From assembly GCA_951812725.1 (NCBI GenBank), contig OX638330.1, forward strand, positions 2,046,001 to 2,110,000: a DNA stretch of 64,000 nt. The letters are read 5' to 3'. The notes beneath the pieces were generated by a model. It had not been told where the DNA came from, did not search any database, and worked only from the letters and a program-made list of their open reading frames with translations. The position numbers and the translations under genes were made by a program. The DNA comes from an uncultured Caldilineaceae bacterium (lineage in GTDB: Bacteria > Chloroflexota > Anaerolineae > Caldilineales > Caldilineaceae). Below are positions 1 to 64,000 of this stretch, one piece after another (within the stretch, counting starts at the first letter, position 1; every line of letters starts with the position of its first letter).

Positions 1-21
1 CAAGAAGAAGGAGGTATTACG

Positions 22-225
22 ATGCCTACATCAGAGACCCGGCGGAAAACCTTCAAAGAAATCGAGAAAGAGGAAGGAACTGACGCCGCCATCGAAGCGG
101 GAATCCAATCTGACCCAGATGCTTTGTACTTCCAAGACCTAGAAGAAGTAGAGGCAGCAAGAGTAGCAAGAGCACTCAAAGAGTCAGAGGAATCCAATCA
201 ATCTTACGAGAGTCAGACCGCTTAG
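22..225 (+). CDS. Small acidic hypothetical protein (67 aa)
   Basis: I do not recognise this protein. It is 67 residues, highly charged and Glu/Ala-rich, and probably helical, with no membrane segment and no cysteines. The start is well supported: a perfect Shine-Dalgarno AAGGAGGT lies at 8-15, six bases before the ATG. Its size and acidity would suit an antitoxin or a small regulatory partner, but no toxin gene follows. The next 170 bases hold no convincing ORF, and the left neighbour is outside the window. It is listed as real because of the strong ribosome binding site and the composition. Confidence 0.55.
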   Translation: MPTSETRRKTFKEIEKEEGTDAAIEAGIQSDPDALYFQDLEEVEAARVARALKESEESNQSYESQTA

Positions 226-394
226 TCCGAAAGTTTTATTTTTGCCATGAGCGACAAAGGCACGATCTCCGAATGTGCTGTAGCAGCTAATAGCTCACTG
301 GGAAACACGCCCTTCTTTGGCTAAGTGAGTCTTGCGCTTTCGTGGAGTCAGAAGTCCATTTGTAAACCACAGATTACCCGCCAGCTCTCCTTCT

Positions 395-844
395 TTACCA
401 TTCGTAATGTTTATACTTCTCAGCCCAGCCGCCGCTTGAAGATATCATTTCGCCTGCAGCTTCAATAAAGAACAGCCAGCGCGGCTCCTGCATGGTTGTT
501 TCGAGATATTTCAGGCCGGTTGCGCCCCCATAGCGTTCGGCCATCTCCTGGCCGATGGCTACCCACTTTCCGCCAATATTCGGCTCTTCCACCACTTTTG
601 CGTTCCCCTTCACCAGCACGCGACGCCCGTCCTCGGCATCTATACAGAGAAATACACGCCCGTCGTTTTTCAGATAGCGGGCCCAGGCTGCACGGGCGCG
701 TGGCACGACGTAGAAGCCGCCGTCGGCATAGGTGAACCAGCAGGGCACGACGTAGGGCGCGCCTTCTTCATCGACGCAGGCCAGTCGGCAAATCGTGTTG
801 CTGTGCAGTATTTCGTCAATCTGAGATTGGGTCATTACAGGCAT
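395..844 (-). CDS. Pyridoxamine 5'-phosphate oxidase-like FMN-binding protein
   Basis: A 149-residue split beta-barrel flavoprotein of the PNPOx-like superfamily. The opening (a helix ending in a short hydrophobic strand, then DEEGAPYVVPCWF) is the typical N-terminal barrel strand pair, and later strands read VFLCIDAED and VLVKGNAKVVEE. Members bind FMN, F420 or haem and act as small-molecule reductases or haem-handling proteins. The sequence does not show which cofactor is used here. An AGGAG motif sits seven bases upstream of the ATG (complement of 844-842). The gene is transcribed divergently from a second split-barrel flavoprotein at 1166, so the two share a roughly 320 bp intergenic region. 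The substrate is unknown. Confidence 0.8.
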   Translation of the reverse strand: MPVMTQSQIDEILHSNTICRLACVDEEGAPYVVPCWFTYADGGFYVVPRARAAWARYLKNDGRVFLCIDAEDGRRVLVKGNAKVVEEPNIGGKWVAIGQEMAERYGGATGLKYLETTMQEPRWLFFIEAAGEMISSSGGWAEKYKHYEW

Positions 845-1028
845 TATTTGCTCCTGTCATGTTGATCGGACCTGTTGAAAGGTCTTACCGGAGTCGCAGC
901 CCGTTCCGTGGGCAGCGGACCGATTTTTCCCCATCCTTGTCTTAGCCTGGTGGCGGCAGAGAGCTCGTTACCCCGCGCCTCCAAGTAGGCTACCCTATAC
1001 CAAGTTTACTGATATTTCAAACGCGGTT

Positions 1029-1057
1029 TCGACAATGGAATCTCTTTCTGGTATGAT
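1029..1057 (+). promoter_or_regulatory. Sigma70-type promoter for the PPOX gene
   Basis: -35 TCGACA (1029-1034, five of six consensus bases), a 17-base spacer, and -10 TATGAT (1052-1057, five of six). A TG dinucleotide one base upstream makes it an extended -10. The predicted start point is near 1064, about 100 bases before the flavoprotein start. Confidence 0.5.
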
Positions 1058-1165
1058 CTTCGGTTAACGCGTTCAGAGTCGGACTCCATCCGGAGCGAAG
1101 GCTTATCCCAGCCTGGCGTGGAATATCCGCTCTTTCAAACCAAACTCTTGCGAAAGAAAATTGCC

Positions 1166-1570
1166 ATGGAAGCCAAAGTCTTGGAGTTTTTGCAGGCAGA
1201 CCGCCACGCGATTCTGGCGACAAACGGAAGGAATGGTTCCCCGCAGTTGACGCCTGTCTGGTACGTGTTTGAGGATGGTGTACTGTATGTGAGCGCGCAG
1301 ACTAAGACCGTTAAGGTAAAGAATTTGCGGCGGGACGCGACAGTATCTGTCTGTATCGACGGTGGTCGGGGCGACGCCCGCTATGTGGTTTTGAGCGGCG
1401 AGGCTGAATTGATCGAGCCCGGCGAGCGGCAGAAGTCTCTGCGCTGGCAGATCGTGAGGCACTATTACGCAGACGAAGCGGAAGCCAAGCGCTATTATGA
1501 GACTGTTCAGGACACAATCGGGGCAATTATCTCGTTGCGGGCCGAGCGAATGGTGGTGAGCGGATTTTGA
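1166..1570 (+). CDS. PPOX-class F420-dependent oxidoreductase-like protein
   Basis: A 134-residue split-barrel flavin/deazaflavin protein. The N-terminus (a short helix, then ILATNGRNGSPQLTPVWYVF) is the hallmark of the PPOX F420-dependent family, followed by LYVSAQTKTVKVKNLRRD, where the basic cluster normally contacts the cofactor phosphate. Family members use F420H2 to reduce small unsaturated substrates, or bind F420, FMN or haem. The chosen ATG at 1166 puts the first strand at the usual distance from the N-terminus. An upstream in-frame GTG at 1118 would add 16 residues but has no good ribosome binding site. The gene is divergent from the related gene at 395-844, and a promoter is visible at 1029-1057. 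Confidence 0.75.
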   Translation: MEAKVLEFLQADRHAILATNGRNGSPQLTPVWYVFEDGVLYVSAQTKTVKVKNLRRDATVSVCIDGGRGDARYVVLSGEAELIEPGERQKSLRWQIVRHYYADEAEAKRYYETVQDTIGAIISLRAERMVVSGF

Positions 1571-1670
1571 GAAACAGGAGGCTAGACGGGGGATCGCCTC
1601 TGGTAGTCGGGGTTCACCACTTGCGCCAGGCGACCAAGACTTTGGGGGACCAGACGAAGAGGAGTGGATT

Positions 1671-1871
1671 GTGTGTCGTAACATCAAGAAGCTTCGCCAG
1701 CCGGAGAGGTTGCCGACGGAGCAGGAGCTAAACGATGCCGCTCTGCAATTTGTTCGCAAAGTGAGCGGCTATCGGAAGCCGTCAAGGGTCAATGAGAAGG
1801 TATTTGACAACGCTGTCACCGACATTGCCGCGGTAACGCGGCGGATGTTCGAAGACCTGGAGACTCGGTAG
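1671..1871 (+). CDS. DUF2277 family protein
   Basis: A 66-residue protein with the family signature: MCRNIKKLR at the start, then a stretch ending in ALQFVRKVSGYRKPS, and a C-terminal helix. DUF2277 proteins are small, conserved in several bacterial phyla and of unknown function. The Cys-Arg-Asn-Ile start and the VRKVSG motif are the recognisable features. It starts with GTG, preceded by an AGAGGAG stretch about five bases upstream. It lies between the PPOX protein and formate-tetrahydrofolate ligase on the same strand and may be cotranscribed with the latter (gap of 84 bases). Confidence 0.85.
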   Translation: MCRNIKKLRQPERLPTEQELNDAALQFVRKVSGYRKPSRVNEKVFDNAVTDIAAVTRRMFEDLETR

Positions 1872-1955
1872 GTTGGTAAGCCTTTGCAAGCAAGAAGGCT
1901 GCGGATCGATCTCGGGTCGACGTACGCAGAATTTGAGACTAACAGGAGCAGGAAT

Positions 1956-3665
1956 ATGAGCAGAAGTGCTGTGCCATCCGACCTCAATATTGCCCAGGCC
2001 GCGGAACTGATACCCATTTGGGAAATTGCGGAAAAGATGGGGTTGGACAGGTCGGACATTGAGCTTTATGGCGACAATATGGCGAAAGTGCGGCTGGAGG
2101 CGATTGAAAAACTGGCTGATCGCCCGAACGCACGCTACGTATTGGTTACCGCGATTACGCCAACCCCTTTGGGCGAAGGCAAGTCGACAACTACGGTCGG
2201 CCTTGGACAGGGGATGCACCACATTGGCAAGAAGGCCACGGTGGCGATACGCCAGCCGAGCCAGGGCCCGACCTTCGGGATCAAGGGCGGGGCGGCCGGT
2301 GGAGGGTACAGTCAAGTTGTGCCGATGGAGCAGTTCAATCTGCATATGACCGGCGACATGCACGCGGTGACGGCTGCAAACAACCTGCTGGCAGCGATGA
2401 TTGACGCGCACATCTACCAGGGGAACGCGCTGGAGATAGACCCCTATAGCATTATGTGGCGACGGGTGATGGATGTGAACGACCGGGGACTTCGCAATAT
2501 TGTGAGCGGACTAGGCCTAAAGTCGGACGGGCCGCAGCGGCAGACCGGTTTTGACATTACTGCGGCTTCGGAAGTGATGGCGATTCTGGCATTGACAACA
2601 GATCTGGCCGATATGCGGGCGCGCTTCGGACGTGTGACGGTTGGCAGAGATCGGAAGCGCCAGCCGGTTACAGCGGAGCAGATTCAAGCAGCGGGCTCGA
2701 TGACGGTCTTGATGAAGGAGGCGATCAAACCGAACATTTTCCAGACGCTGGAGAACACGCCGGCGTTGGTCCATGCCGGGCCGTTCGCCAACATTGCGCA
2801 CGGCAACAGTTCAGTGCTGGCCGATCTGATCGGGATCAAGACGGGTGACTACCTGATAACAGAGGCGGGGTTTGGGGCCGATATCGGCGCCGAGAAGTTC
2901 TTTAACATCAAGTGCCGTTATAGCGGTTTGCGGCCTGACGCGGCAGTGCTGGTAGCGACTGTAAGAGCGTTGAAGTCACATACCGGTCGGTATCGGGTAG
3001 TGCCAGGAAGACCGTTGCCTGAGGCGATGCTGCAGGAGAATCCCGATGATGTGAGTGAGGGCGCGGCGAATCTTCGCAGACAGATAAAGAACGTGAGGGC
3101 GCACGGCGTCAGCCCGGTTGTGTGCGTCAACTGTTTTGCCAGCGACTTTCAAAGTGAAATCGATGTGATAGGGCGTGTTGCCGAAGAGGAAGGGGCGCGG
3201 TGGGCGGTCTCCACCCATTGGGCGGAAGGCGGAGGCGGCGCACAAGAGTTGGCGCAGGCTGTGGTCGAGGCGGCCGAGGAACCGAGCGATTTCCGCTTCC
3301 TCTATGACCTTGAACAGCCGCTGAAGGCGAAAATAGAGAAGATTGCGACTGCCATTTATGGCGCTGACGGGGTTGAGTACGCTGCGCTGGCCAACAGGCA
3401 GATCCGTCAATATGAAGAAAGTGGATTCGGCGATCTGCCTATTTGCATGGCGAAGACGCACTTGAGCCTAAGCCATGATCCCAGGCTCAAGGGGGCGCCG
3501 ACAGGTTTCACCGTGCCGGTTCGCGAAGTACGTGCCAGCGTGGGGGCGGGTTTTATCTATCCGCTCTTGGGAGAAATGCGAACAATGCCGGGCCTTGGCA
3601 GCGCCCCTGCTGCCCAGAATGTAGACATAGATCTGGAAACGGGACAGGTTACTGGGCTGTTCTAG
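1956..3665 (+). CDS. fhs: Formate--tetrahydrofolate ligase
   Basis: ATP-dependent ligase joining formate to tetrahydrofolate to give 10-formyl-THF, a cytosolic entry point to one-carbon metabolism (purine synthesis, formate assimilation, methyl branch of the Wood-Ljungdahl pathway). The 569-residue length is normal for the family. The phosphate-binding loop TPTPLGEGKST lies at residues 68-78, followed by the signature PTFGIKGGAAGGGYSQV at about 105-121. The start is ATG 1956, with AGGAG at 1944-1948. Upstream in-frame TTG 1884 would give a non-homologous extension. No other acetogenesis gene is nearby, so an anabolic one-carbon role is more likely. Downstream comes repeat copy A. Confidence 0.97.
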   Translation: MSRSAVPSDLNIAQAAELIPIWEIAEKMGLDRSDIELYGDNMAKVRLEAIEKLADRPNARYVLVTAITPTPLGEGKSTTTVGLGQGMHHIGKKATVAIRQPSQGPTFGIKGGAAGGGYSQVVPMEQFNLHMTGDMHAVTAANNLLAAMIDAHIYQGNALEIDPYSIMWRRVMDVNDRGLRNIVSGLGLKSDGPQRQTGFDITAASEVMAILALTTDLADMRARFGRVTVGRDRKRQPVTAEQIQAAGSMTVLMKEAIKPNIFQTLENTPALVHAGPFANIAHGNSSVLADLIGIKTGDYLITEAGFGADIGAEKFFNIKCRYSGLRPDAAVLVATVRALKSHTGRYRVVPGRPLPEAMLQENPDDVSEGAANLRRQIKNVRAHGVSPVVCVNCFASDFQSEIDVIGRVAEEEGARWAVSTHWAEGGGGAQELAQAVVEAAEEPSDFRFLYDLEQPLKAKIEKIATAIYGADGVEYAALANRQIRQYEESGFGDLPICMAKTHLSLSHDPRLKGAPTGFTVPVREVRASVGAGFIYPLLGEMRTMPGLGSAPAAQNVDIDLETGQVTGLF

Positions 3666-4299
3666 AGTGTGAGTGAGAGGAGTTCCCACACTACACAGTC
3701 GCTTCGAATTGCTCCTCTGTGCTTGGCCGTGAGGCAGCAGGAACAGTTGCAGGTCTTATGCGTTGGGTCAGCATGAATTCCAGGCAGAATATAGGATTCG
3801 ATGTTGAATTGCCCATGTAGTGCCCGTCTAGGGGACTGCTGGGCAATGGAGGAAAGCCGGTCCCTCTTAGCCCGATGGTAACTACTAAGCCATATATTGT
3901 GCTTTTCTTGACCCGCCCTTTATCGCTGCCGCCACTAAGGCAATCTGATTGCGTATTCGGTTGGCGGCAGCCACGTTGCTGGAGCCGCACGGCTGGAATG
4001 CGCACACACGGTCGGTGAGGGATGGTTTTGGAGGGGGGCGTTGCGGGGGCGCAGCCCCTGCACAAGGGAGGGCGCTTGCGCCCGACCGCCAAGAAACAGA
4101 GAGAAAAGTGTAAGCAAGGGCGCTGGCTCGCCACTTTCAAGGTTGCGAGATTCTTGTTGCTTAGTGGTTACGAAACTACTTTGTGGTAGGGGGCGCCCTG
4201 CCATTACGGATGCGAGAAAGAAGAGTGTGCTTTTTGTGCTATAAGGAATTCGATGCCGAATTTGGACTGATCACGGCGAATCAGGGTACAATGTAGGTT
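3666..4299. other. Intergenic region carrying repeat copy A
   Basis: 634 bases between fhs and the SNF2 gene. Apart from the repeat (3878-4171) there is a 6-bp inverted repeat just after fhs (AGTGTG/CACACT at about 3665-3695), possibly a weak transcription stop, and a -10-like TACAAT at 4287-4292 right before the helicase start. Open reading frames here lie inside the repeat and do not look like proteins. Confidence 0.6.
3878..4171 (+). repeat. Dispersed GC-rich hairpin repeat, copy A
   Basis: The conserved core is 4009-4088, bounded by inverted CGGTCGG (4009-4015) and CCGACCG (4082-4088). It contains hairpin GGGGC-GCA-GCCCC (about 4046-4057) and a terminal hairpin GGGCGC-TT-GCGCCC (4070-4083). 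The same core recurs at 25516-25593 and 62585-62664. The left edge GTAACTACTAAGCCA (3878-3892) is identical to the left edge of copy C. In this copy only, GCTTAGTGGTTAC at 4159-4171 mirrors the left end with one mismatch in 13, giving terminal-inverted-repeat-like ends and a total of 294 bp. The stretch between left edge and core has diverged from copies B and C. No coding capacity; best described as a MITE- or REP-like element. Confidence 0.75.
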
Positions 4300-7200
4300 A
4301 TGCCTTTCACCTTTCACGCTGCTTGGCTCACATCTGGGAAGCCATCAATAGATGAAAATGAGCAGGATGCCTACGGTCTGGCTCATATGTCACTTGCACC
4401 TGGGCAGGCGGATTCGACGGCCACGCAGGGGCAATTGTCCGCCAGCCTTGCCGAAGGTAGAGGCGTTCCCTACGTTGCGGGACAAGAAAGACCTCCTGTT
4501 CAGCCTGAATCGACAGGTGCGACCTCTCTTGAGGGGGGCCCGCGCCTGTTCCTGTGGGGAGAAAACCATGATCCTCCCAGCGTCTGGGAGAACGGCGGCC
4601 CCGGTGAAAACGGAGGGTCGTCAGTTGACGAGGCGGTAACAGACTCCGAGACGGCGAAGCCGGCGCCTTCTCCTAACGGCCGAACAGAAGCCCGTTCCCA
4701 AGGCGCAAGAGGCAGCGGCAAGATTCCGTCTCACCCGGCGCAGATGCCGGTGGGAGGTCTGCGCCAGATACTGAAGCAGCTGGCGACCGCTAGTGAGCTG
4801 ACCAGCTTCATGGGAAGTCCCGCTACCGCCCGTGTGTGGCTGCCAAGCCAGAATGGACTTCCTCAGACACGACTTGGTTCTTTTCAGAAAGGCGTCAACG
4901 CTCTATCAGGGGACCAAACCCCATACAGGTTGGAACCTTGGCAGGTCACTGGATTGACGCTGGACCCCTTTAACACGCTGGCATTTCTCAGTCGGTTTAC
5001 TAATCAGAGGCTGATCGAAGTACCCTCATCTACTTCGTTATTTCGCCACGCTCGTTTAGGCAACGATCTGTTGTTTTGGAGCCATGCAGCCAAATTCGTC
5101 CTGGAGCTTCTTGCCGGGCAGCACTTTTTGCCAGGGTTGATCCCGGACAAGCGAGGTCGATTCTGGGCCGCCTGGCAGCCATTTCTACTTGAGGCCAGTT
5201 TACGGGAGCGCCTTGAGCTTCTTGTGGCAGCGATGCCACCGATATGCAGGGCTTACGAGTTGGAGTCGCTGGACGAAGCGCCGGCGCCGGGCGCGATACT
5301 TGAACACTTCATTGGTGTCTTGATTAATCGTGCCATCCGAGAGTGGACCCCGGGCGGCGCCGGCCAAAACGGTAGCGGCCTGCCTGCCGATTCGTTACAC
5401 AATCCGACCAGCAGCCAGCGGCCCGCTGTTCCATCTGCGGGCTCAATGTGGATGGACGGGCTCACTGGCGAGGATCCGTTACTGCAACTTCCTCCCCAGC
5501 CGGCCCATCAGTTGTACAAACGATGGATCGAGTGGATGGAGCAGCTCCACGCGTCGGTGGCGGATTCCAATTTTCAGGTGGCATTCGCGCTTGAACTGCA
5601 ACCGGATGAACATGGATTTTCGACGACCGAGGCAGGCGATGACGAAGTCTCACCCGTTCCGGTTACGCTAAACACGTGGCACCTGCACTTCTATTTGCAG
5701 GACAAAGATGATCCGGATCTGCTGATACCAGCGCAGAAGGTCTGGAACGAGAATGGTCAAAGCATCCGCATAGAGGGTCGGCGTTTTGACCAGCCGCAGG
5801 AGCGTCTGCTTACTGGGTTGGGCGTAGCGAGCCGCCTGTTTGCGCCCATACGTGAAAGCTTAAGGGCCCCGCGGCCTGAACGCGCCATTCTGTCTCTAGA
5901 GGAGACGTATCTCTTTTTGAAGGAGATAGGCCCGCTCCTGCAGAGCAGTGGTTTTGGTGTGATCATGCCGGACTGGTGGATGGGGCGCAGCCGGTCCCGC
6001 CTCGGTCTGCGCCTGCGATTGGGTAGCCCTGGCGATTCCGAGGGGGAAGGTGATGTTCGGAACGGGGGGAAAGACGGGGTACGGCGCGGGGGCGTAGGGG
6101 AAGGACTTGACGGTAGGACCTCCCTGGACTTGAGCGGCTTGATCCGTTTCCGCTGGGAACTGACACTTGGCGAGCAGACGCTGAGCAGAGAGGAGTTTGA
6201 GCGCCTTGCAAATTTGGGGTCTCCGCTGGTACGAATAGGTGAAGAGTGGCTGGAGTTGGACCCGGAGCAAGTTCAGGCGGCAAGGCGGTTCATGGACCGC
6301 AACGAATCGGCCGGCAGCATGCCTCTTCTGCAGGCTGTGGGACTGGCACAATCCTTTTCTCGCACGGAGGGAGAAGGCGCTGAGCCAGAACTGGAGCCAT
6401 GGCCACCCTCGCGACTCGACTGGCACCAGCCAAACGGCACGCCTGATAGTCTGGTAGGACCACCATTGACGAGGTCTGCGCTGCCAAGCGGGCTAGCCGA
6501 TGACTGGGACATGGAGGAAGGGCTGGAAGGGTCCGAACTCCCTTTGGAGGCGGTAGTCGCGGACGGATGGCTCGGCGCGGCCCTGGAGCGTTTGCGCGGC
6601 GCCGAACCGATAGAGGATGTTCGAGAGCCGGAAGGCTTCGTGGGTACATTGCGTCCCTATCAGCGCCGCGGGGTAGGTTGGCTGTCCTTTTTGCGGCAGA
6701 TGGGGCTGGGGGCTTGCCTGGCCGACGACATGGGATTAGGTAAGACGATTCAGGCAATTGCATTGCTGCTTCACTCTCGCCAAAAGGCTCGAGAACAGAG
6801 CAAACTTGCTGGTGGCCAGGGGTTGGAGACGTTCAGGCCGGCGCTTCTCATCTGCCCTACAAGTGTGGTTGCAAATTGGCGGCACGAAATCGAAAAGTTT
6901 GCTCCGAGTCTGCGTCTACTGCTTCACCACGGCAGCGGCAGGCTTAGCGGCGAGGCGTTCAGTTCCGCGCTCGCCGAGCAAGACATGGTGATTACCAGCT
7001 TTGGGATCGCGCGCCGGGATATTGACATGTTGGAGGCCCAGGAGTGGAGTGAACTGATATTGGACGAGGCGCAGAACATTAAGAATCCGTCGGCCAAGCA
7101 GACGCAGGCGATTCGACGTTTGACCGGACAGTCTCGCGCCGCGAGCGATAGTACGCGCACACAACCATTTCGCGTGGCGCTGACCGGCACACCAGTAGAA

Positions 7201-8142
7201 AACCGGCTCCTTGAATTGTGGAGCATAATGGAGTTTCTCAATCCGAGCTATTTGGGGAAGCGAGAGCATTTCCGGCAGCAGTTTGTCCTTCCGGTAGAGC
7301 GCTATAACGACGAGTTTGCGGCTGCCGATCTTCGGCGCATGGTGCAACCGTTCCTGCTGCGCCGACTGAAGACGGATCCGACAATCATTTCAGATTTGCC
7401 CGAGAAGAATGAAATGGTTGTTTACTGCTCCCTTTCCAAGGAGCAGGAGAGTCTCTACACCAGGGTGATTGACGAGACTATGGCCCGTGTGGAACGAAGC
7501 GAAGGCGTGCAGCGGAGGGGGCTGGTACTGAGTCTGTTGCTCAAACTGAAACAGGTGACGAACCATCCGGCCCACTACCTGGGCGAGAAGGAGCCCCTCG
7601 AAGGGCGGAGCGGCAAGCTCAGCAGGCTGACAGAGATGCTTGAAGAGGCGCTTGCCGTGGGCGACCGCGCTCTGGTGTTCACACAATTTGTAGAGATGGG
7701 CCACCTGCTGCGCCGGCATCTGGTGGAGAGCCTGGGTCATGAGGCGCTATTTCTGCACGGGGGAACGCCGGCATCGAAACGCGAGCAGATGGTGCGATCA
7801 TTCCAGGAAGACAGTAACGGCGCGCCGATATTTGTTCTCAGTTTGCGTGCAGGCGGCGTTGGCGTGAATCTGACCAGGGCGAATCATGTCTTTCATTTTG
7901 ATCGCTGGTGGAACCCGGCGGTCGAGAATCAAGCCACAGATCGGGCGTTCAGAATAGGCCAGCAGCGTTCGGTTCAGGTTTATAAGTTTGTGGTAGCCGG
8001 CACTTTGGAAGAACAGATCAACAAGATGATCGAAAGCAAACAGGACCTGGCGGAATCGATCGTTAACAGCGGCGAAGACTGGCTGGCTGATATAGATACA
8101 GAGGGGCTGCGCCAGTTAATTGCGCTGCGCAACGGGGCCTGA
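4300..8142 (+). CDS. SNF2-family DNA helicase/translocase with bacterial SNF2-associated domain
   Basis: A 1280-residue SNF2/Rad54-like superfamily 2 ATPase expected to translocate on double-stranded DNA and remodel or strip bound proteins. The N-terminal half contains the bacterial SNF2-associated region (DUF3670-like, about residues 540-690, with the PDWW motif and an LDPEQ segment). Two poorly conserved linkers (about 60-150 and 570-610) are low-complexity. The motor is C-terminal: Walker A DDMGLGKT near 809-816, DEAQ box near 922-925, TGTPVEN motif III, and the C-lobe ending in DRAFRIGQ near 1212. The ATG start at 4300 has no clear Shine-Dalgarno, but a TACAAT box seven bases upstream suggests a leaderless transcript. 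It is followed by a SWIM-domain gene, its usual genomic partner. Confidence 0.93.
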   Translation: MPFTFHAAWLTSGKPSIDENEQDAYGLAHMSLAPGQADSTATQGQLSASLAEGRGVPYVAGQERPPVQPESTGATSLEGGPRLFLWGENHDPPSVWENGGPGENGGSSVDEAVTDSETAKPAPSPNGRTEARSQGARGSGKIPSHPAQMPVGGLRQILKQLATASELTSFMGSPATARVWLPSQNGLPQTRLGSFQKGVNALSGDQTPYRLEPWQVTGLTLDPFNTLAFLSRFTNQRLIEVPSSTSLFRHARLGNDLLFWSHAAKFVLELLAGQHFLPGLIPDKRGRFWAAWQPFLLEASLRERLELLVAAMPPICRAYELESLDEAPAPGAILEHFIGVLINRAIREWTPGGAGQNGSGLPADSLHNPTSSQRPAVPSAGSMWMDGLTGEDPLLQLPPQPAHQLYKRWIEWMEQLHASVADSNFQVAFALELQPDEHGFSTTEAGDDEVSPVPVTLNTWHLHFYLQDKDDPDLLIPAQKVWNENGQSIRIEGRRFDQPQERLLTGLGVASRLFAPIRESLRAPRPERAILSLEETYLFLKEIGPLLQSSGFGVIMPDWWMGRSRSRLGLRLRLGSPGDSEGEGDVRNGGKDGVRRGGVGEGLDGRTSLDLSGLIRFRWELTLGEQTLSREEFERLANLGSPLVRIGEEWLELDPEQVQAARRFMDRNESAGSMPLLQAVGLAQSFSRTEGEGAEPELEPWPPSRLDWHQPNGTPDSLVGPPLTRSALPSGLADDWDMEEGLEGSELPLEAVVADGWLGAALERLRGAEPIEDVREPEGFVGTLRPYQRRGVGWLSFLRQMGLGACLADDMGLGKTIQAIALLLHSRQKAREQSKLAGGQGLETFRPALLICPTSVVANWRHEIEKFAPSLRLLLHHGSGRLSGEAFSSALAEQDMVITSFGIARRDIDMLEAQEWSELILDEAQNIKNPSAKQTQAIRRLTGQSRAASDSTRTQPFRVALTGTPVENRLLELWSIMEFLNPSYLGKREHFRQQFVLPVERYNDEFAAADLRRMVQPFLLRRLKTDPTIISDLPEKNEMVVYCSLSKEQESLYTRVIDETMARVERSEGVQRRGLVLSLLLKLKQVTNHPAHYLGEKEPLEGRSGKLSRLTEMLEEALAVGDRALVFTQFVEMGHLLRRHLVESLGHEALFLHGGTPASKREQMVRSFQEDSNGAPIFVLSLRAGGVGVNLTRANHVFHFDRWWNPAVENQATDRAFRIGQQRSVQVYKFVVAGTLEEQINKMIESKQDLAESIVNSGEDWLADIDTEGLRQLIALRNGA

Positions 8143-8248
8143 GAGCGCCGGCATCAGGCTTAGAGATCCATGGAATGCGACAAGATATGACTCACCTGCG
8201 CGGGCTTGCAATCGATAAGGCAGGTTACACTGACTTTGACAGCGTCCC

Positions 8249-8293
8249 AGGTCAACTGTCGAATATTCAGGTCCCCAGAGGGTCAGTTGACCT
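8249..8293. promoter_or_regulatory. 10-bp perfect inverted repeat touching the SWIM gene start codon
   Basis: AGGTCAACTG (8249-8258) and CAGTTGACCT (8284-8293) are exact inverses separated by 25 bases. The right arm ends at the base before the ATG at 8294. In RNA it would fold over the start region and a weak GAGGG; in DNA it would be a plausible operator. Confidence 0.5.
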
Positions 8294-9223
8294 ATGACTG
8301 AAGCTAACGGTAGTAAGGGTTCGTGGGCAGGACGATGGTATGAATTCCTGAATGGGCAGGGGTTCGACCTGAACAGGGGTCGAGCGCTGGCGCGTCGGAT
8401 GCAGGTTAGTTCGATCGAAGTCCAGTTTGGCCGCATCATGGCGGAGGTGGACGAGGACCAACGCGGCGGCTGCCAGGTAGAGATTGAAATTCTTCCCTTG
8501 CGCGACGATGAATGGTCGGCCGTGCTCGACGCGTTGGCGGGCGAGGCACTCTATGCGGCACAGTTGCTGGCTGGGGGAAACGAATGGGACGTGTTTCTGA
8601 CGGTCCTGGATACGGTATTCACTGACGCCAAGGTTTCGCTACTTTCGTCGACATCTGAGGCTGGCGAGCTAACCGCCCGCTGTAATGTGTGCGAAAACCA
8701 GCATTCGGCATGTAAGCACGCTCTGGTGGTGCTGTATCGATTCGGGCAGATGATTACCGACGACCCTTGGCAGCTTCTTATGCTGCGGGGACGGGACCGA
8801 CAGCAGGTGCTTGCTGGTTTGCGTCTGCGTCGCAGCGATGGGAGTGAGGAGCAGCCGGACGGCGACGGAACCTCGCCGAACCTGATATCCGACCCGGTTT
8901 TGGCCGGTTACGATGGCTTGCGGGCGCTGGAGGATTCGGAAGAGCAACGAAGTGAGGGTCCTGCTCTGACCGCGCAGATCGACTCATTCTGGGGAGGCCG
9001 CCAGTTGGGACCGGGCAGCACACGCCACGATCTGCGTGCATTGCATTACAATATCGCGCCTCCTCTCATTCGGCTCGCACTTTTGCGCCGGCTGGGGCCG
9101 CCCCCCTTCCATCAGGACAGCCCTGAGACATACGACAGGCTCTCGAGAATCTATTATGAAGTGTCGGCAAAGGCGCTGGAATTGGCCTTTGCGCCCGAAC
9201 CGGACGAGGACGAAGTTCGTTGA
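8294..9223 (+). CDS. SWIM-type zinc-finger protein, partner of the SNF2 helicase
   Basis: A 309-residue protein of the SWIM family commonly encoded beside SNF2 helicases. The N-terminal part (WAGRWYEFLNG, a helix ending in ARRMQV, then strands SSIEVQFGRIMAEV) matches the conserved region preceding the finger. The putative metal site is Cys130-x2-Cys133-x6-Cys140-x-His142. The canonical SWIM motif is CxCx(n)CxH, so the first pair is spaced one residue wider here. SWIM fingers are thought to bind DNA or protein partners. The gene starts 151 bases after the helicase stop, with a perfect inverted repeat abutting the ATG, so its expression may be controlled separately. The C-terminal half has no motif I recognise. 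Confidence 0.8.
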   Translation: MTEANGSKGSWAGRWYEFLNGQGFDLNRGRALARRMQVSSIEVQFGRIMAEVDEDQRGGCQVEIEILPLRDDEWSAVLDALAGEALYAAQLLAGGNEWDVFLTVLDTVFTDAKVSLLSSTSEAGELTARCNVCENQHSACKHALVVLYRFGQMITDDPWQLLMLRGRDRQQVLAGLRLRRSDGSEEQPDGDGTSPNLISDPVLAGYDGLRALEDSEEQRSEGPALTAQIDSFWGGRQLGPGSTRHDLRALHYNIAPPLIRLALLRRLGPPPFHQDSPETYDRLSRIYYEVSAKALELAFAPEPDEDEVR

Positions 9224-9251
9224 CTCGGACACAGGAAAGTAGGAGAAGTCC

Positions 9252-10604
9252 GTGATAAGTCAGTTGTTGGCACAACGTGCGGCGGAGGCAAACCCAATCA
9301 GAGTCGGAATAATCGGCACTGGCAAATTTGGCGCGAGCCTGGTAGCTCAGATTTCGCAAATGGAGGGGATGGAAGTCGCAGCCATCGCTGACATCAATGC
9401 TCACAATGCCCGCTACGCCTACGAGTCAAGCGGGGCGGGGTCGGAAGAGATTCGCACTGCGGAGACGGACGGTGAATTGGAAGACGCCGTCCGCGCTGGC
9501 AAGCCGGTGATTGTCGAGGATGGCCTCGCCCTGACCGACAGTGAATCGATCGATGTGATTGTGGAGTCGACGGGTCTGGCCGAGGTGGGCGCTCGCCATG
9601 CATTCCAGGCTCTGAGCAACCACAAGCACGTTGTGATGGTAAATGTAGAGGCGGATGTGACTGTCGGCCCGTTTCTGCGGCGCACAGCTGATTCCGCCAA
9701 GGTCGTCTACACGATGGTGGACGGCGATCAGCCTGCGGTTACCTGGAATATCGTTGAATGGGCGCGCAGTCTGGGCCTGGAGATTGTCGCGGCAGGGCGG
9801 GGAACAATTTACTATGCCGACGATTTCGAGGGCACGCCGGAGACGGCGGCGGTCCGGTTTGGTTTTACTGAAGAGCATATAGAACGGCGTACGATCAACT
9901 TGAAGATGTTCAACTCCTTTCGCGACGGTACGAAGGCGCAGGTGGAGATGACTGCTCTTGCCAATGCTGCCGGTCTCGAACCGGATGTGCGGGGAATGCA
10001 CGAACCATCGGTGAACCTGGAGGAGATTCCCGTCCGCTTCAGTTTGAAAGAAGAGGGCGGGCTGCTGAGCAGGCATGGCGTGGTGGAGCTGGCGAATTCG
10101 GTTGCGGATGACGGAAAAACCATGCTGCCGAACGCGCTCAAGATGGGCGTGTTTGCTGTCGTACGGTCGGACCATCCATTTACCAGAGAAGACCTGGCCT
10201 ATCACGGTCTTAACGTTGGAGGCGAGGGCAAGAATTTCCTGCTTTATCGCCCATATCACCTGGTGGCAGTACCGGCTCCTCTCAGTATTGCCAGGGCGGT
10301 CTTTTTCGGCGCGGCAAATGGTTCGTGCGCGCCGACAGCGACGGCGGATTGCATTACGGTGGCAAAGCGGGCTCTGCAAGCCGGCGAGGTGTTGGATGGG
10401 GGAGGGGGATATACGGTCGTAGGTCAGTGCGAGAAGGCGCACGTCGCGAGACGTGAGGGGTTACTTCCGCTGGGTCTTGCGGAACGTGCCGTTCTTAAGC
10501 GGGGCGTCGCCAAGGGCGAGGCCATTGGCTACGGGGACGTAGAACTGAACGAAGATTCCTTTGTTTGGAAGATGCGGCGGTTGCAGGACGAGCTGACAGA
10601 TTAG
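9252..10604 (+). CDS. COG4091-type homoserine dehydrogenase-like protein with C-terminal SAF domain
   Basis: A 450-residue NAD(P)-dependent oxidoreductase. A Rossmann fold starts at GIIGTGKFG (residues 19-27). The catalytic region resembles homoserine dehydrogenase and Gfo/Idh proteins, and the last 90 or so residues form a SAF (antifreeze/FlgA-like) domain around ERAVLKRGVAKGEAIGY. This architecture is COG4091, predicted homoserine dehydrogenase, whose true substrate is generally unknown; several relatives sit in sugar-acid or branched-sugar loci. The GTG start at 9252 follows AGGAGA by about five bases. The next gene, an arabinose/fucose isomerase-like protein, begins 18 bases after its stop, so the two are surely cotranscribed and probably act on the same carbohydrate. 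Confidence 0.8.
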   Translation: MISQLLAQRAAEANPIRVGIIGTGKFGASLVAQISQMEGMEVAAIADINAHNARYAYESSGAGSEEIRTAETDGELEDAVRAGKPVIVEDGLALTDSESIDVIVESTGLAEVGARHAFQALSNHKHVVMVNVEADVTVGPFLRRTADSAKVVYTMVDGDQPAVTWNIVEWARSLGLEIVAAGRGTIYYADDFEGTPETAAVRFGFTEEHIERRTINLKMFNSFRDGTKAQVEMTALANAAGLEPDVRGMHEPSVNLEEIPVRFSLKEEGGLLSRHGVVELANSVADDGKTMLPNALKMGVFAVVRSDHPFTREDLAYHGLNVGGEGKNFLLYRPYHLVAVPAPLSIARAVFFGAANGSCAPTATADCITVAKRALQAGEVLDGGGGYTVVGQCEKAHVARREGLLPLGLAERAVLKRGVAKGEAIGYGDVELNEDSFVWKMRRLQDELTD

Positions 10605-10622
10605 GAGTTACGGGAGATTCCT

Positions 10623-12026
10623 GTGAAGTCCGATCGAACGCGAGCAAGAATAGGCCTGTTGCCGACCGGGCACCACTACTATTGGGAGCAGTACCCCAGG
10701 CTCAAGTCGATGGGCTTGGGCATGTACGGCAAGCTGAGAGAACTGCTGGATCCGCTCGGAGAGATCATTGCACCGGAACTGGTAGATACTCCGCAGAAGG
10801 CGACGGAGGCGGGTGAAATGTTTCGGCGCGCCGAGGTCGACCTGCTGCTGATCTTTCCATTTGGTTACACGCCGAGCATGGATATGTTGCCGGCGGTACA
10901 GGGATTGGAAGTGCCGATCCGGCTTCTCAACGCGCATGAGGACAGCGCATATGACTACGCCGCGGCGGATACTACTGACTACCTCCATCATGAAGGTGTC
11001 TGCTGCATTCCTGAGTTTGCCGGCGCGCTCACGAGCCAAGGGCGCCGTTTTGCGGTGCGTACTGGGCCGTTTGACGACGAGCGTCTGCAGCAAGAGTTGC
11101 GATCGGACTTTGCGGGCGCGGGCGCGGCCCGCAGTTTTCGTTGTTTGAATGTTGGTCTGATTGGTCAGGTATACCCTGGCATGACTGATATGCCTATTGA
11201 CGAACACCGGCTGCTGCGTGTGACTGGGCGAATGCTGGCGCGACCGGAAGTCGAGGAATTTGAAGAGGCTTACCTGCGAGTAACAGAGGACCAGCTGGCT
11301 GAGATGTACACAGAGCTGCGCCGCGTATATGCGGTTGATGCTACGGTGACCAACGAGCACATGCGGTTTTCGGCGCAACTGGCTGTTGCCTACGACGAAG
11401 TAATTCGTCGGCACGAAATCGACGCTTTCGGCTACTATTGGTGGGGCGAGAAGGCGTTGATCACGCAGTTGCGGGCGCAATCGGGACTGGCAGTGTCGCG
11501 TCTGGCGGCGCAAGGGTGTCCAGGTGTCACCGAGGGAGACGTCAAGACGGCGCTGGCAATGAAGCTGTTGGATCTGTTGGGGGCAGGGGGAATGTTCGTC
11601 GAGTTCTTCGCGATGGACTTTGAAGAGAACTCCTTCTTGATGGGTCATGACGGCCCTGCAAACATTGGGATGGCGGACGGCCAGCCGCGCCTGATGCATT
11701 TGGACACCCACCACGGGAAATCCGGGCATGGGCTGGGCATCGACTTTGACCTGAGAAAAGGACCTACAACTTTGTTGAACCTGACGCAGTTCGATGCGGG
11801 GGAAACTTTCAAGTTGATCTATACGGTCGGCGAGATCGTAGATGGGCCCATTCTCAATATCGGCAATCCCAACGCCAGGGTGAAGCTTGCCCGTCCGCTG
11901 CATGAGGTGATGGAGGACTGGTGCCAGGAAGGGCCGTCCCACCATATTGCGATGGGGTACGGCGATCAGAGCCAGGCACTGGAGACGTTCGCCGAGGCGA
12001 TGGGATTTGATATTGTGCGGATTTAG
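10623..12026 (+). CDS. L-arabinose/L-fucose isomerase-like protein
   Basis: A 467-residue protein of the arabinose isomerase-like superfamily (COG2160-like). Typical features are the early GLLPTGHHYYWEQYP stretch, the aldose-isomerase core near YYWWGEKALI, a metal-ligand-like Glu in MDFEENSFLMGHDGPANI, and HLDTHHGKSG with clustered histidines. Members interconvert aldoses and ketoses using Mn2+. This sequence is a divergent branch, so the sugar cannot be named. The GTG start has a GGGAG motif about eight bases upstream. It lies 18 bases behind the COG4091 dehydrogenase and ahead of an aldo/keto reductase, which points to a small sugar-processing operon. No kinase or aldolase is immediately linked. 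Confidence 0.8.
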   Translation: MKSDRTRARIGLLPTGHHYYWEQYPRLKSMGLGMYGKLRELLDPLGEIIAPELVDTPQKATEAGEMFRRAEVDLLLIFPFGYTPSMDMLPAVQGLEVPIRLLNAHEDSAYDYAAADTTDYLHHEGVCCIPEFAGALTSQGRRFAVRTGPFDDERLQQELRSDFAGAGAARSFRCLNVGLIGQVYPGMTDMPIDEHRLLRVTGRMLARPEVEEFEEAYLRVTEDQLAEMYTELRRVYAVDATVTNEHMRFSAQLAVAYDEVIRRHEIDAFGYYWWGEKALITQLRAQSGLAVSRLAAQGCPGVTEGDVKTALAMKLLDLLGAGGMFVEFFAMDFEENSFLMGHDGPANIGMADGQPRLMHLDTHHGKSGHGLGIDFDLRKGPTTLLNLTQFDAGETFKLIYTVGEIVDGPILNIGNPNARVKLARPLHEVMEDWCQEGPSHHIAMGYGDQSQALETFAEAMGFDIVRI

Positions 12027-12158
12027 CATTTGGTCATGCGGCTTGCATTGGATTGCTTAAGGCCTGATTTCTTGCTCAACGACAGCCATCTGCGTTTTGT
12101 ATTTGGGAAGAAGGTCGAGGAAGACGCATTTCACCAGGGTTCATGATTGGAGAGATGG

Positions 12159-13178
12159 ATGGAATATCGACAGCTCGGGCGGACGGGGCTTAAGGTCTCG
12201 GAAATCTGCCTTGGAACGATGACCTTTGGTCACGGGACAGAGGAACAGGAGGCTGAGCGTATCGTCGACCTGGCGTTTGACGCTGGCGTCAATTTCTTTG
12301 ATACGGCCAACGCTTATGCTGACAGCGCCTCAGAAACGATCCTGGGCAACGTGCTAAAGGGACGGCGACGCAATGCAGTCGTGGCCACCAAATTTTTCAA
12401 CCCGATGGGCACTGATGTCAATAGCTCCGGTACAAGCCGGTTCCATCTTATGCACACGGTTGAGGACAGTTTGCGCCGATTGCAGATTGACTACATTGAC
12501 GTTCTCTATATCCACCATGTGGATACGCAGACGCCGCTGGATGAGACATTGCGGGCGCTTGATGACCTGGTGCGGCAGGGAAAGGTACGCTACACCGCTT
12601 GCAGCAACTTTGAGGCTTGGCGTCTGATGGAGGCTGTGTGGCTCAGCGACCATAACGGCTGGGAGCGATTTGCCGCCTACCAGCCCCAGTACAGCCTCGT
12701 GGTGCGCGATATCGAGCAGGAGATCATCCCTGTTTGCGAATTGAAGGGTATTGGCGTGGTTGTGTGGAGCCCGTTGGGCGGGGGATTCCTGACGGGCAAG
12801 TACAAGCCAGGCGAACGCACTCATGGCGGGACGCGCTCGGAGGAGGGCTGGGCCTTCCCTCAAACATATTTTGCGGCTAATGCAGATCAGACGCTGGCGA
12901 CGTTACTGGAAGTGGCTGCAGAGCTGGATCGAACGCCAGCCCAAGTGGCAACACGCTGGGTATTGGAGCAGCCCGTCATTACCAGCGCTATCGTTGGCGC
13001 GCGTACATTTGGGCATGCACAAGACAATTTTATGGCAGGCGGCTGGACTCTGCCGGCGGAGGCACTCAGGAGGCTTAACGAGGTGTCTCACCTGCCGGAT
13101 CGCTATCCCAAGTCGATGGAAGCCAACATGCACGAGCGGCGCAATGCCGCGGTTGAGATGGGGTCTTTGCAGGCGTGA
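12159..13178 (+). CDS. Aldo/keto reductase
   Basis: A 339-residue (beta/alpha)8 NADPH-dependent oxidoreductase. The catalytic tetrad is visible as Asp48, Tyr53 (DTANAYADS), Lys78 (ATKFF) and His119 (LYIHHVD). The N-terminus MEYRQLGRTGLKVSEICLGTMTFG and the C-terminal ARTFGHAQDN cofactor region are typical of the YghZ/Tas-like group, which reduces aldehydes and ketones or oxidises sugars. I chose ATG 12159 rather than the in-frame TTG 12147 because GGAGA lies just upstream and MEYRQLGRTG is the standard family start. It stands 130 bases after the isomerase-like gene on the same strand and may handle a related metabolite. Confidence 0.92.
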   Translation: MEYRQLGRTGLKVSEICLGTMTFGHGTEEQEAERIVDLAFDAGVNFFDTANAYADSASETILGNVLKGRRRNAVVATKFFNPMGTDVNSSGTSRFHLMHTVEDSLRRLQIDYIDVLYIHHVDTQTPLDETLRALDDLVRQGKVRYTACSNFEAWRLMEAVWLSDHNGWERFAAYQPQYSLVVRDIEQEIIPVCELKGIGVVVWSPLGGGFLTGKYKPGERTHGGTRSEEGWAFPQTYFAANADQTLATLLEVAAELDRTPAQVATRWVLEQPVITSAIVGARTFGHAQDNFMAGGWTLPAEALRRLNEVSHLPDRYPKSMEANMHERRNAAVEMGSLQA

Positions 13179-13282
13179 GAGAGGTAAGTTGCACACTGCC
13201 TTTGCTCTAGTCAAAGTGCGAAGTGCAGTGGATTCGGGGAAGGGTTGAAAGTAAGTAAGGGTCAAGGACGGGTCGGATAAAG

Positions 13283-14266
13283 ATGTACAGTGTGCTGAAA
13301 TTTCAGGGAAGCCGAGAGGAATACGAAGCGATCCTGGCTTTGAACAGAATCGTATCTCCCGACAGCAGGGGCGAGACTGTTGATGCGCTAATGGAGGAGG
13401 AAGCAAAGTGGCCGGCCGACAAGCTTTTTGAGCGATTTGTCGTTCAGACAGATGGCGAGGTCGTTGCGGCAGGGGTCTGTTTCGAGGCCTATTGGGAGTT
13501 CCAGGCTGGCACAGTACATCTTCATTTTGAGATCAATCCGGAGCATTCGACTGAGGAGATACTGCCCGCCCTGTACACTTCTATCATTGAATTTCTCAAG
13601 AGGAGAGAGGGGAAGGTTTTGTGCCTGGCATGCGGAACAAGCGAGGAAGACGGCGCCCGCGTGCAGTTTCTGAAGGCAAGAGGATACGAGAAGGTGATGG
13701 GTTGGGTTTCTTCGGAGCTGCCAGTCTCCGAGCTTGACTTAGGAGGCTTTGGGCCAGTATCAGAACAGGTTGCCTTAGCAGGGATTCGGATTGTAACTTT
13801 GAGGCAACTAAAGGAATTGGAACCTGATTGGAAGCGAAAGTTGCGTGACTTGCGATACGCGTTGCATTGCGATGCGCCTTCGCCTGACCCTGCGTCAAAG
13901 CCGTCGCTTTCCCAGTTTGAAGAGATGGTCTTGCGAGACCCGGCGCTGGTTGAGGATGCGTTTTTCGTGGCGCTTGCTAAGGACAGTTCCTTTGTAGGAA
14001 TGAGCAACGTTTGGCGGAACGATGCAACTGGAAAGAGACTGGACGCGGGTTTGACCGGTGTAGAACGAAGTTTCCGGCGGAAAAAGATAGCCACTGCATT
14101 GAAGATGCATACAATCCGATACGCTCAGGCCGCGGGGGCCGAGACTATTTCGACCAGGAACGAGGAAAAGAGCGTGATGTTCAAACTCAATCTAGCGTTG
14201 GGATTTGAGCCTGGGCCGGCATGGCTGAGCCTTCGCAAGACAATAGATACCAACATTGGATTTTGA
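13283..14266 (+). CDS. GNAT-family N-acetyltransferase (tandem domains)
   Basis: A 327-residue protein built of two GNAT-like halves. The C-terminal half carries the acetyl-CoA-binding signature around residues 250-275 (GLTGVERSFRRKKIATALK) followed by the usual RNEEKSVMFKLNLALGFE ending. The N-terminal half keeps the fold pattern (a strand with VVAAGVCFEAYWEF, then FLKARGYEKVMGW) without a clear CoA motif. Tandem GNATs of this kind acetylate small molecules or amines. The acceptor cannot be predicted. It is followed at 14408 by a DUF169 gene on the same strand. Confidence 0.8.
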   Translation: MYSVLKFQGSREEYEAILALNRIVSPDSRGETVDALMEEEAKWPADKLFERFVVQTDGEVVAAGVCFEAYWEFQAGTVHLHFEINPEHSTEEILPALYTSIIEFLKRREGKVLCLACGTSEEDGARVQFLKARGYEKVMGWVSSELPVSELDLGGFGPVSEQVALAGIRIVTLRQLKELEPDWKRKLRDLRYALHCDAPSPDPASKPSLSQFEEMVLRDPALVEDAFFVALAKDSSFVGMSNVWRNDATGKRLDAGLTGVERSFRRKKIATALKMHTIRYAQAAGAETISTRNEEKSVMFKLNLALGFEPGPAWLSLRKTIDTNIGF

Positions 14267-14407
14267 TGCCAGGAAATCCAGCGCCCTTCGAAGGAATTTC
14301 ACCTAGTAGGCGCGGGGAACGTTCCAACAAACCATTTGGCGAGGCTAGTTTGCTCTCGTCACCAGAAAGGACAAATCGGTTCGATTTGTCCGGGAGAGAG
14401 TATCAGA

Positions 14408-15163
14408 ATGAGTAACAACAAGACATGGGCCGCGCAACTTGAGGAATCGCTGCAACTCTCACTTCCGCCGGTTGCGCTCGCCTTCGCAGATGAGGTGCCG
14501 GCAGGAATTCGGCCCTATGATGAAGCCGCGCCGGCTGGATGTTACTTCTGGCAAGAGGCAGCGCAACGGGTCTTTTCAACTTCCGCCAAGGATCATGAAC
14601 TGTGTGCTATTGGCGTTCACACGCACAACCTTGCGGGCGCATCTGCGTCGCAGCCGGTGGAACTGATGACGGCTCTGGAGGCGATGCAGGGTTTGGACTA
14701 TGTGCGGGAGGAGGAGGTGGCTGGAATTCCGGTCCTGGCGGATTCAGTTCAGCACACCATTTACGGTCCGCTGGCGGAACTTCCGATGGCTGCCGATGTT
14801 GTTCTGTTGTTTGCCCAAGCGCAACAGAGTTTGATCCTGACCGAAGCAGTGGCGCGGGTCGACGAGGGGATCCCTCTTGCGATGGGCAGGCCGGCCTGCG
14901 CTGTAGTGCCGCAGGTCGTTAACGGCAGTCGGGCGGCGATGAGCCTTGGTTGTTGCGGCGCCAGGGCTTACCTGGATGCGCTTTCTGATGAGGTCGCGCT
15001 GTGGGCGATCCCTGGAGACAAGCTGGACAGGTATTGTAAGGAGATCAGTGGGCTTGCCAAGTCCAACGGGATTCTGACGGTGTTCCATCAGCGTCGGCGG
15101 GAGGATGTCGCCGCGGGCGGACGTCCCACGGTTCAGGAATCGCTTGAGCGGCTTGCTGGTTAG
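14408..15163 (+). CDS. DUF169 family protein
   Basis: A 251-residue protein of the DUF169 (COG2043) family. The family start is seen in LPPVALAFADEVP, then a region with AAPAGCYFWQEAA containing one of the conserved cysteines, and SLGCCGARAYLDAL near the C-terminus. Members are widespread in Archaea and anaerobic bacteria. Their function is unknown, though the conserved cysteines suggest a metal or cofactor site. ATG 14408 was preferred over ATG 14336 because GGGAGAG lies just upstream and the family does not have the extra N-terminal basic stretch. Only 30 bases separate it from the aldolase-dehydrogenase gene, so they probably share a transcript. Confidence 0.85.
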   Translation: MSNNKTWAAQLEESLQLSLPPVALAFADEVPAGIRPYDEAAPAGCYFWQEAAQRVFSTSAKDHELCAIGVHTHNLAGASASQPVELMTALEAMQGLDYVREEEVAGIPVLADSVQHTIYGPLAELPMAADVVLLFAQAQQSLILTEAVARVDEGIPLAMGRPACAVVPQVVNGSRAAMSLGCCGARAYLDALSDEVALWAIPGDKLDRYCKEISGLAKSNGILTVFHQRRREDVAAGGRPTVQESLERLAG

Positions 15164-15193
15164 AGCCTGGGAAGAGCTGGGGAGAGTAGGGCG

Positions 15194-17176
15194 ATGCGCA
15201 GTAGATGGAGTGAAGCAGAGGCGGCTAGATATTCGGGCGACCCGTTAGAGTTGCGCGTGTATACGTCGCGGCTGCTGGGCAGTGATCCCTCGCTTGTTTT
15301 GCATGGCGGGGGCAACACTTCGGTGAAAGCAACGGCGCCCGACATTTTCGGTGACGAGGAAGAGGTGCTGTACGTCAAAGGGAGCGGCTGGGATCTGGCG
15401 ACGATAGAGGCGCCGGGTTTCGCGCCGGTGCGGCTGGATGCGCTGCGGCGCATGGCTACGTTGGAGGACCTGAGCGACAGCGCCATGGTTACGGCCCAAA
15501 GGGCTGCTTTGACAGATCCCTACGCGCCTAATCCTTCAGTAGAGGCGATTCTGCATGCCATTATCCCGTTTCGCTTCGTTGATCATTCCCATGCAGATGC
15601 AGTGGTAGCTCTAACCAACACGCCGGACGGCGAAGCCCTTGTCAGCGACCTGTATGGCCCACAGATGCTGATCGTACCTTATGTCATGCCTGGTTTCATT
15701 CTCGCCCGCAAGATTTACGAGATGACGCTGGACACGGATTGGGATGCGTTGTCGGGCATGATACTGCTCAACCACGGCGTTTTTACCTTCGACGACGACG
15801 CTCGCAAGAGCTACGAGCGTCATATCGAGATCGTCACCACAGCCGAGGGCTATATAGGGACAAGACTCGAGGACATGGAGAAGGGAGGCGACGGGCATTC
15901 TGACGGTAGCGTTCGCCTGCAGGAGTTGGCGCGGTTGCGCAAGGCGGTCTCAGAAGCCCGAGGACAAGCCACCCTGGCTTCGCTTGACGACAGCGCGCCG
16001 GTGAGGGAATTCTCGGCGTTGCCGGGGGCAACCGAGTTAGCGACGCGCGGTCTGCTTACGCCCGATCATGTGATTCGCACCAAGCGGGTCCCGCTGGTCA
16101 TTTCCGGAGAGGGAGCGGAGAAGGACGCGGCTGACTATGCCAGCGCCTATTGCGATTATTTTGCCCGGCACACAGATGGCAGCCTTGCACGACTCGACGC
16201 CGCGCCGCGCTGGGCGTTGTGGCCAGGTCAAGGAAGCGTGGCTTTCGGAGCCAGCCCCAAAGAGATTGGCGTTATCGACGACATTAAACGGCATACATTG
16301 AGGGCAATCGGATGGGCGGAGGCACTGGGGGGTTGGCAGCCGCTTGGCGAGGAGGAGATCTTCGCGATCGAGTACTGGGAGCTCGAACAGGCGAAGCTGA
16401 AAAGTGCGGGGGAACCGCCGCCTCTTCAGGGTAAGATTGCCCTGGTTACGGGCGGGGCCAGCGGGATTGGCAAGGCATGCGTAGAAGCGTTTCTAGGTTT
16501 GGGCGCTGTCGTCGCAGCTTTGGATATCAACCCTGCGGTTTCTGACCTGTTCGACGGGCAGAACGTGATTGGGATATGTTGCGACATCGCGGATGACGAA
16601 TCTCTGGGAGAGGCCGTCGAAACGTTGGTGCGGCACTGGGGAGGGTTGGATATAGTCGTCTGCAACGCTGGCGTTTTTCCAGCCAGCCAGTCGCTGGCAG
16701 AGATGGATTCCGGTCATTGGGACAAGAGTATCCGAGTTAACCTGACCAGCCAACAGCGTCTTCTACAGGCATGTGTGCCGTTTCTCGAGTTGGGCTGCAA
16801 CCCTGCAGTTGTCATCATCGGCTCGAAGAATGCGCCGGCGCCGGGGCCGGGAGCGGGGGCTTATTCGGTCGCGAAGGCCGGACTGACACAGTTAGCCCGT
16901 GTCGCCGCCCTGGAGTTGGCGGAAGCGGGTATTCGGGTAAACGTGCTACATCCCAATGCGGTCTTTGATACTGCGCTTTGGTCTGAGCAGCTGTTGCAGG
17001 AACGGGCTGCCAGCTACGGGATCAGTGTCGAAGAGTATAAGGCGAATAACCTGCTGGGGGTGGAGATTACATCGGCTGATGTTGCTGAAATGGCATGCGC
17101 TTTGGCGGGGCCGTTATTTTTCAAGACAACAGGTGCGCAGATTCCGATTGACGGCGGCAACGAACGAGTGATATAG
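15194..17176 (+). CDS. Bifunctional class II aldolase / short-chain dehydrogenase
   Basis: A 660-residue fusion. Residues 1 to about 400 form a class II (RhaD/FucA-like) zinc aldolase with metal histidines in DHSHAD (about 130-134) and LLNHGVF (about 193). Residues 410 to 660 form an SDR with the NAD loop TGGASGIG near 419-426 and the active-site Tyr556/Lys560 (YSVAK). Characterised relatives (YuxG/RhaEW type) cleave L-rhamnulose-1-phosphate to dihydroxyacetone phosphate and L-lactaldehyde, then oxidise the lactaldehyde. Rhamnose isomerase and rhamnulokinase genes are absent here, so the substrate stays uncertain. The length is normal for the fusion. Cotranscription with the DUF169 gene is likely. 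Confidence 0.92.
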   Translation: MRSRWSEAEAARYSGDPLELRVYTSRLLGSDPSLVLHGGGNTSVKATAPDIFGDEEEVLYVKGSGWDLATIEAPGFAPVRLDALRRMATLEDLSDSAMVTAQRAALTDPYAPNPSVEAILHAIIPFRFVDHSHADAVVALTNTPDGEALVSDLYGPQMLIVPYVMPGFILARKIYEMTLDTDWDALSGMILLNHGVFTFDDDARKSYERHIEIVTTAEGYIGTRLEDMEKGGDGHSDGSVRLQELARLRKAVSEARGQATLASLDDSAPVREFSALPGATELATRGLLTPDHVIRTKRVPLVISGEGAEKDAADYASAYCDYFARHTDGSLARLDAAPRWALWPGQGSVAFGASPKEIGVIDDIKRHTLRAIGWAEALGGWQPLGEEEIFAIEYWELEQAKLKSAGEPPPLQGKIALVTGGASGIGKACVEAFLGLGAVVAALDINPAVSDLFDGQNVIGICCDIADDESLGEAVETLVRHWGGLDIVVCNAGVFPASQSLAEMDSGHWDKSIRVNLTSQQRLLQACVPFLELGCNPAVVIIGSKNAPAPGPGAGAYSVAKAGLTQLARVAALELAEAGIRVNVLHPNAVFDTALWSEQLLQERAASYGISVEEYKANNLLGVEITSADVAEMACALAGPLFFKTTGAQIPIDGGNERVI

Positions 17177-17501
17177 ACTTGCATGCTTTAGGAGCAATGC
17201 CGGACGGCCAACAGACGCCCCGTGTTTCCTGGGGAAAGGGGCAAATTGTGTTGCTGGCAAGCGACGTTTTTCCTATTCCACAATGAGAGTTGCATTTAGC
17301 GGTGATAGAGGCAACTTTGCGCTGATCTTGGTGGATTGGTATACTGTTAAGGTTGCGCGGAGGAGCGGCAACCGGCCTTAGTGGCTGAAGCGGCATTGTT
17401 GCGGCCGGCGTAACAGAAAGCAATATTCGGTTCTGTTCTTCCCCCCACCGTAAATATGAAGTTAGGCTCCGGAGAATCTGGATTCTTCAGAGGAGGCCAT
17501 G
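17177..17501. other. Intergenic region with promoter and leader hairpin
   Basis: About 320 bases with no convincing ORF. It contains an extended -10 promoter (17317-17345) and, in the predicted leader, the inverted repeat GGTTGC (17351-17356) / GCAACC (17368-17373). The remaining leader of about 120 bases up to the HlyD-like gene shows GC-rich self-complementary stretches but no riboswitch I can name. Confidence 0.5.
17317..17345 (+). promoter_or_regulatory. Extended -10 promoter for the HlyD-like gene
   Basis: -10 TATACT (17340-17345, five of six) preceded by TGG, i.e. an extended -10, with a weak -35 TTGCGC (17317-17322) at a 17-base spacing. Predicted 5' leader of about 150 bases. Confidence 0.5.
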
Positions 17502-18824
17502 ATGTTAAGAATCTTTAGTCGAGTTGCGCCTTTTTTGCTCCTGATCGCCCTGATAGCAAGTGGCGTTGCACTGTTTCGTAGTGGGCAACTCACGGCCAAG
17601 TTGGCGGCGAACGATGGGTCGGAGCCTACAACCTGGGCGCAGCCGGGGGCGGTCGATGCCCAGGCGACTATTCCAACCTATTTCGGTTCTTTGGAGGTCA
17701 CGAAGTCACGCGCCGTTACGACAGGGGTGGGCGGAGAAGTCTTGGAAGTGTTTGTCGAGGTGGGCGACCTGGTTGAGGAGGGGCAGGAGCTTTTCCAGGT
17801 AGATTCGACTCGATTGGAATGGAATGTTCAGCGAGCCGAGATTGGTTTGGAGCTGGCTCGGATCGCATTGCTGGAGATTAATGAGCAGTCATCGGAAAGC
17901 GATCTTGCGGTTGCACTGGCGAGTCTGGAACTGGAGAAAACCAACCTGGCTAAGCTTGAAGGCGGCGGTGCGACCGAAGACGAAATCGCAGCGACGCGTG
18001 CAAGCGCAACTGCCGCTTGGGCTCGATACAATGAATTGCAAGCCGGCCCCACCGCGGCCCGCCTTCAGCAACTGGGGGCCCACGTGGAGCGAGCCCAGCT
18101 GGCCGTAACGCTGGCGCAAAGGGCCTATAACGAAATCTCGTGGCGGGATGACGTTGGACGCACGCCGCAGGCTGCGAATTTACAGCGCGTCACGATCGAT
18201 CTCAATGTGGCGCAGGCGAGCTACAATGAAGCTACGCAACCGCCTCGTGCTTCTGAATTACAGTCGGCGCTTGCCGCGGCACATAGAGCTCAGCACGCCC
18301 TTAACGAGTTGGAGAAGGGCGTATCGGAAGTGGAGTTGGCGGTGGGCAGAGCGAGGGTCGCGGCTGCGGAAGCAACCGTCCAGCGGATCATGGAGTTGAC
18401 AGACAGCCAGAAGTCGGCGGAGCTCAGGGTGAGCCAGGCTTTGCTCAACCTGGAAGAATCGCAACAGATGCGAGACAAAGCCAGTGTACAGGCGCCGGTT
18501 ACGGGAGTCGTGCTAGCTCTCAACGCAGAAGAAGGAGAGGTGATTGGGGCTACTTCGTCTGCGGTGGTCATTGGCGACCCTTCGGCATTAGAACTGATTG
18601 TTGGGATTCCTCAGGACCAGGTGCTGACAATGTCAGTCGGCGACCCGGTTCGGATCACCCGATACGGTAGCGATGACATCTCGGTTCTTTCGACGATTGC
18701 CAAGATTTCGCCAATCAGCGTACCGGGCAAGGGCAACTCAACTTTCCCGGTGACAATCCGTTTGCCGGAGGAAGGAACTGCGCAGTTCAATCCTGGCATA
18801 TTTGTATCGGCAACATTTGAGTAG
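17502..18824 (+). CDS. HlyD/RND-type periplasmic adaptor-like protein
   Basis: A 440-residue membrane-anchored adaptor. One N-terminal transmembrane segment (about residues 6-25) is followed by the first half of a biotinyl-lipoyl barrel (VFVEVGDLVEEGQELFQVDS). A long Ala/Glu-rich helical hairpin spans about residues 110-310, then come the second half-barrel (VQAPVTGVVLALNAEEGEVI) and a beta-barrel domain. Such proteins normally bridge an ABC or RND pump to the outer layers. No pump gene is adjacent, so the partner is unknown. Two ATGs occur at 17499 and 17502; AGGAGG at 17491-17496 fits the second better. The SH3b protein lies downstream on the same strand. Confidence 0.85.
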   Translation: MLRIFSRVAPFLLLIALIASGVALFRSGQLTAKLAANDGSEPTTWAQPGAVDAQATIPTYFGSLEVTKSRAVTTGVGGEVLEVFVEVGDLVEEGQELFQVDSTRLEWNVQRAEIGLELARIALLEINEQSSESDLAVALASLELEKTNLAKLEGGGATEDEIAATRASATAAWARYNELQAGPTAARLQQLGAHVERAQLAVTLAQRAYNEISWRDDVGRTPQAANLQRVTIDLNVAQASYNEATQPPRASELQSALAAAHRAQHALNELEKGVSEVELAVGRARVAAAEATVQRIMELTDSQKSAELRVSQALLNLEESQQMRDKASVQAPVTGVVLALNAEEGEVIGATSSAVVIGDPSALELIVGIPQDQVLTMSVGDPVRITRYGSDDISVLSTIAKISPISVPGKGNSTFPVTIRLPEEGTAQFNPGIFVSATFE

Positions 18825-18836
18825 TCTTTCTTGGTC

Positions 18837-18876
18837 TTTGACAGCTGGTGCCCGCTTGGCAGCGGTGGTTGTCAAA
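18837..18876. repeat. Inverted repeat after the HlyD-like gene
   Basis: TTTGACA (18837-18843) and TGTCAAA (18870-18876) are exact inverses 13 bases after the stop codon, with a smaller GCC/GGC pairing inside. No T-run follows, so it is at best a weak terminator or an operator for the downstream gene. Confidence 0.35.
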
Positions 18877-19065
18877 CATTCCCGGGTCATTTGCAGACAG
18901 CAGGAATGGGTCCGGCGGTGAAATTATTACGTGGCCCGGGCGGTACTGGAGGGCGGCATGGGGGCGTCCTGATTGCCTCGGTGCCTTTTTCCTTTTGAAA
19001 CTTCGTCCTATGCACCCAAAGGAGAGCGCAATGACGAACCACATTCGAGTGTTCGGGAGAGAACA

Positions 19066-20274
19066 ATGAAGATTCGACTCGTATTGGGGTTCGCTTTGCT
19101 ATTTTTCATTGCCACCGTCCAGCCTGGTTTAGTTCAAGGCGGGGAACTTGCAGAAGTGCATGCGCAGTCAACGCGCAATACTCCAACCGTCCTGGCCGTC
19201 GTCCGCAACCAAGGGGCGACACTTCACGACCGACCTGATGGCGAGCCGATGCGGACGCTCGTAGGGGGTTCACTGGTAACGGCCCGGTTGCGTTCAACCG
19301 ACCTGCAATGGGTGCTAGTCGAGACGCGAGATAAGACTGAGGGGTGGGTCGAAGTAGGGACACTGTTGGCGGCGGGCCTAAGTCGTCTGCCGGTCGAAGT
19401 GCCGACGCCAACGCCGACATTATCGCCGACGCCGACGCTTACGCCCACACCAACACTTTCGCCAACACCAACATCGGCTATAGCTGCACAGGAGTCGATG
19501 GAAGTTACTGGGACGCCGACGCCGGTACCGGAAGAAGAGAGCACGCCAATGGCGGCAGCCGAGGGAACGCCGGACTCAAGCATGGCGGAGGCCACTTCCG
19601 CGCCGACGGAAGAGGCGATGCAGGAGCAGTCAACGCCGGAGCCTTCTGAAGAGGCGATGCCAGAAGCAACTCCGACACCTTTTGTGCCGCCGGAAGGTCA
19701 GACGGCTTTGACCTTGGCCAGGATAGGCGGAGCAGTCTTGTGGGATGGCGAAGACGGGGCCTTTGTCGCTCATTTCAGGGCCGGCTCTCGCCTGAACGCC
19801 GCTTATCGCACTGAGGACAGCAGTTGGTATTTCGTTTACGACGACAACAATATTCACGGCTGGGCGATGGCAGAAGAGCTTCTTGTAGTGATGGGCGATT
19901 CATTGACTGTCGAAGAGTTCACCATTCCAGGGGAAGAAATCATTCCCATTGAAGCGGAAGAGACACCAACGCCCACACCTACGCCTACCGGTCCACCGGA
20001 GAAGGTTGTTGTTACTGTCAACAGTTTCGGCCAACGGTTGAATGTGCGCGGCGGCCCAGGTACCACGTACGACATTGTTGCCAAAGCGGTCGCCGGCGTG
20101 ACCTTCAACGGGATTGGTCGGACGGAAGCGGGCGACTGGGTAAAGGTAGCCATCGCAGATCTTCCCAGCGGCTATGGTTGGGTTTCCGCTGCCTACGTTA
20201 CGACCACCGGGCCGTTTGAGGAGTTGCCGGTGGAGGAGGCGATGGAGGAAGCGATGGAGAAGAGTGATGGGTGA
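19066..20274 (+). CDS. Secreted triple SH3b-domain protein with Pro-Thr linkers
   Basis: A 402-residue exported protein. A signal peptide (MKIRLVLGFALLFFIATVQP, with probable cleavage after the LVQGGELAEVHAQ region) precedes three SH3b-like modules: about residues 42-103 (ending TEGWVEVGTLL), about 218-277 (IHGWAMAEELLV) and about 320-385 (LNVRGGPGTTYDIV, ending YGWVSAAYV). They are joined by low-complexity TPTP/SPTPT and Glu-Ala-Met linkers typical of Chloroflexota surface proteins. SH3b domains bind cell-wall or other peptide ligands. The ATG at 19066 follows GGGAGAG. The acidic C-terminus repeats EEAMEEAMEK. It is followed by a very strong terminator, so it ends the transcription unit started upstream. 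Confidence 0.85.
   Translation: MKIRLVLGFALLFFIATVQPGLVQGGELAEVHAQSTRNTPTVLAVVRNQGATLHDRPDGEPMRTLVGGSLVTARLRSTDLQWVLVETRDKTEGWVEVGTLLAAGLSRLPVEVPTPTPTLSPTPTLTPTPTLSPTPTSAIAAQESMEVTGTPTPVPEEESTPMAAAEGTPDSSMAEATSAPTEEAMQEQSTPEPSEEAMPEATPTPFVPPEGQTALTLARIGGAVLWDGEDGAFVAHFRAGSRLNAAYRTEDSSWYFVYDDNNIHGWAMAEELLVVMGDSLTVEEFTIPGEEIIPIEAEETPTPTPTPTGPPEKVVVTVNSFGQRLNVRGGPGTTYDIVAKAVAGVTFNGIGRTEAGDWVKVAIADLPSGYGWVSAAYVTTTGPFEELPVEEAMEEAMEKSDG
19399..19490 (+). repeat. Low-complexity (ACG/CCG/ACA)-rich tract encoding Thr-Pro repeats
   Basis: Degenerate tandem repeat of about 6-base units (CCGACG, CCAACA variants) inside the SH3b gene, encoding alternating Thr/Pro/Ser linkers. A shorter similar tract lies at about 19966-19990. 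Such tracts are prone to slippage. Confidence 0.8.
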
Positions 20275-20689
20275 TTTGCGGGAGAAGAAAGTCTTATAGC
20301 AGACCCTCTTAGCGTTGCCAGTTTGCTAGAAATCTCTTCTATCGCTTTTCCCGCGGATAGCTGAAAAAGGTACTGTAAAACCCAAGCGATCCTGTTCCCG
20401 ACCTGAGTCGGGAACAGGATCGCTTTTTCTTATCTTTCGTTCGCCGAGTTGGAGCCCACGGGCGCCGTGGAGTCCCTTCACAGGGGGAGCCAAGAAAAGC
20501 GTTTGCCCCCGCCTCCATTTTGCTGCATCACCAAGGTCTGGTTACATCATTTTCCGGTATCATGAATTTCAGGAATTGAGGCTGGAAAGGTCGGCAGCGG
20601 ATGTTTCGTTTGCGGTGGCACTATTCGGCGGAGAGAGCCAACGGCGGTGGCGAAAGTTGAGAGGCGCAGGTCCCTGGTTTTTCCTGCGA
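20275..20689. other. Intergenic region between the SH3b gene and the broken permease
   Basis: Contains the strong terminator at 20384-20428, a small perfect hairpin CCACGG-GCG-CCGTGG (20456-20470), and then about 200 bases with nothing recognisable before the promoter at 20690. Confidence 0.6.
20384..20428 (+). terminator. Very strong intrinsic terminator
   Basis: A perfect 17-bp stem (20386-20402 with 20407-20423), extended by A-T pairs at its base, a four-base CTGA loop, and a TTTTT tract at 20424-20428. It closes the HlyD-SH3b unit about 110 bases after the SH3b stop. AA upstream of the stem makes it partly bidirectional. Confidence 0.92.
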
Positions 20690-20718
20690 TTGACACCACC
20701 AATATGATCTTGTATGGT
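20690..20718 (+). promoter_or_regulatory. Promoter before the broken permease gene
   Basis: Perfect -35 TTGACA (20690-20695), a 17-base spacer, and -10 TATGGT (20713-20718, four of six). It overlaps the first recognisable permease codons, suggesting that the native 5' end of the gene was replaced. Confidence 0.4.
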
Positions 20719-21524
20719 TGAAGCCCCGCTTTAATGCACTGGAAAAAGATGACGTTGCGGCCTTTCAAGTCGCATTCGCAGCCCTGTTCCATACACTGTG
20801 GCCGCTGGGAGCGACATTCCAGAACTATATCGGGATCCTGGAGGCGGGGGCAGTTTACAAAGCGTTTCTTGTCTCGGTCACGCGGACGGTGCTGGGAACG
20901 TCAATCAACATGGGGATGACGATATTGGCCGCATATCCGCTTTAGGAATCGTCGGAAGAGCTGAAAGGGCGTTTAGCTTTTATGTGGCTCGTACTGATCG
21001 CCATGTTGTTCAATGGGGGCCTGATCCCATGGTGGATGGTGATCCGAAACCTGGGACTGCTCAACAGCCTTTGGGCGCTGGTATAGCCAGGCGCGCTGCC
21101 GATCGGGAACGTGATCCTGCTGATGAACTTTTTCCGCGGGATCCCGAAGGAGTTGGAAGAGGCAGCGATCATCGATGGGGCATCCTATCGGGGTACGCTT
21201 TACTACGTCTCTCTGCCTCTGTCAGTGCCGGCTCTGGCGACGCTCACTCTCTTCGCCGCAGTTTTCCACTGGGACGCCAGGTTTGACGGCATGGTCCAGA
21301 TTATGGACAACGCAAAGTACCTGATTATGACCTTCCTGAGAACGGTGGTGGTCGACATGAATTTGCAGATCCTGACAGTCGACATGGAAGACATTTACAA
21401 TTTATCGGACCGGTCAATTCGGGCCGCCAACATCGTGGTCGCCACGGTGCCGATTCTGATCGTCTACCCGTTCTTGCAACGCTATTTCATTCACGGAATC
21501 CGCTTGGGTGCTGTCAAGGGATAG
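20718..21524 (+). pseudogene. Broken carbohydrate ABC transporter permease (LplC/MalG type)
   Basis: One reading frame encodes a recognisable inner-membrane permease of the LplC-like carbohydrate group. It has AVYKAFLVSVTRTVLG, then FNGGLIPWWMVIRNLGLLNSLWAL, the EAA-loop FFRGIPKELEEAAIIDGAS, and the family ending IHGIRLGAVKG. It is interrupted by two in-frame TAG codons (20943-20945 after AAYPL, and 21084-21086 after LWALV), with no frameshift between the three pieces. About 60-70 N-terminal residues expected for the family are missing. The downstream piece from 21111 alone would lack the first helices. No matching binding protein, second permease or ATPase is adjacent. It is most simply a decaying pseudogene upstream of the GH4 glycosidase; stop-codon readthrough is less likely. 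Confidence 0.85.
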
Positions 21525-21655
21525 CCACCGAGTAGAATGAAGAATTCGCTTCTTCCCTTTCCTGTACCATGAACCTCCCGACACGTTTAGGTGACACCCG
21601 ACAGCCAATCCAGCAGCCGCACACAATGCGAATTATCGGAACAGGAGCGTAAACA

Positions 21656-23143
21656 ATGGGAACCGCAGCAAAAATTGGCGTGATAGGCGCCGGGAGCGCC
21701 ACATTCTCACTGGGGCTTGTGAAGGACTTGTGCCTGACGGAAAGCCTGAGCGGCAGCCATGTGACGTTCATGGATGTAGATGCCGAACGGCTGCAAATGA
21801 TTCACAAACTGGCCGAACGGTATGCCGACGAGTTGGGGGCGGATATAACATTTAGCCAGACCCTGGACCGCCGCGAGGCAATGCAGGACGCCGACTTCGT
21901 GATAAACACGGCTTCGGTCGTAACATACCGTTCTGGGCTGGAGACTCGGGAGCTTATCAAGAAATTCGGCTACGATTGGGATGGTCCAAGTACGCTTGAG
22001 TATTCTTTTTACAATTCCTCCTTCATTTTGGAGGTGGCGAGGGAGATTGAAGAGGTTTGCCCCGACGCGTGGCTGATCCAGTCAGGAAACCCTGTCTACG
22101 ACGGTTGCACAGCGATTGGGCGTGAGACGGATGTAAAGGTTTGCGGGCTGTGCCATGGCTATTATGGTTACCGGGACATTTGCAATATGCTCGAAATCGA
22201 CCACACACAGGTCACATGGCAAGCGCCGGGGCTGAATCACAATATCTGGCTGACGCAGTTTGAATATGAGGGCAAGGACGCGTATCCGCTGATCGATGAA
22301 TGGATTGCGTCGAAGGGTGAGGAATATTGGGCAGAGACTGCCGCCAGCAGAGGTTTGCCTACCGGGAAAACGGGCTGGTCGGGCGAGTTGACGCGGGCGT
22401 GGGAAATCGACCTGTCGCGGGCCGCGGCGCATATGTACAGACTTTATGGGCTGATGCCGCTAGGCGACACGACCTGGATGAAGTATATCGGATGGTGGTA
22501 CCACAAGGATTTCGATGCAAAGCGATTCTGGTTCGGTGAGCCCTGGGGGGGTCAGCGCTCGCACCTTTCCTGGCCGATGTATGTAGACAACCAGGAGCGG
22601 AGAGTGGCACAGATTGCCCGCCTTGCCCAGGACCCTGCGGCGAGCCTGGTGGAAAATCTAGGCAGAAACAAGACGATCGAGCAGCAGGTGCCAATTATCG
22701 ATGCTCTGGTCAATGACAAAGAGGGCCAATTCCAGGTGAATGTGCCCAATCAGGGGGCTCTGCCCGGTGTTCCGGACGACATTGTTGTCGAGATTCCGGC
22801 AGTGGTGAACAAGGAGGGGATACACCGCATCCAGGTGGATCCGTTGCCGCCGAAAATAATGCTCACGCAGATCCTTCCACTGGTTTTATCGCTGGAGCGC
22901 ACGCTGTTGGCGATTGAGACTGGTGATCGATCCCTGCTACTGTGGGAGCTGCTTGACTCCAATGACACGCGTTCATATGCGCAGGCGGAAGAAGCGTTGG
23001 AGGCGATTCTAGGACAGGATTTCCACAGGGAGATGGACGAGTATTTCCGTTGGCCCAAGGGGTGGGATTCCAATGGTATCAGCAGGACGCCTGTTCGGGA
23101 TGATCCTGTGATTCGAGCCGGGGAGGCGGTGGCGGCGGACTGA
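21656..23143 (+). CDS. Glycoside hydrolase family 4 (alpha-glucuronidase/galacturonidase-like)
   Basis: A 495-residue NAD+- and Mn2+-dependent glycosidase of family GH4, which works by a redox elimination mechanism. The NAD loop is GAGSATFS (11-18), Asn145-Pro146-Val147 is the substrate-binding motif, and Cys166-His167-Gly168 is the metal motif. Within GH4 a CHG motif marks the alpha-glucuronidase/alpha-galacturonidase (LplD-like) group, in contrast with CHE or CHS for alpha-glucosidase and alpha-galactosidase, so a uronic-acid glycoside is the likely substrate. AGGAGCG precedes the ATG by about nine bases. The broken LplC-type permease just upstream supports a former oligogalacturonide or similar uptake locus. 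Confidence 0.92.
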   Translation: MGTAAKIGVIGAGSATFSLGLVKDLCLTESLSGSHVTFMDVDAERLQMIHKLAERYADELGADITFSQTLDRREAMQDADFVINTASVVTYRSGLETRELIKKFGYDWDGPSTLEYSFYNSSFILEVAREIEEVCPDAWLIQSGNPVYDGCTAIGRETDVKVCGLCHGYYGYRDICNMLEIDHTQVTWQAPGLNHNIWLTQFEYEGKDAYPLIDEWIASKGEEYWAETAASRGLPTGKTGWSGELTRAWEIDLSRAAAHMYRLYGLMPLGDTTWMKYIGWWYHKDFDAKRFWFGEPWGGQRSHLSWPMYVDNQERRVAQIARLAQDPAASLVENLGRNKTIEQQVPIIDALVNDKEGQFQVNVPNQGALPGVPDDIVVEIPAVVNKEGIHRIQVDPLPPKIMLTQILPLVLSLERTLLAIETGDRSLLLWELLDSNDTRSYAQAEEALEAILGQDFHREMDEYFRWPKGWDSNGISRTPVRDDPVIRAGEAVAAD

Positions 23144-23320
23144 ATGAAAATAACCGCTGATTAGTAGAGATTCTCCTATTGGGAGAACCGTGTTAGAAAT
23201 AGAGAGACTGCGGGGGGCGCGACAGTGAACCAATTGAGCGTCCCCCGCATTTGTGTTGGAATGTGGGAAGCTGGAGTTCAGGCGGATCAGTTGCATAAAA
23301 GAATCGATTGGAGCTGAGGA

Positions 23321-24442
23321 ATGAAGATCGTCGAAGTAGAGACCATTGTGTTGAGGAACACCCCCCCTTATCGCGGCGGGAGTCTGTGGCTGTTCGTGCT
23401 TCTGAAAACAGATGAAGGCATTGTCGGTTTGGGGGAGAGGCCATCGGGAAATGCGAAGAAACTGGATGCACAGATCAGTTTGATCGAGGATCTGGGTGCA
23501 CAGTTTGTGGTCGGAAGCAACCCCTTTGACGTCGAAAAGCTTTGGCAGACGATGTTCGCCTCGCGTCACGACTATCGAAATCCCGGGTTGGATATGACGC
23601 CGGCGATAAGCGCTATTGAAATGGCCTGTTGGGACATTATCGGCAAGGCTCTGGGGCAGCCGATTTACAATCTGCTGGGAGGGCGCTTCCATGAGAAGCT
23701 GCGCGCCTACGCCTATATGCCGACCGAGGGAATCTGGGAGAACCCGGAAAAGGCCGGCGAAATTGCCATAAAACTGGTTGAAGAGGGAAACACGGCGTGC
23801 AAATTCGATCCCTTCCAGCCAATTTTCCCAAATCCGCAGGACTATCCTTTGAAGATGATTCGGCATGTCGCCAAGATCTTTCAGTGTATACGGGACGCGG
23901 TGGGCGATGAACTGGAGATAGGAATCGGTACGCACGGGCAATTCAGCACGGCCGGGGCAATCCGCGTCGCCAAGATACTGGAGGAGTTCGACCCGTTCTG
24001 GTTCGAGGAGCCGGTGCCTCCGGAAAACATTGACGAGATGGCGCGCGTTGCAGCGCATACTAGCATTCCGATCGCGACGGGCGAGAGGCTGGTCACGAAG
24101 TTTGAGTTTGCTGAACTGTTGAGGAAGCAAGCGGCGCAAATTATTCAGTTGGACGTTGGGCAATGTGGAGGCATTCTGGAATCGAAGAAGATCGCCGGAA
24201 TTGCGGAGGCGCATTATGCCATGATTGCCCCCCACATGTATTGTGGGCCGGTTGCGGCGGCCGCGGCAGTGCAGCTCGACACATGCTCACCTAATTTCCT
24301 GATTCAGGAGTACAACGGTGGCGGTCTACACCAGGAGTTATTCAAGGAGCCGATTGTATTTGAGAATGGATACATCGTCCCGCCGAGCGGGCCTGGGTTG
24401 GGGGTGGAATTGGACGAGGCGGTTGTGAAGAGGCAGTCATAG
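23321..24442 (+). CDS. Mandelate racemase/muconate lactonizing enzyme family dehydratase
   Basis: A 373-residue enolase-superfamily enzyme, closest in layout to galactonate-type sugar-acid dehydratases. Visible active-site elements: Lys161 (CKFDPF), the GTHG motif at the end of the third barrel strand, Glu229/Glu230 (FEEPVPPEN), Glu255 (TGERL) and His305 (APHMY). By-eye alignment with galactonate dehydratase puts Gly where the first metal-binding Asp usually lies, while the following His is kept. The enzymes remove a proton alpha to a carboxylate and dehydrate aldonic or uronic acids. It lies between the GH4 uronidase-like gene and an SDR gene (28 bases apart), so a role in sugar-acid breakdown fits. 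Confidence 0.9.
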   Translation: MKIVEVETIVLRNTPPYRGGSLWLFVLLKTDEGIVGLGERPSGNAKKLDAQISLIEDLGAQFVVGSNPFDVEKLWQTMFASRHDYRNPGLDMTPAISAIEMACWDIIGKALGQPIYNLLGGRFHEKLRAYAYMPTEGIWENPEKAGEIAIKLVEEGNTACKFDPFQPIFPNPQDYPLKMIRHVAKIFQCIRDAVGDELEIGIGTHGQFSTAGAIRVAKILEEFDPFWFEEPVPPENIDEMARVAAHTSIPIATGERLVTKFEFAELLRKQAAQIIQLDVGQCGGILESKKIAGIAEAHYAMIAPHMYCGPVAAAAAVQLDTCSPNFLIQEYNGGGLHQELFKEPIVFENGYIVPPSGPGLGVELDEAVVKRQS

Positions 24443-24470
24443 AGCAGGAAACGAGAAGGAGCAATTTTCG

Positions 24471-25301
24471 ATGGGAAGATTAGAGGGCAAGGTTGCCCTG
24501 GTCACGGGTGCGGGTCGGGGGCATGGAGAGGCGGTTGCGGTACGTTTTGCCGAGGAGGGCGCCGAAGTTGCGGTCTGTGACATACTTCCAGAAGAGGAAT
24601 TGGATAATGGTGTAGGCGCCCGCATTCGTGCGCAGGGCGGGGAGGCGCTCTGCTGCCAGACCGACGTCTCGCAGGAAGAGCAGGTCCGGCAGTTGGTGCA
24701 ACGGACGCTTGACCGCTTTGGCACAATCGACATTTTGGCCAATGTTGTGGGCATTGCCGGTCCCACGAAAGATGTTTGGCAGATGAGCCTGGCTGAGTGG
24801 CGGGAGACACTGGCAGTCAATCTGGACTCGGCGTTTCTTGGCTGCAAGTATGTACTGCCCGAGATGATCCGCAAGCGTTACGGCCGCGTCATCAACTTCA
24901 GTTCCGGCACGGGCAAACAGCCTTTGTCCCACCGGGCACCGTATGCAACTTCGAAGATGGGCATTCTTGGATTCACGCGCACGTTGGCAGCCGATGTCGG
25001 CAGGTACAACATTACGATCAACGCGATATGCCCCGGTTCCCATGAGGAGCGCGGCGTCGAGCTGGCGAGGGGTCGGGCCGAGTACCGCGGCGAGCCTTTC
25101 GATGAGGAGGCTGTGCGAAGGGTATACAGGGAGCCGCGTCCCAACGCTATTCTGGCGGGAAGGTGGTGCGCGGATGAGGGCTATGTCGACAGAGGCGCCG
25201 GTTCGGAGGACGCGGCGACGATTGCCGTCTTTCTTGCATCGGAAGAGGCGGGCAATATGACTGGCCAGGACATCAACTCCGGAGGCGTGGTGATGTGGTG
25301 A
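24471..25301 (+). CDS. Short-chain dehydrogenase/reductase
   Basis: A 276-residue classical SDR. The NAD(P) loop TGAGRGHG is at residues 12-19, a family Asn-rich region reads LANVVGIAG, and the catalytic Tyr158-x3-Lys162 (YATSK) is intact. An extra segment at about residues 185-235, rich in Glu and Arg, precedes the C-terminal SGG motif and is longer than in the minimal SDR. It oxidises or reduces an alcohol or ketone, substrate unknown. It starts 28 bases after the enolase-superfamily gene and is probably cotranscribed, giving a hydrolase, dehydratase and dehydrogenase run for sugar acids. Repeat copy B follows. Confidence 0.92.
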   Translation: MGRLEGKVALVTGAGRGHGEAVAVRFAEEGAEVAVCDILPEEELDNGVGARIRAQGGEALCCQTDVSQEEQVRQLVQRTLDRFGTIDILANVVGIAGPTKDVWQMSLAEWRETLAVNLDSAFLGCKYVLPEMIRKRYGRVINFSSGTGKQPLSHRAPYATSKMGILGFTRTLAADVGRYNITINAICPGSHEERGVELARGRAEYRGEPFDEEAVRRVYREPRPNAILAGRWCADEGYVDRGAGSEDAATIAVFLASEEAGNMTGQDINSGGVVMW

Positions 25302-25829
25302 AAAGCAGAGTGAAATTCGGGTCGAGACTTGCGTAGAGAAGTCCGCCCGGACTCCCATGGGGGAATTACGATTGAGGTGATTTGAGAATACTAAAACTGC
25401 TTAGCCACAGTTCTTGACCAGCCAGTCATCCTTGAAACCATTGAGGCGCATAGTGACGTATCTGGAGTACAGCCGCCGCCATGCTCGCCAGCCGACACGT
25501 TGAAATGAAGACACACGGTCGGTGAGCGATGGTTTTGTAGGGGGCGTTGCGGGGGCGCAGCCCCTGCACAAGGGAGGGCCGAAGGCCCGACCGCCCATAT
25601 GATGTTCGACAAGGTATAGCACAAAGGGGATAGTTGCCGTTAAAGCATTGGGCATTGAGGCGCGGCTGCGGCGCTTGGGGCGTAATTGAATACAGCCGGG
25701 TTGCTGCAATTATTCCGGACAGGGGGCTGCTGAGGATAACTTTCGACACCACCGGTGGCTACTGAATCGTAGGAGCTTGGATATCAGGAAGTGGGCGGTA
25801 GGGAATGGGTTTACTAAGGTGTACAGGCA
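25302..25829. other. Intergenic region carrying repeat copy B
   Basis: 528 bases between the SDR and the DUF5695 gene. The repeat occupies 25394-25593. The remaining 230 or so bases before the next start show no ORF with protein-like composition and no clear promoter. Confidence 0.6.
25394..25593 (+). repeat. Dispersed GC-rich hairpin repeat, copy B
   Basis: Core 25516-25593 bounded by CGGTCGG (25516-25522) and CCGACCG (25587-25593), with the GGGGC-GCA-GCCCC hairpin and a terminal hairpin GGGCC-GAA-GGCCC (25576-25588). The 122 bases to the left align without gaps to copy C (62463-62584), with about 19 mismatches counted by eye. The loop and stem differ from copies A and C, yet pairing is preserved. 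Confidence 0.85.
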
Positions 25830-28658
25830 GTGAAAAGTCGAGATAAGGCAGTCATGAGATCCAATTCCGGACAAGCCGAGCGGAAGTTCGTATTGAAGTG
25901 GAACCGCGGCGGTATCAGCAGTCTCAAACTGCAGGACGATGTCTACGATACTGAATACATAACGCCGGGCGAGACGCTGGGCGAGGTCTTGGTCGGACTT
26001 CGCATTGGCAGCGAAGACTGGAGATCGACGACGACTTTTGCCTCGGGCGACATACGCACTGTTGAGGACGATGGGCGCGGAACACGCGCATTTGTATACA
26101 GCGGAGAGGGACAGTTGCTGCACGGTTTGCGCGGGCTGGGACTGGTTGAGCGGTTCAGTCTGGAGGGAGACAGTCTCGTGTGGCAGCTGGAGTTTCGCAA
26201 CGAAACGGACCAGGCGGTGGAGATAGGCGACATCGGGCTGCCGCTGCCATTCAACAAGCGTTTTGTGCGGGACAATCTGGCCAACTACACACAGGTTGTT
26301 GCCCGCCACAGTTTCATTTCCGGTCATGGGTCGTTTCTCTTCTGGCAGCGTCCCAATGGCGTGGGACCCTACCTTGTGATGACGCCGATGGAGGGAACGA
26401 AGCTGGAATACTATGAGGAAATAGACCCTCACCCTTCTACGACCAGCGTTCCGTACAGGGTCTATATTCATTCGGCCGTCAGCGGCGGCAATGAAACACG
26501 GGGCACGTGGCGGCAGCCGCATACCTCTGTCACGCTTGCGCCACATGGCACAGAGGGTGACAAGGCTGCCTATGGTTTTCGCTTGCAGTGGGCGGATGAC
26601 TACGACGGTGTGCGGGAAGCGCTCTACGAGCGAGCACTGTTCGATGTGCATGTTGTGCCGGGAATGACAGTGCCGATCGACCTGAGCGCGTCTTTCTCAA
26701 TCCGAACGCTTCATAACGATTACACGCTTAAGGCAGAATATCCTGACGAGACCAGGATTGAGCAAGTGGGTAAACCGGAAGAAGATTCGCGTTGCTATCA
26801 GGTCCAATTTGCCCGTCTGGGCGAGAATCTGTTGACCGTAAATTATGGCGACGGCGGATATATGAATCTTGAGTTTTTTGTCACCGAACCGCTGGAGACA
26901 TTGATCAAGAAACGGACCGCGTTCCTGGTGGACAAGCAGCAGCATCGGGGCACGGGAAAGTGGTACGAGGGGCTGTTTTCGGTGTGGGACATGCGCGAAT
27001 CAGTTCTGCGCGGCCCGGAAAATACGGGCGGATTCGATGGCTGGTATGGATACACGTTGACCTGCGACGACACGGCTCTGCCGAAGGCACCGTTTATTGC
27101 TGCCAAGAACGTGCACTTTCCTGAGCAGAAGGAGATTGATGCGGTCGAGTACTATATCGACGAGTTTGTATGGGGCGGTCTGCAGCGCACGGACGAGGAG
27201 GAGCCATACCCTTACTTCATCTATGGCGTCCCTAACTGGTATGAGAACCGGCACAGCGAACACGGCTTTGGGTCCAAAGGTGAAGGGCTGGAACACATTT
27301 GGCGCAGCTATGATTATCCTCACATAGTCATGCTCTATTTCCACATGTACCAGATCGCCAAGCTATACCCTGGTTCGACCAATTACCTGGACAGTACGGG
27401 CTATCTGGAGAGGGCGTTCGGAACTGCTGAGGCACACTTCCGGCTGGCCGGGATCGGAGATATCCCACATGGCGGGCAAGGGTACTGGGCTTATCGACTT
27501 GGCTTGTACAATGAGATGCTCATTATCGATTTGATCGATGCCCTGGCTGACGAGGGATGGCAGGAGCGGTCTGACTGGCTGCGAGGCGAGTGGGAGAAGA
27601 AGGTCAAGTATTTCGTGTACGACGATCCCTATCCTTTTGATTCTGAATATCCATTTGACACGACAGCCTTTGAGACCACCCATGCGGTCGCCAAGTACGG
27701 TCTGACGAGGCAGGTCGAGCCGGACAGGCGGCTTTGGTATGACAAATACAGAGAAAAGTGGTACGAGCATTCCGATGTCAGTCAGGGGGATTTTGAGGAG
27801 TTTCTCGTCAAGCAACTTGAGGCAAATATCGCGCTGCGCGGCTGGCTGGAGCCGTCATACACGCTTTTGGGGGGAGACAATCGCGGCGGCGACTCGTCGC
27901 GTTACGGCCTTAGCTATATGTCGCAACTGGGCGGCTGGGCGATTGTGGATTATGCGCTGTATTTCGCAGAGGATCCTTTCCCATACCTGCGATTAGGATA
28001 TGCCTCTTACCTCAGCTCATGGTGTCTGATGAATAGCGGCACGGCCGACTCTGACTACGGGTACTGGTTTCCGGGCAAGGAGAACGACGGCGCGTCGGGC
28101 TGGGCAATTACGCCTGAGAAGTACAGCGGCATGTGGATCAGGCAGGATAACGGTAGAGGCAGCTGGCCCTACGACGGTGAGATAGAGCTGGGGTACGGTG
28201 CCGGGCTGCGCACTGCAGCTACAATCGTTGCTGAAGATCCACTCTTCGGCTGGTTTGCCTATGGCGGGCGTCTCAGAGTAGCCGACGATGTGTTTGAAGT
28301 GTTTGCGCAGGACGGGCTGCGGCAGCGATTACATGTTGTCAGCCGAGAGCAGCGATTACACATGCTGCTGGAGCGGGACGGCTTTGCCGCCAATCAGCCT
28401 GTCGTCTTGGGTAACATCTTTTCGTGTCCGGTTGAAGCTGCAGGGCAGAGCCCGGAGATCAGGTTTGCTCTGGAGAACCGGAGCGGTGACCGGCACCAGA
28501 CGACTCTAAAGCTGTATGGAATGGAGCCAGGACGATACGCGGTGCGGGTAGAAGGGGAACCGGCCGGCAACTTCGAAGTGAATGCGATGGAGTGGTGCTA
28601 CGTACCCCTTGCCGTGGGGCGCCAGGATTTCGTCGCAGTGGAAATTGAGCGTGGTTGA
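25830..28658 (+). CDS. Large DUF5695-like protein, possible carbohydrate-active enzyme
   Basis: A 942-residue protein matching what I recall of DUF5695. It opens with FVLKWNRGGISSLKL, followed by a beta-sandwich-like N-terminal half to about residue 350 and an aromatic-rich, probably (alpha/alpha)-barrel C-terminal half (RSYDYPHIVMLYFHMYQIA, HGGQGYWAYRLGLYNEM, SWPYDGEIELGYGAG). A Trp/Tyr/Asp-rich helical barrel after a sandwich is typical of glycoside hydrolases and polysaccharide lyases, but I cannot name catalytic residues. There is no signal peptide, so action is probably cytoplasmic. Starts at GTG 25830 or ATG 25854 are both possible. It follows the GH4/dehydratase/SDR genes and may belong to the same carbohydrate set. 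Confidence 0.7.
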   Translation: MKSRDKAVMRSNSGQAERKFVLKWNRGGISSLKLQDDVYDTEYITPGETLGEVLVGLRIGSEDWRSTTTFASGDIRTVEDDGRGTRAFVYSGEGQLLHGLRGLGLVERFSLEGDSLVWQLEFRNETDQAVEIGDIGLPLPFNKRFVRDNLANYTQVVARHSFISGHGSFLFWQRPNGVGPYLVMTPMEGTKLEYYEEIDPHPSTTSVPYRVYIHSAVSGGNETRGTWRQPHTSVTLAPHGTEGDKAAYGFRLQWADDYDGVREALYERALFDVHVVPGMTVPIDLSASFSIRTLHNDYTLKAEYPDETRIEQVGKPEEDSRCYQVQFARLGENLLTVNYGDGGYMNLEFFVTEPLETLIKKRTAFLVDKQQHRGTGKWYEGLFSVWDMRESVLRGPENTGGFDGWYGYTLTCDDTALPKAPFIAAKNVHFPEQKEIDAVEYYIDEFVWGGLQRTDEEEPYPYFIYGVPNWYENRHSEHGFGSKGEGLEHIWRSYDYPHIVMLYFHMYQIAKLYPGSTNYLDSTGYLERAFGTAEAHFRLAGIGDIPHGGQGYWAYRLGLYNEMLIIDLIDALADEGWQERSDWLRGEWEKKVKYFVYDDPYPFDSEYPFDTTAFETTHAVAKYGLTRQVEPDRRLWYDKYREKWYEHSDVSQGDFEEFLVKQLEANIALRGWLEPSYTLLGGDNRGGDSSRYGLSYMSQLGGWAIVDYALYFAEDPFPYLRLGYASYLSSWCLMNSGTADSDYGYWFPGKENDGASGWAITPEKYSGMWIRQDNGRGSWPYDGEIELGYGAGLRTAATIVAEDPLFGWFAYGGRLRVADDVFEVFAQDGLRQRLHVVSREQRLHMLLERDGFAANQPVVLGNIFSCPVEAAGQSPEIRFALENRSGDRHQTTLKLYGMEPGRYAVRVEGEPAGNFEVNAMEWCYVPLAVGRQDFVAVEIERG

Positions 28659-28708
28659 GGCCTTAGAGGCGGTCCAGGAGGAGCAGGCCTGCGAAATCCG
28701 TGTGCTCG

Positions 28709-29182
28709 CTAGTCACTCTGTTCGGCCTCGTCGCTCTTGAACAGGTCTGACCAGTGGCAGCTAGCCCACATGTCATACACATTTCTCAGCGACTTCACCA
28801 CTGTGTCGCGTGTCTGGTCTTCGTCATAGAACTTTCCCTTCTCCATAAACGACGTCAGCGTCTTTAGCCTCTTTAAGCAGTGCCGCCTGGCCTGCTCTCC
28901 TATTTGTTCGGCCGACTGGTCGCGTCCCAAAGTCATTGAAGGGATACCTTGCGACGAAGAGCCGGGCGGGGAATCATCTGCTGCTCCCTCGATTCGCGGG
29001 CGGAACTGCTCGACCCAAGAGCCCGGTGGAAGCCCATGATCCATAATCGAATTGGCGTCGTCGAGTCTCTCTTTGTACTGCTCAATAACGCGGCCGCTGA
29101 TTCTCTGGAGGGAGAGGGTTATGAGCGCGAGGACGATGCCGATTACACAGGCGAATAATATGACGGCGAGCAGTAAAGGCAC
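28709..29182 (-). CDS. Single-pass membrane protein of unknown function
   Basis: A 157-residue protein with one N-terminal transmembrane segment (about residues 3-25), then a cytoplasmic or external charged region rich in Glu and Lys, with a likely helix around residues 95-140 (EQARRHCLKRLKTLTSFMEKG). I do not recognise a family. It is encoded opposite to its neighbours, and its 5' end is divergent from the ABC importer operon. The frame is supported by the clean membrane anchor and the charged tail rather than by homology. Confidence 0.55.
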   Translation of the reverse strand: MPLLLAVILFACVIGIVLALITLSLQRISGRVIEQYKERLDDANSIMDHGLPPGSWVEQFRPRIEGAADDSPPGSSSQGIPSMTLGRDQSAEQIGEQARRHCLKRLKTLTSFMEKGKFYDEDQTRDTVVKSLRNVYDMWASCHWSDLFKSDEAEQSD

Positions 29183-29466
29183 TTCAGTTTCCTTGGATGG
29201 ACAAGGGTTGAATCCAGTCTCAATGACTATACCACGAAACGCTTGTCACTACAGGATTCCGGACCGGAAGATCATAAATATTAGGGCATTTTTTGGGCGG
29301 TTTGACAGCGAGGGGGGAAAGATTTAACATGTTAGCATTATACACATGATGCGCGTATTATTCACGCGTTCAACTCTCAGCTTTCCGGGGTAGTGACTGG
29401 CGAATAGGTGAGAGCCCCCTGGCTCAAATCGGCCAGCAACCTGCCCAAAGAAAACAAAGGAGGCCG
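29183..29466. other. Divergent intergenic region and structured leader of the ABC importer
   Basis: Holds a sigma70-type promoter (29302-29330), a small hairpin CGCGT/ACGCG (29352-29368) and the candidate folded leader (29388-29476) that runs into the upstream ORF. Confidence 0.6.
29302..29330 (+). promoter_or_regulatory. Promoter of the ABC importer operon
   Basis: Perfect -35 TTGACA (29302-29307), a 17-base spacer, and -10 TAACAT (29325-29330, four of six). It gives a leader of about 200 bases before the binding-protein start. Confidence 0.5.
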
Positions 29467-29476
29467 ATGCGTACCC
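29388..29476 (+). promoter_or_regulatory. Candidate structured mRNA leader
   Basis: Nested pairings: GGGTA (29388-29392) with TACCC (29472-29476) closes the element. GGC (29399-29401) plus AGGT (29406-29409) pair with ACCTGCC (29439-29445), leaving a GAAT bulge. Inside, hairpin GAGCC-CCCT-GGCTC (29412-29425) competes with CTGGC/GCCAG (29419-29436), because they share bases. The Shine-Dalgarno of the upstream ORF (29456-29463) lies within the closed region. I cannot assign it to a known riboswitch class. Confidence 0.4.
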
Positions 29477-29541
29477 TTTCTGGAGTGAGGTCCGTAAGAG
29501 TTTATCTTCCACACGATCAGTCCAAAGGAGTGACCCGATGA
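29467..29541 (+). CDS. 24-codon leader ORF overlapping the binding-protein start
   Basis: ATG 29467 is preceded by an AAAGGAGG Shine-Dalgarno at 29456-29463 (spacing three bases). The frame reads 24 sense codons and stops at TGA 29539-29541, which overlaps the ATG of the solute-binding protein (ATGA at 29538-29541). The encoded peptide is basic (four Arg, one Lys) and has no membrane segment. The arrangement suggests translational coupling or an attenuation-type leader peptide. No run of identical codons is present, so a classic amino-acid attenuator is not obvious. Confidence 0.5.
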   Translation: MRTLSGVRSVRVYLPHDQSKGVTR

Positions 29542-31580
29542 GGAAAACACTGTTTTATCTGCTCGTTGCGATCGCTGCGATCGCGTTGCTGGCCGCGTGT
29601 GGTGCGCCGCAGCCGGCGGCCGAGGAAGCAATGGAGGAGGCGCCTGCAGCCGCGGACACATCGGAAGAGGCAATGGCCTCATCTTCCTATGAGAGCTGTC
29701 TCGAGTCGCAGGCCGCAGGGATGAATTTCTGCGAGGCGCCGATGTTGGCGGAGCGAGTTGCAGCGGGCGAGCTGCCTCCTGTTGATGAGCGTCTTCCTGT
29801 CAATCCGGTGGTCGGAAACAATCGTATTCCGGACTGGCAAGCGGTAATGGAGCGGGGCGAGTACGGCGGCACGTTGCGTCTGCTGGACTTCGACGCCGGC
29901 ACGATCGGCCATGACGCCGGCTGGATTTCAAACGAGCCCTGGGTGGAGACAGAGGACATTGCGCATGACTTTGCCACGATGACTGGCAATATCTTCGACC
30001 TGGAGATCAGTGACGACGATACGGAATTCACCTTCCACATGCGCAAAGGCATGAAGTTTTCGAACGGCGCTGATTTTGACACCGAGGACGTTCAGTTCTT
30101 CTGGGACAATATCTTGCATAACGAGACTCTCACGCCAATTATAGGTAGCTCCTGGCGTGCGGGCAACACACCGACCGGCAATGTCGGGGTGCTCGAGGTG
30201 ATCGACCGGTACACTTTCAGGATCACGTACGACGCGCCCTATGGCGGCTGGCCCGGTCTCTTCACTTACGGAGGCGGACCACACCGCTTTACAGACAGCG
30301 ATTACCTGAAGAAGTTCCATGGCGACTTCGCGGATGCGGATGAGCTGGCGGCGTTGCTAGACGAGCATGGTTTCGAAGCCGGTGAGTGGAACCGCCTGTA
30401 TGGCATATTCAACAGTGGCAACCGGCAGCATGAGACTGGCCTGCCTTCACTTGGTCCTTACGTCTTGACGGAGATGGGGGAAACGCAGGCAGTGATGGAG
30501 CGAAATCCCTATTACTGGAAGGTGGACGAGTGGGGCCAGCAACTGCCGTATATCGACCGCTTGCAGATCTCGATTGTGCCGGACGTTAATGCCGCCACGC
30601 TGAAGATCATTGCGGGCGAAGCAGATATGGTGCGCCGCGGCGTCAACCCGGCCGACATGGCTCTTTATGTGCAGAATGCGGAAGACAAGGGTTATGAGGT
30701 CGTTGTGCTGGACATGCATGCGTCAACAGGTGAAATCTACCTGAATATGACTTACGCTGACGAAGCGTGGCAGGAGGTCGTGAACGATATAGAGTTCCGC
30801 AAGGCGCTCTCCTTTGCGGTCGACCGCGCCACGCTAATTGACGCAGTTTACTCCGGTCTGGCAGAACCGCCACAGACGATGGACCCGACCACGGACGTAG
30901 AGCAGGCAGAGGCGATCCTTGATTCGCTGGGTTTGGATCAGCGCGACGCGGACGGCTGCCGTCTGACGCCAAGTGGTCTGCCGATCACGATCCAGTTCAA
31001 TTTCACCCCTTTCACGGGCGAATCTCTGCCGACGGCAGAAATCGTGGCGGAGAACTGGAATGACATTGGCATCTGCACGACCGTCAAACAGCTGGAGCAG
31101 AACCTCTTCCTGACCCAAGCCGGCGCCAATGAGACGCAGGCAATGGTCTGGTGGGCACACTATCCCCGCTGGCCGTGGCATGAGGCCAACGACTATATCG
31201 GCCAGGCCTGGCAGCGCCATTACGCTCCCTTGTGGATGGCGTGGTATGAGTGGAATCTGGGCGGAGGCAAGGCGGCGTCGGACAATTCTGATGAGACCGA
31301 TCCCTTGATCGTGGGTGTTGAGCCGCCGCAAGCCTACAAGGACCTGCGCAGATTGCAGGCCGAGCTCTTCGCGACCTCGAAGGCGGCTGAGCACGAAGTG
31401 ATCTGGGCGGAGATGATAGCGATTTTCCGCGATAACTACTACTGGATTTCAGGTGCTGACCCGCTCAAGAATCCTCTGATTGTGAATGAAGGACTTGGCA
31501 ACGTGGCCAAGAGGGGCTTCCATATCCAGTCGGCCAATGAGGCTGAATTCTACTACTGGGTGGATGAGACCCGACGCTGA
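29538..31580 (+). CDS. ABC transporter solute-binding lipoprotein (family 5)
   Basis: A 680-residue extracytoplasmic binding protein of the SBP_bac_5 (DppA/OppA) family. The lipoprotein signal ends in LLAAC with the lipidated Cys21, followed by a Glu/Ala-rich linker. The mature part has the extra N-terminal stretch LAERVAAGELPPVDERLP before YGGTLRLLDFD that marks a large Chloroflexota-type subgroup. The family core follows (TFHMRKGMKFSNG, VDRATLIDAVYSG). It delivers peptides, oligosaccharides or other sizeable solutes to the permeases encoded next. The ATG has its own AAAGGAG (29524-29530) and overlaps the stop of the 24-codon leader ORF. Ligand unknown. Confidence 0.95.
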   Translation: MRKTLFYLLVAIAAIALLAACGAPQPAAEEAMEEAPAAADTSEEAMASSSYESCLESQAAGMNFCEAPMLAERVAAGELPPVDERLPVNPVVGNNRIPDWQAVMERGEYGGTLRLLDFDAGTIGHDAGWISNEPWVETEDIAHDFATMTGNIFDLEISDDDTEFTFHMRKGMKFSNGADFDTEDVQFFWDNILHNETLTPIIGSSWRAGNTPTGNVGVLEVIDRYTFRITYDAPYGGWPGLFTYGGGPHRFTDSDYLKKFHGDFADADELAALLDEHGFEAGEWNRLYGIFNSGNRQHETGLPSLGPYVLTEMGETQAVMERNPYYWKVDEWGQQLPYIDRLQISIVPDVNAATLKIIAGEADMVRRGVNPADMALYVQNAEDKGYEVVVLDMHASTGEIYLNMTYADEAWQEVVNDIEFRKALSFAVDRATLIDAVYSGLAEPPQTMDPTTDVEQAEAILDSLGLDQRDADGCRLTPSGLPITIQFNFTPFTGESLPTAEIVAENWNDIGICTTVKQLEQNLFLTQAGANETQAMVWWAHYPRWPWHEANDYIGQAWQRHYAPLWMAWYEWNLGGGKAASDNSDETDPLIVGVEPPQAYKDLRRLQAELFATSKAAEHEVIWAEMIAIFRDNYYWISGADPLKNPLIVNEGLGNVAKRGFHIQSANEAEFYYWVDETRR

Positions 31581-31713
31581 GTTAGGAATTTGAAGGACGG
31601 GGGGCGCGCACCACTCGCTCCTCGTTCTTCTTCGATCCACGTGCAAGTGTCGAAGCGGCAGGCAGCACATATCAAGACATCTCCCCACTGCGTTCTGACA
31701 GGAAACGGCGTCC

Positions 31714-32712
31714 ATGCTTACACAGTACATAGGCAGGCGGCTACTGTTGCTGGGTCCGTTACTATTCATTATTTCCATAATCTCATTTGTATTGATCCAG
31801 TTGCCGCCGGGGGATATCCTGAATATGGAAGTTCTGCGTTTGCGCTCGGCCGGAACGCAGGTTTCCGAGGAGCAGGTGGAAGCCCTGCGGCAGTTGTACG
31901 GGCTGGACAAGTCGCTGCCGGAGCAGTACTGGCTGTGGATTACCAATATCCTTTTTGAGGGTAATTTCGGAACGTCGTTTACCTACGTTAAACCTGTCAG
32001 CGAGATTCTGGCAGCGCGCGTTCCTTTGACGGCGGCAGTGTCGATCTTCACAGCGGTCTTTGTCTGGATCATGGCGGTGCCGATTGGCGTCTACTCTGCC
32101 ACCCACCAGTACTCCTTGGTCGACTACTTCTGGACATTTGTGTCGTTTATCGGCGTGGCGACGCCCGGCTTTTTACTGGCGCTCGTCTTCCTTTGGATGG
32201 CGTTCGTCATGTTCGACATATCCGCAATCGGCCTATTCTCTCAGGAGTATGAGTCCGCGCCCTGGAGTTGGGCCAAAATCATAAACATGCTCCAGCATAT
32301 CTGGATCCCTATTGTTATTATTGGCATGGCCCACACTGCGGGAATGATGCGGACAATGCGGGGCATGATGTTGGACGAGCTGAACAAGCAATATGTGATT
32401 ACGGCGCGTTCCAAGGGGCTGACCGAGACGCGGCTGCTGGTGAAGTATCCGGTTCGAACCTCCATGAATCCGGTATTCAGTACGATAGGCTGGATGTTGC
32501 CCGGCATAATATCCGGGGAAGTGCTGGTCTCGATGGTATTGAATATCCCTACAACCGGTCCCGTTCTTCTACAGGCGCTTTTGAATCAGGACATGTTTCT
32601 GGCGGGCAGCATCGTATTTATCCTCAGTGTCCTGACCGTAATTGGCACGCTAATTTCCGACATTTTGCTGGTCTGGCTGGACCCGCGCATTCGTTATGAA
32701 GGGGTAGCTTGA
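31714..32712 (+). CDS. ABC transporter permease, DppB/OppB type
   Basis: A 332-residue inner-membrane permease with about six transmembrane helices. The N-terminus MLTQYIGRRLLLL, the LPPGD motif in the first periplasmic loop (about residue 30), the EQYWLWITNILFEGNFGTSF stretch, and the EAA loop ending ITARSKGLTETRLLVKYP are diagnostic of the DppB subfamily. It pairs with the DppC-type permease encoded immediately after, whose ATG overlaps this gene's TGA (32710-32714), and with the binding lipoprotein 134 bases upstream. Confidence 0.96.
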   Translation: MLTQYIGRRLLLLGPLLFIISIISFVLIQLPPGDILNMEVLRLRSAGTQVSEEQVEALRQLYGLDKSLPEQYWLWITNILFEGNFGTSFTYVKPVSEILAARVPLTAAVSIFTAVFVWIMAVPIGVYSATHQYSLVDYFWTFVSFIGVATPGFLLALVFLWMAFVMFDISAIGLFSQEYESAPWSWAKIINMLQHIWIPIVIIGMAHTAGMMRTMRGMMLDELNKQYVITARSKGLTETRLLVKYPVRTSMNPVFSTIGWMLPGIISGEVLVSMVLNIPTTGPVLLQALLNQDMFLAGSIVFILSVLTVIGTLISDILLVWLDPRIRYEGVA

Positions 32713-33869
32713 TGACCGAGAGCGTCCGGCATGAAGCTGGGCCAGCGGTCGAGGCGGCAGAACCTGCGGACGTTGCAGACCGCGAGAAACAGGAACTTTA
32801 CACGGCTTCGCAGCGGCAGCTGATCTGGCGCCGATTCAGAAGGCACCGTCTGGCGCAGGTTTCGATCGTCATGCTGGCTCTGCTGTATGTGTTGGCAGCG
32901 TTTGCAGAGTTCATTGCCCCCTACGAGACCAGCCACGACTTCAAGGGATTCGTCTATGCCCCCCCGGCCAAGATCCATTTGTTTGACGAAGACGGCTTCG
33001 TCGGACCTTTTGTGTACGGGCTAAAGGGCGGCCGCGATGAGAGCTACCAACGAATTTTCGAGGAAGTAAAGGAGGAGCAGTACCCGGTGCGCCTCTTTGT
33101 ACGCGGCGATTCCTACGAGTTTTGGGGTTTGTTCGAAACCGACCTCCATCTTTTCGGCGTGGGTGAAGAAGGCCAGATTTTTCTCTTTGGGACCGATCGC
33201 CTGGGCCGGGATCTGTTTTCGCGCGTAGTTTACGGTACCCGTATTTCGCTGACGATTGGGCTGGTAGGCGTCTTCCTCAGTTTTGTGTTAGGCCTGATTA
33301 TTGGGGGTATTTCAGGCTACTTCGGCGGCGTTGTCGACGAAGTCATACAGCGGCTGATCGACCTGCTGGTGTCAATCCCGCAGCTACCGCTATGGATGGC
33401 GTTGGCAGCAGCCGTGCCCAGAGACTGGGATTCGATTCAGACATATTTTGCGATTACGGTGGTACTCTCGATCGTAGGGTGGGCCGGGTTGGCGAGGACG
33501 GTGCGAGGTCGCTTGCTGTCGCTACGCGAAGAGGACTTCACGGTTGCTGCTCGCGTTTCCGGCGTGAGCGAATGGCGAATCATTACAAAGCATCTGCTGC
33601 CACTCTTCGCGAGCTATATCGTCGTTGCAATAACGCTGTCGGTACCCGGCATGATTATCGGCGAGACTAGTTTGAGCTTTATTGGGCTGGGAATTCAGCC
33701 GCCGGCGGTCAGCTGGGGAACGCTGCTGCAGGATTCGCAGATGATCGCGAATGTCGCTCTTCATCCCTGGCTGCTTATTCCGGCACTGTTTGTCATTGTA
33801 ACTGTGCTCATGTTCAATTTCATGGGGGATGGATTGAGGGACGCAGCTGATCCGTATTCGATAAACTGA
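32712..33869 (+). CDS. ABC transporter permease, DppC/OppC type
   Basis: A 385-residue permease. The DppC N-terminal helix (ASQRQLIWRRFRRHRLAQVS, then a membrane segment) is followed by a long periplasmic insertion (about residues 60-165) ending in the family motif FGTDRLGRDLFSRVVYGTRIS. It is longer than E. coli DppC because of this insertion. The EAA loop FTVAARVSGVSEWRIITKHLLP is intact. ATG 32712 overlaps the upstream stop (TGATG), which indicates translational coupling. It forms the membrane channel with the preceding permease. Confidence 0.95.
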   Translation: MTESVRHEAGPAVEAAEPADVADREKQELYTASQRQLIWRRFRRHRLAQVSIVMLALLYVLAAFAEFIAPYETSHDFKGFVYAPPAKIHLFDEDGFVGPFVYGLKGGRDESYQRIFEEVKEEQYPVRLFVRGDSYEFWGLFETDLHLFGVGEEGQIFLFGTDRLGRDLFSRVVYGTRISLTIGLVGVFLSFVLGLIIGGISGYFGGVVDEVIQRLIDLLVSIPQLPLWMALAAAVPRDWDSIQTYFAITVVLSIVGWAGLARTVRGRLLSLREEDFTVAARVSGVSEWRIITKHLLPLFASYIVVAITLSVPGMIIGETSLSFIGLGIQPPAVSWGTLLQDSQMIANVALHPWLLIPALFVIVTVLMFNFMGDGLRDAADPYSIN

Positions 33870-33915
33870 CAGGCTCCCTAGGGTGGAGAGATCCATCCAG
33901 TCTTCAAGAGACAGA

Positions 33916-34965
33916 ATGGCCCACGACTCGCTGCTTGAAATCAAGAATCTGATGACCCATTTCCACCTGCATGAAGGAATTGTGCGGGCGGTCGACGGCG
34001 TGTCGTTCGAAGTGCGACGCGGCCAGACACTGGGCATCATTGGAGAGAGCGGTTGCGGCAAATCGGTGACGGCGCACTCGATTCTGCGGCTGGTGCCTTC
34101 CCCGCCTGGCAACATAGTGAACGGCGAGATCCTGTTGCATCGGGGCGAGAATGGCAACGAGGACGGATTTGTCGATTTGGCCCAGTTGGATCCGCGCGGT
34201 GCGGATATCCGTGCGATCCGCGGCGCCGAGATCAGCATGGTTTTTCAGGAACCGATGACTTCGTTCGGACCGATGCATACGGTCGGCAACCAGATCATCG
34301 AGAGCATCCTGCTCCATCAAGAGGGCCTGGACAGTTCGGAGGCCAGGGAGCTGGCGATCGAGAATCTGCGAAGAGTGGGAATACCGCGGGCAGAACAGAT
34401 TGTTGACGCCTATCCCCACCAGTTGAGCGGCGGCATGAGGCAGCGGGCGATGATCGCGATGGCGCTCTCCTGCTCGCCCCGTCTCCTGATCGCTGACGAG
34501 CCGACGACTGCTCTGGACGTTACGATTCAGGCGCAGATCCTGGAGCTCATGACGGTGTTGCAGGAGGAGTACGGTATGGCTGTCATTTTCATTACGCACA
34601 ATTTGGGTGTGATAGCCGAGGTCGCGGATGAAGTGGCGGTCATGTATCTGGGGCGAATCGTGGAGCAGGCAGGCGTAAATGAACTTTTCGACAATCCGCA
34701 ACATCCTTATACGCAGGGGCTGCTGAATTCGATTCCCCACATCGACGAAGCGAAGTTAACGCGCTTGCGTGCCATCGAGGGCGTTGTGCCCGATCCGTAT
34801 GATATCCCAAGCGGCTGTGCTTTCAGTGACCGTTGTCCCAGCTTCATGCCGGGAAAGTGCGACAGTGCTATGCCGGACCTGGCCGCGACGGGCCCTGAGC
34901 ATCGCGTCCGCTGCTTCCTCTATTCGGAGGCTGAGGAGATAGTGACCGAGGTTGCCGATGGCTGA
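33916..34965 (+). CDS. ABC transporter ATP-binding protein, DppD/OppD type
   Basis: A 349-residue ATPase. Walker [10 protein letters not shown]-loop FQEPMTSF, signature LSGGMRQR, Walker [13 protein letters not shown] and the C-terminal OppD/DppD cysteine region ([16 protein letters not shown]) are all present. That region carries an iron-sulfur-type motif in some relatives. ATG 33916 was preferred over GTG 33883 because the family start is SLLEIKNL. The C-terminus overlaps the next ATPase gene by eight bases. It powers the DppB/DppC-like channel. Confidence 0.95.
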
Positions 34966-35992
34966 TGACAGCGATCTTCTGCTCGAAGTCAATGACCTGA
35001 AGATGTATTTTCCGATCCAGAAAGGTCTTTTGCGGCGGACGACAGGCTATGTGAAGGCTGTTGACGGGGTGAGCCTCTCGATCAAGAAGGGCGAGACGCT
35101 GGGCCTGGTCGGTGAGAGCGGCTGCGGAAAGACAACGACAGGTCGTTGTATCGTACGCGTATACCAGCCGACAGAAGGGGAAATTGTATTCCATGACGAG
35201 GGTGAAGCGGTCAATCTCAATCTGCTGGCACGACAGGAGCTGAAAGCATTTCGCAGAAACATGCAGATGATTTTCCAGGACCCTTTTTCGTCATTGAACC
35301 CGCGCATGACGGTTCTGGAGCTGGTGGGTGAACCGCTTCTGGCGCATGGGATTGCCCGCGGCCAGGAATTGGAGGACCGAGTCGCGGAAATGGTGAATGC
35401 GGTGGGACTGAAGGTCGAACATTTGCCGCGCTATCCACACAGCTTCAGCGGCGGCCAGCGCCAACGCATCGGCATCGCGCGCGCGCTGGTGCAGCGCCCT
35501 AAGCTTGTCGTCTGTGACGAACCTGTTTCGGCACTGGATGTTTCGGTGCAGTCCCAGGTGGTCAACCTACTGCAGGATCTTCAGTCGGAATTGGATCTGA
35601 CTTACTTGTTCGTCGCGCACGATATGAGTGTCGTCCGGCAGGTGAGCAACCGGATAGCGGTGATGTACGTCGGCAAGCTGGTGGAAGTGGCGGAGTCCGA
35701 GGAGTTGCTGCGTAACCCCAAGCATCCATACAGCGAGACTTTGCTCTCGGCAGTGCCGCGTCCCAATCCCCATCACGCCATGCAGCGCTTGAGCCTGGAA
35801 GGCGAGCCGGCCGATCCGGCCAATGCGCCGCCCGGTTGCGTATTCCACCCGCGCTGCCGATACATGGAAGACATATGTCAGACCGAAGTGCCCGAGCTGA
35901 CCGAATTGACACCTGGCCGCCACGTTGCATGTCATTTCGCCGATCAGTTGCAGCTACAAGGAATTGACTACTCTGCCTCAATAAAATCCTGA
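34958..35992 (+). CDS. ABC transporter ATP-binding protein, DppF/OppF type
   Basis: A 344-residue ATPase that completes the importer. It has the DppF-type start [33 protein letters not shown], Walker [14 protein letters not shown]-loop [14 protein letters not shown], signature FSGGQRQR, Walker [14 protein letters not shown], and the C-terminal [10 protein letters not shown] motif. ATG 34958 has GAGG seven bases upstream and overlaps the previous gene, so the pair is translationally coupled. The BKACE gene begins 43 bases later, linking the transporter to the catabolic genes that follow. Confidence 0.95.
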
Positions 35993-36035
35993 AGACGACA
36001 CGAAGGTCCTTAATTTTTTCAACGAGAGGAAAATC

Positions 36036-36959
36036 ATGGAAAAACTCGTCATTACCGTGACCACTGATTCAGCGGGGTCGTATCCTCGCAACCCCTATCT
36101 TACGCACTGTGACGACACAAAGGGGGTCGCGGAAGAGTATATTCGCGCGATGAACGCGGGCGCGACGATTGTTCACACGCATGGCCAGTACAAGTCCGAC
36201 CCGGTTATCCAGCCAGACGGCAAGCAGTTATCGATTCCCAACGTTGAAGGATGGCGGGACATCACGGACCGCGTCCGAGCGGCGGGGGAGCCGATCGTGC
36301 AGTTCGGGCTGGCCAGTATGCGCCTGGAACAGAAATTGGAGTTGTGGAGGGAGCTCAGGCCCGACATGAGTTCGATCAACTTCAATTCGCACGACGAGTA
36401 TTTCCAGCCGGACGCCGACCACCCGCCGACGCCAATCTACTCGATTCACCCGATTCCGGAATTGAGAATGTACTCGAGCCTGGCCAAGAAACATGGTGTA
36501 AAGCAGGAGATTGAGTGTTTCAATACCGGGGCATACTGGGCGATAGGCAAGATTCGCGGCGGCGATTTTTGGACCGAGGATGGTGTGCGCGAGTTCGAAA
36601 AGGACCTGTTGCCGGAACCGCTGTGGCTGACGCTGTTCTTCGGTTGGGCCGGACAGGGATGGACACCGCCGACGCCCAAGGCTCTCCAATACATGGTGGA
36701 CAATCTGCCGCCGCGGGCCAACTTCAGCATGAGTTGCATGGATCCGCCCAACTACTGGGCGATGGTGGCCCATACTATCGCGATAGGGGGCCATGTCCGA
36801 ATCGGCATGGAGGACTGCCCGTTCATCGAGGATGGCGTGTACGCCAAGACGAACGGTGAGCTCGTGGAGAAGGCGGTTCGCATCGCCCGCGAAATTGGCA
36901 GGGACATTGCCTCGGCAACGGAAGCGAGAGAGATCACAGGGCTAACGCAGGGCCAGTGA
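36036..36959 (+). CDS. Beta-keto acid cleavage enzyme (BKACE, DUF849)
   Basis: A 307-residue TIM-barrel enzyme of the BKACE family, whose founder Kce cleaves 3-keto-5-aminohexanoate. Members condense a beta-keto acid with acetyl-CoA to release acetoacetate and a new acyl-CoA, using zinc bound by an HxH pair and a Glu. Here His47 and His49 (VHTHGQ) and Glu259 (GMEDC) fit those ligands. The family is functionally broad, including amino-acid, carnitine and other catabolic branches, so the keto acid cannot be named from sequence. GAGAGG precedes the ATG. Its position right behind a complete ABC importer and before an isomerase, dehydrogenase and amidohydrolase suggests a catabolic pathway for the imported compound. 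Confidence 0.9.
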   Translation: MEKLVITVTTDSAGSYPRNPYLTHCDDTKGVAEEYIRAMNAGATIVHTHGQYKSDPVIQPDGKQLSIPNVEGWRDITDRVRAAGEPIVQFGLASMRLEQKLELWRELRPDMSSINFNSHDEYFQPDADHPPTPIYSIHPIPELRMYSSLAKKHGVKQEIECFNTGAYWAIGKIRGGDFWTEDGVREFEKDLLPEPLWLTLFFGWAGQGWTPPTPKALQYMVDNLPPRANFSMSCMDPPNYWAMVAHTIAIGGHVRIGMEDCPFIEDGVYAKTNGELVEKAVRIAREIGRDIASATEAREITGLTQGQ

Positions 36960-36992
36960 CCAGACAGGTGAAACTGCACAGTTGGAGGAGCA

Positions 36993-37841
36993 ATGAAAGG
37001 GCTGAGCTGCAATTCCGGTCTTCTACACACATACAGTGTCGAAGAGTCGATCGATATTCTTGCGGACCAGGGATACCAGGCGATCGACATCAGCCTGGAG
37101 CTCGCGCCGCCATTTATCCCGCCTCCCAAGCCGCATATGGATTCGAGCGCGGACGCTGGGCGTCGGCGCGCTGTTCGTGACTACGCGCGAAGTGCTGGGA
37201 TCGCCATCGGCGCATTGAACGCACATACGAATGTGATTCACGGAGACCCGGAAGTTCGGAGGCAGAACACAGAGTTTGTCCGCGGCGGGTTGCAGCTGGC
37301 CTCGGACATGGAGGTTCCTTACGTGATCAGCGGGTGCGGCGTCAAGCTGTTTTACGGCTGGGAGAGTACTTACTGGGAGTGGTGCATCGAGGCGATGCGC
37401 GAACTGACGGCAGACGCTGAGCGATTGGGGGTGATGATCCTGATTGAAGCGGCCAGCCCTTACGGCTCGCTCGTTCATAACCTGGCTCGTCTGCAACGGC
37501 TCTTGGACACTGATGGCCTTGAAGGCTTGGGCGTGCTCTTTGACCCGGCCCACTATCATGTGCGCGGAGACTCGGTGCTGGACGCCTACCACGCGCTTGG
37601 CGATCGGGTGAAGCACATGCATGCGAAGGACGCGCGCGGCAACAGTGAGAATTTCGGCTTTCCCCCGCTGGGCGAGGGTGAGATCGACTTCGCCAACCTG
37701 ATCAAAACAATGGTCAATGGCGGCTTCTCAGGTTATATTTCGATAGAGTATGAAGCGATGGCATGGGGCTACCCCGACGAACCTCTGCAAGTGCTGGCGG
37801 ATGGCAAGGCCTTTGTAGATGGAATACTTGAACGCAGCTGA
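36993..37841 (+). CDS. Sugar phosphate isomerase/epimerase-like TIM barrel protein
   Basis: A 282-residue xylose-isomerase-like TIM barrel (AP endonuclease family 2 fold). Recognisable motifs: early LLHTYSVEESIDILADQGYQAIDI, the central LIEAASPYG with a metal-ligand Glu, LFDPAHYHVRGD, HMHAKDARG, and the late ISIEYEA with the final Glu. Members such as inosose dehydratase (IolE), hydroxypyruvate isomerase and tagatose epimerases isomerise or dehydrate polyols and sugars with Mn2+ or Co2+. A specific substrate cannot be inferred. GGAG lies about six bases before the ATG, and the gene starts 33 bases after BKACE, so they are in one operon. Confidence 0.88.
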   Translation: MKGLSCNSGLLHTYSVEESIDILADQGYQAIDISLELAPPFIPPPKPHMDSSADAGRRRAVRDYARSAGIAIGALNAHTNVIHGDPEVRRQNTEFVRGGLQLASDMEVPYVISGCGVKLFYGWESTYWEWCIEAMRELTADAERLGVMILIEAASPYGSLVHNLARLQRLLDTDGLEGLGVLFDPAHYHVRGDSVLDAYHALGDRVKHMHAKDARGNSENFGFPPLGEGEIDFANLIKTMVNGGFSGYISIEYEAMAWGYPDEPLQVLADGKAFVDGILERS

Positions 37842-37907
37842 AGGAAGCTATTTGCTTGTCGGTGAGTGCCCCTTCATGGCTCAACATATCCAAAAGGAGG
37901 CTCGCCC

Positions 37908-38957
37908 GTGAAAGCGGCCATATTGCAGGAATTCAAGCAGCCGCTGGAATGGAAAGAAATTAGTACGCCCAGCCCGGAGCCGGATGAGGTGCTTGTGCAG
38001 GTGATGGCCTGCGGAATCGACGGCACCGACCTCAAACTTCTGGACGGTTTCGGTTATACGCCTGATTTACCCTTTATCATGGGGCATGAAGTTGCCGGCG
38101 TAGTGACCGAAGCCGGCTACCGTGTGACTGGCTTCGAAGAAGGCGACCAGGTGATTGCCTACAATTTCACCACCTGCGGCGACTGCCTTCCCTGTCGGAC
38201 GTACCGCGAACAGATCTGCGTTAACATGGGGGGCGTGCTTGGCGCCAAAGACAGGCACGGCGGTTATGCCGAGTTTGTGGCCATACCAGGACGCCAGCTG
38301 GTGCATGCGCCGGAGCAGGTTACCTGGCCGGACAGCGCGGTCTGTTGCGACGCCGGCATGACTGCCTTCCATGCTATCGATCGCGCCAGTCTGCGGGTGG
38401 GAGAGACTGTACTCATAGTCGGGGTGGGTGGCGTCGGATCGATTGCAGTTCAGTTGGCCAAGGCAGCCGGCGCGCGTGTACTGGCCGTTGAACTTTCCGA
38501 CGCAAAACGGGAGTGGGCGCGTCAGCTCGGTGTTGATGAACTTATCGGTCCTGAGGACGGTGCCATTTCCAGAGCGGTGCGGGACTTGACCGGAGGGAAT
38601 GGTGTTGACTGCGTGATAGATATCGTTGGCCAGACTGAGACGATGGGCGCGGGCGTCGAATCTTTACGCAATGGCGGAAGACTGGTGATTGTTGGTTACA
38701 CACCTGATCACTACCCGGTTGAGGGGAAGTACCTGGCACAGAATGAGTTGGAGATTATTGGCACACGCGCGGGGCGAAAGCAGGACTTGATCGAGGTTTC
38801 TCGCTTGATGGCGTCCGGAAAGATCCGTTCTATCGTCACGCAGACATTCCCGATGGAGAACGCTAATGAGGCGTTGGCAGTGCTGCGCTCGGGGGAAGTC
38901 CTGGGTCGGATCGTGCTACTGACGCCGGCTGGAAGGCGCGCCATAGAGGGGGCTTGA
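37908..38957 (+). CDS. Zinc-dependent alcohol dehydrogenase family protein
   Basis: A 349-residue medium-chain dehydrogenase. Catalytic zinc ligands Cys35 (ACGIDGTD) and His60-Glu61 (MGHEVAG) are present, and the structural zinc site is Cys90, Cys93, Cys96, Cys104 (CGDCLPC, then REQIC). The Rossmann loop is VGVGGVGSIA. It oxidises a secondary alcohol or polyol with NAD(P)+. GTG 37908 was chosen because AAGGAGG sits eight bases upstream and MKAAILQEF is the normal family start; the ATG at 37866 would add 14 non-homologous residues. It is the fourth gene after the ABC importer in the same direction. Confidence 0.93.
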   Translation: MKAAILQEFKQPLEWKEISTPSPEPDEVLVQVMACGIDGTDLKLLDGFGYTPDLPFIMGHEVAGVVTEAGYRVTGFEEGDQVIAYNFTTCGDCLPCRTYREQICVNMGGVLGAKDRHGGYAEFVAIPGRQLVHAPEQVTWPDSAVCCDAGMTAFHAIDRASLRVGETVLIVGVGGVGSIAVQLAKAAGARVLAVELSDAKREWARQLGVDELIGPEDGAISRAVRDLTGGNGVDCVIDIVGQTETMGAGVESLRNGGRLVIVGYTPDHYPVEGKYLAQNELEIIGTRAGRKQDLIEVSRLMASGKIRSIVTQTFPMENANEALAVLRSGEVLGRIVLLTPAGRRAIEGA

Positions 38958-39059
38958 TGCAGTGAACAGAATGGCGAAGGTCACTGGTTGCTCTGTACAT
39001 TCCGGCGTCGCGGCTACTGGTCGTTCAGAACGAACCTGCAGCGGTCCTGAGGGGGCTCT

Positions 39060-39983
39060 ATGATTGTCGATGCCCATAGCCACATTTTTCCTCGTATCCA
39101 CGGCCTCAATGCTGCTGGACCGACGCGAGGTAAGGGCTTTGGTCGGGCATTGATCGGCGATGCTGAGGTTCAGGTTACGCCGCCCTTAGGTGATAGCTTG
39201 GCACATTCGCCTGAGCAAGTGTTGGCCAATTTGGATTGGGCTGGCGTGGAAAAGGCCGTCCTGTTGCAGGGCCCTTTCTACGGCGAGTGCAACCCCTATG
39301 TGCTTGACGCCCTCGAGCAGTACCCCGACAGGTTGGTGGGCGCTGCCTACTTCGACCCATGGATGGCAGGAAGCCGGCAGACTTTCGAATCGACTCTGTC
39401 AGCGCCGGGTTATTGCGCGGTCAAGCTGGAGTGCTCAGTGCCTTCCGGTCTGTGCGGCATACACCCGGAGGCTCGGCTTGACTCTCCAGATCTTGACTGG
39501 CTGTGGCAAGAACTTGATAAGCGGGGGCTGATTCTGGTGCTCGACCTGGGTGGCATCGGCAGCCGCTCCTATCAAACAGAGGCAGTCCGAACGATCGCCG
39601 TTCGGCATCCCAATCTGAAGGTCGTAGTGGCACACCTGGGGCAGCCCAGGCCTGAAGCCGAAGCAGAACCTGCACTTTGTAAGTTGTGGGAGGAGCAGGT
39701 AGACCTGGGCCTGCTGCCCAACGTTTGGTTCGACTGTGCCTCGCTTGTCGCTTTTGTAAACGAGGAAGGTTACCCCTTTCCCAGCGCGGCGCGCTATTTG
39801 CGGTTGGGCGTCGAACGCATTGGCGCACACAAGGTTATGTGGGGGACTGATCAGCCGGGGACCTTGTTGCACGCTACTTATCGTCAGTATGTAGAGCTGG
39901 CGAGACTTCACACAGCGTTTCTCTCATCGCGTGATCAGGCGCTGGTTTTGGGGGAGAACGCGATTCATGTATACGGATGTTGA
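39060..39983 (+). CDS. Amidohydrolase-family (amidohydrolase 2) protein
   Basis: A 307-residue metal-dependent TIM barrel hydrolase. The metal motif DAHSHIF (His6, His8) opens the protein. Later elements include AVKLECSVPSGLCGIHPEA, HPNLKVVVAHLGQP and the final WGTDQPGT with the catalytic-type Asp. The amidohydrolase 2 group includes lactonases, decarboxylases and hydrolases of carboxylate-bearing rings. A lactonase or dicarboxylate-forming step would suit the surrounding sugar or keto-acid genes, but that is inference. It starts 102 bases after the alcohol dehydrogenase on the same strand. Confidence 0.88.
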   Translation: MIVDAHSHIFPRIHGLNAAGPTRGKGFGRALIGDAEVQVTPPLGDSLAHSPEQVLANLDWAGVEKAVLLQGPFYGECNPYVLDALEQYPDRLVGAAYFDPWMAGSRQTFESTLSAPGYCAVKLECSVPSGLCGIHPEARLDSPDLDWLWQELDKRGLILVLDLGGIGSRSYQTEAVRTIAVRHPNLKVVVAHLGQPRPEAEAEPALCKLWEEQVDLGLLPNVWFDCASLVAFVNEEGYPFPSAARYLRLGVERIGAHKVMWGTDQPGTLLHATYRQYVELARLHTAFLSSRDQALVLGENAIHVYGC

Positions 39984-40061
39984 GCAGTCTTCATTTACGT
40001 GTTTTCTTTGGGTGGGTGCCATCGAATACTGGAAACTGAAGGATCTTACTTGAGAGGACGG

Positions 40062-40430
40062 ATGGCAATGACCGGAGAAAAAGTCAGACACCAGCTTGAA
40101 CTTTGTATCGAATCCTATAGGGCTGGGAATCTTAGCGAGAAGATGCTGAACGAGGCACTGGAGGCGGCCAAGAGCAGCTTCAAAAGGTGCCAGGACCTTC
40201 TCTATTTGCAAGCTGTCAGCACCTCTTTGACCAGCCCAGTTCATGGAATGCTGCTGATGCAGGACGGCGAAATAGCCGAAGAGATTTCCGATCCGGAGGA
40301 GTGGCCATATCAGACTGTGCTGGAGGCGATACGCGACGGGTGGCGGGTCGTCCAGTTTCCCAACCAGGCCTTGTTGCTGGATGAGACTCGGACCTACGGC
40401 CTGGGAAGTGAATTTATCCTCGAAAGATGA
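40062..40430 (+). CDS. Conserved small protein of unknown function
   Basis: A protein of about 122 residues with a helical N-terminal half (EKVRHQLELCIESYRAGNLSE, then a second helix) and a compact C-terminal part containing DGWRVVQFPNQALLLDETRTYGLGSEFILER. The ending resembles short uncharacterised proteins I associate with sugar- and dioxygenase-rich loci in Planctomycetes and Chloroflexota, but no function is known. ATG 40062 follows a GAGAGGA-like element; the upstream ATG 39999 would add 21 residues. It sits between the amidohydrolase and the first dioxygenase, which starts 34 bases later, so it may be an accessory subunit. Confidence 0.6.
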   Translation: MAMTGEKVRHQLELCIESYRAGNLSEKMLNEALEAAKSSFKRCQDLLYLQAVSTSLTSPVHGMLLMQDGEIAEEISDPEEWPYQTVLEAIRDGWRVVQFPNQALLLDETRTYGLGSEFILER

Positions 40431-40464
40431 AACGCTGAACGCGGTGGCGAAAGGGCAGAATAAA

Positions 40465-41223
40465 GTGAGCATACAAGAGGCAATCGACCATCTGGATCTG
40501 TTCGGTTATTGCGTGCTGGAGGAGGCGATTCCGGCAGAACAGGCCGATCGCCTGGCAGAGCAGCTATTTGCGCTTCACGAGGACCCCAAGAGCCGACCCT
40601 ACTTTCAGGATGCGAGCGACGATCTGTATCAGACGCTGTTCGGCCTACTGAATCTGGATGAGGCAAGCTGGGCCTGTGCCGCCCATCCCGATGTACTGGC
40701 AGTTACCAGGCACTTTCTTGGCCAGGACATACGCTTGGCAGAAGCCTGTTCCAAATGGGTCAAGCCGGGCGCGCCCGCCGGCGGCGTCCACACCGACTCG
40801 GCGGGGGATTTGCCGGACCTTCTGCCTGACACTCCCTGGATGATCAATTCAATCTGGATGCTCACGGACTTCACCGAAGAGATCGGGGCGACTCGCATAA
40901 TGCCTACCAGCCACCGCTTGCGTCGCCGGCCACCACGAGGTATGAAGGCTGACGACCGACGACTCTTGCCGATAACGGGACGGCGGGGCTCGGTCTTTCT
41001 GTGGCACGGCGGCGTTTGGCATGCGAACGGCGCCAATACGACACTGAACCAGCATCGTATGGCGCTGAACATTGCCTACTATCCCCCTTGGTGGAATCTG
41101 GCGCGGGAGGGAGGGCATCAGCCGGTGTGGCCCGAGACGTTCGAGCGCATGCCGCCAGAGCTGCAAGGACTTACGCGCAACAGAGTCGCGAAAGAGCGTG
41201 AAGAGATATACGAGCAGAGGTAG
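40465..41223 (+). CDS. Phytanoyl-CoA dioxygenase-family protein 1
   Basis: A 252-residue Fe(II)/2-oxoglutarate-dependent oxygenase. The facial triad is visible as His109-x-Asp111 (VHTDSAGD) and distal His186 (VWHANGAN), with a downstream Arg (QHRMALN) to bind the 2-oxoglutarate carboxylate. The opening AIDHLDLFGYCVLEEAIP is the standard family start. Members hydroxylate varied small molecules. GTG 40465 is chosen because it matches the family N-terminus; ATG 40381 would overlap the preceding gene and add 28 residues. First of three such genes in the island. Confidence 0.9.
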   Translation: MSIQEAIDHLDLFGYCVLEEAIPAEQADRLAEQLFALHEDPKSRPYFQDASDDLYQTLFGLLNLDEASWACAAHPDVLAVTRHFLGQDIRLAEACSKWVKPGAPAGGVHTDSAGDLPDLLPDTPWMINSIWMLTDFTEEIGATRIMPTSHRLRRRPPRGMKADDRRLLPITGRRGSVFLWHGGVWHANGANTTLNQHRMALNIAYYPPWWNLAREGGHQPVWPETFERMPPELQGLTRNRVAKEREEIYEQR

Positions 41224-41354
41224 AAGCGAAAGCGTTGCGCAGATTGTGTAAAGTGGTGTCGTTCTGACTAGGCTGCCTTTTGGTATCTGCGCCCATATGC
41301 AATTTTACGTTCGAGACGAATGCAACCGGTACTTAGGTAAGGAGAAAATTCACT

Positions 41355-42185
41355 ATGAGAACGCACTCTTGCCGGCCGGGGCTGAGAGATTCGCAGGTAT
41401 TGGACTTTTGTAAGCAGGGCTTCATGGTGTTGGAAGGGGTCGTGCCTGATGAAATAAACCGGCGCACGGTCGAATTTCTGGACCAATACTCTTCGCATGA
41501 GCCGACGGAGATTCTGCAGGAGGACTGGTTTGTCGACAATGTGATTCTGAACGATGGGGCGGCAGGTGCGGTCCGGTGTCTGTTGGGTCAGAATTTTGGC
41601 TTGCCGATCATTATGAGCAATCATCGCGTCAACTGCCCTTCGCCGGCACAGAACTGGCACCGGGACGGCAACTCCAAACATGGCCCGGCGCTTAACTATC
41701 TTCAGGTTTTCTACTATCCGGAGGACTGTCCGCTCGAACTTGGGCCGACCGAACTGCTGCCCGGGTCCCATTTTCTCTTTACTTTGTCCAAACAGATGGG
41801 GCACTATGGCGGAATCCGCGGCTCCTATCGTGCCGTTGCGCCGGCGGGGTCGATCTTTCTCACAGTCTATTCGATCTGGCACCGGCGTTCCACGGCCAGC
41901 GGAACGGGGTTGCGCAACCTGCTCAAGTACAACTACTGGCGCACAGAGTCTCCGCACAGGGACTGGATCCGGGAGCCTGACTTTGACATTGCGACGGCAA
42001 ACTACAAGCTGGATGAACCGACGTTTCGGGAGCAGTTCCGCGACTGCAACGATGCTGCCGAGATGTTCTTCTGGCTGCTTGGCAAGTCTGATTCGTTTGC
42101 GTTGGCGGGAGGCCAGGGTTGGCCTCTGAACCGCAATGTCGGCAAATATATGGAAAGCCCGTATGGAGTTCCAGATTCACTTTAG
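41355..42185 (+). CDS. Phytanoyl-CoA dioxygenase-family protein 2
   Basis: A 276-residue Fe(II)/2-oxoglutarate oxygenase. The metal triad is His102-x-Asp104 (NWHRDGN) and His176 (SIWHRRST), and a conserved Arg follows. It differs clearly from the neighbouring dioxygenase (aromatic-rich C-terminal third, YWRTESPHRDW), so it is not a recent duplicate and probably acts on a different substrate or position. The ATG follows a GGAGAA stretch. It lies 131 bases after dioxygenase 1 and 98 bases before the ThDP enzyme. Confidence 0.9.
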   Translation: MRTHSCRPGLRDSQVLDFCKQGFMVLEGVVPDEINRRTVEFLDQYSSHEPTEILQEDWFVDNVILNDGAAGAVRCLLGQNFGLPIIMSNHRVNCPSPAQNWHRDGNSKHGPALNYLQVFYYPEDCPLELGPTELLPGSHFLFTLSKQMGHYGGIRGSYRAVAPAGSIFLTVYSIWHRRSTASGTGLRNLLKYNYWRTESPHRDWIREPDFDIATANYKLDEPTFREQFRDCNDAAEMFFWLLGKSDSFALAGGQGWPLNRNVGKYMESPYGVPDSL

Positions 42186-42283
42186 GGCACGCATTGCGCC
42201 GCCAACGCCGGCTTGAAAGAGTGATGCTGTCCTAGAGCGGAGATGTAGACCAGGGTGGGGCAGGCCAGCTAGAGTGAGCATAC

Positions 42284-44032
42284 ATGGCAAGAATGCGCTG
42301 CGCTGAGGCGCTCGTTAAAGCGCTGGAACTGGAAGGGGTCAGGTACGTATTTGGCCATCCAGGGCATGGCAATACGAACATTCTCGACGCGATTTACGAT
42401 TCCTCGCAGATCGAGTTCATGCTGACGCGTCATGAACAGGGGGCAGCGCACATCGCAGACGGGTATGCCCGGATTAGCGGGGATATTGGCGTCTGCTGCG
42501 CCTCGGTTGGCCCTGGCCCGGCGAATATGGTGACGGGACTGGCCTCGGCCGCGGCGGCCTCCAGCCCGGTAGTAGCAATAATCGGCGGCGTTATATCGCG
42601 TTGGGTGGGGCGCGGCCAGTTGCAGGAGACAAGCCCGTTTTACGGCTTCCCGGACCAGAGCTTTGTGCAAGTGTTGCAGCCGGTCGTAAAGAAGGTCTGG
42701 CAAGTGCAACACCCAGACCTGATCCCCGAGGTCGTACGGAAGGCCTGCGCGCTGGCGCGTGCGGGCAACCCGGGTCCCGTCGCCATCGAAATCCCCTGGG
42801 ATTTGCAAGCTGAATTCCACGACTTCGATGAAATCCCTGATCCGGGCCGCTTCGGCCATGCAGGCGGCGTGCGGGCCGAAGCGCAGGCGATTGAGAATGC
42901 GGCAAATGCTTTACAACAGGCAGCCCACCCAGTTATCGCGGCTGGCTACGGGGCTGTACTTGCTGATGCTGGGCCGGAGATTCTAGCGCTGGCAGAGATG
43001 CTGGGCGCGCCGGTGGCGACTTCCTACGCCGCCAAGGGCATTTTGGCTGAGGACCACCCGCTGAGTGTTGGAAACCTGGGTTGGCTCGGCCATCCAAGCG
43101 CGCACGAGCTGATCCGGCAATATGCCGACGTCGTGCTGGCGGTGGGCTTCAGCTTCTCCGATCTTTCGACTTGCTGGTGGACAGAGGGCATGCCCTTTGT
43201 CGAGCAGAATCGGATTATCCAGCTCGATATTGACGCTAACCAGATCGGTCGCACTTATCCGGTTGAGATAGGATTGCTGGGAGACGCCAAAGCCACTTTG
43301 CAGGAAACGCTGACCGCGCTGTCGGCGAAAGAAGAGCCTCAACAAAGAAAGGCCAACCTTGAGCTGGCAACACGGGTCAAAGCCGGTTTTCAACTGGAGA
43401 TTCCGGGCGACGAAAGCGATCTGCATGGAATGGAGCCGCTGCGCGTGGTCGAAGAACTACGGCGCGTTCTGCCCAGGGAAATCCTTTTCTCGCTGGATAC
43501 AGGTGACCACAACCACTATTTTGGCGCCTTCTTTCCAATATATTCCCCGCGTCGTTTGCTATATCCAGGCGGTTGGACGCCAATGGGCTTCGGCCCCACC
43601 TCCATTATCGGCGGCAAGCTGGCGCGGCCGGGGTTGCCGGCCATCTGCGTCACTGGGGACGGTGGTTTTCTCATGGTCTGTCAGGAGGTAATCACTGCTG
43701 TGGAGTGGGGGCTGCCGGTGGTGTGGGTCGTCTTTAACAACCAGACGCTGGGCGCGATCCGAGGAGGGCAGCAGGCCAGTTACGGGGGACGAGTGATCGG
43801 CACGGAGTTCAGCGAGAATACGGACTTCGCTTCCTTGGCAAAAGCGCTCAAGGCAGAAGGTGTGGCTGTAAACTGCTATGCCGAAATTGCTGACGCATTG
43901 CACTTTGCGCTGGACTGCGGCAAGCCTTGCGTTGTTGATATGCGAATTGCGCGCGACCCTATACCGCCGCCGGTGGCCGGCATGTGGCACGAGCCAGGGA
44001 GAGATGAGATTCCACCCAAGCCGCGCAAGTAA
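42284..44032 (+). CDS. Thiamine diphosphate-dependent enzyme (acetolactate synthase/decarboxylase-like)
   Basis: A 582-residue three-domain ThDP enzyme. The N-terminal PYR domain carries the catalytic Glu51 (RHEQGAAHIADGYAR), a central domain follows, and the C-terminal PP domain has the ThDP motif GDGGFL, ending in VVFNN near residues 458-486. It is full-length for the acetohydroxyacid synthase, benzoylformate and sulfopyruvate decarboxylase superfamily. The absence of a small regulatory subunit and its location among oxygenases argue against a biosynthetic acetolactate synthase and for 2-oxoacid decarboxylation or carboligation in the local catabolic pathway. That is inference. The ATG overlaps no neighbour. 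Confidence 0.88.
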   Translation: MARMRCAEALVKALELEGVRYVFGHPGHGNTNILDAIYDSSQIEFMLTRHEQGAAHIADGYARISGDIGVCCASVGPGPANMVTGLASAAAASSPVVAIIGGVISRWVGRGQLQETSPFYGFPDQSFVQVLQPVVKKVWQVQHPDLIPEVVRKACALARAGNPGPVAIEIPWDLQAEFHDFDEIPDPGRFGHAGGVRAEAQAIENAANALQQAAHPVIAAGYGAVLADAGPEILALAEMLGAPVATSYAAKGILAEDHPLSVGNLGWLGHPSAHELIRQYADVVLAVGFSFSDLSTCWWTEGMPFVEQNRIIQLDIDANQIGRTYPVEIGLLGDAKATLQETLTALSAKEEPQQRKANLELATRVKAGFQLEIPGDESDLHGMEPLRVVEELRRVLPREILFSLDTGDHNHYFGAFFPIYSPRRLLYPGGWTPMGFGPTSIIGGKLARPGLPAICVTGDGGFLMVCQEVITAVEWGLPVVWVVFNNQTLGAIRGGQQASYGGRVIGTEFSENTDFASLAKALKAEGVAVNCYAEIADALHFALDCGKPCVVDMRIARDPIPPPVAGMWHEPGRDEIPPKPRK

Positions 44033-44149
44033 GGCGGACTCATGGTGCAGATCCCCGCGGCGGCGCATTCTAGTACGAAACGTGCGGCAAAGGGCGGTCA
44101 TAGCGGCGTACAATTGCGTAAGAATCCATCATAGAGAGGGGAAGAGGCG

Positions 44150-45118
44150 ATGCGACTCGGCAGTGGACAGTTCGTCTATGAAGAGGTCGATGGCTGGGGT
44201 GATGTTCCTGACGATTGGAATATAGTGGAGGTACCGGGGGTGGCAGTGGACTCTCAGGACAGGGTATATGTATTTTGCCGCAGCGAGCATCCGATTATTG
44301 TCTTCGACCGTGACGGGCAGTTCGTGCGCTCCTGGGGCGAGGGCCTGATAAAGCGCGCCCACGACATTATCGTCGGCCCGGACGACTCGATTTATTGTGT
44401 CGACGATTGGGGACATGCGGTTCACAAATTTACTACCGAGGGCGAGCTGCTGATGTCGATCGAGACTGCTGACAGTCCGGCTGACACTGGTTATATCTGG
44501 GATGTTCAGAAGGAAGTTCTGCGCGCGGGGCCGCCTTTCAACTATCCTACAGGGATTGCGCTGAACGAGGACGGGGAACTGTACGTGTCGGATGGCTACG
44601 GCAACGCGCGTGTTCACAAGTTCAGTTCTGAAGGAGATCTACTGCTGTCCTGGGGCGAGCCGGGAGAAAGTGTCGGTCAGTTCGTTACGCCGCACAATGT
44701 TTGCATAGACGGCGAGGGCACTGTCTATGTAGCCGACCGGCAGAACAGGCGTATGCAGCTATTTGACCCGGTAGGCGAGTTTATCGGCCAGTGGGACGAC
44801 ATCTGGTGGCCCTGCGACATGTGCATCGACGCAAATAAACATATGTATGTTGCCGAGGTGGGCGGCATCTTCATGGGCGAGACGAAGGAACCTGAATTCG
44901 ACAATCCGCCGGCCCGCATTACGGTGCGCGATATGAGCGGCAAAATTCTAAGCCAATGGGGGATGGAGGATCCGTACGGGTCAAACCGCTATTTCAGTCC
45001 GCACAATATTGCTCTTGATTCGCGGGGAGACTTGTATGTTGGCGAGGTTGCGGTCTCGTATCCTGATGGGACGACGCCCAAGGACTGGCGTGTGTTGAGG
45101 AAGTATGCGCGTGTCTGA
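44150..45118 (+). CDS. NHL-repeat beta-propeller protein
   Basis: A 322-residue beta-propeller, probably six-bladed. Repeats of the type VAVDSQDRVYVFCR, IALNEDGELYVSDGYGNARVHKF, VCIDGEGTVYVADRQNRRMQLF and IALDSRGDLYVGEV recur about every 45-55 residues. There is no signal peptide. The fold includes peptidyl-alpha-hydroxyglycine alpha-amidating lyases, lactonases and scaffold proteins. An enzymatic role as a lyase or lactonase acting after an oxygenase is possible, given the hydroxylases around it, but catalytic residues cannot be assigned. GAGAGGGGAAGAGG precedes the ATG. Confidence 0.87.
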   Translation: MRLGSGQFVYEEVDGWGDVPDDWNIVEVPGVAVDSQDRVYVFCRSEHPIIVFDRDGQFVRSWGEGLIKRAHDIIVGPDDSIYCVDDWGHAVHKFTTEGELLMSIETADSPADTGYIWDVQKEVLRAGPPFNYPTGIALNEDGELYVSDGYGNARVHKFSSEGDLLLSWGEPGESVGQFVTPHNVCIDGEGTVYVADRQNRRMQLFDPVGEFIGQWDDIWWPCDMCIDANKHMYVAEVGGIFMGETKEPEFDNPPARITVRDMSGKILSQWGMEDPYGSNRYFSPHNIALDSRGDLYVGEVAVSYPDGTTPKDWRVLRKYARV

Positions 45119-45207
45119 TTCATTCAAAGACGACACGATGGTCTGTCGCGCCTCATCATGGAGCAGGGATTCCGGATCCAAAATGCAAATAGGCGAAGGG
45201 TGACTAA

Positions 45208-46140
45208 ATGTTCGCAAATGAGATGCTAACAGTCCATGGGAAACGGCTCGAAACGGGGTCAGAGAGTTTCGGCAAACTCCGCTCTTCCGCGGACGCGCTG
45301 GAAGACTTAGATGAACTTCACTTCCGATTTGATAGGGATGGCTACCTTTATTTGCCTGGACTGCTCGATCGCGACACTCTTTCGGCGGCGCGGCGGACAA
45401 TGTTGGAGGCGCTGGCCGGCCTGGACTTTGTTGACACGGATTACCCGATTGGCGATGGCGTAGCCAAGCGTGAACTGGCAGTCTCCGCCAGAGATATGAT
45501 TGGACTGTCAAAGAACAATGATCCACTACGCCAGGCGCTCTTCGCTGGGCCGATGATAACTTTCTATGAGCGCTTCCTGGGCGGGCCGGTCCGTCCTCTC
45601 GATTTTACCTGGTGCCGGGTCAAGACGTCCGGTGCGGAAACGGCTACCAACCCTCACTATGACGTCGTTTTCATGGGGCGAGGCACAAAGAATCTGTATA
45701 CGAGTTGGACTCCACTCGGAGACATTCCCCGACAGATGGGCGGCCTGATGGTCCTGGAAAACTCTCACCGCCAGGAGGAGATTAAGGGCACGTACGGCCA
45801 GATGGACGTTGATGAATATTGCACGAATGAGCCAGAGGCAACTGAGACGGAGGAAGGGCAGAAACGCTGGCAGGGGAGTGGTTTCGGCACTTTTTCCGCG
45901 GATGCGGTGGCGCTGCGAGCAGAGTTAAGCAGCCGCTGGCTCACGACAGACTATCAGCTCGGCGACCTGTTGGTCTTCAGCATGTACACAATGCACGCAA
46001 GCACGGACAATCACACGAACAGGCTGCGGCTATCGACCGATACGCGCTATCAGCTTGCCTCGGAACCGGTGGACGAACGTTGGATTGGTGAAGACCCGAT
46101 TGCCCATGGCCCCGAGGCCAAGAAGGGAATCATCTGCTGA
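45208..46140 (+). CDS. Phytanoyl-CoA dioxygenase-family protein 3
   Basis: A 310-residue Fe(II)/2-oxoglutarate oxygenase. The triad is His150-x-Asp152 (NPHYDVVF) and His263 (TMHASTDN), followed by an Arg-rich segment (NRLRLSTDTRYQ) for 2-oxoglutarate binding. The N-terminal 35 residues precede the usual FDRDGYLYLPGLLD start. It is the longest of the four dioxygenases in the window and has an acidic insertion (about residues 205-225). It ends the plus-strand island; a minus-strand lipase-like gene ends 15 bases away in convergent orientation. Confidence 0.9.
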   Translation: MFANEMLTVHGKRLETGSESFGKLRSSADALEDLDELHFRFDRDGYLYLPGLLDRDTLSAARRTMLEALAGLDFVDTDYPIGDGVAKRELAVSARDMIGLSKNNDPLRQALFAGPMITFYERFLGGPVRPLDFTWCRVKTSGAETATNPHYDVVFMGRGTKNLYTSWTPLGDIPRQMGGLMVLENSHRQEEIKGTYGQMDVDEYCTNEPEATETEEGQKRWQGSGFGTFSADAVALRAELSSRWLTTDYQLGDLLVFSMYTMHASTDNHTNRLRLSTDTRYQLASEPVDERWIGEDPIAHGPEAKKGIIC

Positions 46141-46155
46141 GAGTGGTTGCCGGTC

Positions 46156-47208
46156 TTAGGAGGATCGGTCAGTCTCGAGGCAGCGGCTGTTCAGCCAGTC
46201 GAGGACCGCGCTGATGGGCCGTTCGCGCCCCAGGTCGTTGTGCAGTTCGTGATAGTAACCCTCATAAAGTCGCAGGCTCTTGTCGACAGAACTGACGTTA
46301 GAGAAGAATTCCTGCGTAGCGGCTGGCATGACCACGGCGTCGGCCAATCCCTGCAACATCAGGATTGGCAGGCGAATTTCGCCGGCCCGACCTCTGACCT
46401 CCTGCATGGTTTCAAAGAATTCCACCACCCAGCGGGCACTGCGTTTAGGCACTCCCAAGGAGTCCTGCAGGGCAAGTTGAACCTCTTCCCAGTCACGTGA
46501 AATAACGTCCAGATTGCCGCGCTGCTGAAAAGTGAGCGTGGGCTGAATCTTGTGCAGGAGTATGAGCATCGCTTTCAGAATGCGATTGACAGGAGAAAGA
46601 TCGTGCGATTGCAACGATGGGGAGGCTATGATGGCCAAATCGATTGCGCCCGGCGCCTCCATCAGGTGAAGGAGGCCTAGCAGCCCGCCCATGGAGTGGC
46701 CATAGAGGCAGCAAGGGAGGCCGGGGTTTCGCAGTCGGGCCATGGACACAACCTGCGTGATGTCGCTCAGGTAGTCATGAAAGCCCTGGACATAGCAGCG
46801 AGCCCCACCGGAGCGACCGAACCCCTGATGGTCATGTGCGTAAACAGTGTAACCGGATTGCTGTAGCGATGACACCAAGTGGCGGTAACGCCCTCCATGT
46901 TCGCCAAGCCCGTGCAGGATGAGGACAACGCCGCGGTTTGAAATAGATGGACTCCAGCGGCTGTAGTAGATCGGGAGGCCGCTTTCGCTGCGCAGGTAGC
47001 CGGTTGATTGGGCGGGCAATTTCTCAGGAGGAAACGCTGCCGGGACAGACGAAGTCCGGGCAAACTCTTCAACTGGCGAACAGAGTTGAATGCTCTGTTG
47101 ACCGAAGGCTGGAGGGGAGGAATTCAGGTTTTCACCTGAAACGCGGTCTGTCCCATTATTGGCAGGTGATTTCTCAGAGAGGTAATTTCGCTTCTTTGTC
47201 GCCTTCAT
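46156..47208 (-). CDS. Alpha/beta hydrolase, monoacylglycerol lipase-like
   Basis: A 350-residue serine hydrolase. The oxyanion region LILHGLGEH (about 96-104), nucleophile motif GHSMGG (Ser162), acid Asp in GLADAVV and His in YYHELHND form a complete catalytic set of the monoacylglycerol lipase/lysophospholipase type. The first 75 residues are a polar, probably disordered extension. The start is taken at the ATG complement of 47208-47206, which has AAGAGA just upstream; longer versions would overlap the preceding GNAT gene by far more. The 35-base overlap with that gene suggests translational coupling in a three-gene operon. Confidence 0.88.
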   Translation of the reverse strand: MKATKKRNYLSEKSPANNGTDRVSGENLNSSPPAFGQQSIQLCSPVEEFARTSSVPAAFPPEKLPAQSTGYLRSESGLPIYYSRWSPSISNRGVVLILHGLGEHGGRYRHLVSSLQQSGYTVYAHDHQGFGRSGGARCYVQGFHDYLSDITQVVSMARLRNPGLPCCLYGHSMGGLLGLLHLMEAPGAIDLAIIASPSLQSHDLSPVNRILKAMLILLHKIQPTLTFQQRGNLDVISRDWEEVQLALQDSLGVPKRSARWVVEFFETMQEVRGRAGEIRLPILMLQGLADAVVMPAATQEFFSNVSSVDKSLRLYEGYYHELHNDLGRERPISAVLDWLNSRCLETDRSS

Positions 47209-48277
47209 CGTTCTCTTGTTTCTTGACTTTTCCCGGTTGACTTTCCATGCCGGCGCCGCTGCTATCATCCTCTTGCGTGGCTTGCGGAGGCCAGACAGAA
47301 TCGTTCTCACCCCTCCATTTTTCGGGCTCCGCGGGCTCCTCTCCGTTTTCGTCCGCTTCCAAGGCAACTACCCAGCGTTGCCAGGGGGATTGTTGCCAGT
47401 GAAGGCCCAGTCGCTCGAAAGATTGTCGCGCTCTGTCCAGATGGCCCTCGCTGAAGGTACGCAGCCGAAGCCGTTGGGTATTTCCTTGCAAGCTATGTGC
47501 AAGGTGGGCGGTCAATTGACGTTCTACCTCTGTTCCCCACAGTCTGGGTGGCAGTGCAAGCAACAGTCGAAGTTCGTCCCTCCAGCGAAACTGTTGGACA
47601 AAGCCGATTTCGGTGTCTTCTTCAACCACCAGGAACACTTTTGAAGAGCGCACGGTGCTGGTGTGGATGGAGGCAATCATTGCCGTCTCTTCTGCCGCCG
47701 CATCGGGATAGGCGGCGGGCAGGAGTTCGGACATGCGGGCCCCGAAGCGGGCTGAAATCTGGGGGGAGAGTCGGTAACCGTCGGGCAGAGGAGGAGTTTC
47801 TGTCAGTGGCAAGTCGCCCACCATCTGCGTGTTCTGGTAGTCCGCCGAGCGCAGACCGATTTCGTCGAGAACTTGTGTAACTGTGGCTGGCGAGGCGGTT
47901 GCAAATCCAAAGTAGAAGTAAGGGTGAATCCCTTGTTCTTCAACATGGTCCAGGGCCGAATCAATGAGATCGGCGAAATCATCGCGGTTTTCCTCTACTT
48001 CCAGTGGTTCGACAAATGCCCAGTCGAACGTACCCGCGGCGTCGCCATCGTACTGGACAATGACGAATCCGATGATGCGATCACCTCTTGTTGCCACAAG
48101 TGTGTCCATCTGCTTGCCAAGGAAACGCGGTCCGAACCAGTGCATGAATAGCAGACGCCGCCACCAACTGCCGGCGATGGCTTCCATGCTACTCACATCG
48201 CTGGTTACACCAGAGACCAGCAGGTTCAGAACCTCGCGGACCTGACCAGAGTTTGCTTTCCCAATTTCAGTGACCAT
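47174..48277 (-). CDS. GNAT-family acetyltransferase-like protein
   Basis: A 367-residue protein with two GNAT-like halves. The N-terminal half shows RGDRIIGFVIVQYDG and the helix ending LDHVEEQGIHPYFYFGFA. The C-terminal half shows the acetyltransferase-like strand-helix pattern VFLVVEEDTEIGFVQQF, ending SFERLGLHW. The last 50 residues are acidic and low-complexity. It lacks a textbook acetyl-CoA loop, so activity is uncertain. Its ATG lies inside the end of the Nudix gene (11-base overlap) and its end overlaps the lipase start, so expression is tightly coupled. Confidence 0.7.
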   Translation of the reverse strand: MVTEIGKANSGQVREVLNLLVSGVTSDVSSMEAIAGSWWRRLLFMHWFGPRFLGKQMDTLVATRGDRIIGFVIVQYDGDAAGTFDWAFVEPLEVEENRDDFADLIDSALDHVEEQGIHPYFYFGFATASPATVTQVLDEIGLRSADYQNTQMVGDLPLTETPPLPDGYRLSPQISARFGARMSELLPAAYPDAAAEETAMIASIHTSTVRSSKVFLVVEEDTEIGFVQQFRWRDELRLLLALPPRLWGTEVERQLTAHLAHSLQGNTQRLRLRTFSEGHLDRARQSFERLGLHWQQSPWQRWVVALEADENGEEPAEPEKWRGENDSVWPPQATQEDDSSGAGMESQPGKVKKQENDEGDKEAKLPL

Positions 48278-48836
48278 TCAACAGTTCCATGGCGATTCGC
48301 AGACAGTCCCTTTCGCCGCCATATGCCAGCATCGTCAGGGCCTCACCTGCGGTGGCCCACTCGACCTTTTGGACCTCGATGCTGGCGTCGGAGAGCTGCC
48401 CTCCCACTACTAGGAGGAGAAAAAAGTCTACTTTTTTGAATACCTTCTCCGGAACAGTGCGGGCATATGTATCAAGATACTGATAGTGTACAGTCTTCAG
48501 AAAGGACTTATACTCGGTCTCCAGCCCCGTCTCCTCTTCTACTTCGCGCAGTGCCGCGGTCAGAGGCTTCTCAGCCGGGTAGAGCCGTCCCTTAGGCAGT
48601 TGCCAGCGACGGCATTCTTTATCTGTGGCGATGAGAGCCACCTGAATTGAATCGAGTGCCTCGGCCTGCTGCAGACGATAAGCAACACCGCCGGCAGAGT
48701 GGATGCGCCGAACGGTGTAGTTACTCAAGACTTCACTGGCGGCGGCGCCGCGACCATCAGGAAAATCACAATAGCCTCCCCCATGTGGCGCTGAAACAAC
48801 CTTTATAGCATTCCAACTTTGTTGCGGAGCGATCAT
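48267..48836 (-). CDS. Nudix hydrolase
   Basis: A 189-residue protein with a complete Nudix box: Gly83, Glu89, Arg97-Glu98, Glu100-Glu101-Glu102 and Gly104 (REVEEETG). The box coordinates Mg2+ for hydrolysis of nucleoside diphosphates linked to other groups. The preceding WQLPKGRLYPAE is typical of Ap4A or ADP-ribose-type and related housecleaning enzymes. The N-terminal 40 residues are a variable extension. The start at the complement of 48836-48834 is the first ATG in frame; a start nearer TVRRIHSAGGVAYR is also possible. First gene of the three-gene minus-strand operon. Confidence 0.9.
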   Translation of the reverse strand: MIAPQQSWNAIKVVSAPHGGGYCDFPDGRGAAASEVLSNYTVRRIHSAGGVAYRLQQAEALDSIQVALIATDKECRRWQLPKGRLYPAEKPLTAALREVEEETGLETEYKSFLKTVHYQYLDTYARTVPEKVFKKVDFFLLLVVGGQLSDASIEVQKVEWATAGEALTMLAYGGERDCLRIAMELLNGH

Positions 48837-48959
48837 CTTCTATTTTCCGGCGGATACTTTTCCCATCTATTTCGACCGTGTAGATCGCCTGCGTTGTTGT
48901 GTGTGATATTAAATCATGATTTCCAGCGCACAGGTAACTTTCTTAAAAAGCGATACGCT

Positions 48960-49460
48960 TCATTGCCTTTCGTCAGGCATAGCGCCGTCGGAAACGATGG
49001 CGGCCAGTCCACGAGCCACCTGTTCCCAATTGTTTGGTGGAAACTGGGCGAGTTGCTGTGGCAGCAGCGATTGCGACGTGAACGGAAGGGCGCCAGCCAA
49101 TTCGGCGAGGGTCCAGACTGAACGGGCGCGCGCTAGAACAACATGTATTTCCATCCACTTCGACAGTAGCACCAGCCACTGGGCCAGACTCTCTCCTGCG
49201 CCAACAGCAGGTTGTGGAGCCGGCGCCTTCTCTGGGAATCGCACCGAGGTCTTGCCGGCTTGATCGATCCACAGTCGGTGCGGGATTACAGGGCCGGGCG
49301 ACATTTGCGCTGCGGTCCAACAGGCAAAATTCTGGTGCAGATCCGAGATAATAGGCGGATGCAACCACTCCACCGCGGCGGCAATGGGCCGGCTGCGCGG
49401 GGGATGGCAGGGAGATGCCGTCAGGCTCTTGTATTCGTCGAACCAGTACCACTTGGCCAT
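48960..49460 (-). CDS. Hypothetical protein
   Basis: A 166-residue protein that I do not recognise. The frame looks real: an N-terminal aromatic start MAKWYWFDEY, a proline-rich middle, and an amphipathic C-terminal half (LAQWLVLLSKWMEIHVVLARA, then NNWEQVARGLAAIVSD). A second ORF in another frame of the same strand (48973-49473) has the Arg/Cys/Ser-rich composition of a shadow. No ribosome binding site is evident at the ATG. It precedes the Nudix gene by 123 bases. Confidence 0.5.
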   Translation of the reverse strand: MAKWYWFDEYKSLTASPCHPPRSRPIAAAVEWLHPPIISDLHQNFACWTAAQMSPGPVIPHRLWIDQAGKTSVRFPEKAPAPQPAVGAGESLAQWLVLLSKWMEIHVVLARARSVWTLAELAGALPFTSQSLLPQQLAQFPPNNWEQVARGLAAIVSDGAMPDERQ

Positions 49461-49894
49461 GAATTGCGCTCAAACTTCAGGCTTGCAGGAACAGCGAATC
49501 TGACATAGTACGTCGCCACCAATCAACAGATGTTGCGCCAAACGGGGCGGTCCAGCCATCTCAGTTGCGCGCCAATTCCAACTGGACATTCGGCAGCAAT
49601 GAGTTTTCGGCACTCCAAGACTAAGGCGCCGTTTTGCAACATAGGTTGGCACAGATAATATCACAGTCGAGAAAATATGGCAGACTGAAAGAACCGATCG
49701 GATAGCCTTTGAGACTTGCTCATACCACGTTTTGATCAGAATTATTGAGATGGAGCGATTGTCCGTCTAGCAGGAGATTGTCGTTTTGCTGGCCGGCCAA
49801 CAGTGGGGAGTCAAAGGCGGTAGCCATGCATCCCGTGAATAGCGCGTCTGCAAACGGTCCGGAAGAGTTGGCCAGGCGCCCGGTATAGGGTATC
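49461..49894. other. Divergent intergenic region upstream of RNase D
   Basis: 434 bases with no convincing gene. A 64-codon minus-strand frame at 49470-49664 has no ribosome binding site or recognisable sequence. A -10-like TATAGG at 49884-49889 lies five bases before the first RNase D ATG. Confidence 0.4.
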
Positions 49895-51196
49895 ATGCAG
49901 CCGCTACGTAAGAGGACCTCACTTCAATTTTCCAGGGAGAATACAGCAGCAATGACCCGTCCTGTGCACAAACGCGGGCGCCGAAGTAGAAATTCAGGGA
50001 ACCGACGGCGTACAGCAATCGCCCCTCCTACGCTCGTGCAGTCCGACAGAGAATATCGTCGATTTCTTGCGCATATATCCGGTCAACCATGGTTGGCGTT
50101 GGATACCGAAAGTGACAGCCTTTTTCGCTATACACCGCGCGTTTGTCTGATTCAGGTAACGGTTCCGGCCGAGGAAGGCAGCACAAAGGGGTCGGCTGAA
50201 AATGGAGCCGTTGTCGACTTCCTGGTCGATCCATTGCGATCGCTCGATCTGTCCGACTTGGGCAAAGTTCTCGCAGATGACACGACAGAGATCATTCTCC
50301 ACGCAGCCGAGAACGATATCCTGACCCTGCAGAGGGATTGCGAATTCCGGATCCGGAGGCTTTTTGACACGCAGTTGGCCGCCCGCATTCTGGGGCGTCA
50401 GGGCATTGGACTGGCGAAGGTCTTGCAGGATGAATTCAACGTTGAAAGCGACAAACGGATGCAGCGTACAAATTGGGGCCAGCGTCCGTTAACCCAACAG
50501 CAGATGACATACGCCCAGATAGACACGCATTACCTGCCCGCCCTGCGAGTCCGGCAGGCAGGGCTCCTACAGAAGGCAGGTCGCTGGGAAGAGGCCCAGG
50601 CTGCATTTCGGATGTTGGAGTTGGTCGAGTACCGGCCGCCGGAGCCGCGCACTGTCTGGCAGATGAAGCAGATCCGCTCTGTGCTGGCGAATGACATGGG
50701 AGTCCTTAAGGCAGTCTGGGATTGGCGAGAAAAGTTTTCCAAGCATGCGGAACGGCCCCCGTTCAAAGTATTGGGCGAGGACTCGATGGTAGCAATTGCG
50801 CAGAGACGACCGCAAACACTGAACGCGCTCGGGGAAATTCCCGGCTTAAGCGTGCGGCAAGTCGAGCGATTTGGAAAGGAGTTGTTGGCCGCGGTTCGTC
50901 TGGGAGAAGAGCAGCCTGTGCCCAAACGGCCTTCGCCCCTAAGGAGGGCGGAAACTGTCCTCACTGCGGAAGGAAGGAAGCGCTATGAGCACCTGCGCCA
51001 GTGGAGGACTAAGACAGCGGCGGCGCGCGGCGTCGATCCTGACATCGTGTTCAGCAACGAAACGCTTATACAGATAACGGCTGACCGACCTACTTCGGTG
51101 GACGCTCTGCAGGAGATTCCATCGGTAGGGCGCTGGAAGGCAAGAGCATATGGGCCGGCTCTACTAGAACTCCTCGGTAACAACATCACGACTTGA
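49895..51196 (+). CDS. rnd: Ribonuclease D-like 3'-5' exonuclease
   Basis: A protein of up to 433 residues with a DEDDy exonuclease domain: DTESD (motif I), HAAENDILTL (motif II) and YAQIDTHYL (motif III with Tyr and Asp), roughly residues 68-210. Two HRDC helical domains follow at about 230-310 and 355-430. RNase D trims 3' ends of stable RNA precursors. The first 45 residues are strongly basic and not part of the fold. ATG 49895 has a -10-like box right before it, and ATG 49952 has AGGGAGA 12 bases upstream, so either may be used. Confidence 0.92.
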   Translation: MQPLRKRTSLQFSRENTAAMTRPVHKRGRRSRNSGNRRRTAIAPPTLVQSDREYRRFLAHISGQPWLALDTESDSLFRYTPRVCLIQVTVPAEEGSTKGSAENGAVVDFLVDPLRSLDLSDLGKVLADDTTEIILHAAENDILTLQRDCEFRIRRLFDTQLAARILGRQGIGLAKVLQDEFNVESDKRMQRTNWGQRPLTQQQMTYAQIDTHYLPALRVRQAGLLQKAGRWEEAQAAFRMLELVEYRPPEPRTVWQMKQIRSVLANDMGVLKAVWDWREKFSKHAERPPFKVLGEDSMVAIAQRRPQTLNALGEIPGLSVRQVERFGKELLAAVRLGEEQPVPKRPSPLRRAETVLTAEGRKRYEHLRQWRTKTAAARGVDPDIVFSNETLIQITADRPTSVDALQEIPSVGRWKARAYGPALLELLGNNITT

Positions 51197-51286
51197 CAGG
51201 CAAATGATAGCGAGGCAGCTAGCGACTCCACGGTGGTCGACCGCGCTGCCAGAATACTCCTGATTCTAGATCTAACATAGTTCAGG

Positions 51287-53152
51287 TCAGGCGGGCTGGA
51301 GCGCTAGCGGGTCGGGCAGGTCGTCGGAGTCGACCTTCCCTTCGAAGACATCGACAAACTCGTGCTCTTCGAGCGTTTCATGTGTTAGCAGTGCTTCGGC
51401 CACTGCGTCCAATCTAAGCCGATGAATTCTGAGAATGTTGCGAACTCGATCGTGTTGCTCTCTCACGATAAGCTGCACTTCGCTGTCAAGAGCTTCTGCC
51501 ACCTCTTCGCTGTAATCACGCTGCTCGGTTAACTCGCGGCCAAGGAAGGGGTTTTCTTCCTGGCTTCCGATCTGAAGAGGCCCCATCCTTTTGCTCATCC
51601 CATACTTCATCACCATGGCTCTTGCCAAACGGGTGATTGTCTGGATGTCATTGCTGGCGCCGTTGGAAATGTCTGCAAAGACAAGTTCCTCGGCTACGCG
51701 GCCACCCAGCCCAACGGCGATGCGGTCAATAAAATATGATCGCGGCAGCAGATAGCGGTCTCGCTCCGGAACCGTCAACGTGACGCCGCCTGTCATGCCG
51801 CGAGGGATAATTGTAACTTTGCGTAATGGGTCTGCGCCTTTAACTACATGTGCAATGATTGCATGGCCGGCTTCGTGGTAGGCTACAACGCGCCGCTCAC
51901 TATCGGTTATCAGCCGGCTGCGTCTTTCCGGCCCTCCCATTGCGATTCGCTCAATCGATTCCTGCATCTCGTTCATTGCAATCGTGCGAGTGTTTCGACG
52001 CGCGGCCAGAATTGCAGCTTCGTTTACCAGGTTTTCCAAGTCGGCACCGACAAAGCCGGGCGTCTGTCGAGCGATCAGATCCAGATCCACATTGGGGTCG
52101 AGGGGCTTGCCTTTTACATGAACATCGAGAATGGCCCTTCGTCCCGACAGGTCGGGCCGGTCCATGGTTACGCGTCTGTCAAATCGCCCGGGACGAAGCA
52201 GGGCGGGGTCGAGGATGTCCGGACGGTTAGTGGCGGCCACCAGGATGACATTGGTATCGGTGCCAAAACCGTCCATTTCCACCAGGATCTGGTTAAGGGT
52301 CTGCTCGCGCTCGTCGTGGGAACCTCCCAGACCAGTGCCCCGGTAGCGCCCGACCGCGTCGATTTCGTCAATGAAGACAATGCAGGGGCTATTTCGTTTC
52401 GCCTGCTCGAACAGGTCGCGCACACGGCTTGCGCCAACGCCGACAAACATTTCGACGAATTCAGAACCGCTAATGCTGAAGAATGGAACACCGGCTTCAC
52501 CCGAAACTGCCTTGGCCATGAGTGTTTTTCCGGTGCCGGGCGGCCCGACCAACAGTACTCCTTTGGGGATGCGTGCGCCCAGAGCGACGAACTTCTGCGG
52601 CTCCTTCAGAAACTCTACGATCTCCTCTAGTTCTTGCTTTGCTTCATCGGCTCCGGCCACGTCGCCAAATGTTACAGTGGGTCTATCGCCAACGAACATC
52701 CGGGCTTTACTCTTTCCGAAGGAGAGCGCTTGATTATTGCCGCTCTGGCTCTGGCGGAACAGAAATAGAAAGAGACCGGCGATCAGAATCAGGGGAAGTA
52801 AGTTAATGACCAAGGCGAACCAGTTGCCCGAATTGGATGGTGGTTGGACATTGATTTTAACTTTGGCCAGGCTCACCTCGGAGACGCCCATGCCTTGAAG
52901 TGTTCGCGTGAGAGCGACCCCTTCCTCTTTGCGGCTGGAAAGCGGTTGGTCGCTGCCATGCGAGAAAATCTGCAACCTTTCCCCGCGTACGTCGATTCGT
53001 GCGATATCGCCGCGCTCGACCTGTCTGGCAACGTCGCTCAGACTGACATTTTCCGGCCTCTCGTTAGGGCCGTAGACATTAAGAAAGAGGGCGGCGGCGG
53101 CCACCAAAATCAGCAGATAAACAAAAGCGTTTCGAGTCCAGTTTCCGCTCAC
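51287..53152 (-). CDS. ftsH: ATP-dependent zinc metalloprotease FtsH
   Basis: A 621-residue membrane-bound AAA+ protease that degrades damaged membrane proteins and short-lived regulators. Two transmembrane helices (about 11-26 and 111-132) flank a small extracytoplasmic domain. Walker A is GPPGTGKT (203-210), Walker B IDEID (261-265), second region of homology RPGRFDRR (320-327), and zinc site HEAGH (426-430). The length is normal. The GTG start (complement of 53152-53150) has GAGGAGA about four to six bases upstream, and an extended -10 promoter lies at 53189-53194. It converges with RNase D. The window contains one copy; Chloroflexota often carry several. Confidence 0.97.
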
Positions 53153-53188
53153 AGAATCTCCTCAAAGATCAGATTTCACTGCGACAGC

Positions 53189-53218
53189 AGTATAACATGG
53201 AGGCCGCGGCTTCGCGAA
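53189..53218 (-). promoter_or_regulatory. Extended -10 promoter of ftsH
   Basis: On the minus strand, TATACT (complement of 53194-53189) is preceded by TGT, giving an extended -10. A weak TTCGCG (53218-53213) lies at -35 spacing. It sits about 35 bases upstream of the ftsH GTG. Confidence 0.45.
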
Positions 53219-53366
53219 AGCCAGGGTAATTGGGCGAAAGTAGCGTTCGAAAATGACCAGCTTGCCGGCCATGAAGCATTGCCTATGTAAGGGATCCATT
53301 GGCATGCGTTTGCAGGTTCCTGCGCTTAACACTGAGCAATTGCCTCACACATTCTTTTGGGGCTTT

Positions 53367-54347
53367 TCAGGCGCCCAGTATGCCCAAGGATTGCTCGTCC
53401 TGGCTGAAAAATTCGGCGACTGGACTTTCCACTCGTCCGTAGCCGCTCCAGATCTTGAAGCCCAGCAGTGCCAATAGTTCTGGCGACGCTTCTTTAAGCA
53501 TTTCGGGTCGGGCCCCAATCGCAAAATTTTCCTGGGGTCGGAACTGGGGGCCGCAGAAGGTTGTCAGCAAACCGTAGCGGTTCCTGTCACTTATGTTGGC
53601 ACCGGTTCCGTGCCAGAGCCTGCCGTCGAAAATCATTGCCGTGCCTGCCAACCCTTCCGCGGCCAGCGTATCCTCGTTGTCGTTATTCGCTTTTGGAGGT
53701 CGGCCTCGTAGGTGACTACCGGGTACAAAGCGAGTGCCCCCGTTCTCGCTGCTGAAATCGTTGAGCATCCACATGACGTTAACGCACACGCATGGTGCGA
53801 CCATTGCTGGTTCTTCATCGCCGGCCAAATTGGGCCTTTCGCGGGAAATTGAACCAACAGGAATCGGTGAAGGCCCGCGGTCAATGGGGTGAGGCATCCA
53901 CCACTGATCGGTATGCAGATTCATGGGGGCGCCGCCCGGCTTGGCAATGTTGGCAGAATAGCTTGACAGCAGATAGTCATCACCCATGACGTGATCGACG
54001 ACGGCGCGCACGCTTGGTGTGGAAAGGATTTGGCAGAAAATCCGGCCCTTGTTGACAAGCATCCACACCCGTTGATTTACTCCGCCGGCTGTAGCGGTGT
54101 AGGCTTGTTGTTTGAGCCGGCCTTCTTTGTCCGTAAATGCACCCCACTGCTGCTTCGGGCCTCCATCCTCGAAGGCCGCGCCCAGCTCGAGTTCGGCGAC
54201 CGCCTGCTCCTTGAGCCGTTTTAGTGCAGCCGCCACGTCATCAGGCTCTAAGGCGTTGGCGATCAGGCAATAGCCAAATTCTTCAATATCCAACTTGGCC
54301 TGTTCGAAATTCGCGGTCGCTGTGGGTAGGTGTCGAGTGGTTTGCAT
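53367..54347 (-). CDS. Phytanoyl-CoA dioxygenase-family protein 4
   Basis: A 326-residue Fe(II)/2-oxoglutarate oxygenase. Triad His145-x-Asp147 (NLHTDQWW) and His246 (LWHGTGAN), with Arg255/Arg257 downstream. The N-terminal LDIEEFGYCLIANALEPDDV is the usual family start, and a GVNQRVWMLVNKG segment resembles the subgroup that often hydroxylates small polar metabolites. It is separate from the main island, upstream of ftsH on the minus strand with no obvious partner. Not a close copy of the other three by eye. Confidence 0.9.
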   Translation of the reverse strand: MQTTRHLPTATANFEQAKLDIEEFGYCLIANALEPDDVAAALKRLKEQAVAELELGAAFEDGGPKQQWGAFTDKEGRLKQQAYTATAGGVNQRVWMLVNKGRIFCQILSTPSVRAVVDHVMGDDYLLSSYSANIAKPGGAPMNLHTDQWWMPHPIDRGPSPIPVGSISRERPNLAGDEEPAMVAPCVCVNVMWMLNDFSSENGGTRFVPGSHLRGRPPKANNDNEDTLAAEGLAGTAMIFDGRLWHGTGANISDRNRYGLLTTFCGPQFRPQENFAIGARPEMLKEASPELLALLGFKIWSGYGRVESPVAEFFSQDEQSLGILGA

Positions 54348-54647
54348 GTGGTTTCTCCGGGCAGCATTGTTTGCAGTACTCTACTTCATTTTTTTCGAAT
54401 GGGCAACGCTGGCGGCACTTTTTGGCCCCACCTCATGGCTGCACCATTAGAGACATTTTCCTTTAGGGATTTTCACGATAAGCAAGACGTAACATGGCCT
54501 TTCATACCACCTTTTCTTTGCTTCCCGTAAGAGGCTTTCGGCATTACGTTTCACCAGGTCGGCTCGAATCCTGATCAGGAATTTGCTTTGTGCTCACCCT
54601 CTCAGACAGCGGACACAGTCTAACTTGCTAACCTGCCATTACAGTGA

Positions 54648-54707
54648 GGGAAGCTGGAAATTGGAAAGCTTGTAACGGCACAGCCGCTGCAAGCTAAGTC
54701 GCTTCCC
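54648..54707. other. Nested three-stem hairpin of unknown role
   Basis: GGGAAGC (54648-54654) pairs with GCTTCCC (54701-54707), AGCTTG (54667-54672) with CAAGCT (54690-54695), and CGGC with GCCG around an ACA loop (54676-54686). The two inner stems are separated by symmetric three-base spacers. A short T-run (54715-54718) follows on the plus strand. It could be a small RNA or a DNA-level structure. Confidence 0.4.
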
Positions 54708-55087
54708 ATCAACCTTTTAGAGTGCGGCTTAAATGCGAAACAGTCAGCCAATCCCTAGAGCCAACACACTTGTCAGAATGTGAATGGCATATGCCTTCTC
54801 AAGTCGGCGCGCCCCGTCCTGCGAATCGCAAGTCTTGTCGCTTCTTCTCAGCCTTAATCACTTCGCGAATTTCAGGGAAATGCGCGAAAAGGACTCATTG
54901 TTAAGTCAGCAGTGAAATGTCCTGAAATGGGTACACTCAGAGATTAGGTCAAGCGAGGCGCGGGCGGGTCAAAGCCGGCGCTGGAGATGACACGGCTGGC
55001 GCCTGTCGCTTGCTACTGCAGTCCTGGAATTCATTCTAACCTGCATATCCTCTTACAGACGAGGGTTGCGAACAGAGGTGGAATGAA

Positions 55088-55133
55088 AGCCAATCCCAGA
55101 CTGTTTCCAGCGCGGGATTGGCTGTGCTAGAAT
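55088..55133 (+). promoter_or_regulatory. Promoter with overlapping 10-bp palindromic operator candidate
   Basis: Extended -10 TGC-TAGAAT (TAGAAT 55128-55133) with a -35-like TTTCCA (55104-55109). AGCCAATCCC (55088-55097) and GGGATTGGCT (55114-55123) are exact inverses; the right arm lies between -35 and -10, where a repressor would block RNA polymerase. The ATG at 55142 is only eight bases beyond the -10, so the transcript may be leaderless. Confidence 0.45.
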
Positions 55134-55141
55134 TGACGGAT

Positions 55142-56971
55142 ATGAACGAATTCGCTTTGTCATTGGCTGTTCTGATAGCCCCTGTGGGCCCTCCTCTTGT
55201 CCTGACATTGGGCAGCATAGTTCTCTGGGTATTTGGCCGATTTTCCCGTCCTATGGCGCGATTGCACTTCGTTGGGAGCGCGACGGGAATCCTCAGTGGG
55301 GTAGCCTTGCTCTTCTGGGGTGGGGCGGCAGCACTGACGGTTGCCCTGCGTGTGCAGCCTGTTGCTCCAACTTTCAGCATACCCTGGCAGCCTTTCTTTT
55401 CCACGGGCGCCGATATTCTGTGGGTAAGCAACGGATGGAACTGGTATGTTTCATGCCTAATCCTTCTGTTGGGGGGCGGCGGTTTGCTGTTCAGCGGCAT
55501 TTCCGGCCAGAGTCGCGATCTGACTTCCGACGAGAACTGGCACGGCAGAGCGATGACACTAGCCTTGTCACTCAATGCAATTGCCAGCGCATTATTTTTT
55601 GTCAGCAGCGGAAATCTCCTTACCGTTACGTTGATGTGGGTAGTGATGGATCTTTTTGTCATTGCCCGAAGTGCGGTTGTGCCTGAAGGCCCCGGCCCTT
55701 CCACTACCAGGCAGTTTCAGGGACTGAGCATGATGGGAGCCTTGTTACTTTTGATCGGGCTCCTTCCTGCAGGCCAGGGTGGCCCTGCCGTGCTTCTGGC
55801 TGGCGGCCAACTGCCCCAAGAGACAGTAATTCTTATGTTGCTTGCCGGTGTCATTCGGGCCGGCGTCTACCCTCTACACCTGTGGCTGTTGCCGCAGCGC
55901 GGGGAACGCCTTTATATGCCGGACCGATTAATCGACCAGATACCACCTGCGCTTTGCGGGCTGTGGCTTCTGGGCTGGTCGAGCGGGCTTGCAGGCGAGG
56001 AGCTACTTGCACGGCCTGAAATCGTGGCGCTGGCTTTGTTTGGTTTGCTGGGCTCGGCCATTGCTACGTTCACAACGACGACAAGGCAGGAGCACACGAC
56101 TTTCGTACTGGTCACCGCGGTAGGAATCGCCGGACTTACGAGCATATTGTCAGAGATCCGAGGGCCTGCAGCTGTGCTATGGCCGACGACGACGTTCGCA
56201 TTGGGAGGCGGCCTGTGGCTGATCGGCGAAAGGATCTGGCGCGCATGGCACTGGCAGATACCAATCAGTGTAGGTGTTTTGGCACTTGTCGGTGTTCCAT
56301 TCACTCCTGGATTTCTGACACAATCTGTGGTCGCACAGCTGCTTATGGTGGGAAATTGCGCCGACGATGCCGGTCTTTGTGGGAAATTAGGCGCTCTGAT
56401 GTGGCCCCTGTTTGCGGCCTATATTGTGACTCAGATGATATATGTCTCGTCTCTCCTGCGTAGCTGGGACAACGAGTCTGATGGTAATTCCTTGGCGGAA
56501 TTGAGGCCGGACGGTTGGATCATTGGAAGATTGCTGGTATATGTGGTTGTTCTTGCGATTCCGCTGGCGACTGCAGGTGTGTTTCCCGATATGATAACAA
56601 ATCTCGCCAATCTGCCGGATGCTATTCCCAGCAGCGCCGGGAACCCCCCTAGTGCGGTTGCGAGCTGGCAGGTTTGGCTGACCTTAGCCGGTCCACTCAC
56701 ATTGGGGATTGGTCTTGCCATCGCCCGTTCACAAGTGAGAGAGCTATTGAGAACAGATGGAAATAGAGCCGGCGCGTTGGGGTCAATCAGGAGGTGGTCC
56801 AGCCGAATTGCCAGACTCGCGACTCTGGACTGGATATCGGGCGTTACCAGGTGGGGCACCAGCAGGATGGGAAATGTGTGGGACGTTGGCCTGGAGATTG
56901 TCGAAGGGGCGGGACATATGGGGTGGGTTGTCGTCTTTGGAATTATTGGCTATTTGTTGTTGAGTACGTAG
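55142..56971 (+). CDS. Complex-I/Mrp antiporter-like membrane subunit (NuoM/N-type), divergent
   Basis: A 609-residue polytopic membrane protein with about 13-14 hydrophobic helices, resembling the proton-conducting antiporter-like subunits of complex I and Mrp. The best landmark is AGVIRAGVYPLHLWLLP, matching the family motif in which Lys normally precedes PFHxWLP by five residues; here that Lys is Arg. The HAATMV-type segment that normally follows is missing. The C-terminal 100 residues carry a cytoplasmic amphipathic region (IRRWSSRIARLATLDW) and a final helix. ATG 55142 is taken as the start. No NuoBCD, NuoEFG or other Nuo gene is nearby. Confidence 0.7.
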   Translation: MNEFALSLAVLIAPVGPPLVLTLGSIVLWVFGRFSRPMARLHFVGSATGILSGVALLFWGGAAALTVALRVQPVAPTFSIPWQPFFSTGADILWVSNGWNWYVSCLILLLGGGGLLFSGISGQSRDLTSDENWHGRAMTLALSLNAIASALFFVSSGNLLTVTLMWVVMDLFVIARSAVVPEGPGPSTTRQFQGLSMMGALLLLIGLLPAGQGGPAVLLAGGQLPQETVILMLLAGVIRAGVYPLHLWLLPQRGERLYMPDRLIDQIPPALCGLWLLGWSSGLAGEELLARPEIVALALFGLLGSAIATFTTTTRQEHTTFVLVTAVGIAGLTSILSEIRGPAAVLWPTTTFALGGGLWLIGERIWRAWHWQIPISVGVLALVGVPFTPGFLTQSVVAQLLMVGNCADDAGLCGKLGALMWPLFAAYIVTQMIYVSSLLRSWDNESDGNSLAELRPDGWIIGRLLVYVVVLAIPLATAGVFPDMITNLANLPDAIPSSAGNPPSAVASWQVWLTLAGPLTLGIGLAIARSQVRELLRTDGNRAGALGSIRRWSSRIARLATLDWISGVTRWGTSRMGNVWDVGLEIVEGAGHMGWVVVFGIIGYLLLST

Positions 56972-57220
56972 TCGTTTCCGCATTTTGAGGACATTGTTGT
57001 AACAGCAGTGGTCAGATTCAAGCGATAGTTGCTCAAATTTATTTGGCTTACGTGGAGTTAGCCCTGCCATCATAGCCCATGGAGTCTTCCGCTGGTCGGC
57101 AAGAGTGCCTTCCATATCGTAAACTCCAAGGGGGCAAGTGGACTGGTTGAATGGTCAGCGCTCTACTGCAGTTGAAGAATATGGTTAAAGAATTATTCGT
57201 TTTATTAGAGAACAGATATC

Positions 57221-57964
57221 ATGGCTGAGTTATGGGCTTCAGTTCCGGCACATGTGATATTGGGAATTGTCGCGGGTCTCCCTGTTATCTTGTGGGACTG
57301 GCGAATAGCCTTGCCCGGATTGCTAATCGTCCAGATCGGAGTTAGCGGGTTGGTTGGGGCAGTCTATGGACTTTCGGTGCCTTGGCCGGCGGTCCATTTG
57401 AGCGTACTGTTCATAGCCTTTCTGATACTCCTGCTTTCGATATTACAAACAAGCAATGTCCACGTCCATCAATCTGGAGAGTTCAGTTCCAGGCTCTTTC
57501 GATTGCTTGTACTGGGAATAGCGGCTTTGATGGTTTGGAACGCCAGCGACGGGATTGAATTGCCCCTTCTCAGCGATGCTTCCAAAATGCTGTTTCTTTG
57601 GTTGGCGGCTGTGGCGTTACTTACCCTCGGAATGACAGAAACAGCGCTCTTTGGAGGTGTCGGTCTTTTGTTGTGGTTGATTCCTGTTCAAGCGTTTCTG
57701 TCCGTATTGTTTCCTCTGCCCGCCGTTATAGTGATGCTGGGAATTCTGCAGCTCCTGGTGGCATTGGCCTGTAGCTATCTGATATTGGCCGAGGACGACG
57801 TACTGACATCATATGAAGTGCCATCTACTGACCCCGACCTGGAACCAGGGATCCAACGCCGTCAGAGTATTGCAGCTGGCGCACAGGTCCTCTGGTACGG
57901 CTGCGCCTACTGGTTCTTCTCCTTGGTCGGCCGCCGCCAGAAGACGGTGGTTCGCAATGGTTAA
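57221..57964 (+). CDS. Polytopic membrane protein between the antiporter-like subunits
   Basis: A 247-residue protein with about seven predicted transmembrane helices (starting near residues 12-28, 30-50, 58-77, 92-108, 123-142, 145-172 and 172-190) and a soluble tail with a final hydrophobic stretch (WYGCAYWFFSLVG). I do not recognise a family. Its place between two antiporter-like subunits suggests the role of a small Nuo/Mrp subunit (for example an equivalent of NuoJ/K or MrpB/C), but this rests on position only. The stretch 56972-57220 upstream is 249 bases of non-coding DNA. The ATG has only a weak AGAGA upstream. Confidence 0.65.
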   Translation: MAELWASVPAHVILGIVAGLPVILWDWRIALPGLLIVQIGVSGLVGAVYGLSVPWPAVHLSVLFIAFLILLLSILQTSNVHVHQSGEFSSRLFRLLVLGIAALMVWNASDGIELPLLSDASKMLFLWLAAVALLTLGMTETALFGGVGLLLWLIPVQAFLSVLFPLPAVIVMLGILQLLVALACSYLILAEDDVLTSYEVPSTDPDLEPGIQRRQSIAAGAQVLWYGCAYWFFSLVGRRQKTVVRNG

Positions 57965-58248
57965 GAAGCCTCAGATGGCCGTTCGTTTCGAGGGCCATAT
58001 TTAGGGGGGAAACGCATTGCGAATCATAAGGGCCGATAAGTCAGGTCTGACAGGTATTCAGTTGTTTTGCGGACTTCGTTAGGAAACTTGGTGTCAGCCA
58101 GGAATTTCCATGGTTGTATCCAGGCTTTACGTGCAAATGCTGAGGTAACCGCATATTTTGGCGAGCGCCCTCTCTGGGCTGTCGCCAAACAAGGCGAACG
58201 ATCGAGGAATGCTCAAAGTGAAGGCCATTAATTGAACAGCTGCGTTCC

Positions 58249-59667
58249 ATGATCCAATTTGCCCTACCCTCATTTTTGTTCAGCCTCCTATTGCTGGAAG
58301 TGTTGTCCAGCTACATCTTTCGCCGCTGGGAACGGGGTGTCTCGCTCATAAATGGCGGGATACTGAATCTCGTCGCGGTTCTACTTTGGCGGCTTCCCTC
58401 CGATACACTCTCGTTTTCCATCCCATTTGTTCCTGTCACTTTGGATCTGCGGGCAGGAATATGGGAATACGGCTTCCGCTTCCAATTGACACAGAACAAT
58501 GAACCTATAGTGGTTATTGTTCTCCTATTGCTAGGGACCGGGATGCTGTTGACGGCAGTTGCGAGCCAAGGCATAGTTTTTCCTCCCTCCATGCTACTGA
58601 TCGGTGCTGGCTATATCGGGATAGCGCTAATGGTCGACGCCCCTATCTCGCCGGTCTTTCTTGCCCCCGTTTCTATTGCAATCTTAATGACGGTAAGCGT
58701 GTTTCCCATTCAGGCCGGCCTCACCGGTGAAGCGCTGGGTTCCTTAAGAGCGATTCTTCCGCCGATTCTCGCGACTCCGTTTATTCTGCTCGCTGCTTGG
58801 AATATGGAACAGGTGCCCCTTAATCCGCAGGATATACGCCTTGCTGCAGGCGGGGCGCAGCTGCTGGGAGTAGGTCTGCTTGTTTTGCTAGCGCCAGTTC
58901 CCCTCCATAGTGCCCAACCGCAATTGGGAGAATCTTCCCCGCCAGTTGCGATGGCTCTGACCATTCTGCTTTACCAGACTTTGGCACTTTTTCTTTACTT
59001 TCAGGCAACATCGAGTTTCCCATTGCTGTTCGGTAGTACCGCGTTGAACGTGTGGTTGACGTCAACAGCCGCGATCACTCTGGTCTGGGGAGGCGTGGCG
59101 GCGGCGGCGGCCAGCCATCCAGGGCGACTATTGGGCTATGCGATGCTACATGACTGGGGACTAATCCTCCTGCTCCTCGCCGGTTCTGACGACCGCAGTC
59201 GTCCGATGGTGGTCTCTCTGTTTGCCTTGCGTATTCTTAGCACCATGAGCGCAGCCGCGGGACTGGCGCAATTGCGGCAGGCGACGGGCAGCCTGGAACC
59301 TGACAGGCTTCAGGGTGTGGGAGCTCGATTGCCATGGAGTACGGCGGCTTTTCTACTGGGCAGCCTGGGATTGGCCGGTTTCCCTTTGACAGCGGGGTTT
59401 TCCGGGCACTGGTCGGCAATACAGGCACTGGCAGAGGGCGACTGGCGCTTTGCTGCGGTCGTGCTGATCGCCAGTGGCAGTGTAATCTTCGGTTTCGTAC
59501 GCATGGTTGGAATTTTCTTTGGCCGTTTGGAAAATGCCCATGTGCCCCGTGAACGGCCGTTGGGGGTGGTCTTTTCTGTGTTAGCGATTCTTCTGGTCAC
59601 GGGAATGGCTATCGTGCCGCAGCTCTTCGAAGGACCGATCTCCAGAACGTTGCTGTCGTTTGACTGA
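58249..59667 (+). CDS. NuoN/MrpD-like antiporter-type membrane subunit, divergent
   Basis: A 472-residue polytopic membrane protein with about 13-14 helices, resembling the ND2/NuoN branch. LAPVPLHSAQPQLGESSPPVAMAL aligns with the family motif (Lys, four residues, PFHxWxPD, then a small loop and PTPV). Here the Lys position is Leu, and the Trp and Asp are also lost. The later segment LLGSLGLAGFPLTAGFSGHW is the well-conserved GxPPxxGFxxK-type motif, with the terminal Lys replaced. It is the third member of a local membrane module. The preceding 284 bases have no visible gene. Probably a non-pumping or altered relative. Confidence 0.72.
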   Translation: MIQFALPSFLFSLLLLEVLSSYIFRRWERGVSLINGGILNLVAVLLWRLPSDTLSFSIPFVPVTLDLRAGIWEYGFRFQLTQNNEPIVVIVLLLLGTGMLLTAVASQGIVFPPSMLLIGAGYIGIALMVDAPISPVFLAPVSIAILMTVSVFPIQAGLTGEALGSLRAILPPILATPFILLAAWNMEQVPLNPQDIRLAAGGAQLLGVGLLVLLAPVPLHSAQPQLGESSPPVAMALTILLYQTLALFLYFQATSSFPLLFGSTALNVWLTSTAAITLVWGGVAAAAASHPGRLLGYAMLHDWGLILLLLAGSDDRSRPMVVSLFALRILSTMSAAAGLAQLRQATGSLEPDRLQGVGARLPWSTAAFLLGSLGLAGFPLTAGFSGHWSAIQALAEGDWRFAAVVLIASGSVIFGFVRMVGIFFGRLENAHVPRERPLGVVFSVLAILLVTGMAIVPQLFEGPISRTLLSFD

Positions 59668-59777
59668 CCAAAAACTGTCAGAACCTCCCTATTCGACATC
59701 TGATAGAGAATGATAGTCCACTCCTGCTAGTCTGATGGGTACAGGGACTGGACGATCGTTTCTCGTCATACGCGCCT

Positions 59778-61205
59778 ATGCTTATGCGTTCGGTGGATTT
59801 GCTATGTCGCGCAAGAAATACTCACGCAAGGAGACTCGTCATCTGCTTTAATTCGGACGCTCGTTCGTCGAGAATCAAGGGCTTTTACAACCGAAGTCTG
59901 TCTGCTCGAGTTGCCCTCATTGGCGAGTGGGGGGATCTGACCAGCGATAAGAGGGACCTGCTGTCTGAGAGTATCGCCATAGAACAGGCCGACATGATGA
60001 TTGAGAACGTCGTTGGCCGGTTTGCGCTGCCGTTGGGAATAGGTGCCAATTTTCGGATTAATGGGCAGGATTATCTCGTTCCAATGGCGATAGAAGAACC
60101 TTCTGTCGTGGCTGCCGTCAGTTCTGGCGCCCTACTAGCTCGTTCCGGGGGAGGCTTCTCGACCTCCAGCACAGATCCAGTGATGATTGCCCAGGTTCAA
60201 TTGCTCGACGTGCCAGATGCAGCGAAGGCAGAGAGCGCAATATTGGCGGCAAAGGATCAGATATTGGTTGCCGCCGACACCAGCCCAACTTTAACGCGTT
60301 TGGGTGGAGGCCCGAAAGAGATTGAGGTGCGTCGGCTGACCGGCACGCCGGCGGGGCCAATGCTTATTGTTCATCTGCTGATTGACTGTCAGGACGCGAT
60401 GGGCGCCAACGCCGCCAACACCGCCGCGGAAGCAGCTGCGCCTTTGCTGGAACGGCTCAGTGGAGGCCGTGCAGGGCTACGCATCCTCTCAAATCTCAGT
60501 GACAGACGACGTGCTTGGGCGGAGGTCGAGATACCGGCCGACGCATTCAACCGCAATGCCTTTTCCGGCAGCGAGGTTATCCACGGCATCGCTGAGGCAA
60601 ACGCGTTCGCTTGTGCGGATCCTTACCGAGCAGCGACTCACAACAAAGGCATATTCAATGGTGTGGACGCGGTGCTTCTGGCCACTGGAAACGATTGGCG
60701 CGCGGTGGAAGCCGGGGCACATGCCTGGGCTGCACGCGATGGACAGTACCGTGCGCTTACAGACTGGCATGTGCGCGGCCGCGCAGATTCGGAGTCTCTG
60801 TATGGTCGCCTAGAGCTACCTCTTGCGGTCGGTACCGTGGGTGGAGCGACGCGGAGCCATCCATCAGCCAGATTGGCATTGAGAATCCTGGGACTGGACG
60901 TGCAGGGGGAAGCTCCACTCGAGAGTGATACGGGAAGGCCGCTAGCCAGCGAAGACGCGGAGGAACGTCAGCGGGGGGCGAGGGCTCTGAGCGAGATTAT
61001 CGCGGCAGTTGGCTTGGCCCAGAACCTGGCGGCGCTACGGGCGTTAGTAACCACAGGCATTCAGCATGGGCACATGCGTCTTCATGCCCGTCAGATGGCG
61101 GCGTCCGCAGGAGCAGTCGGGGACGCGGTCGAGCATATTGCCGGGCAGATGGTGGCGGAAAGAAATATAAGGGTAGAACGTGCCAAAGAGTTGCTACGAG
61201 AGTAG
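59778..61205 (+). CDS. mvaA: Hydroxymethylglutaryl-CoA reductase (class II)
   Basis: A 475-residue class II HMG-CoA reductase interconverting HMG-CoA and mevalonate. Catalytic residues by family alignment: Glu76 (ENVVG), Lys290 (HNKGI), Asp306 (GNDWRAVEAG) and His432 (GHMRLHA). The coenzyme motif is DAMGAN (206-211). An extra stretch of about 20 residues (about 378-400, LESDTGRPLASEDAEERQRG) precedes the last helix. The first 32 residues are not homologous to the family start (SRIKGFYNRS). A strong AAGGAG at 59828-59833 lies inside this extension with no ATG/GTG/TTG at proper spacing, so the true start is uncertain. HMG-CoA synthase follows 56 bases later. Confidence 0.93.
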   Translation: MLMRSVDLLCRARNTHARRLVICFNSDARSSRIKGFYNRSLSARVALIGEWGDLTSDKRDLLSESIAIEQADMMIENVVGRFALPLGIGANFRINGQDYLVPMAIEEPSVVAAVSSGALLARSGGGFSTSSTDPVMIAQVQLLDVPDAAKAESAILAAKDQILVAADTSPTLTRLGGGPKEIEVRRLTGTPAGPMLIVHLLIDCQDAMGANAANTAAEAAAPLLERLSGGRAGLRILSNLSDRRRAWAEVEIPADAFNRNAFSGSEVIHGIAEANAFACADPYRAATHNKGIFNGVDAVLLATGNDWRAVEAGAHAWAARDGQYRALTDWHVRGRADSESLYGRLELPLAVGTVGGATRSHPSARLALRILGLDVQGEAPLESDTGRPLASEDAEERQRGARALSEIIAAVGLAQNLAALRALVTTGIQHGHMRLHARQMAASAGAVGDAVEHIAGQMVAERNIRVERAKELLRE

Positions 61206-61261
61206 AGTGGCCGCCTTGCCGGCCCATAGGGCCGAACTATGTGTTCCAGAGGAATAAACCA

Positions 61262-62368
61262 ATGTTGAATCAGCCGGTTAGTCCAGTAGGAATAGTGGGA
61301 TATGGAGCCTACGTCCCGCGCTACCGCTTGCCGGGAGCAGAGATCAGCCGCATCTGGAGCGGCGAGATTGGCGTGGCAGGCTCAGGGTCAGGTCATTACG
61401 ACGAAGCTACATCGCAGCGAACGGATAGCAGTCCAGTGAAGGAAAAAGCAGTGCCGGGGCTTGATGAAGACACTGCAACCATGAGCATTGAGGCAGCCCG
61501 CAACGCGCTTGAGCGCTCGCAGGTCGACCCCCAGGACATTGGCGCCGTGTGGGTGGGGAGCGAAAGTCATCCTTATGCGGTTAAGCCGACAGGAACCATA
61601 GTGGCGGAGGCAATTGGCGCAACTCCTTCAGTAGTGGCGGGGGACTGGCAGTTTGCTTGCAAGGCCGGGACAGAGGCACTGCAGGCGGCAATCGGTCTTG
61701 TAGGCAGCAAAATGGCCCCATATGGCCTGGCAGTTGGAATGGACACTGCGCAGAGCCGGCCGGGTGATGCGCTGGAATACACAGCCGGCGCGGGCGGTGC
61801 GGCGATTCTGGTCGGAGCCGCCAGTGAATCTCTTGCCGTCATAGAGCGGAGTTTGAGTTACGTCTCCGATACAACCGATTTCTGGCGAAGGCCCGGAAGT
61901 CAATATCCCAGTCATGCAGAACGATTCAGTGGGGACCCCGGCTACTTCGGGCACGTAATTCCTGCTGCCGAGCAGATGATGCAGGAGATGGGGCTGACCG
62001 CTTCGGAATTCGACCATGTGGTTGTACACCAGCCGAACCTGAAATTTCCGGTACGGGCGATGCGTGCGCTGGGATTCAGGGAGGATCAGTGGAAGAGCGG
62101 ACTGCTTGTCGGAGAGATAGGCAACACGTACGCAGGTTCCGCGCTTGTCGGCCTGACAGCTATACTTGACGCCGCCTCGCAGGGGCAGCTGGTGCTCGTT
62201 GTCAGTTACGGCAGCGGAGCAGGTTCGGACGCCTTCCTGTTGCGCACAACTGAGCGTGTTGTTGGGGCACAGAGTCTCGCTCCCCGAACTTGGGATTACC
62301 TTAGTCGCCGCATCGAAATAGACTATGCGCAATATGTGCGTTTGCGGGGCAAACTGGCTATCAACTGA
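61262..62368 (+). CDS. Hydroxymethylglutaryl-CoA synthase, archaeal-type
   Basis: A 368-residue thiolase-fold enzyme condensing acetyl-CoA with acetoacetyl-CoA to HMG-CoA, the first committed step of the mevalonate pathway. Catalytic Cys133 (FACKAGTEAL) and His254 (VVHQPNLKF) are present, with GSGAGSDAF near the C-terminus. The sequence resembles archaeal and Chloroflexota synthases (COG3425) more than the MvaS of Gram-positive cocci. In archaea it is usually clustered with a thiolase and a DUF35 protein; neither is seen here. ATG 61262 has AGAGGA nine bases upstream; GTG 61241 is less likely. Paired with HMG-CoA reductase, it supplies mevalonate for isoprenoids. Confidence 0.92.
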   Translation: MLNQPVSPVGIVGYGAYVPRYRLPGAEISRIWSGEIGVAGSGSGHYDEATSQRTDSSPVKEKAVPGLDEDTATMSIEAARNALERSQVDPQDIGAVWVGSESHPYAVKPTGTIVAEAIGATPSVVAGDWQFACKAGTEALQAAIGLVGSKMAPYGLAVGMDTAQSRPGDALEYTAGAGGAAILVGAASESLAVIERSLSYVSDTTDFWRRPGSQYPSHAERFSGDPGYFGHVIPAAEQMMQEMGLTASEFDHVVVHQPNLKFPVRAMRALGFREDQWKSGLLVGEIGNTYAGSALVGLTAILDAASQGQLVLVVSYGSGAGSDAFLLRTTERVVGAQSLAPRTWDYLSRRIEIDYAQYVRLRGKLAIN

Positions 62369-62884
62369 GGAGTCCGTTTGCAGGCGATTCACTGGAGCGC
62401 CCAGTCGCAGTCCCTGCGGCACAGGTAGTGTATTTGGATATCTCTAGTTACACATTCGGTCGTAACTACTAAGCCACAGTAGTTGACCAGCCAGTCATCC
62501 TTGGAACCATTCAGGCTCTTGATGACGCAACTGGTGTACAGCCGCCGTCATGCTCGCCAGCCGACACGTTGCGAAGAAGGCACACGGTCGGTGAGGGATG
62601 GTTTTGTAGGGGGGCGTTGCGGGGGCGCAGCCCCTGCACAAGGGAGGCCGCTTGCGGCCGACCGCCCAAAATACAACAATGCTGGGGAGAAAGAATACCT
62701 TTTCTCGCCTCGTTCAGGGTTGCGTATCAGTTGCGGTTGAGGAGTTTCATTCAGTCTATAGATGCAGGACCCGGGGCGGTGCTTCGGAGCTAGTCGAAAT
62801 ACAAAGTAGCGTGGGTATTGCGCCGCCCGGTCGTTCAGCTGGTCGCGGATTTCTCAACCAACGACACTTGCTCAGTTAGTCTCA
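62369..62884. other. Intergenic region carrying repeat copy C
   Basis: 516 bases between convergent HMG-CoA synthase and mfd. The repeat covers 62462-62664. The rest holds short frames without protein-like composition and no clear terminator. Confidence 0.6.
62462..62664 (+). repeat. Dispersed GC-rich hairpin repeat, copy C
   Basis: Core 62585-62664 bounded by CGGTCGG (62585-62591) and CCGACCG (62658-62664), with the GGGGC-GCA-GCCCC hairpin and a terminal hairpin GGCCGC-TT-GCGGCC (62646-62659). The left 122 bases align gaplessly to copy B. The first 15 bases GTAACTACTAAGCCA are identical to the left end of copy A. Confidence 0.85.
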
Positions 62885-64000
62885 TTACTTAAGGGTTTCA
62901 GCAGAAAGCGCAGAAAGGGAGCGCAACAGAATGGTCCGCCAGTTGCCATCTTCATCGATGGGAATATAGATGGCCTCTCGGCCAACGTGGATTGCGTTAT
63001 TGGGCACAAATTCTCCTTCGTCATTGGTGTTTCCAAGTGCCATTCGTAAGGAGTATTGCAACTTGCGCCTGGCTCCGACATCAATCTCGCCTTTGACTAC
63101 TTCGGCGGAGCCGATTACGCGTAAAGGATAGCCTTGCGGAATCCGTATGGCGATCTGATCGCGCCTACGGCCGATGTTGAGAATTCCGGCTTTCAGTGCC
63201 TCCATTTTTACCCGTATCTGGTAGAACAGATTCTGCATTTCTATTGGGACCGAATTTGTCTCCAAGTCCTTTCCAAAACGGTCCTCAACTTCCCTTTGCA
63301 TTTCTTCCAGTTCCTGCTGTGAATTCAGACCGGCAATGCGACGGTAGAGCTGAAGGCGCAGTCCCTCTTCTTCGACATAAGTAGCCGGGATTTCGGCGCG
63401 CAGGGGCAGATCGAGCGTGACTGGGGGAGCTAGTGGATCGTCCCAGGCACTGGATAGCCTCGAATCTTCTGTCTGCACCGATGATGGGTGAGGCGCAAGA
63501 TTCCCGTTAGCGTTTGCCGGTTGCACAGCGTCGCGGTCACCTGTTTGTGCTTCGTTGAAACGTTCCCGTTTTTCCCTCAACTCGTTGACCGATTGAGTAA
63601 GGAGCCGGGTGTACAGATCGAAGCCGACGCTGACAATCTGGCCGTGTTGCTTTGCTCCCAGCAGCTCCCCTGCGCCTCTTATTTCCAAGTCGCGCATGGC
63701 GATACGAAAGCCTGCGCCCAATTCTTCGCTGCTCTCAAGCAGCGCCTCCAGGCGGCGGCGGGCGTCGAAAGTCAGGGTACTGTGACGATCGTGAAAAAGA
63801 TAGCAGTAGCCCCTGACTGCCCCGCGGCCTACGCGGCCGCGTAGCTGGTACAACTGGGCCAATCCAAAATGATCGGCACGGTTGACGATGATCGTATTGG
63901 CGCGTCGAATATCGAGGCCATTCTCGACAATGGTTGTACAGACAAGGACATCGATTTCACCATCTGCAAAACGCATCATGGTGTCTTCCAATTCGCGTTC
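62885..64000 (-). CDS. mfd: Transcription-repair coupling factor Mfd, C-terminal part (cut by window edge)
   Basis: The last 370 or so residues of Mfd, the superfamily 2 translocase that removes stalled RNA polymerase and recruits UvrA. Visible are the second RecA lobe motifs ([17 protein letters not shown] and QLRGRVGRG) and the TRG relay motif region ([22 protein letters not shown]). The C-terminal D7 domain follows, with [17 protein letters not shown] and the [10 protein letters not shown] helices. A polar low-complexity linker (about 165-195, Asn/Gln-rich) separates the motor from D7. The gene continues beyond base 64000, so its N-terminal two-thirds, including Walker A and the RNA polymerase interaction domain, are not seen. 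Confidence 0.95.

Follow-up and report, generated by a model that had tools for sequence, protein, structure and literature searches.

A MITE with a conserved hairpin core and a replication-linked orientation in an uncultured Caldilineaceae bacterium, compared with known polar and mobile repeats

Among the palindromic repeats of bacteria, REP depends on RAYT, and we know of no strict replichore orientation described for REP/BIME, Correia, RUP or BOX. AIMS represent polar sequences of the leading strand (for the definition see PMC5993296), and for Tn7 with TnsE as well as for IS200/IS605 insertion is oriented by the replication fork (PMC5371812). Here, an intergenic repeat of an uncultured Caldilineaceae bacterium is described, whose near-uniform orientation relative to replication is unexpected for an ordinary transposon. 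A literature search, which covered few subscription journals, found no paper describing IS66 MITEs in Chloroflexi or intergenic repeats that are oriented by replichore.

The window, which is the whole stretch of 64,000 nucleotides that was analyzed (contig OX638330.1), contains three copies. An earlier note, made from these letters alone, had described three intergenic copies in one shared orientation; all of them were found in place, and their three hairpin alleles read letter by letter as it gave them. The copies consist of the following features, HP1 and HP2 being the two hairpins of the core.

3878..4171, + strand: copy A, a complete MITE bounded by TIRs (left TIR GTAACTACTAAGCC at 3878-3891, right TIR TGCTTAGTGGTTAC at 4158-4171)
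4033..4090, + strand: core of copy A, HP2 allele GGGCGC-TT-GCGCCC
25392..25596, + strand: copy B, a decayed MITE (left TIR degenerate, AAAACTGCTTAGCC; right TIR not recognizable, lost)
25539..25596, + strand: core of copy B, HP2 allele GGGCC-GAA-GGCCC
62454..62461, strand not applicable: left 8-bp target duplication of copy C, ATTCGGTC
62462..62748, + strand: copy C, a complete MITE of 287 bp (left TIR GTAACTACTAAGCC at 62462-62475, right TIR GTTGCGGTTGAGGAGTTTC at 62730-62748)
62608..62667, + strand: core of copy C, with HP1 GCGGGGGC-GCA-GCCCCTGC, spacer ACAAGGGA, HP2 GGCCGC-TT-GCGGCC and closing GGGC/GCCC
62749..62756, strand not applicable: right 8-bp target duplication of copy C, ATTCAGTC, one mismatch to ATTCGGTC

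Details of the earlier description had to be revised. The end of copy C, previously set at 62664, lies at 62748 with the right TIR and is followed by the 8-bp duplication. Also the closure by CGGTCGG/CCGACCG is not a fixed feature, since many genomic copies carry GGTGGCTAGCCAG or other left flanks; the strongly conserved part of the repeat runs from AGGGGGGCG to GACCGCC. Copy A is flanked by GCCCGATG and GAAACTAC, and its target duplication is no longer present.

The 22-base centre of the core, GTTGCGGGGGCGCAGCCCCTGC, has 432 matches at up to three mismatches in the 5.95-Mb genome (291 forward, 141 reverse), compared to none for its reversed control. The hundreds of copies that had been predicted from three are thus present, and the genome search proposed along with that prediction returned far more than the three of the window. 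Searching the whole genome with copy C yielded at least 40 near-full-length copies (40 of the 417 candidates were scored). In an alignment of genomic copies, intact ones are about 285–295 bp long and run from GTAACTACTAAGCC to GGCTGAGTAGTTAC. Perfect 8-bp direct duplications flank many MITE copies, the genome-wide census of flanks being a one-third systematic sample.

Outside the window, the genome harbors six identical IS66-family elements of 1,569 bp, each encoding a transposase of 501 aa (TnpC-only). Their 14-bp TIR is identical to the MITE TIR, and they show 8-bp duplications as the MITE does. Since TIR and duplications are common to both, the repeat, a short non-coding element with TIR pairs that are seen also in the window copies A and C, is securely a MITE, and hence the non-autonomous mobile element that the earlier note had considered. 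Its statement on the absence of a transposase is correct for the window and fails for the genome; of the transposases with matching ends that it proposed to look for, the Y1/REP type was not found and an IS66-family element with the same TIR is there. This anatomy gives good support to dispersal by IS66-type transposition, and the IS66-family element is the likely recombinase; from the identity of TIR and duplication length, its transposase would mobilize the MITE in trans. An IS66 transposase was not detected in five core-rich relatives with at least 20 cores each (G001, G003, G006, G010 and G015), therefore the MITE may originally have been driven by something other than the present IS66.

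The core carried within the MITE comprises about 55 bp with the two hairpins. Over about 40 bases, from AGGGGGGCG to AAGGGAGG, the identity per position is 0.98–1.00 among 142 sampled copies. The left arms of most copy pairs are near the shuffled level of 0.47, and the arm identity between copies has no bearing on the identity of their cores. Perfect 22-mers are present in 132 of 143 sampled copies, and a tail of decayed cores is nearly absent. HP2 occurs in three main alleles, which are unlinked to the arms; at 80–87% arm identity, allele sharing is 0.37 vs. 0.515 expected. This indicates that copies exchange or convert their cores, or that allele changes are recurrent. HP1 has a separate allele, GCGGGGGCGGAGCCCCCGC, in the other species of the genus. 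A KOPS-like octamer was rejected as a conserved part of the core, since GGGAGGGC is found in some alleles only and not across alleles. Tandem cores about 200 bp apart were observed in seven of the sampled stretches (L071, L089, L106, L113, L143, L157 and L165), where they are joined by a unit beginning with GGAACTGCAGTGGTCAGTGG just after or inside the hairpins of the preceding core.

Every allele folds into one closed two-hairpin structure, with z between -2.2 and -4.7. Among 25 distinct sequences, standard pairs occupy 98.7% of the pair cells, compared to 96.5% in shuffles. The covariation score of this set is higher than in all 500 shuffles, yet double changes are present in two pairs only, and 81 of the 500 shuffles match that. 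The covariation of the hairpin, to which the earlier note had drawn attention, is therefore a genuine pattern insofar as both sides do change together, but it rests on few, recurring alleles unlinked to the flanks and is thin as statistical proof.

The main feature of the repeat, which the earlier note could not have seen, is its polarity with the replication strand. The orientation relative to replication was analyzed in 100 evenly spaced stretches of 20 kb (2 Mb; L067–L166), with GC skew as proxy for fork direction, gene calls from a simple dicodon script and, in a sample, copy age estimated by arm similarity. In these stretches, the sign of the GC skew predicts the orientation of the core. 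In clean, strongly skewed domains, the G-rich strand lies on the leading strand in a ratio of 103:0 copies, which is a description, as the domains were drawn post hoc from skew and core orientation jointly. An independent replication of the polarity is given by a second chromosome and by other species. In the complete chromosome OY282376.1, the copies fall into two blocks, those between 0.11 and 2.68 Mb being minus and all others plus, with three exceptions among the 100 copies listed. In the relatives, local skew and copy orientation agree in 94 of 101 cases, in a table whose nine labels stand for about seven species and in which a few places are perhaps counted twice.

Within clean domains, this polarity is shared by all of the 13 youngest copies (13:0). 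Random insertion followed by slow purging, as an age gradient would suggest, was therefore rejected; the gradient is gone in undisturbed domains. Discordant copies are confined to regions of weak or repeatedly flipping skew at 0.53–2.0, 3.45–3.66 and 4.9–5.7 Mb. Skew and element orientation switch jointly at about 0.54, 0.95, 1.19, 1.65 and 2.0 Mb, and the joint flips at 0.53–2.0 Mb are either recent inversions or assembly errors. The spacing of the cores is more even than random, with a variance/mean of 0.46 per 20 kb when tandems are merged (about 0.8 in G150). Toward the terminus, no consistent rise in density was seen by eye in this genome and the second chromosome.

The polarity is independent of genes and is not found in ISs. 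Genes show no strand bias (539 on the leading strand, 532 on the other), and 158 of 274 neighboring genes lie on the element's own strand, by which gene direction was dismissed as the cause of core orientation. Autonomous ISs in clean domains are mixed, 8:5 (five of them IS66, the other eight from a PF01609 family of 308 aa; Fisher p=8e-6 vs. the MITE), and the five IS66 copies with the TIRs of the MITE are oriented 3:2, in a small sample in which the IS66 copy at 3.414 Mb was counted as clean-domain though it lies 14 kb beyond the set edge. The second IS family, the 308-aa PF01609 matches, has about 11 copies in the genome, with unbiased orientation.

The MITE is not the only polarized repeat. 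After masking of the cores, 64 of 66 copies of the non-coding dispersed families were in the majority orientation of their family vs. 46 of 60 for coding families. In the sample L067–L166, the non-coding module TTTTTGTCCGCGGAGG follows replication 61:0, the GTGGTCAGTGG repeats 42:0 and, within skewed stretches, the TTGTCTGAATCAGGATT repeats 10:0; the polarized families, including the MITE-like element described next, are not all independent, as some adjoin cores or form part of each other's elements. A mixed orientation (4:3) was seen for a long IS-like repeat. Furthermore, another MITE-like element, unrelated to the first and about 400 bp in length, was observed, with the ends GTTGACATTTTGGGAAGG... 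and ...AGACAAACGTCAAC (GTTGAC...GTCAAC) and TIRs that differ from those of the first MITE. It occurs in L069, L084, L091, L097, L101, L107, L110 and L113, with no copy in the window, and is oriented 13:0 in skewed stretches. Because unrelated non-coding repeats are polarized too, the polarity has a cause that is not peculiar to insertion by IS66. GC composition alone was likewise discarded as the cause, since polarity is seen also in low-G modules and in the second MITE, and coding G-rich octamers are less biased.

Within the genus, a 37-base core was found in 10 of 16 other sampled species, three of which have one or two copies, whereas none of 133 genomes of other genera contained it. The named relatives with the core, among the matches listed, are all Caldilineaceae MAGs. 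The core is thus confined to one Caldilineaceae genus among the genomes searched, and since it is missing from six of the 17 species of this genus, it is dispensable.

The best reading of these results, to which we would give a probability of about one half, is an IS66-driven MITE with an AIMS-like polar core that is retained in the leading-strand orientation only. Here, an IS66-family DDE transposase would act in trans on the GTAACTACTAAGCC ends and thereby spread the MITE, and survival would be limited to copies in which the G-rich strand of the core is the leading strand (G excess; lagging-strand template). The core may be or contain a polar sequence like AIMS, KOPS or Chi, or may be harmful in the opposite orientation, and wrong-way insertions would be lost early. 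Selection and/or gene conversion among copies would keep the core near-identical while the transposon arms decay, and the G-rich, hairpin-forming core could be the sensed feature, as in the proposal for AIMS (PMC5993296). That selection brings about the polarity, and that the core has any role in the cell, is inferred. Since the IS with identical ends is unpolarized and the polarity is common to unrelated repeats, transposase and TIRs alone cannot easily explain it, which favors retention in one orientation. On the other hand, the blocks at 0.53–2.0 Mb must oppose one possible fork direction, unless the assembly is wrong there, and their toleration strains the idea of a strongly harmful wrong orientation. 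Also the species of the genus with no core, or with one or two copies, speak against this reading, and against its AIMS part speaks that a density rise toward the terminus, defining for AIMS, is not consistently seen by eye.

The main rival to retention is an orientation set at insertion, in which the ends or the core of the MITE touch the replisome (for example the beta clamp, or through hairpins of the lagging-strand template), so that the fork orients integration and selection is needless. Such a mechanism would account for the uniformity of the youngest copies, and discordant copies found only in rearranged or weak-skew regions would fit old copies inverted together with their segment, as would blocks that persist where the polarity of the segment seems changed. 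Precedents exist in Tn7 TnsE, IS200/IS605 and clamp-binding transposases (PMC5371812). Nevertheless, the IS66 copies with the same TIRs and also another IS family are mixed, polarity is found likewise in unrelated repeats whose TIRs are different or absent, and a simple pattern search of the 501-aa TnpC revealed no QL[SD]LF or QxxLxF clamp motif; orientation at insertion is considered less likely than retention. Replication-linked copying of single-stranded DNA, by template switching on the lagging strand or annealing of Okazaki-type fragments, would spread oriented repeats and interconvert cores. This would be in line with several unrelated non-coding modules being polarized and ISs not, with HP2 alleles shuffled across backgrounds and with the cores in tandem, but many polarized copies are true TIR elements with perfect 8-bp duplications, a DDE signature, and no mechanism of such kind is established for the dispersal of whole elements; we consider it distinctly improbable.

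A folded regulatory or structural RNA, whose fold would be under selection after transcription of the core, could explain the stable structure common to all alleles and the retained pairing. The orientation, however, tracks replication and not the adjacent genes, a search of the repeat against Rfam at gathering and permissive thresholds gave no credible match, and double changes are restricted to the two pairs mentioned; selection on a folded RNA, as the earlier note had suggested, is thus unsupported and very improbable. Its other suggestion, a REP-like family, would involve palindromes of the REP/BIME kind moved by a RAYT (Y1) transposase and would suit a GC-rich, hairpin-forming, intergenic repeat with hundreds of copies. 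This is largely refuted by the TIRs and 8-bp duplications of intact copies and by zero Y1_Tnp matches in the genome, the control being positive in five of 14 reference genomes.

Beyond the retained MITE, it is possible, as a tentative extension, that the non-coding mobile repeats of this genus carry a long polar signal, the ultraconserved core spread by the MITE being used, or only tolerated, in the leading-strand orientation. If this is true, a domesticated transposon family would build and renew the polarity of the chromosome, and several unrelated repeat families would be under the same rule.

In comparison to the known systems, the repeat shares with IS66-family ISs and derived MITEs the TIR and the 8-bp target duplication, and its genome contains a matching IS66 with TnpC only. 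In contrast to the IS, the MITE has a core, whose conservation far exceeds that of the arms, and is polarized with replication. REP/BIME, Correia, RUP and BOX resemble it in being dispersed, palindromic, non-coding and present in high copy number, but the RAYT of REP/BIME is absent from this genome. As for Tn7 TnsE and IS200/IS605, fork direction is mirrored in the orientation of the MITE; unlike these, it is a DDE-type TIR element with an unpolarized autonomous partner, and no Y1 transposase was found. With AIMS, KOPS and Chi it has in common a strong leading-strand bias, G-richness, hundreds of copies and conservation, and it differs from them by a core of about 55 bp that is structured, transposon-borne, exclusively intergenic, without a consistent rise toward the terminus (by eye), restricted to one genus and lacking in some species of that genus. 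Work on the polarity of replication strands usually deals with octamers, whose bias is statistical. Here, a long, countable element of a single genus shows one polarity with practically no exceptions where regions are undisturbed, and its putative parent IS does not, so that orientation at insertion and sorting by selection become directly testable against each other, and the orientation of the element can be read as a record of earlier fork direction and of inversions in uncultured genomes.
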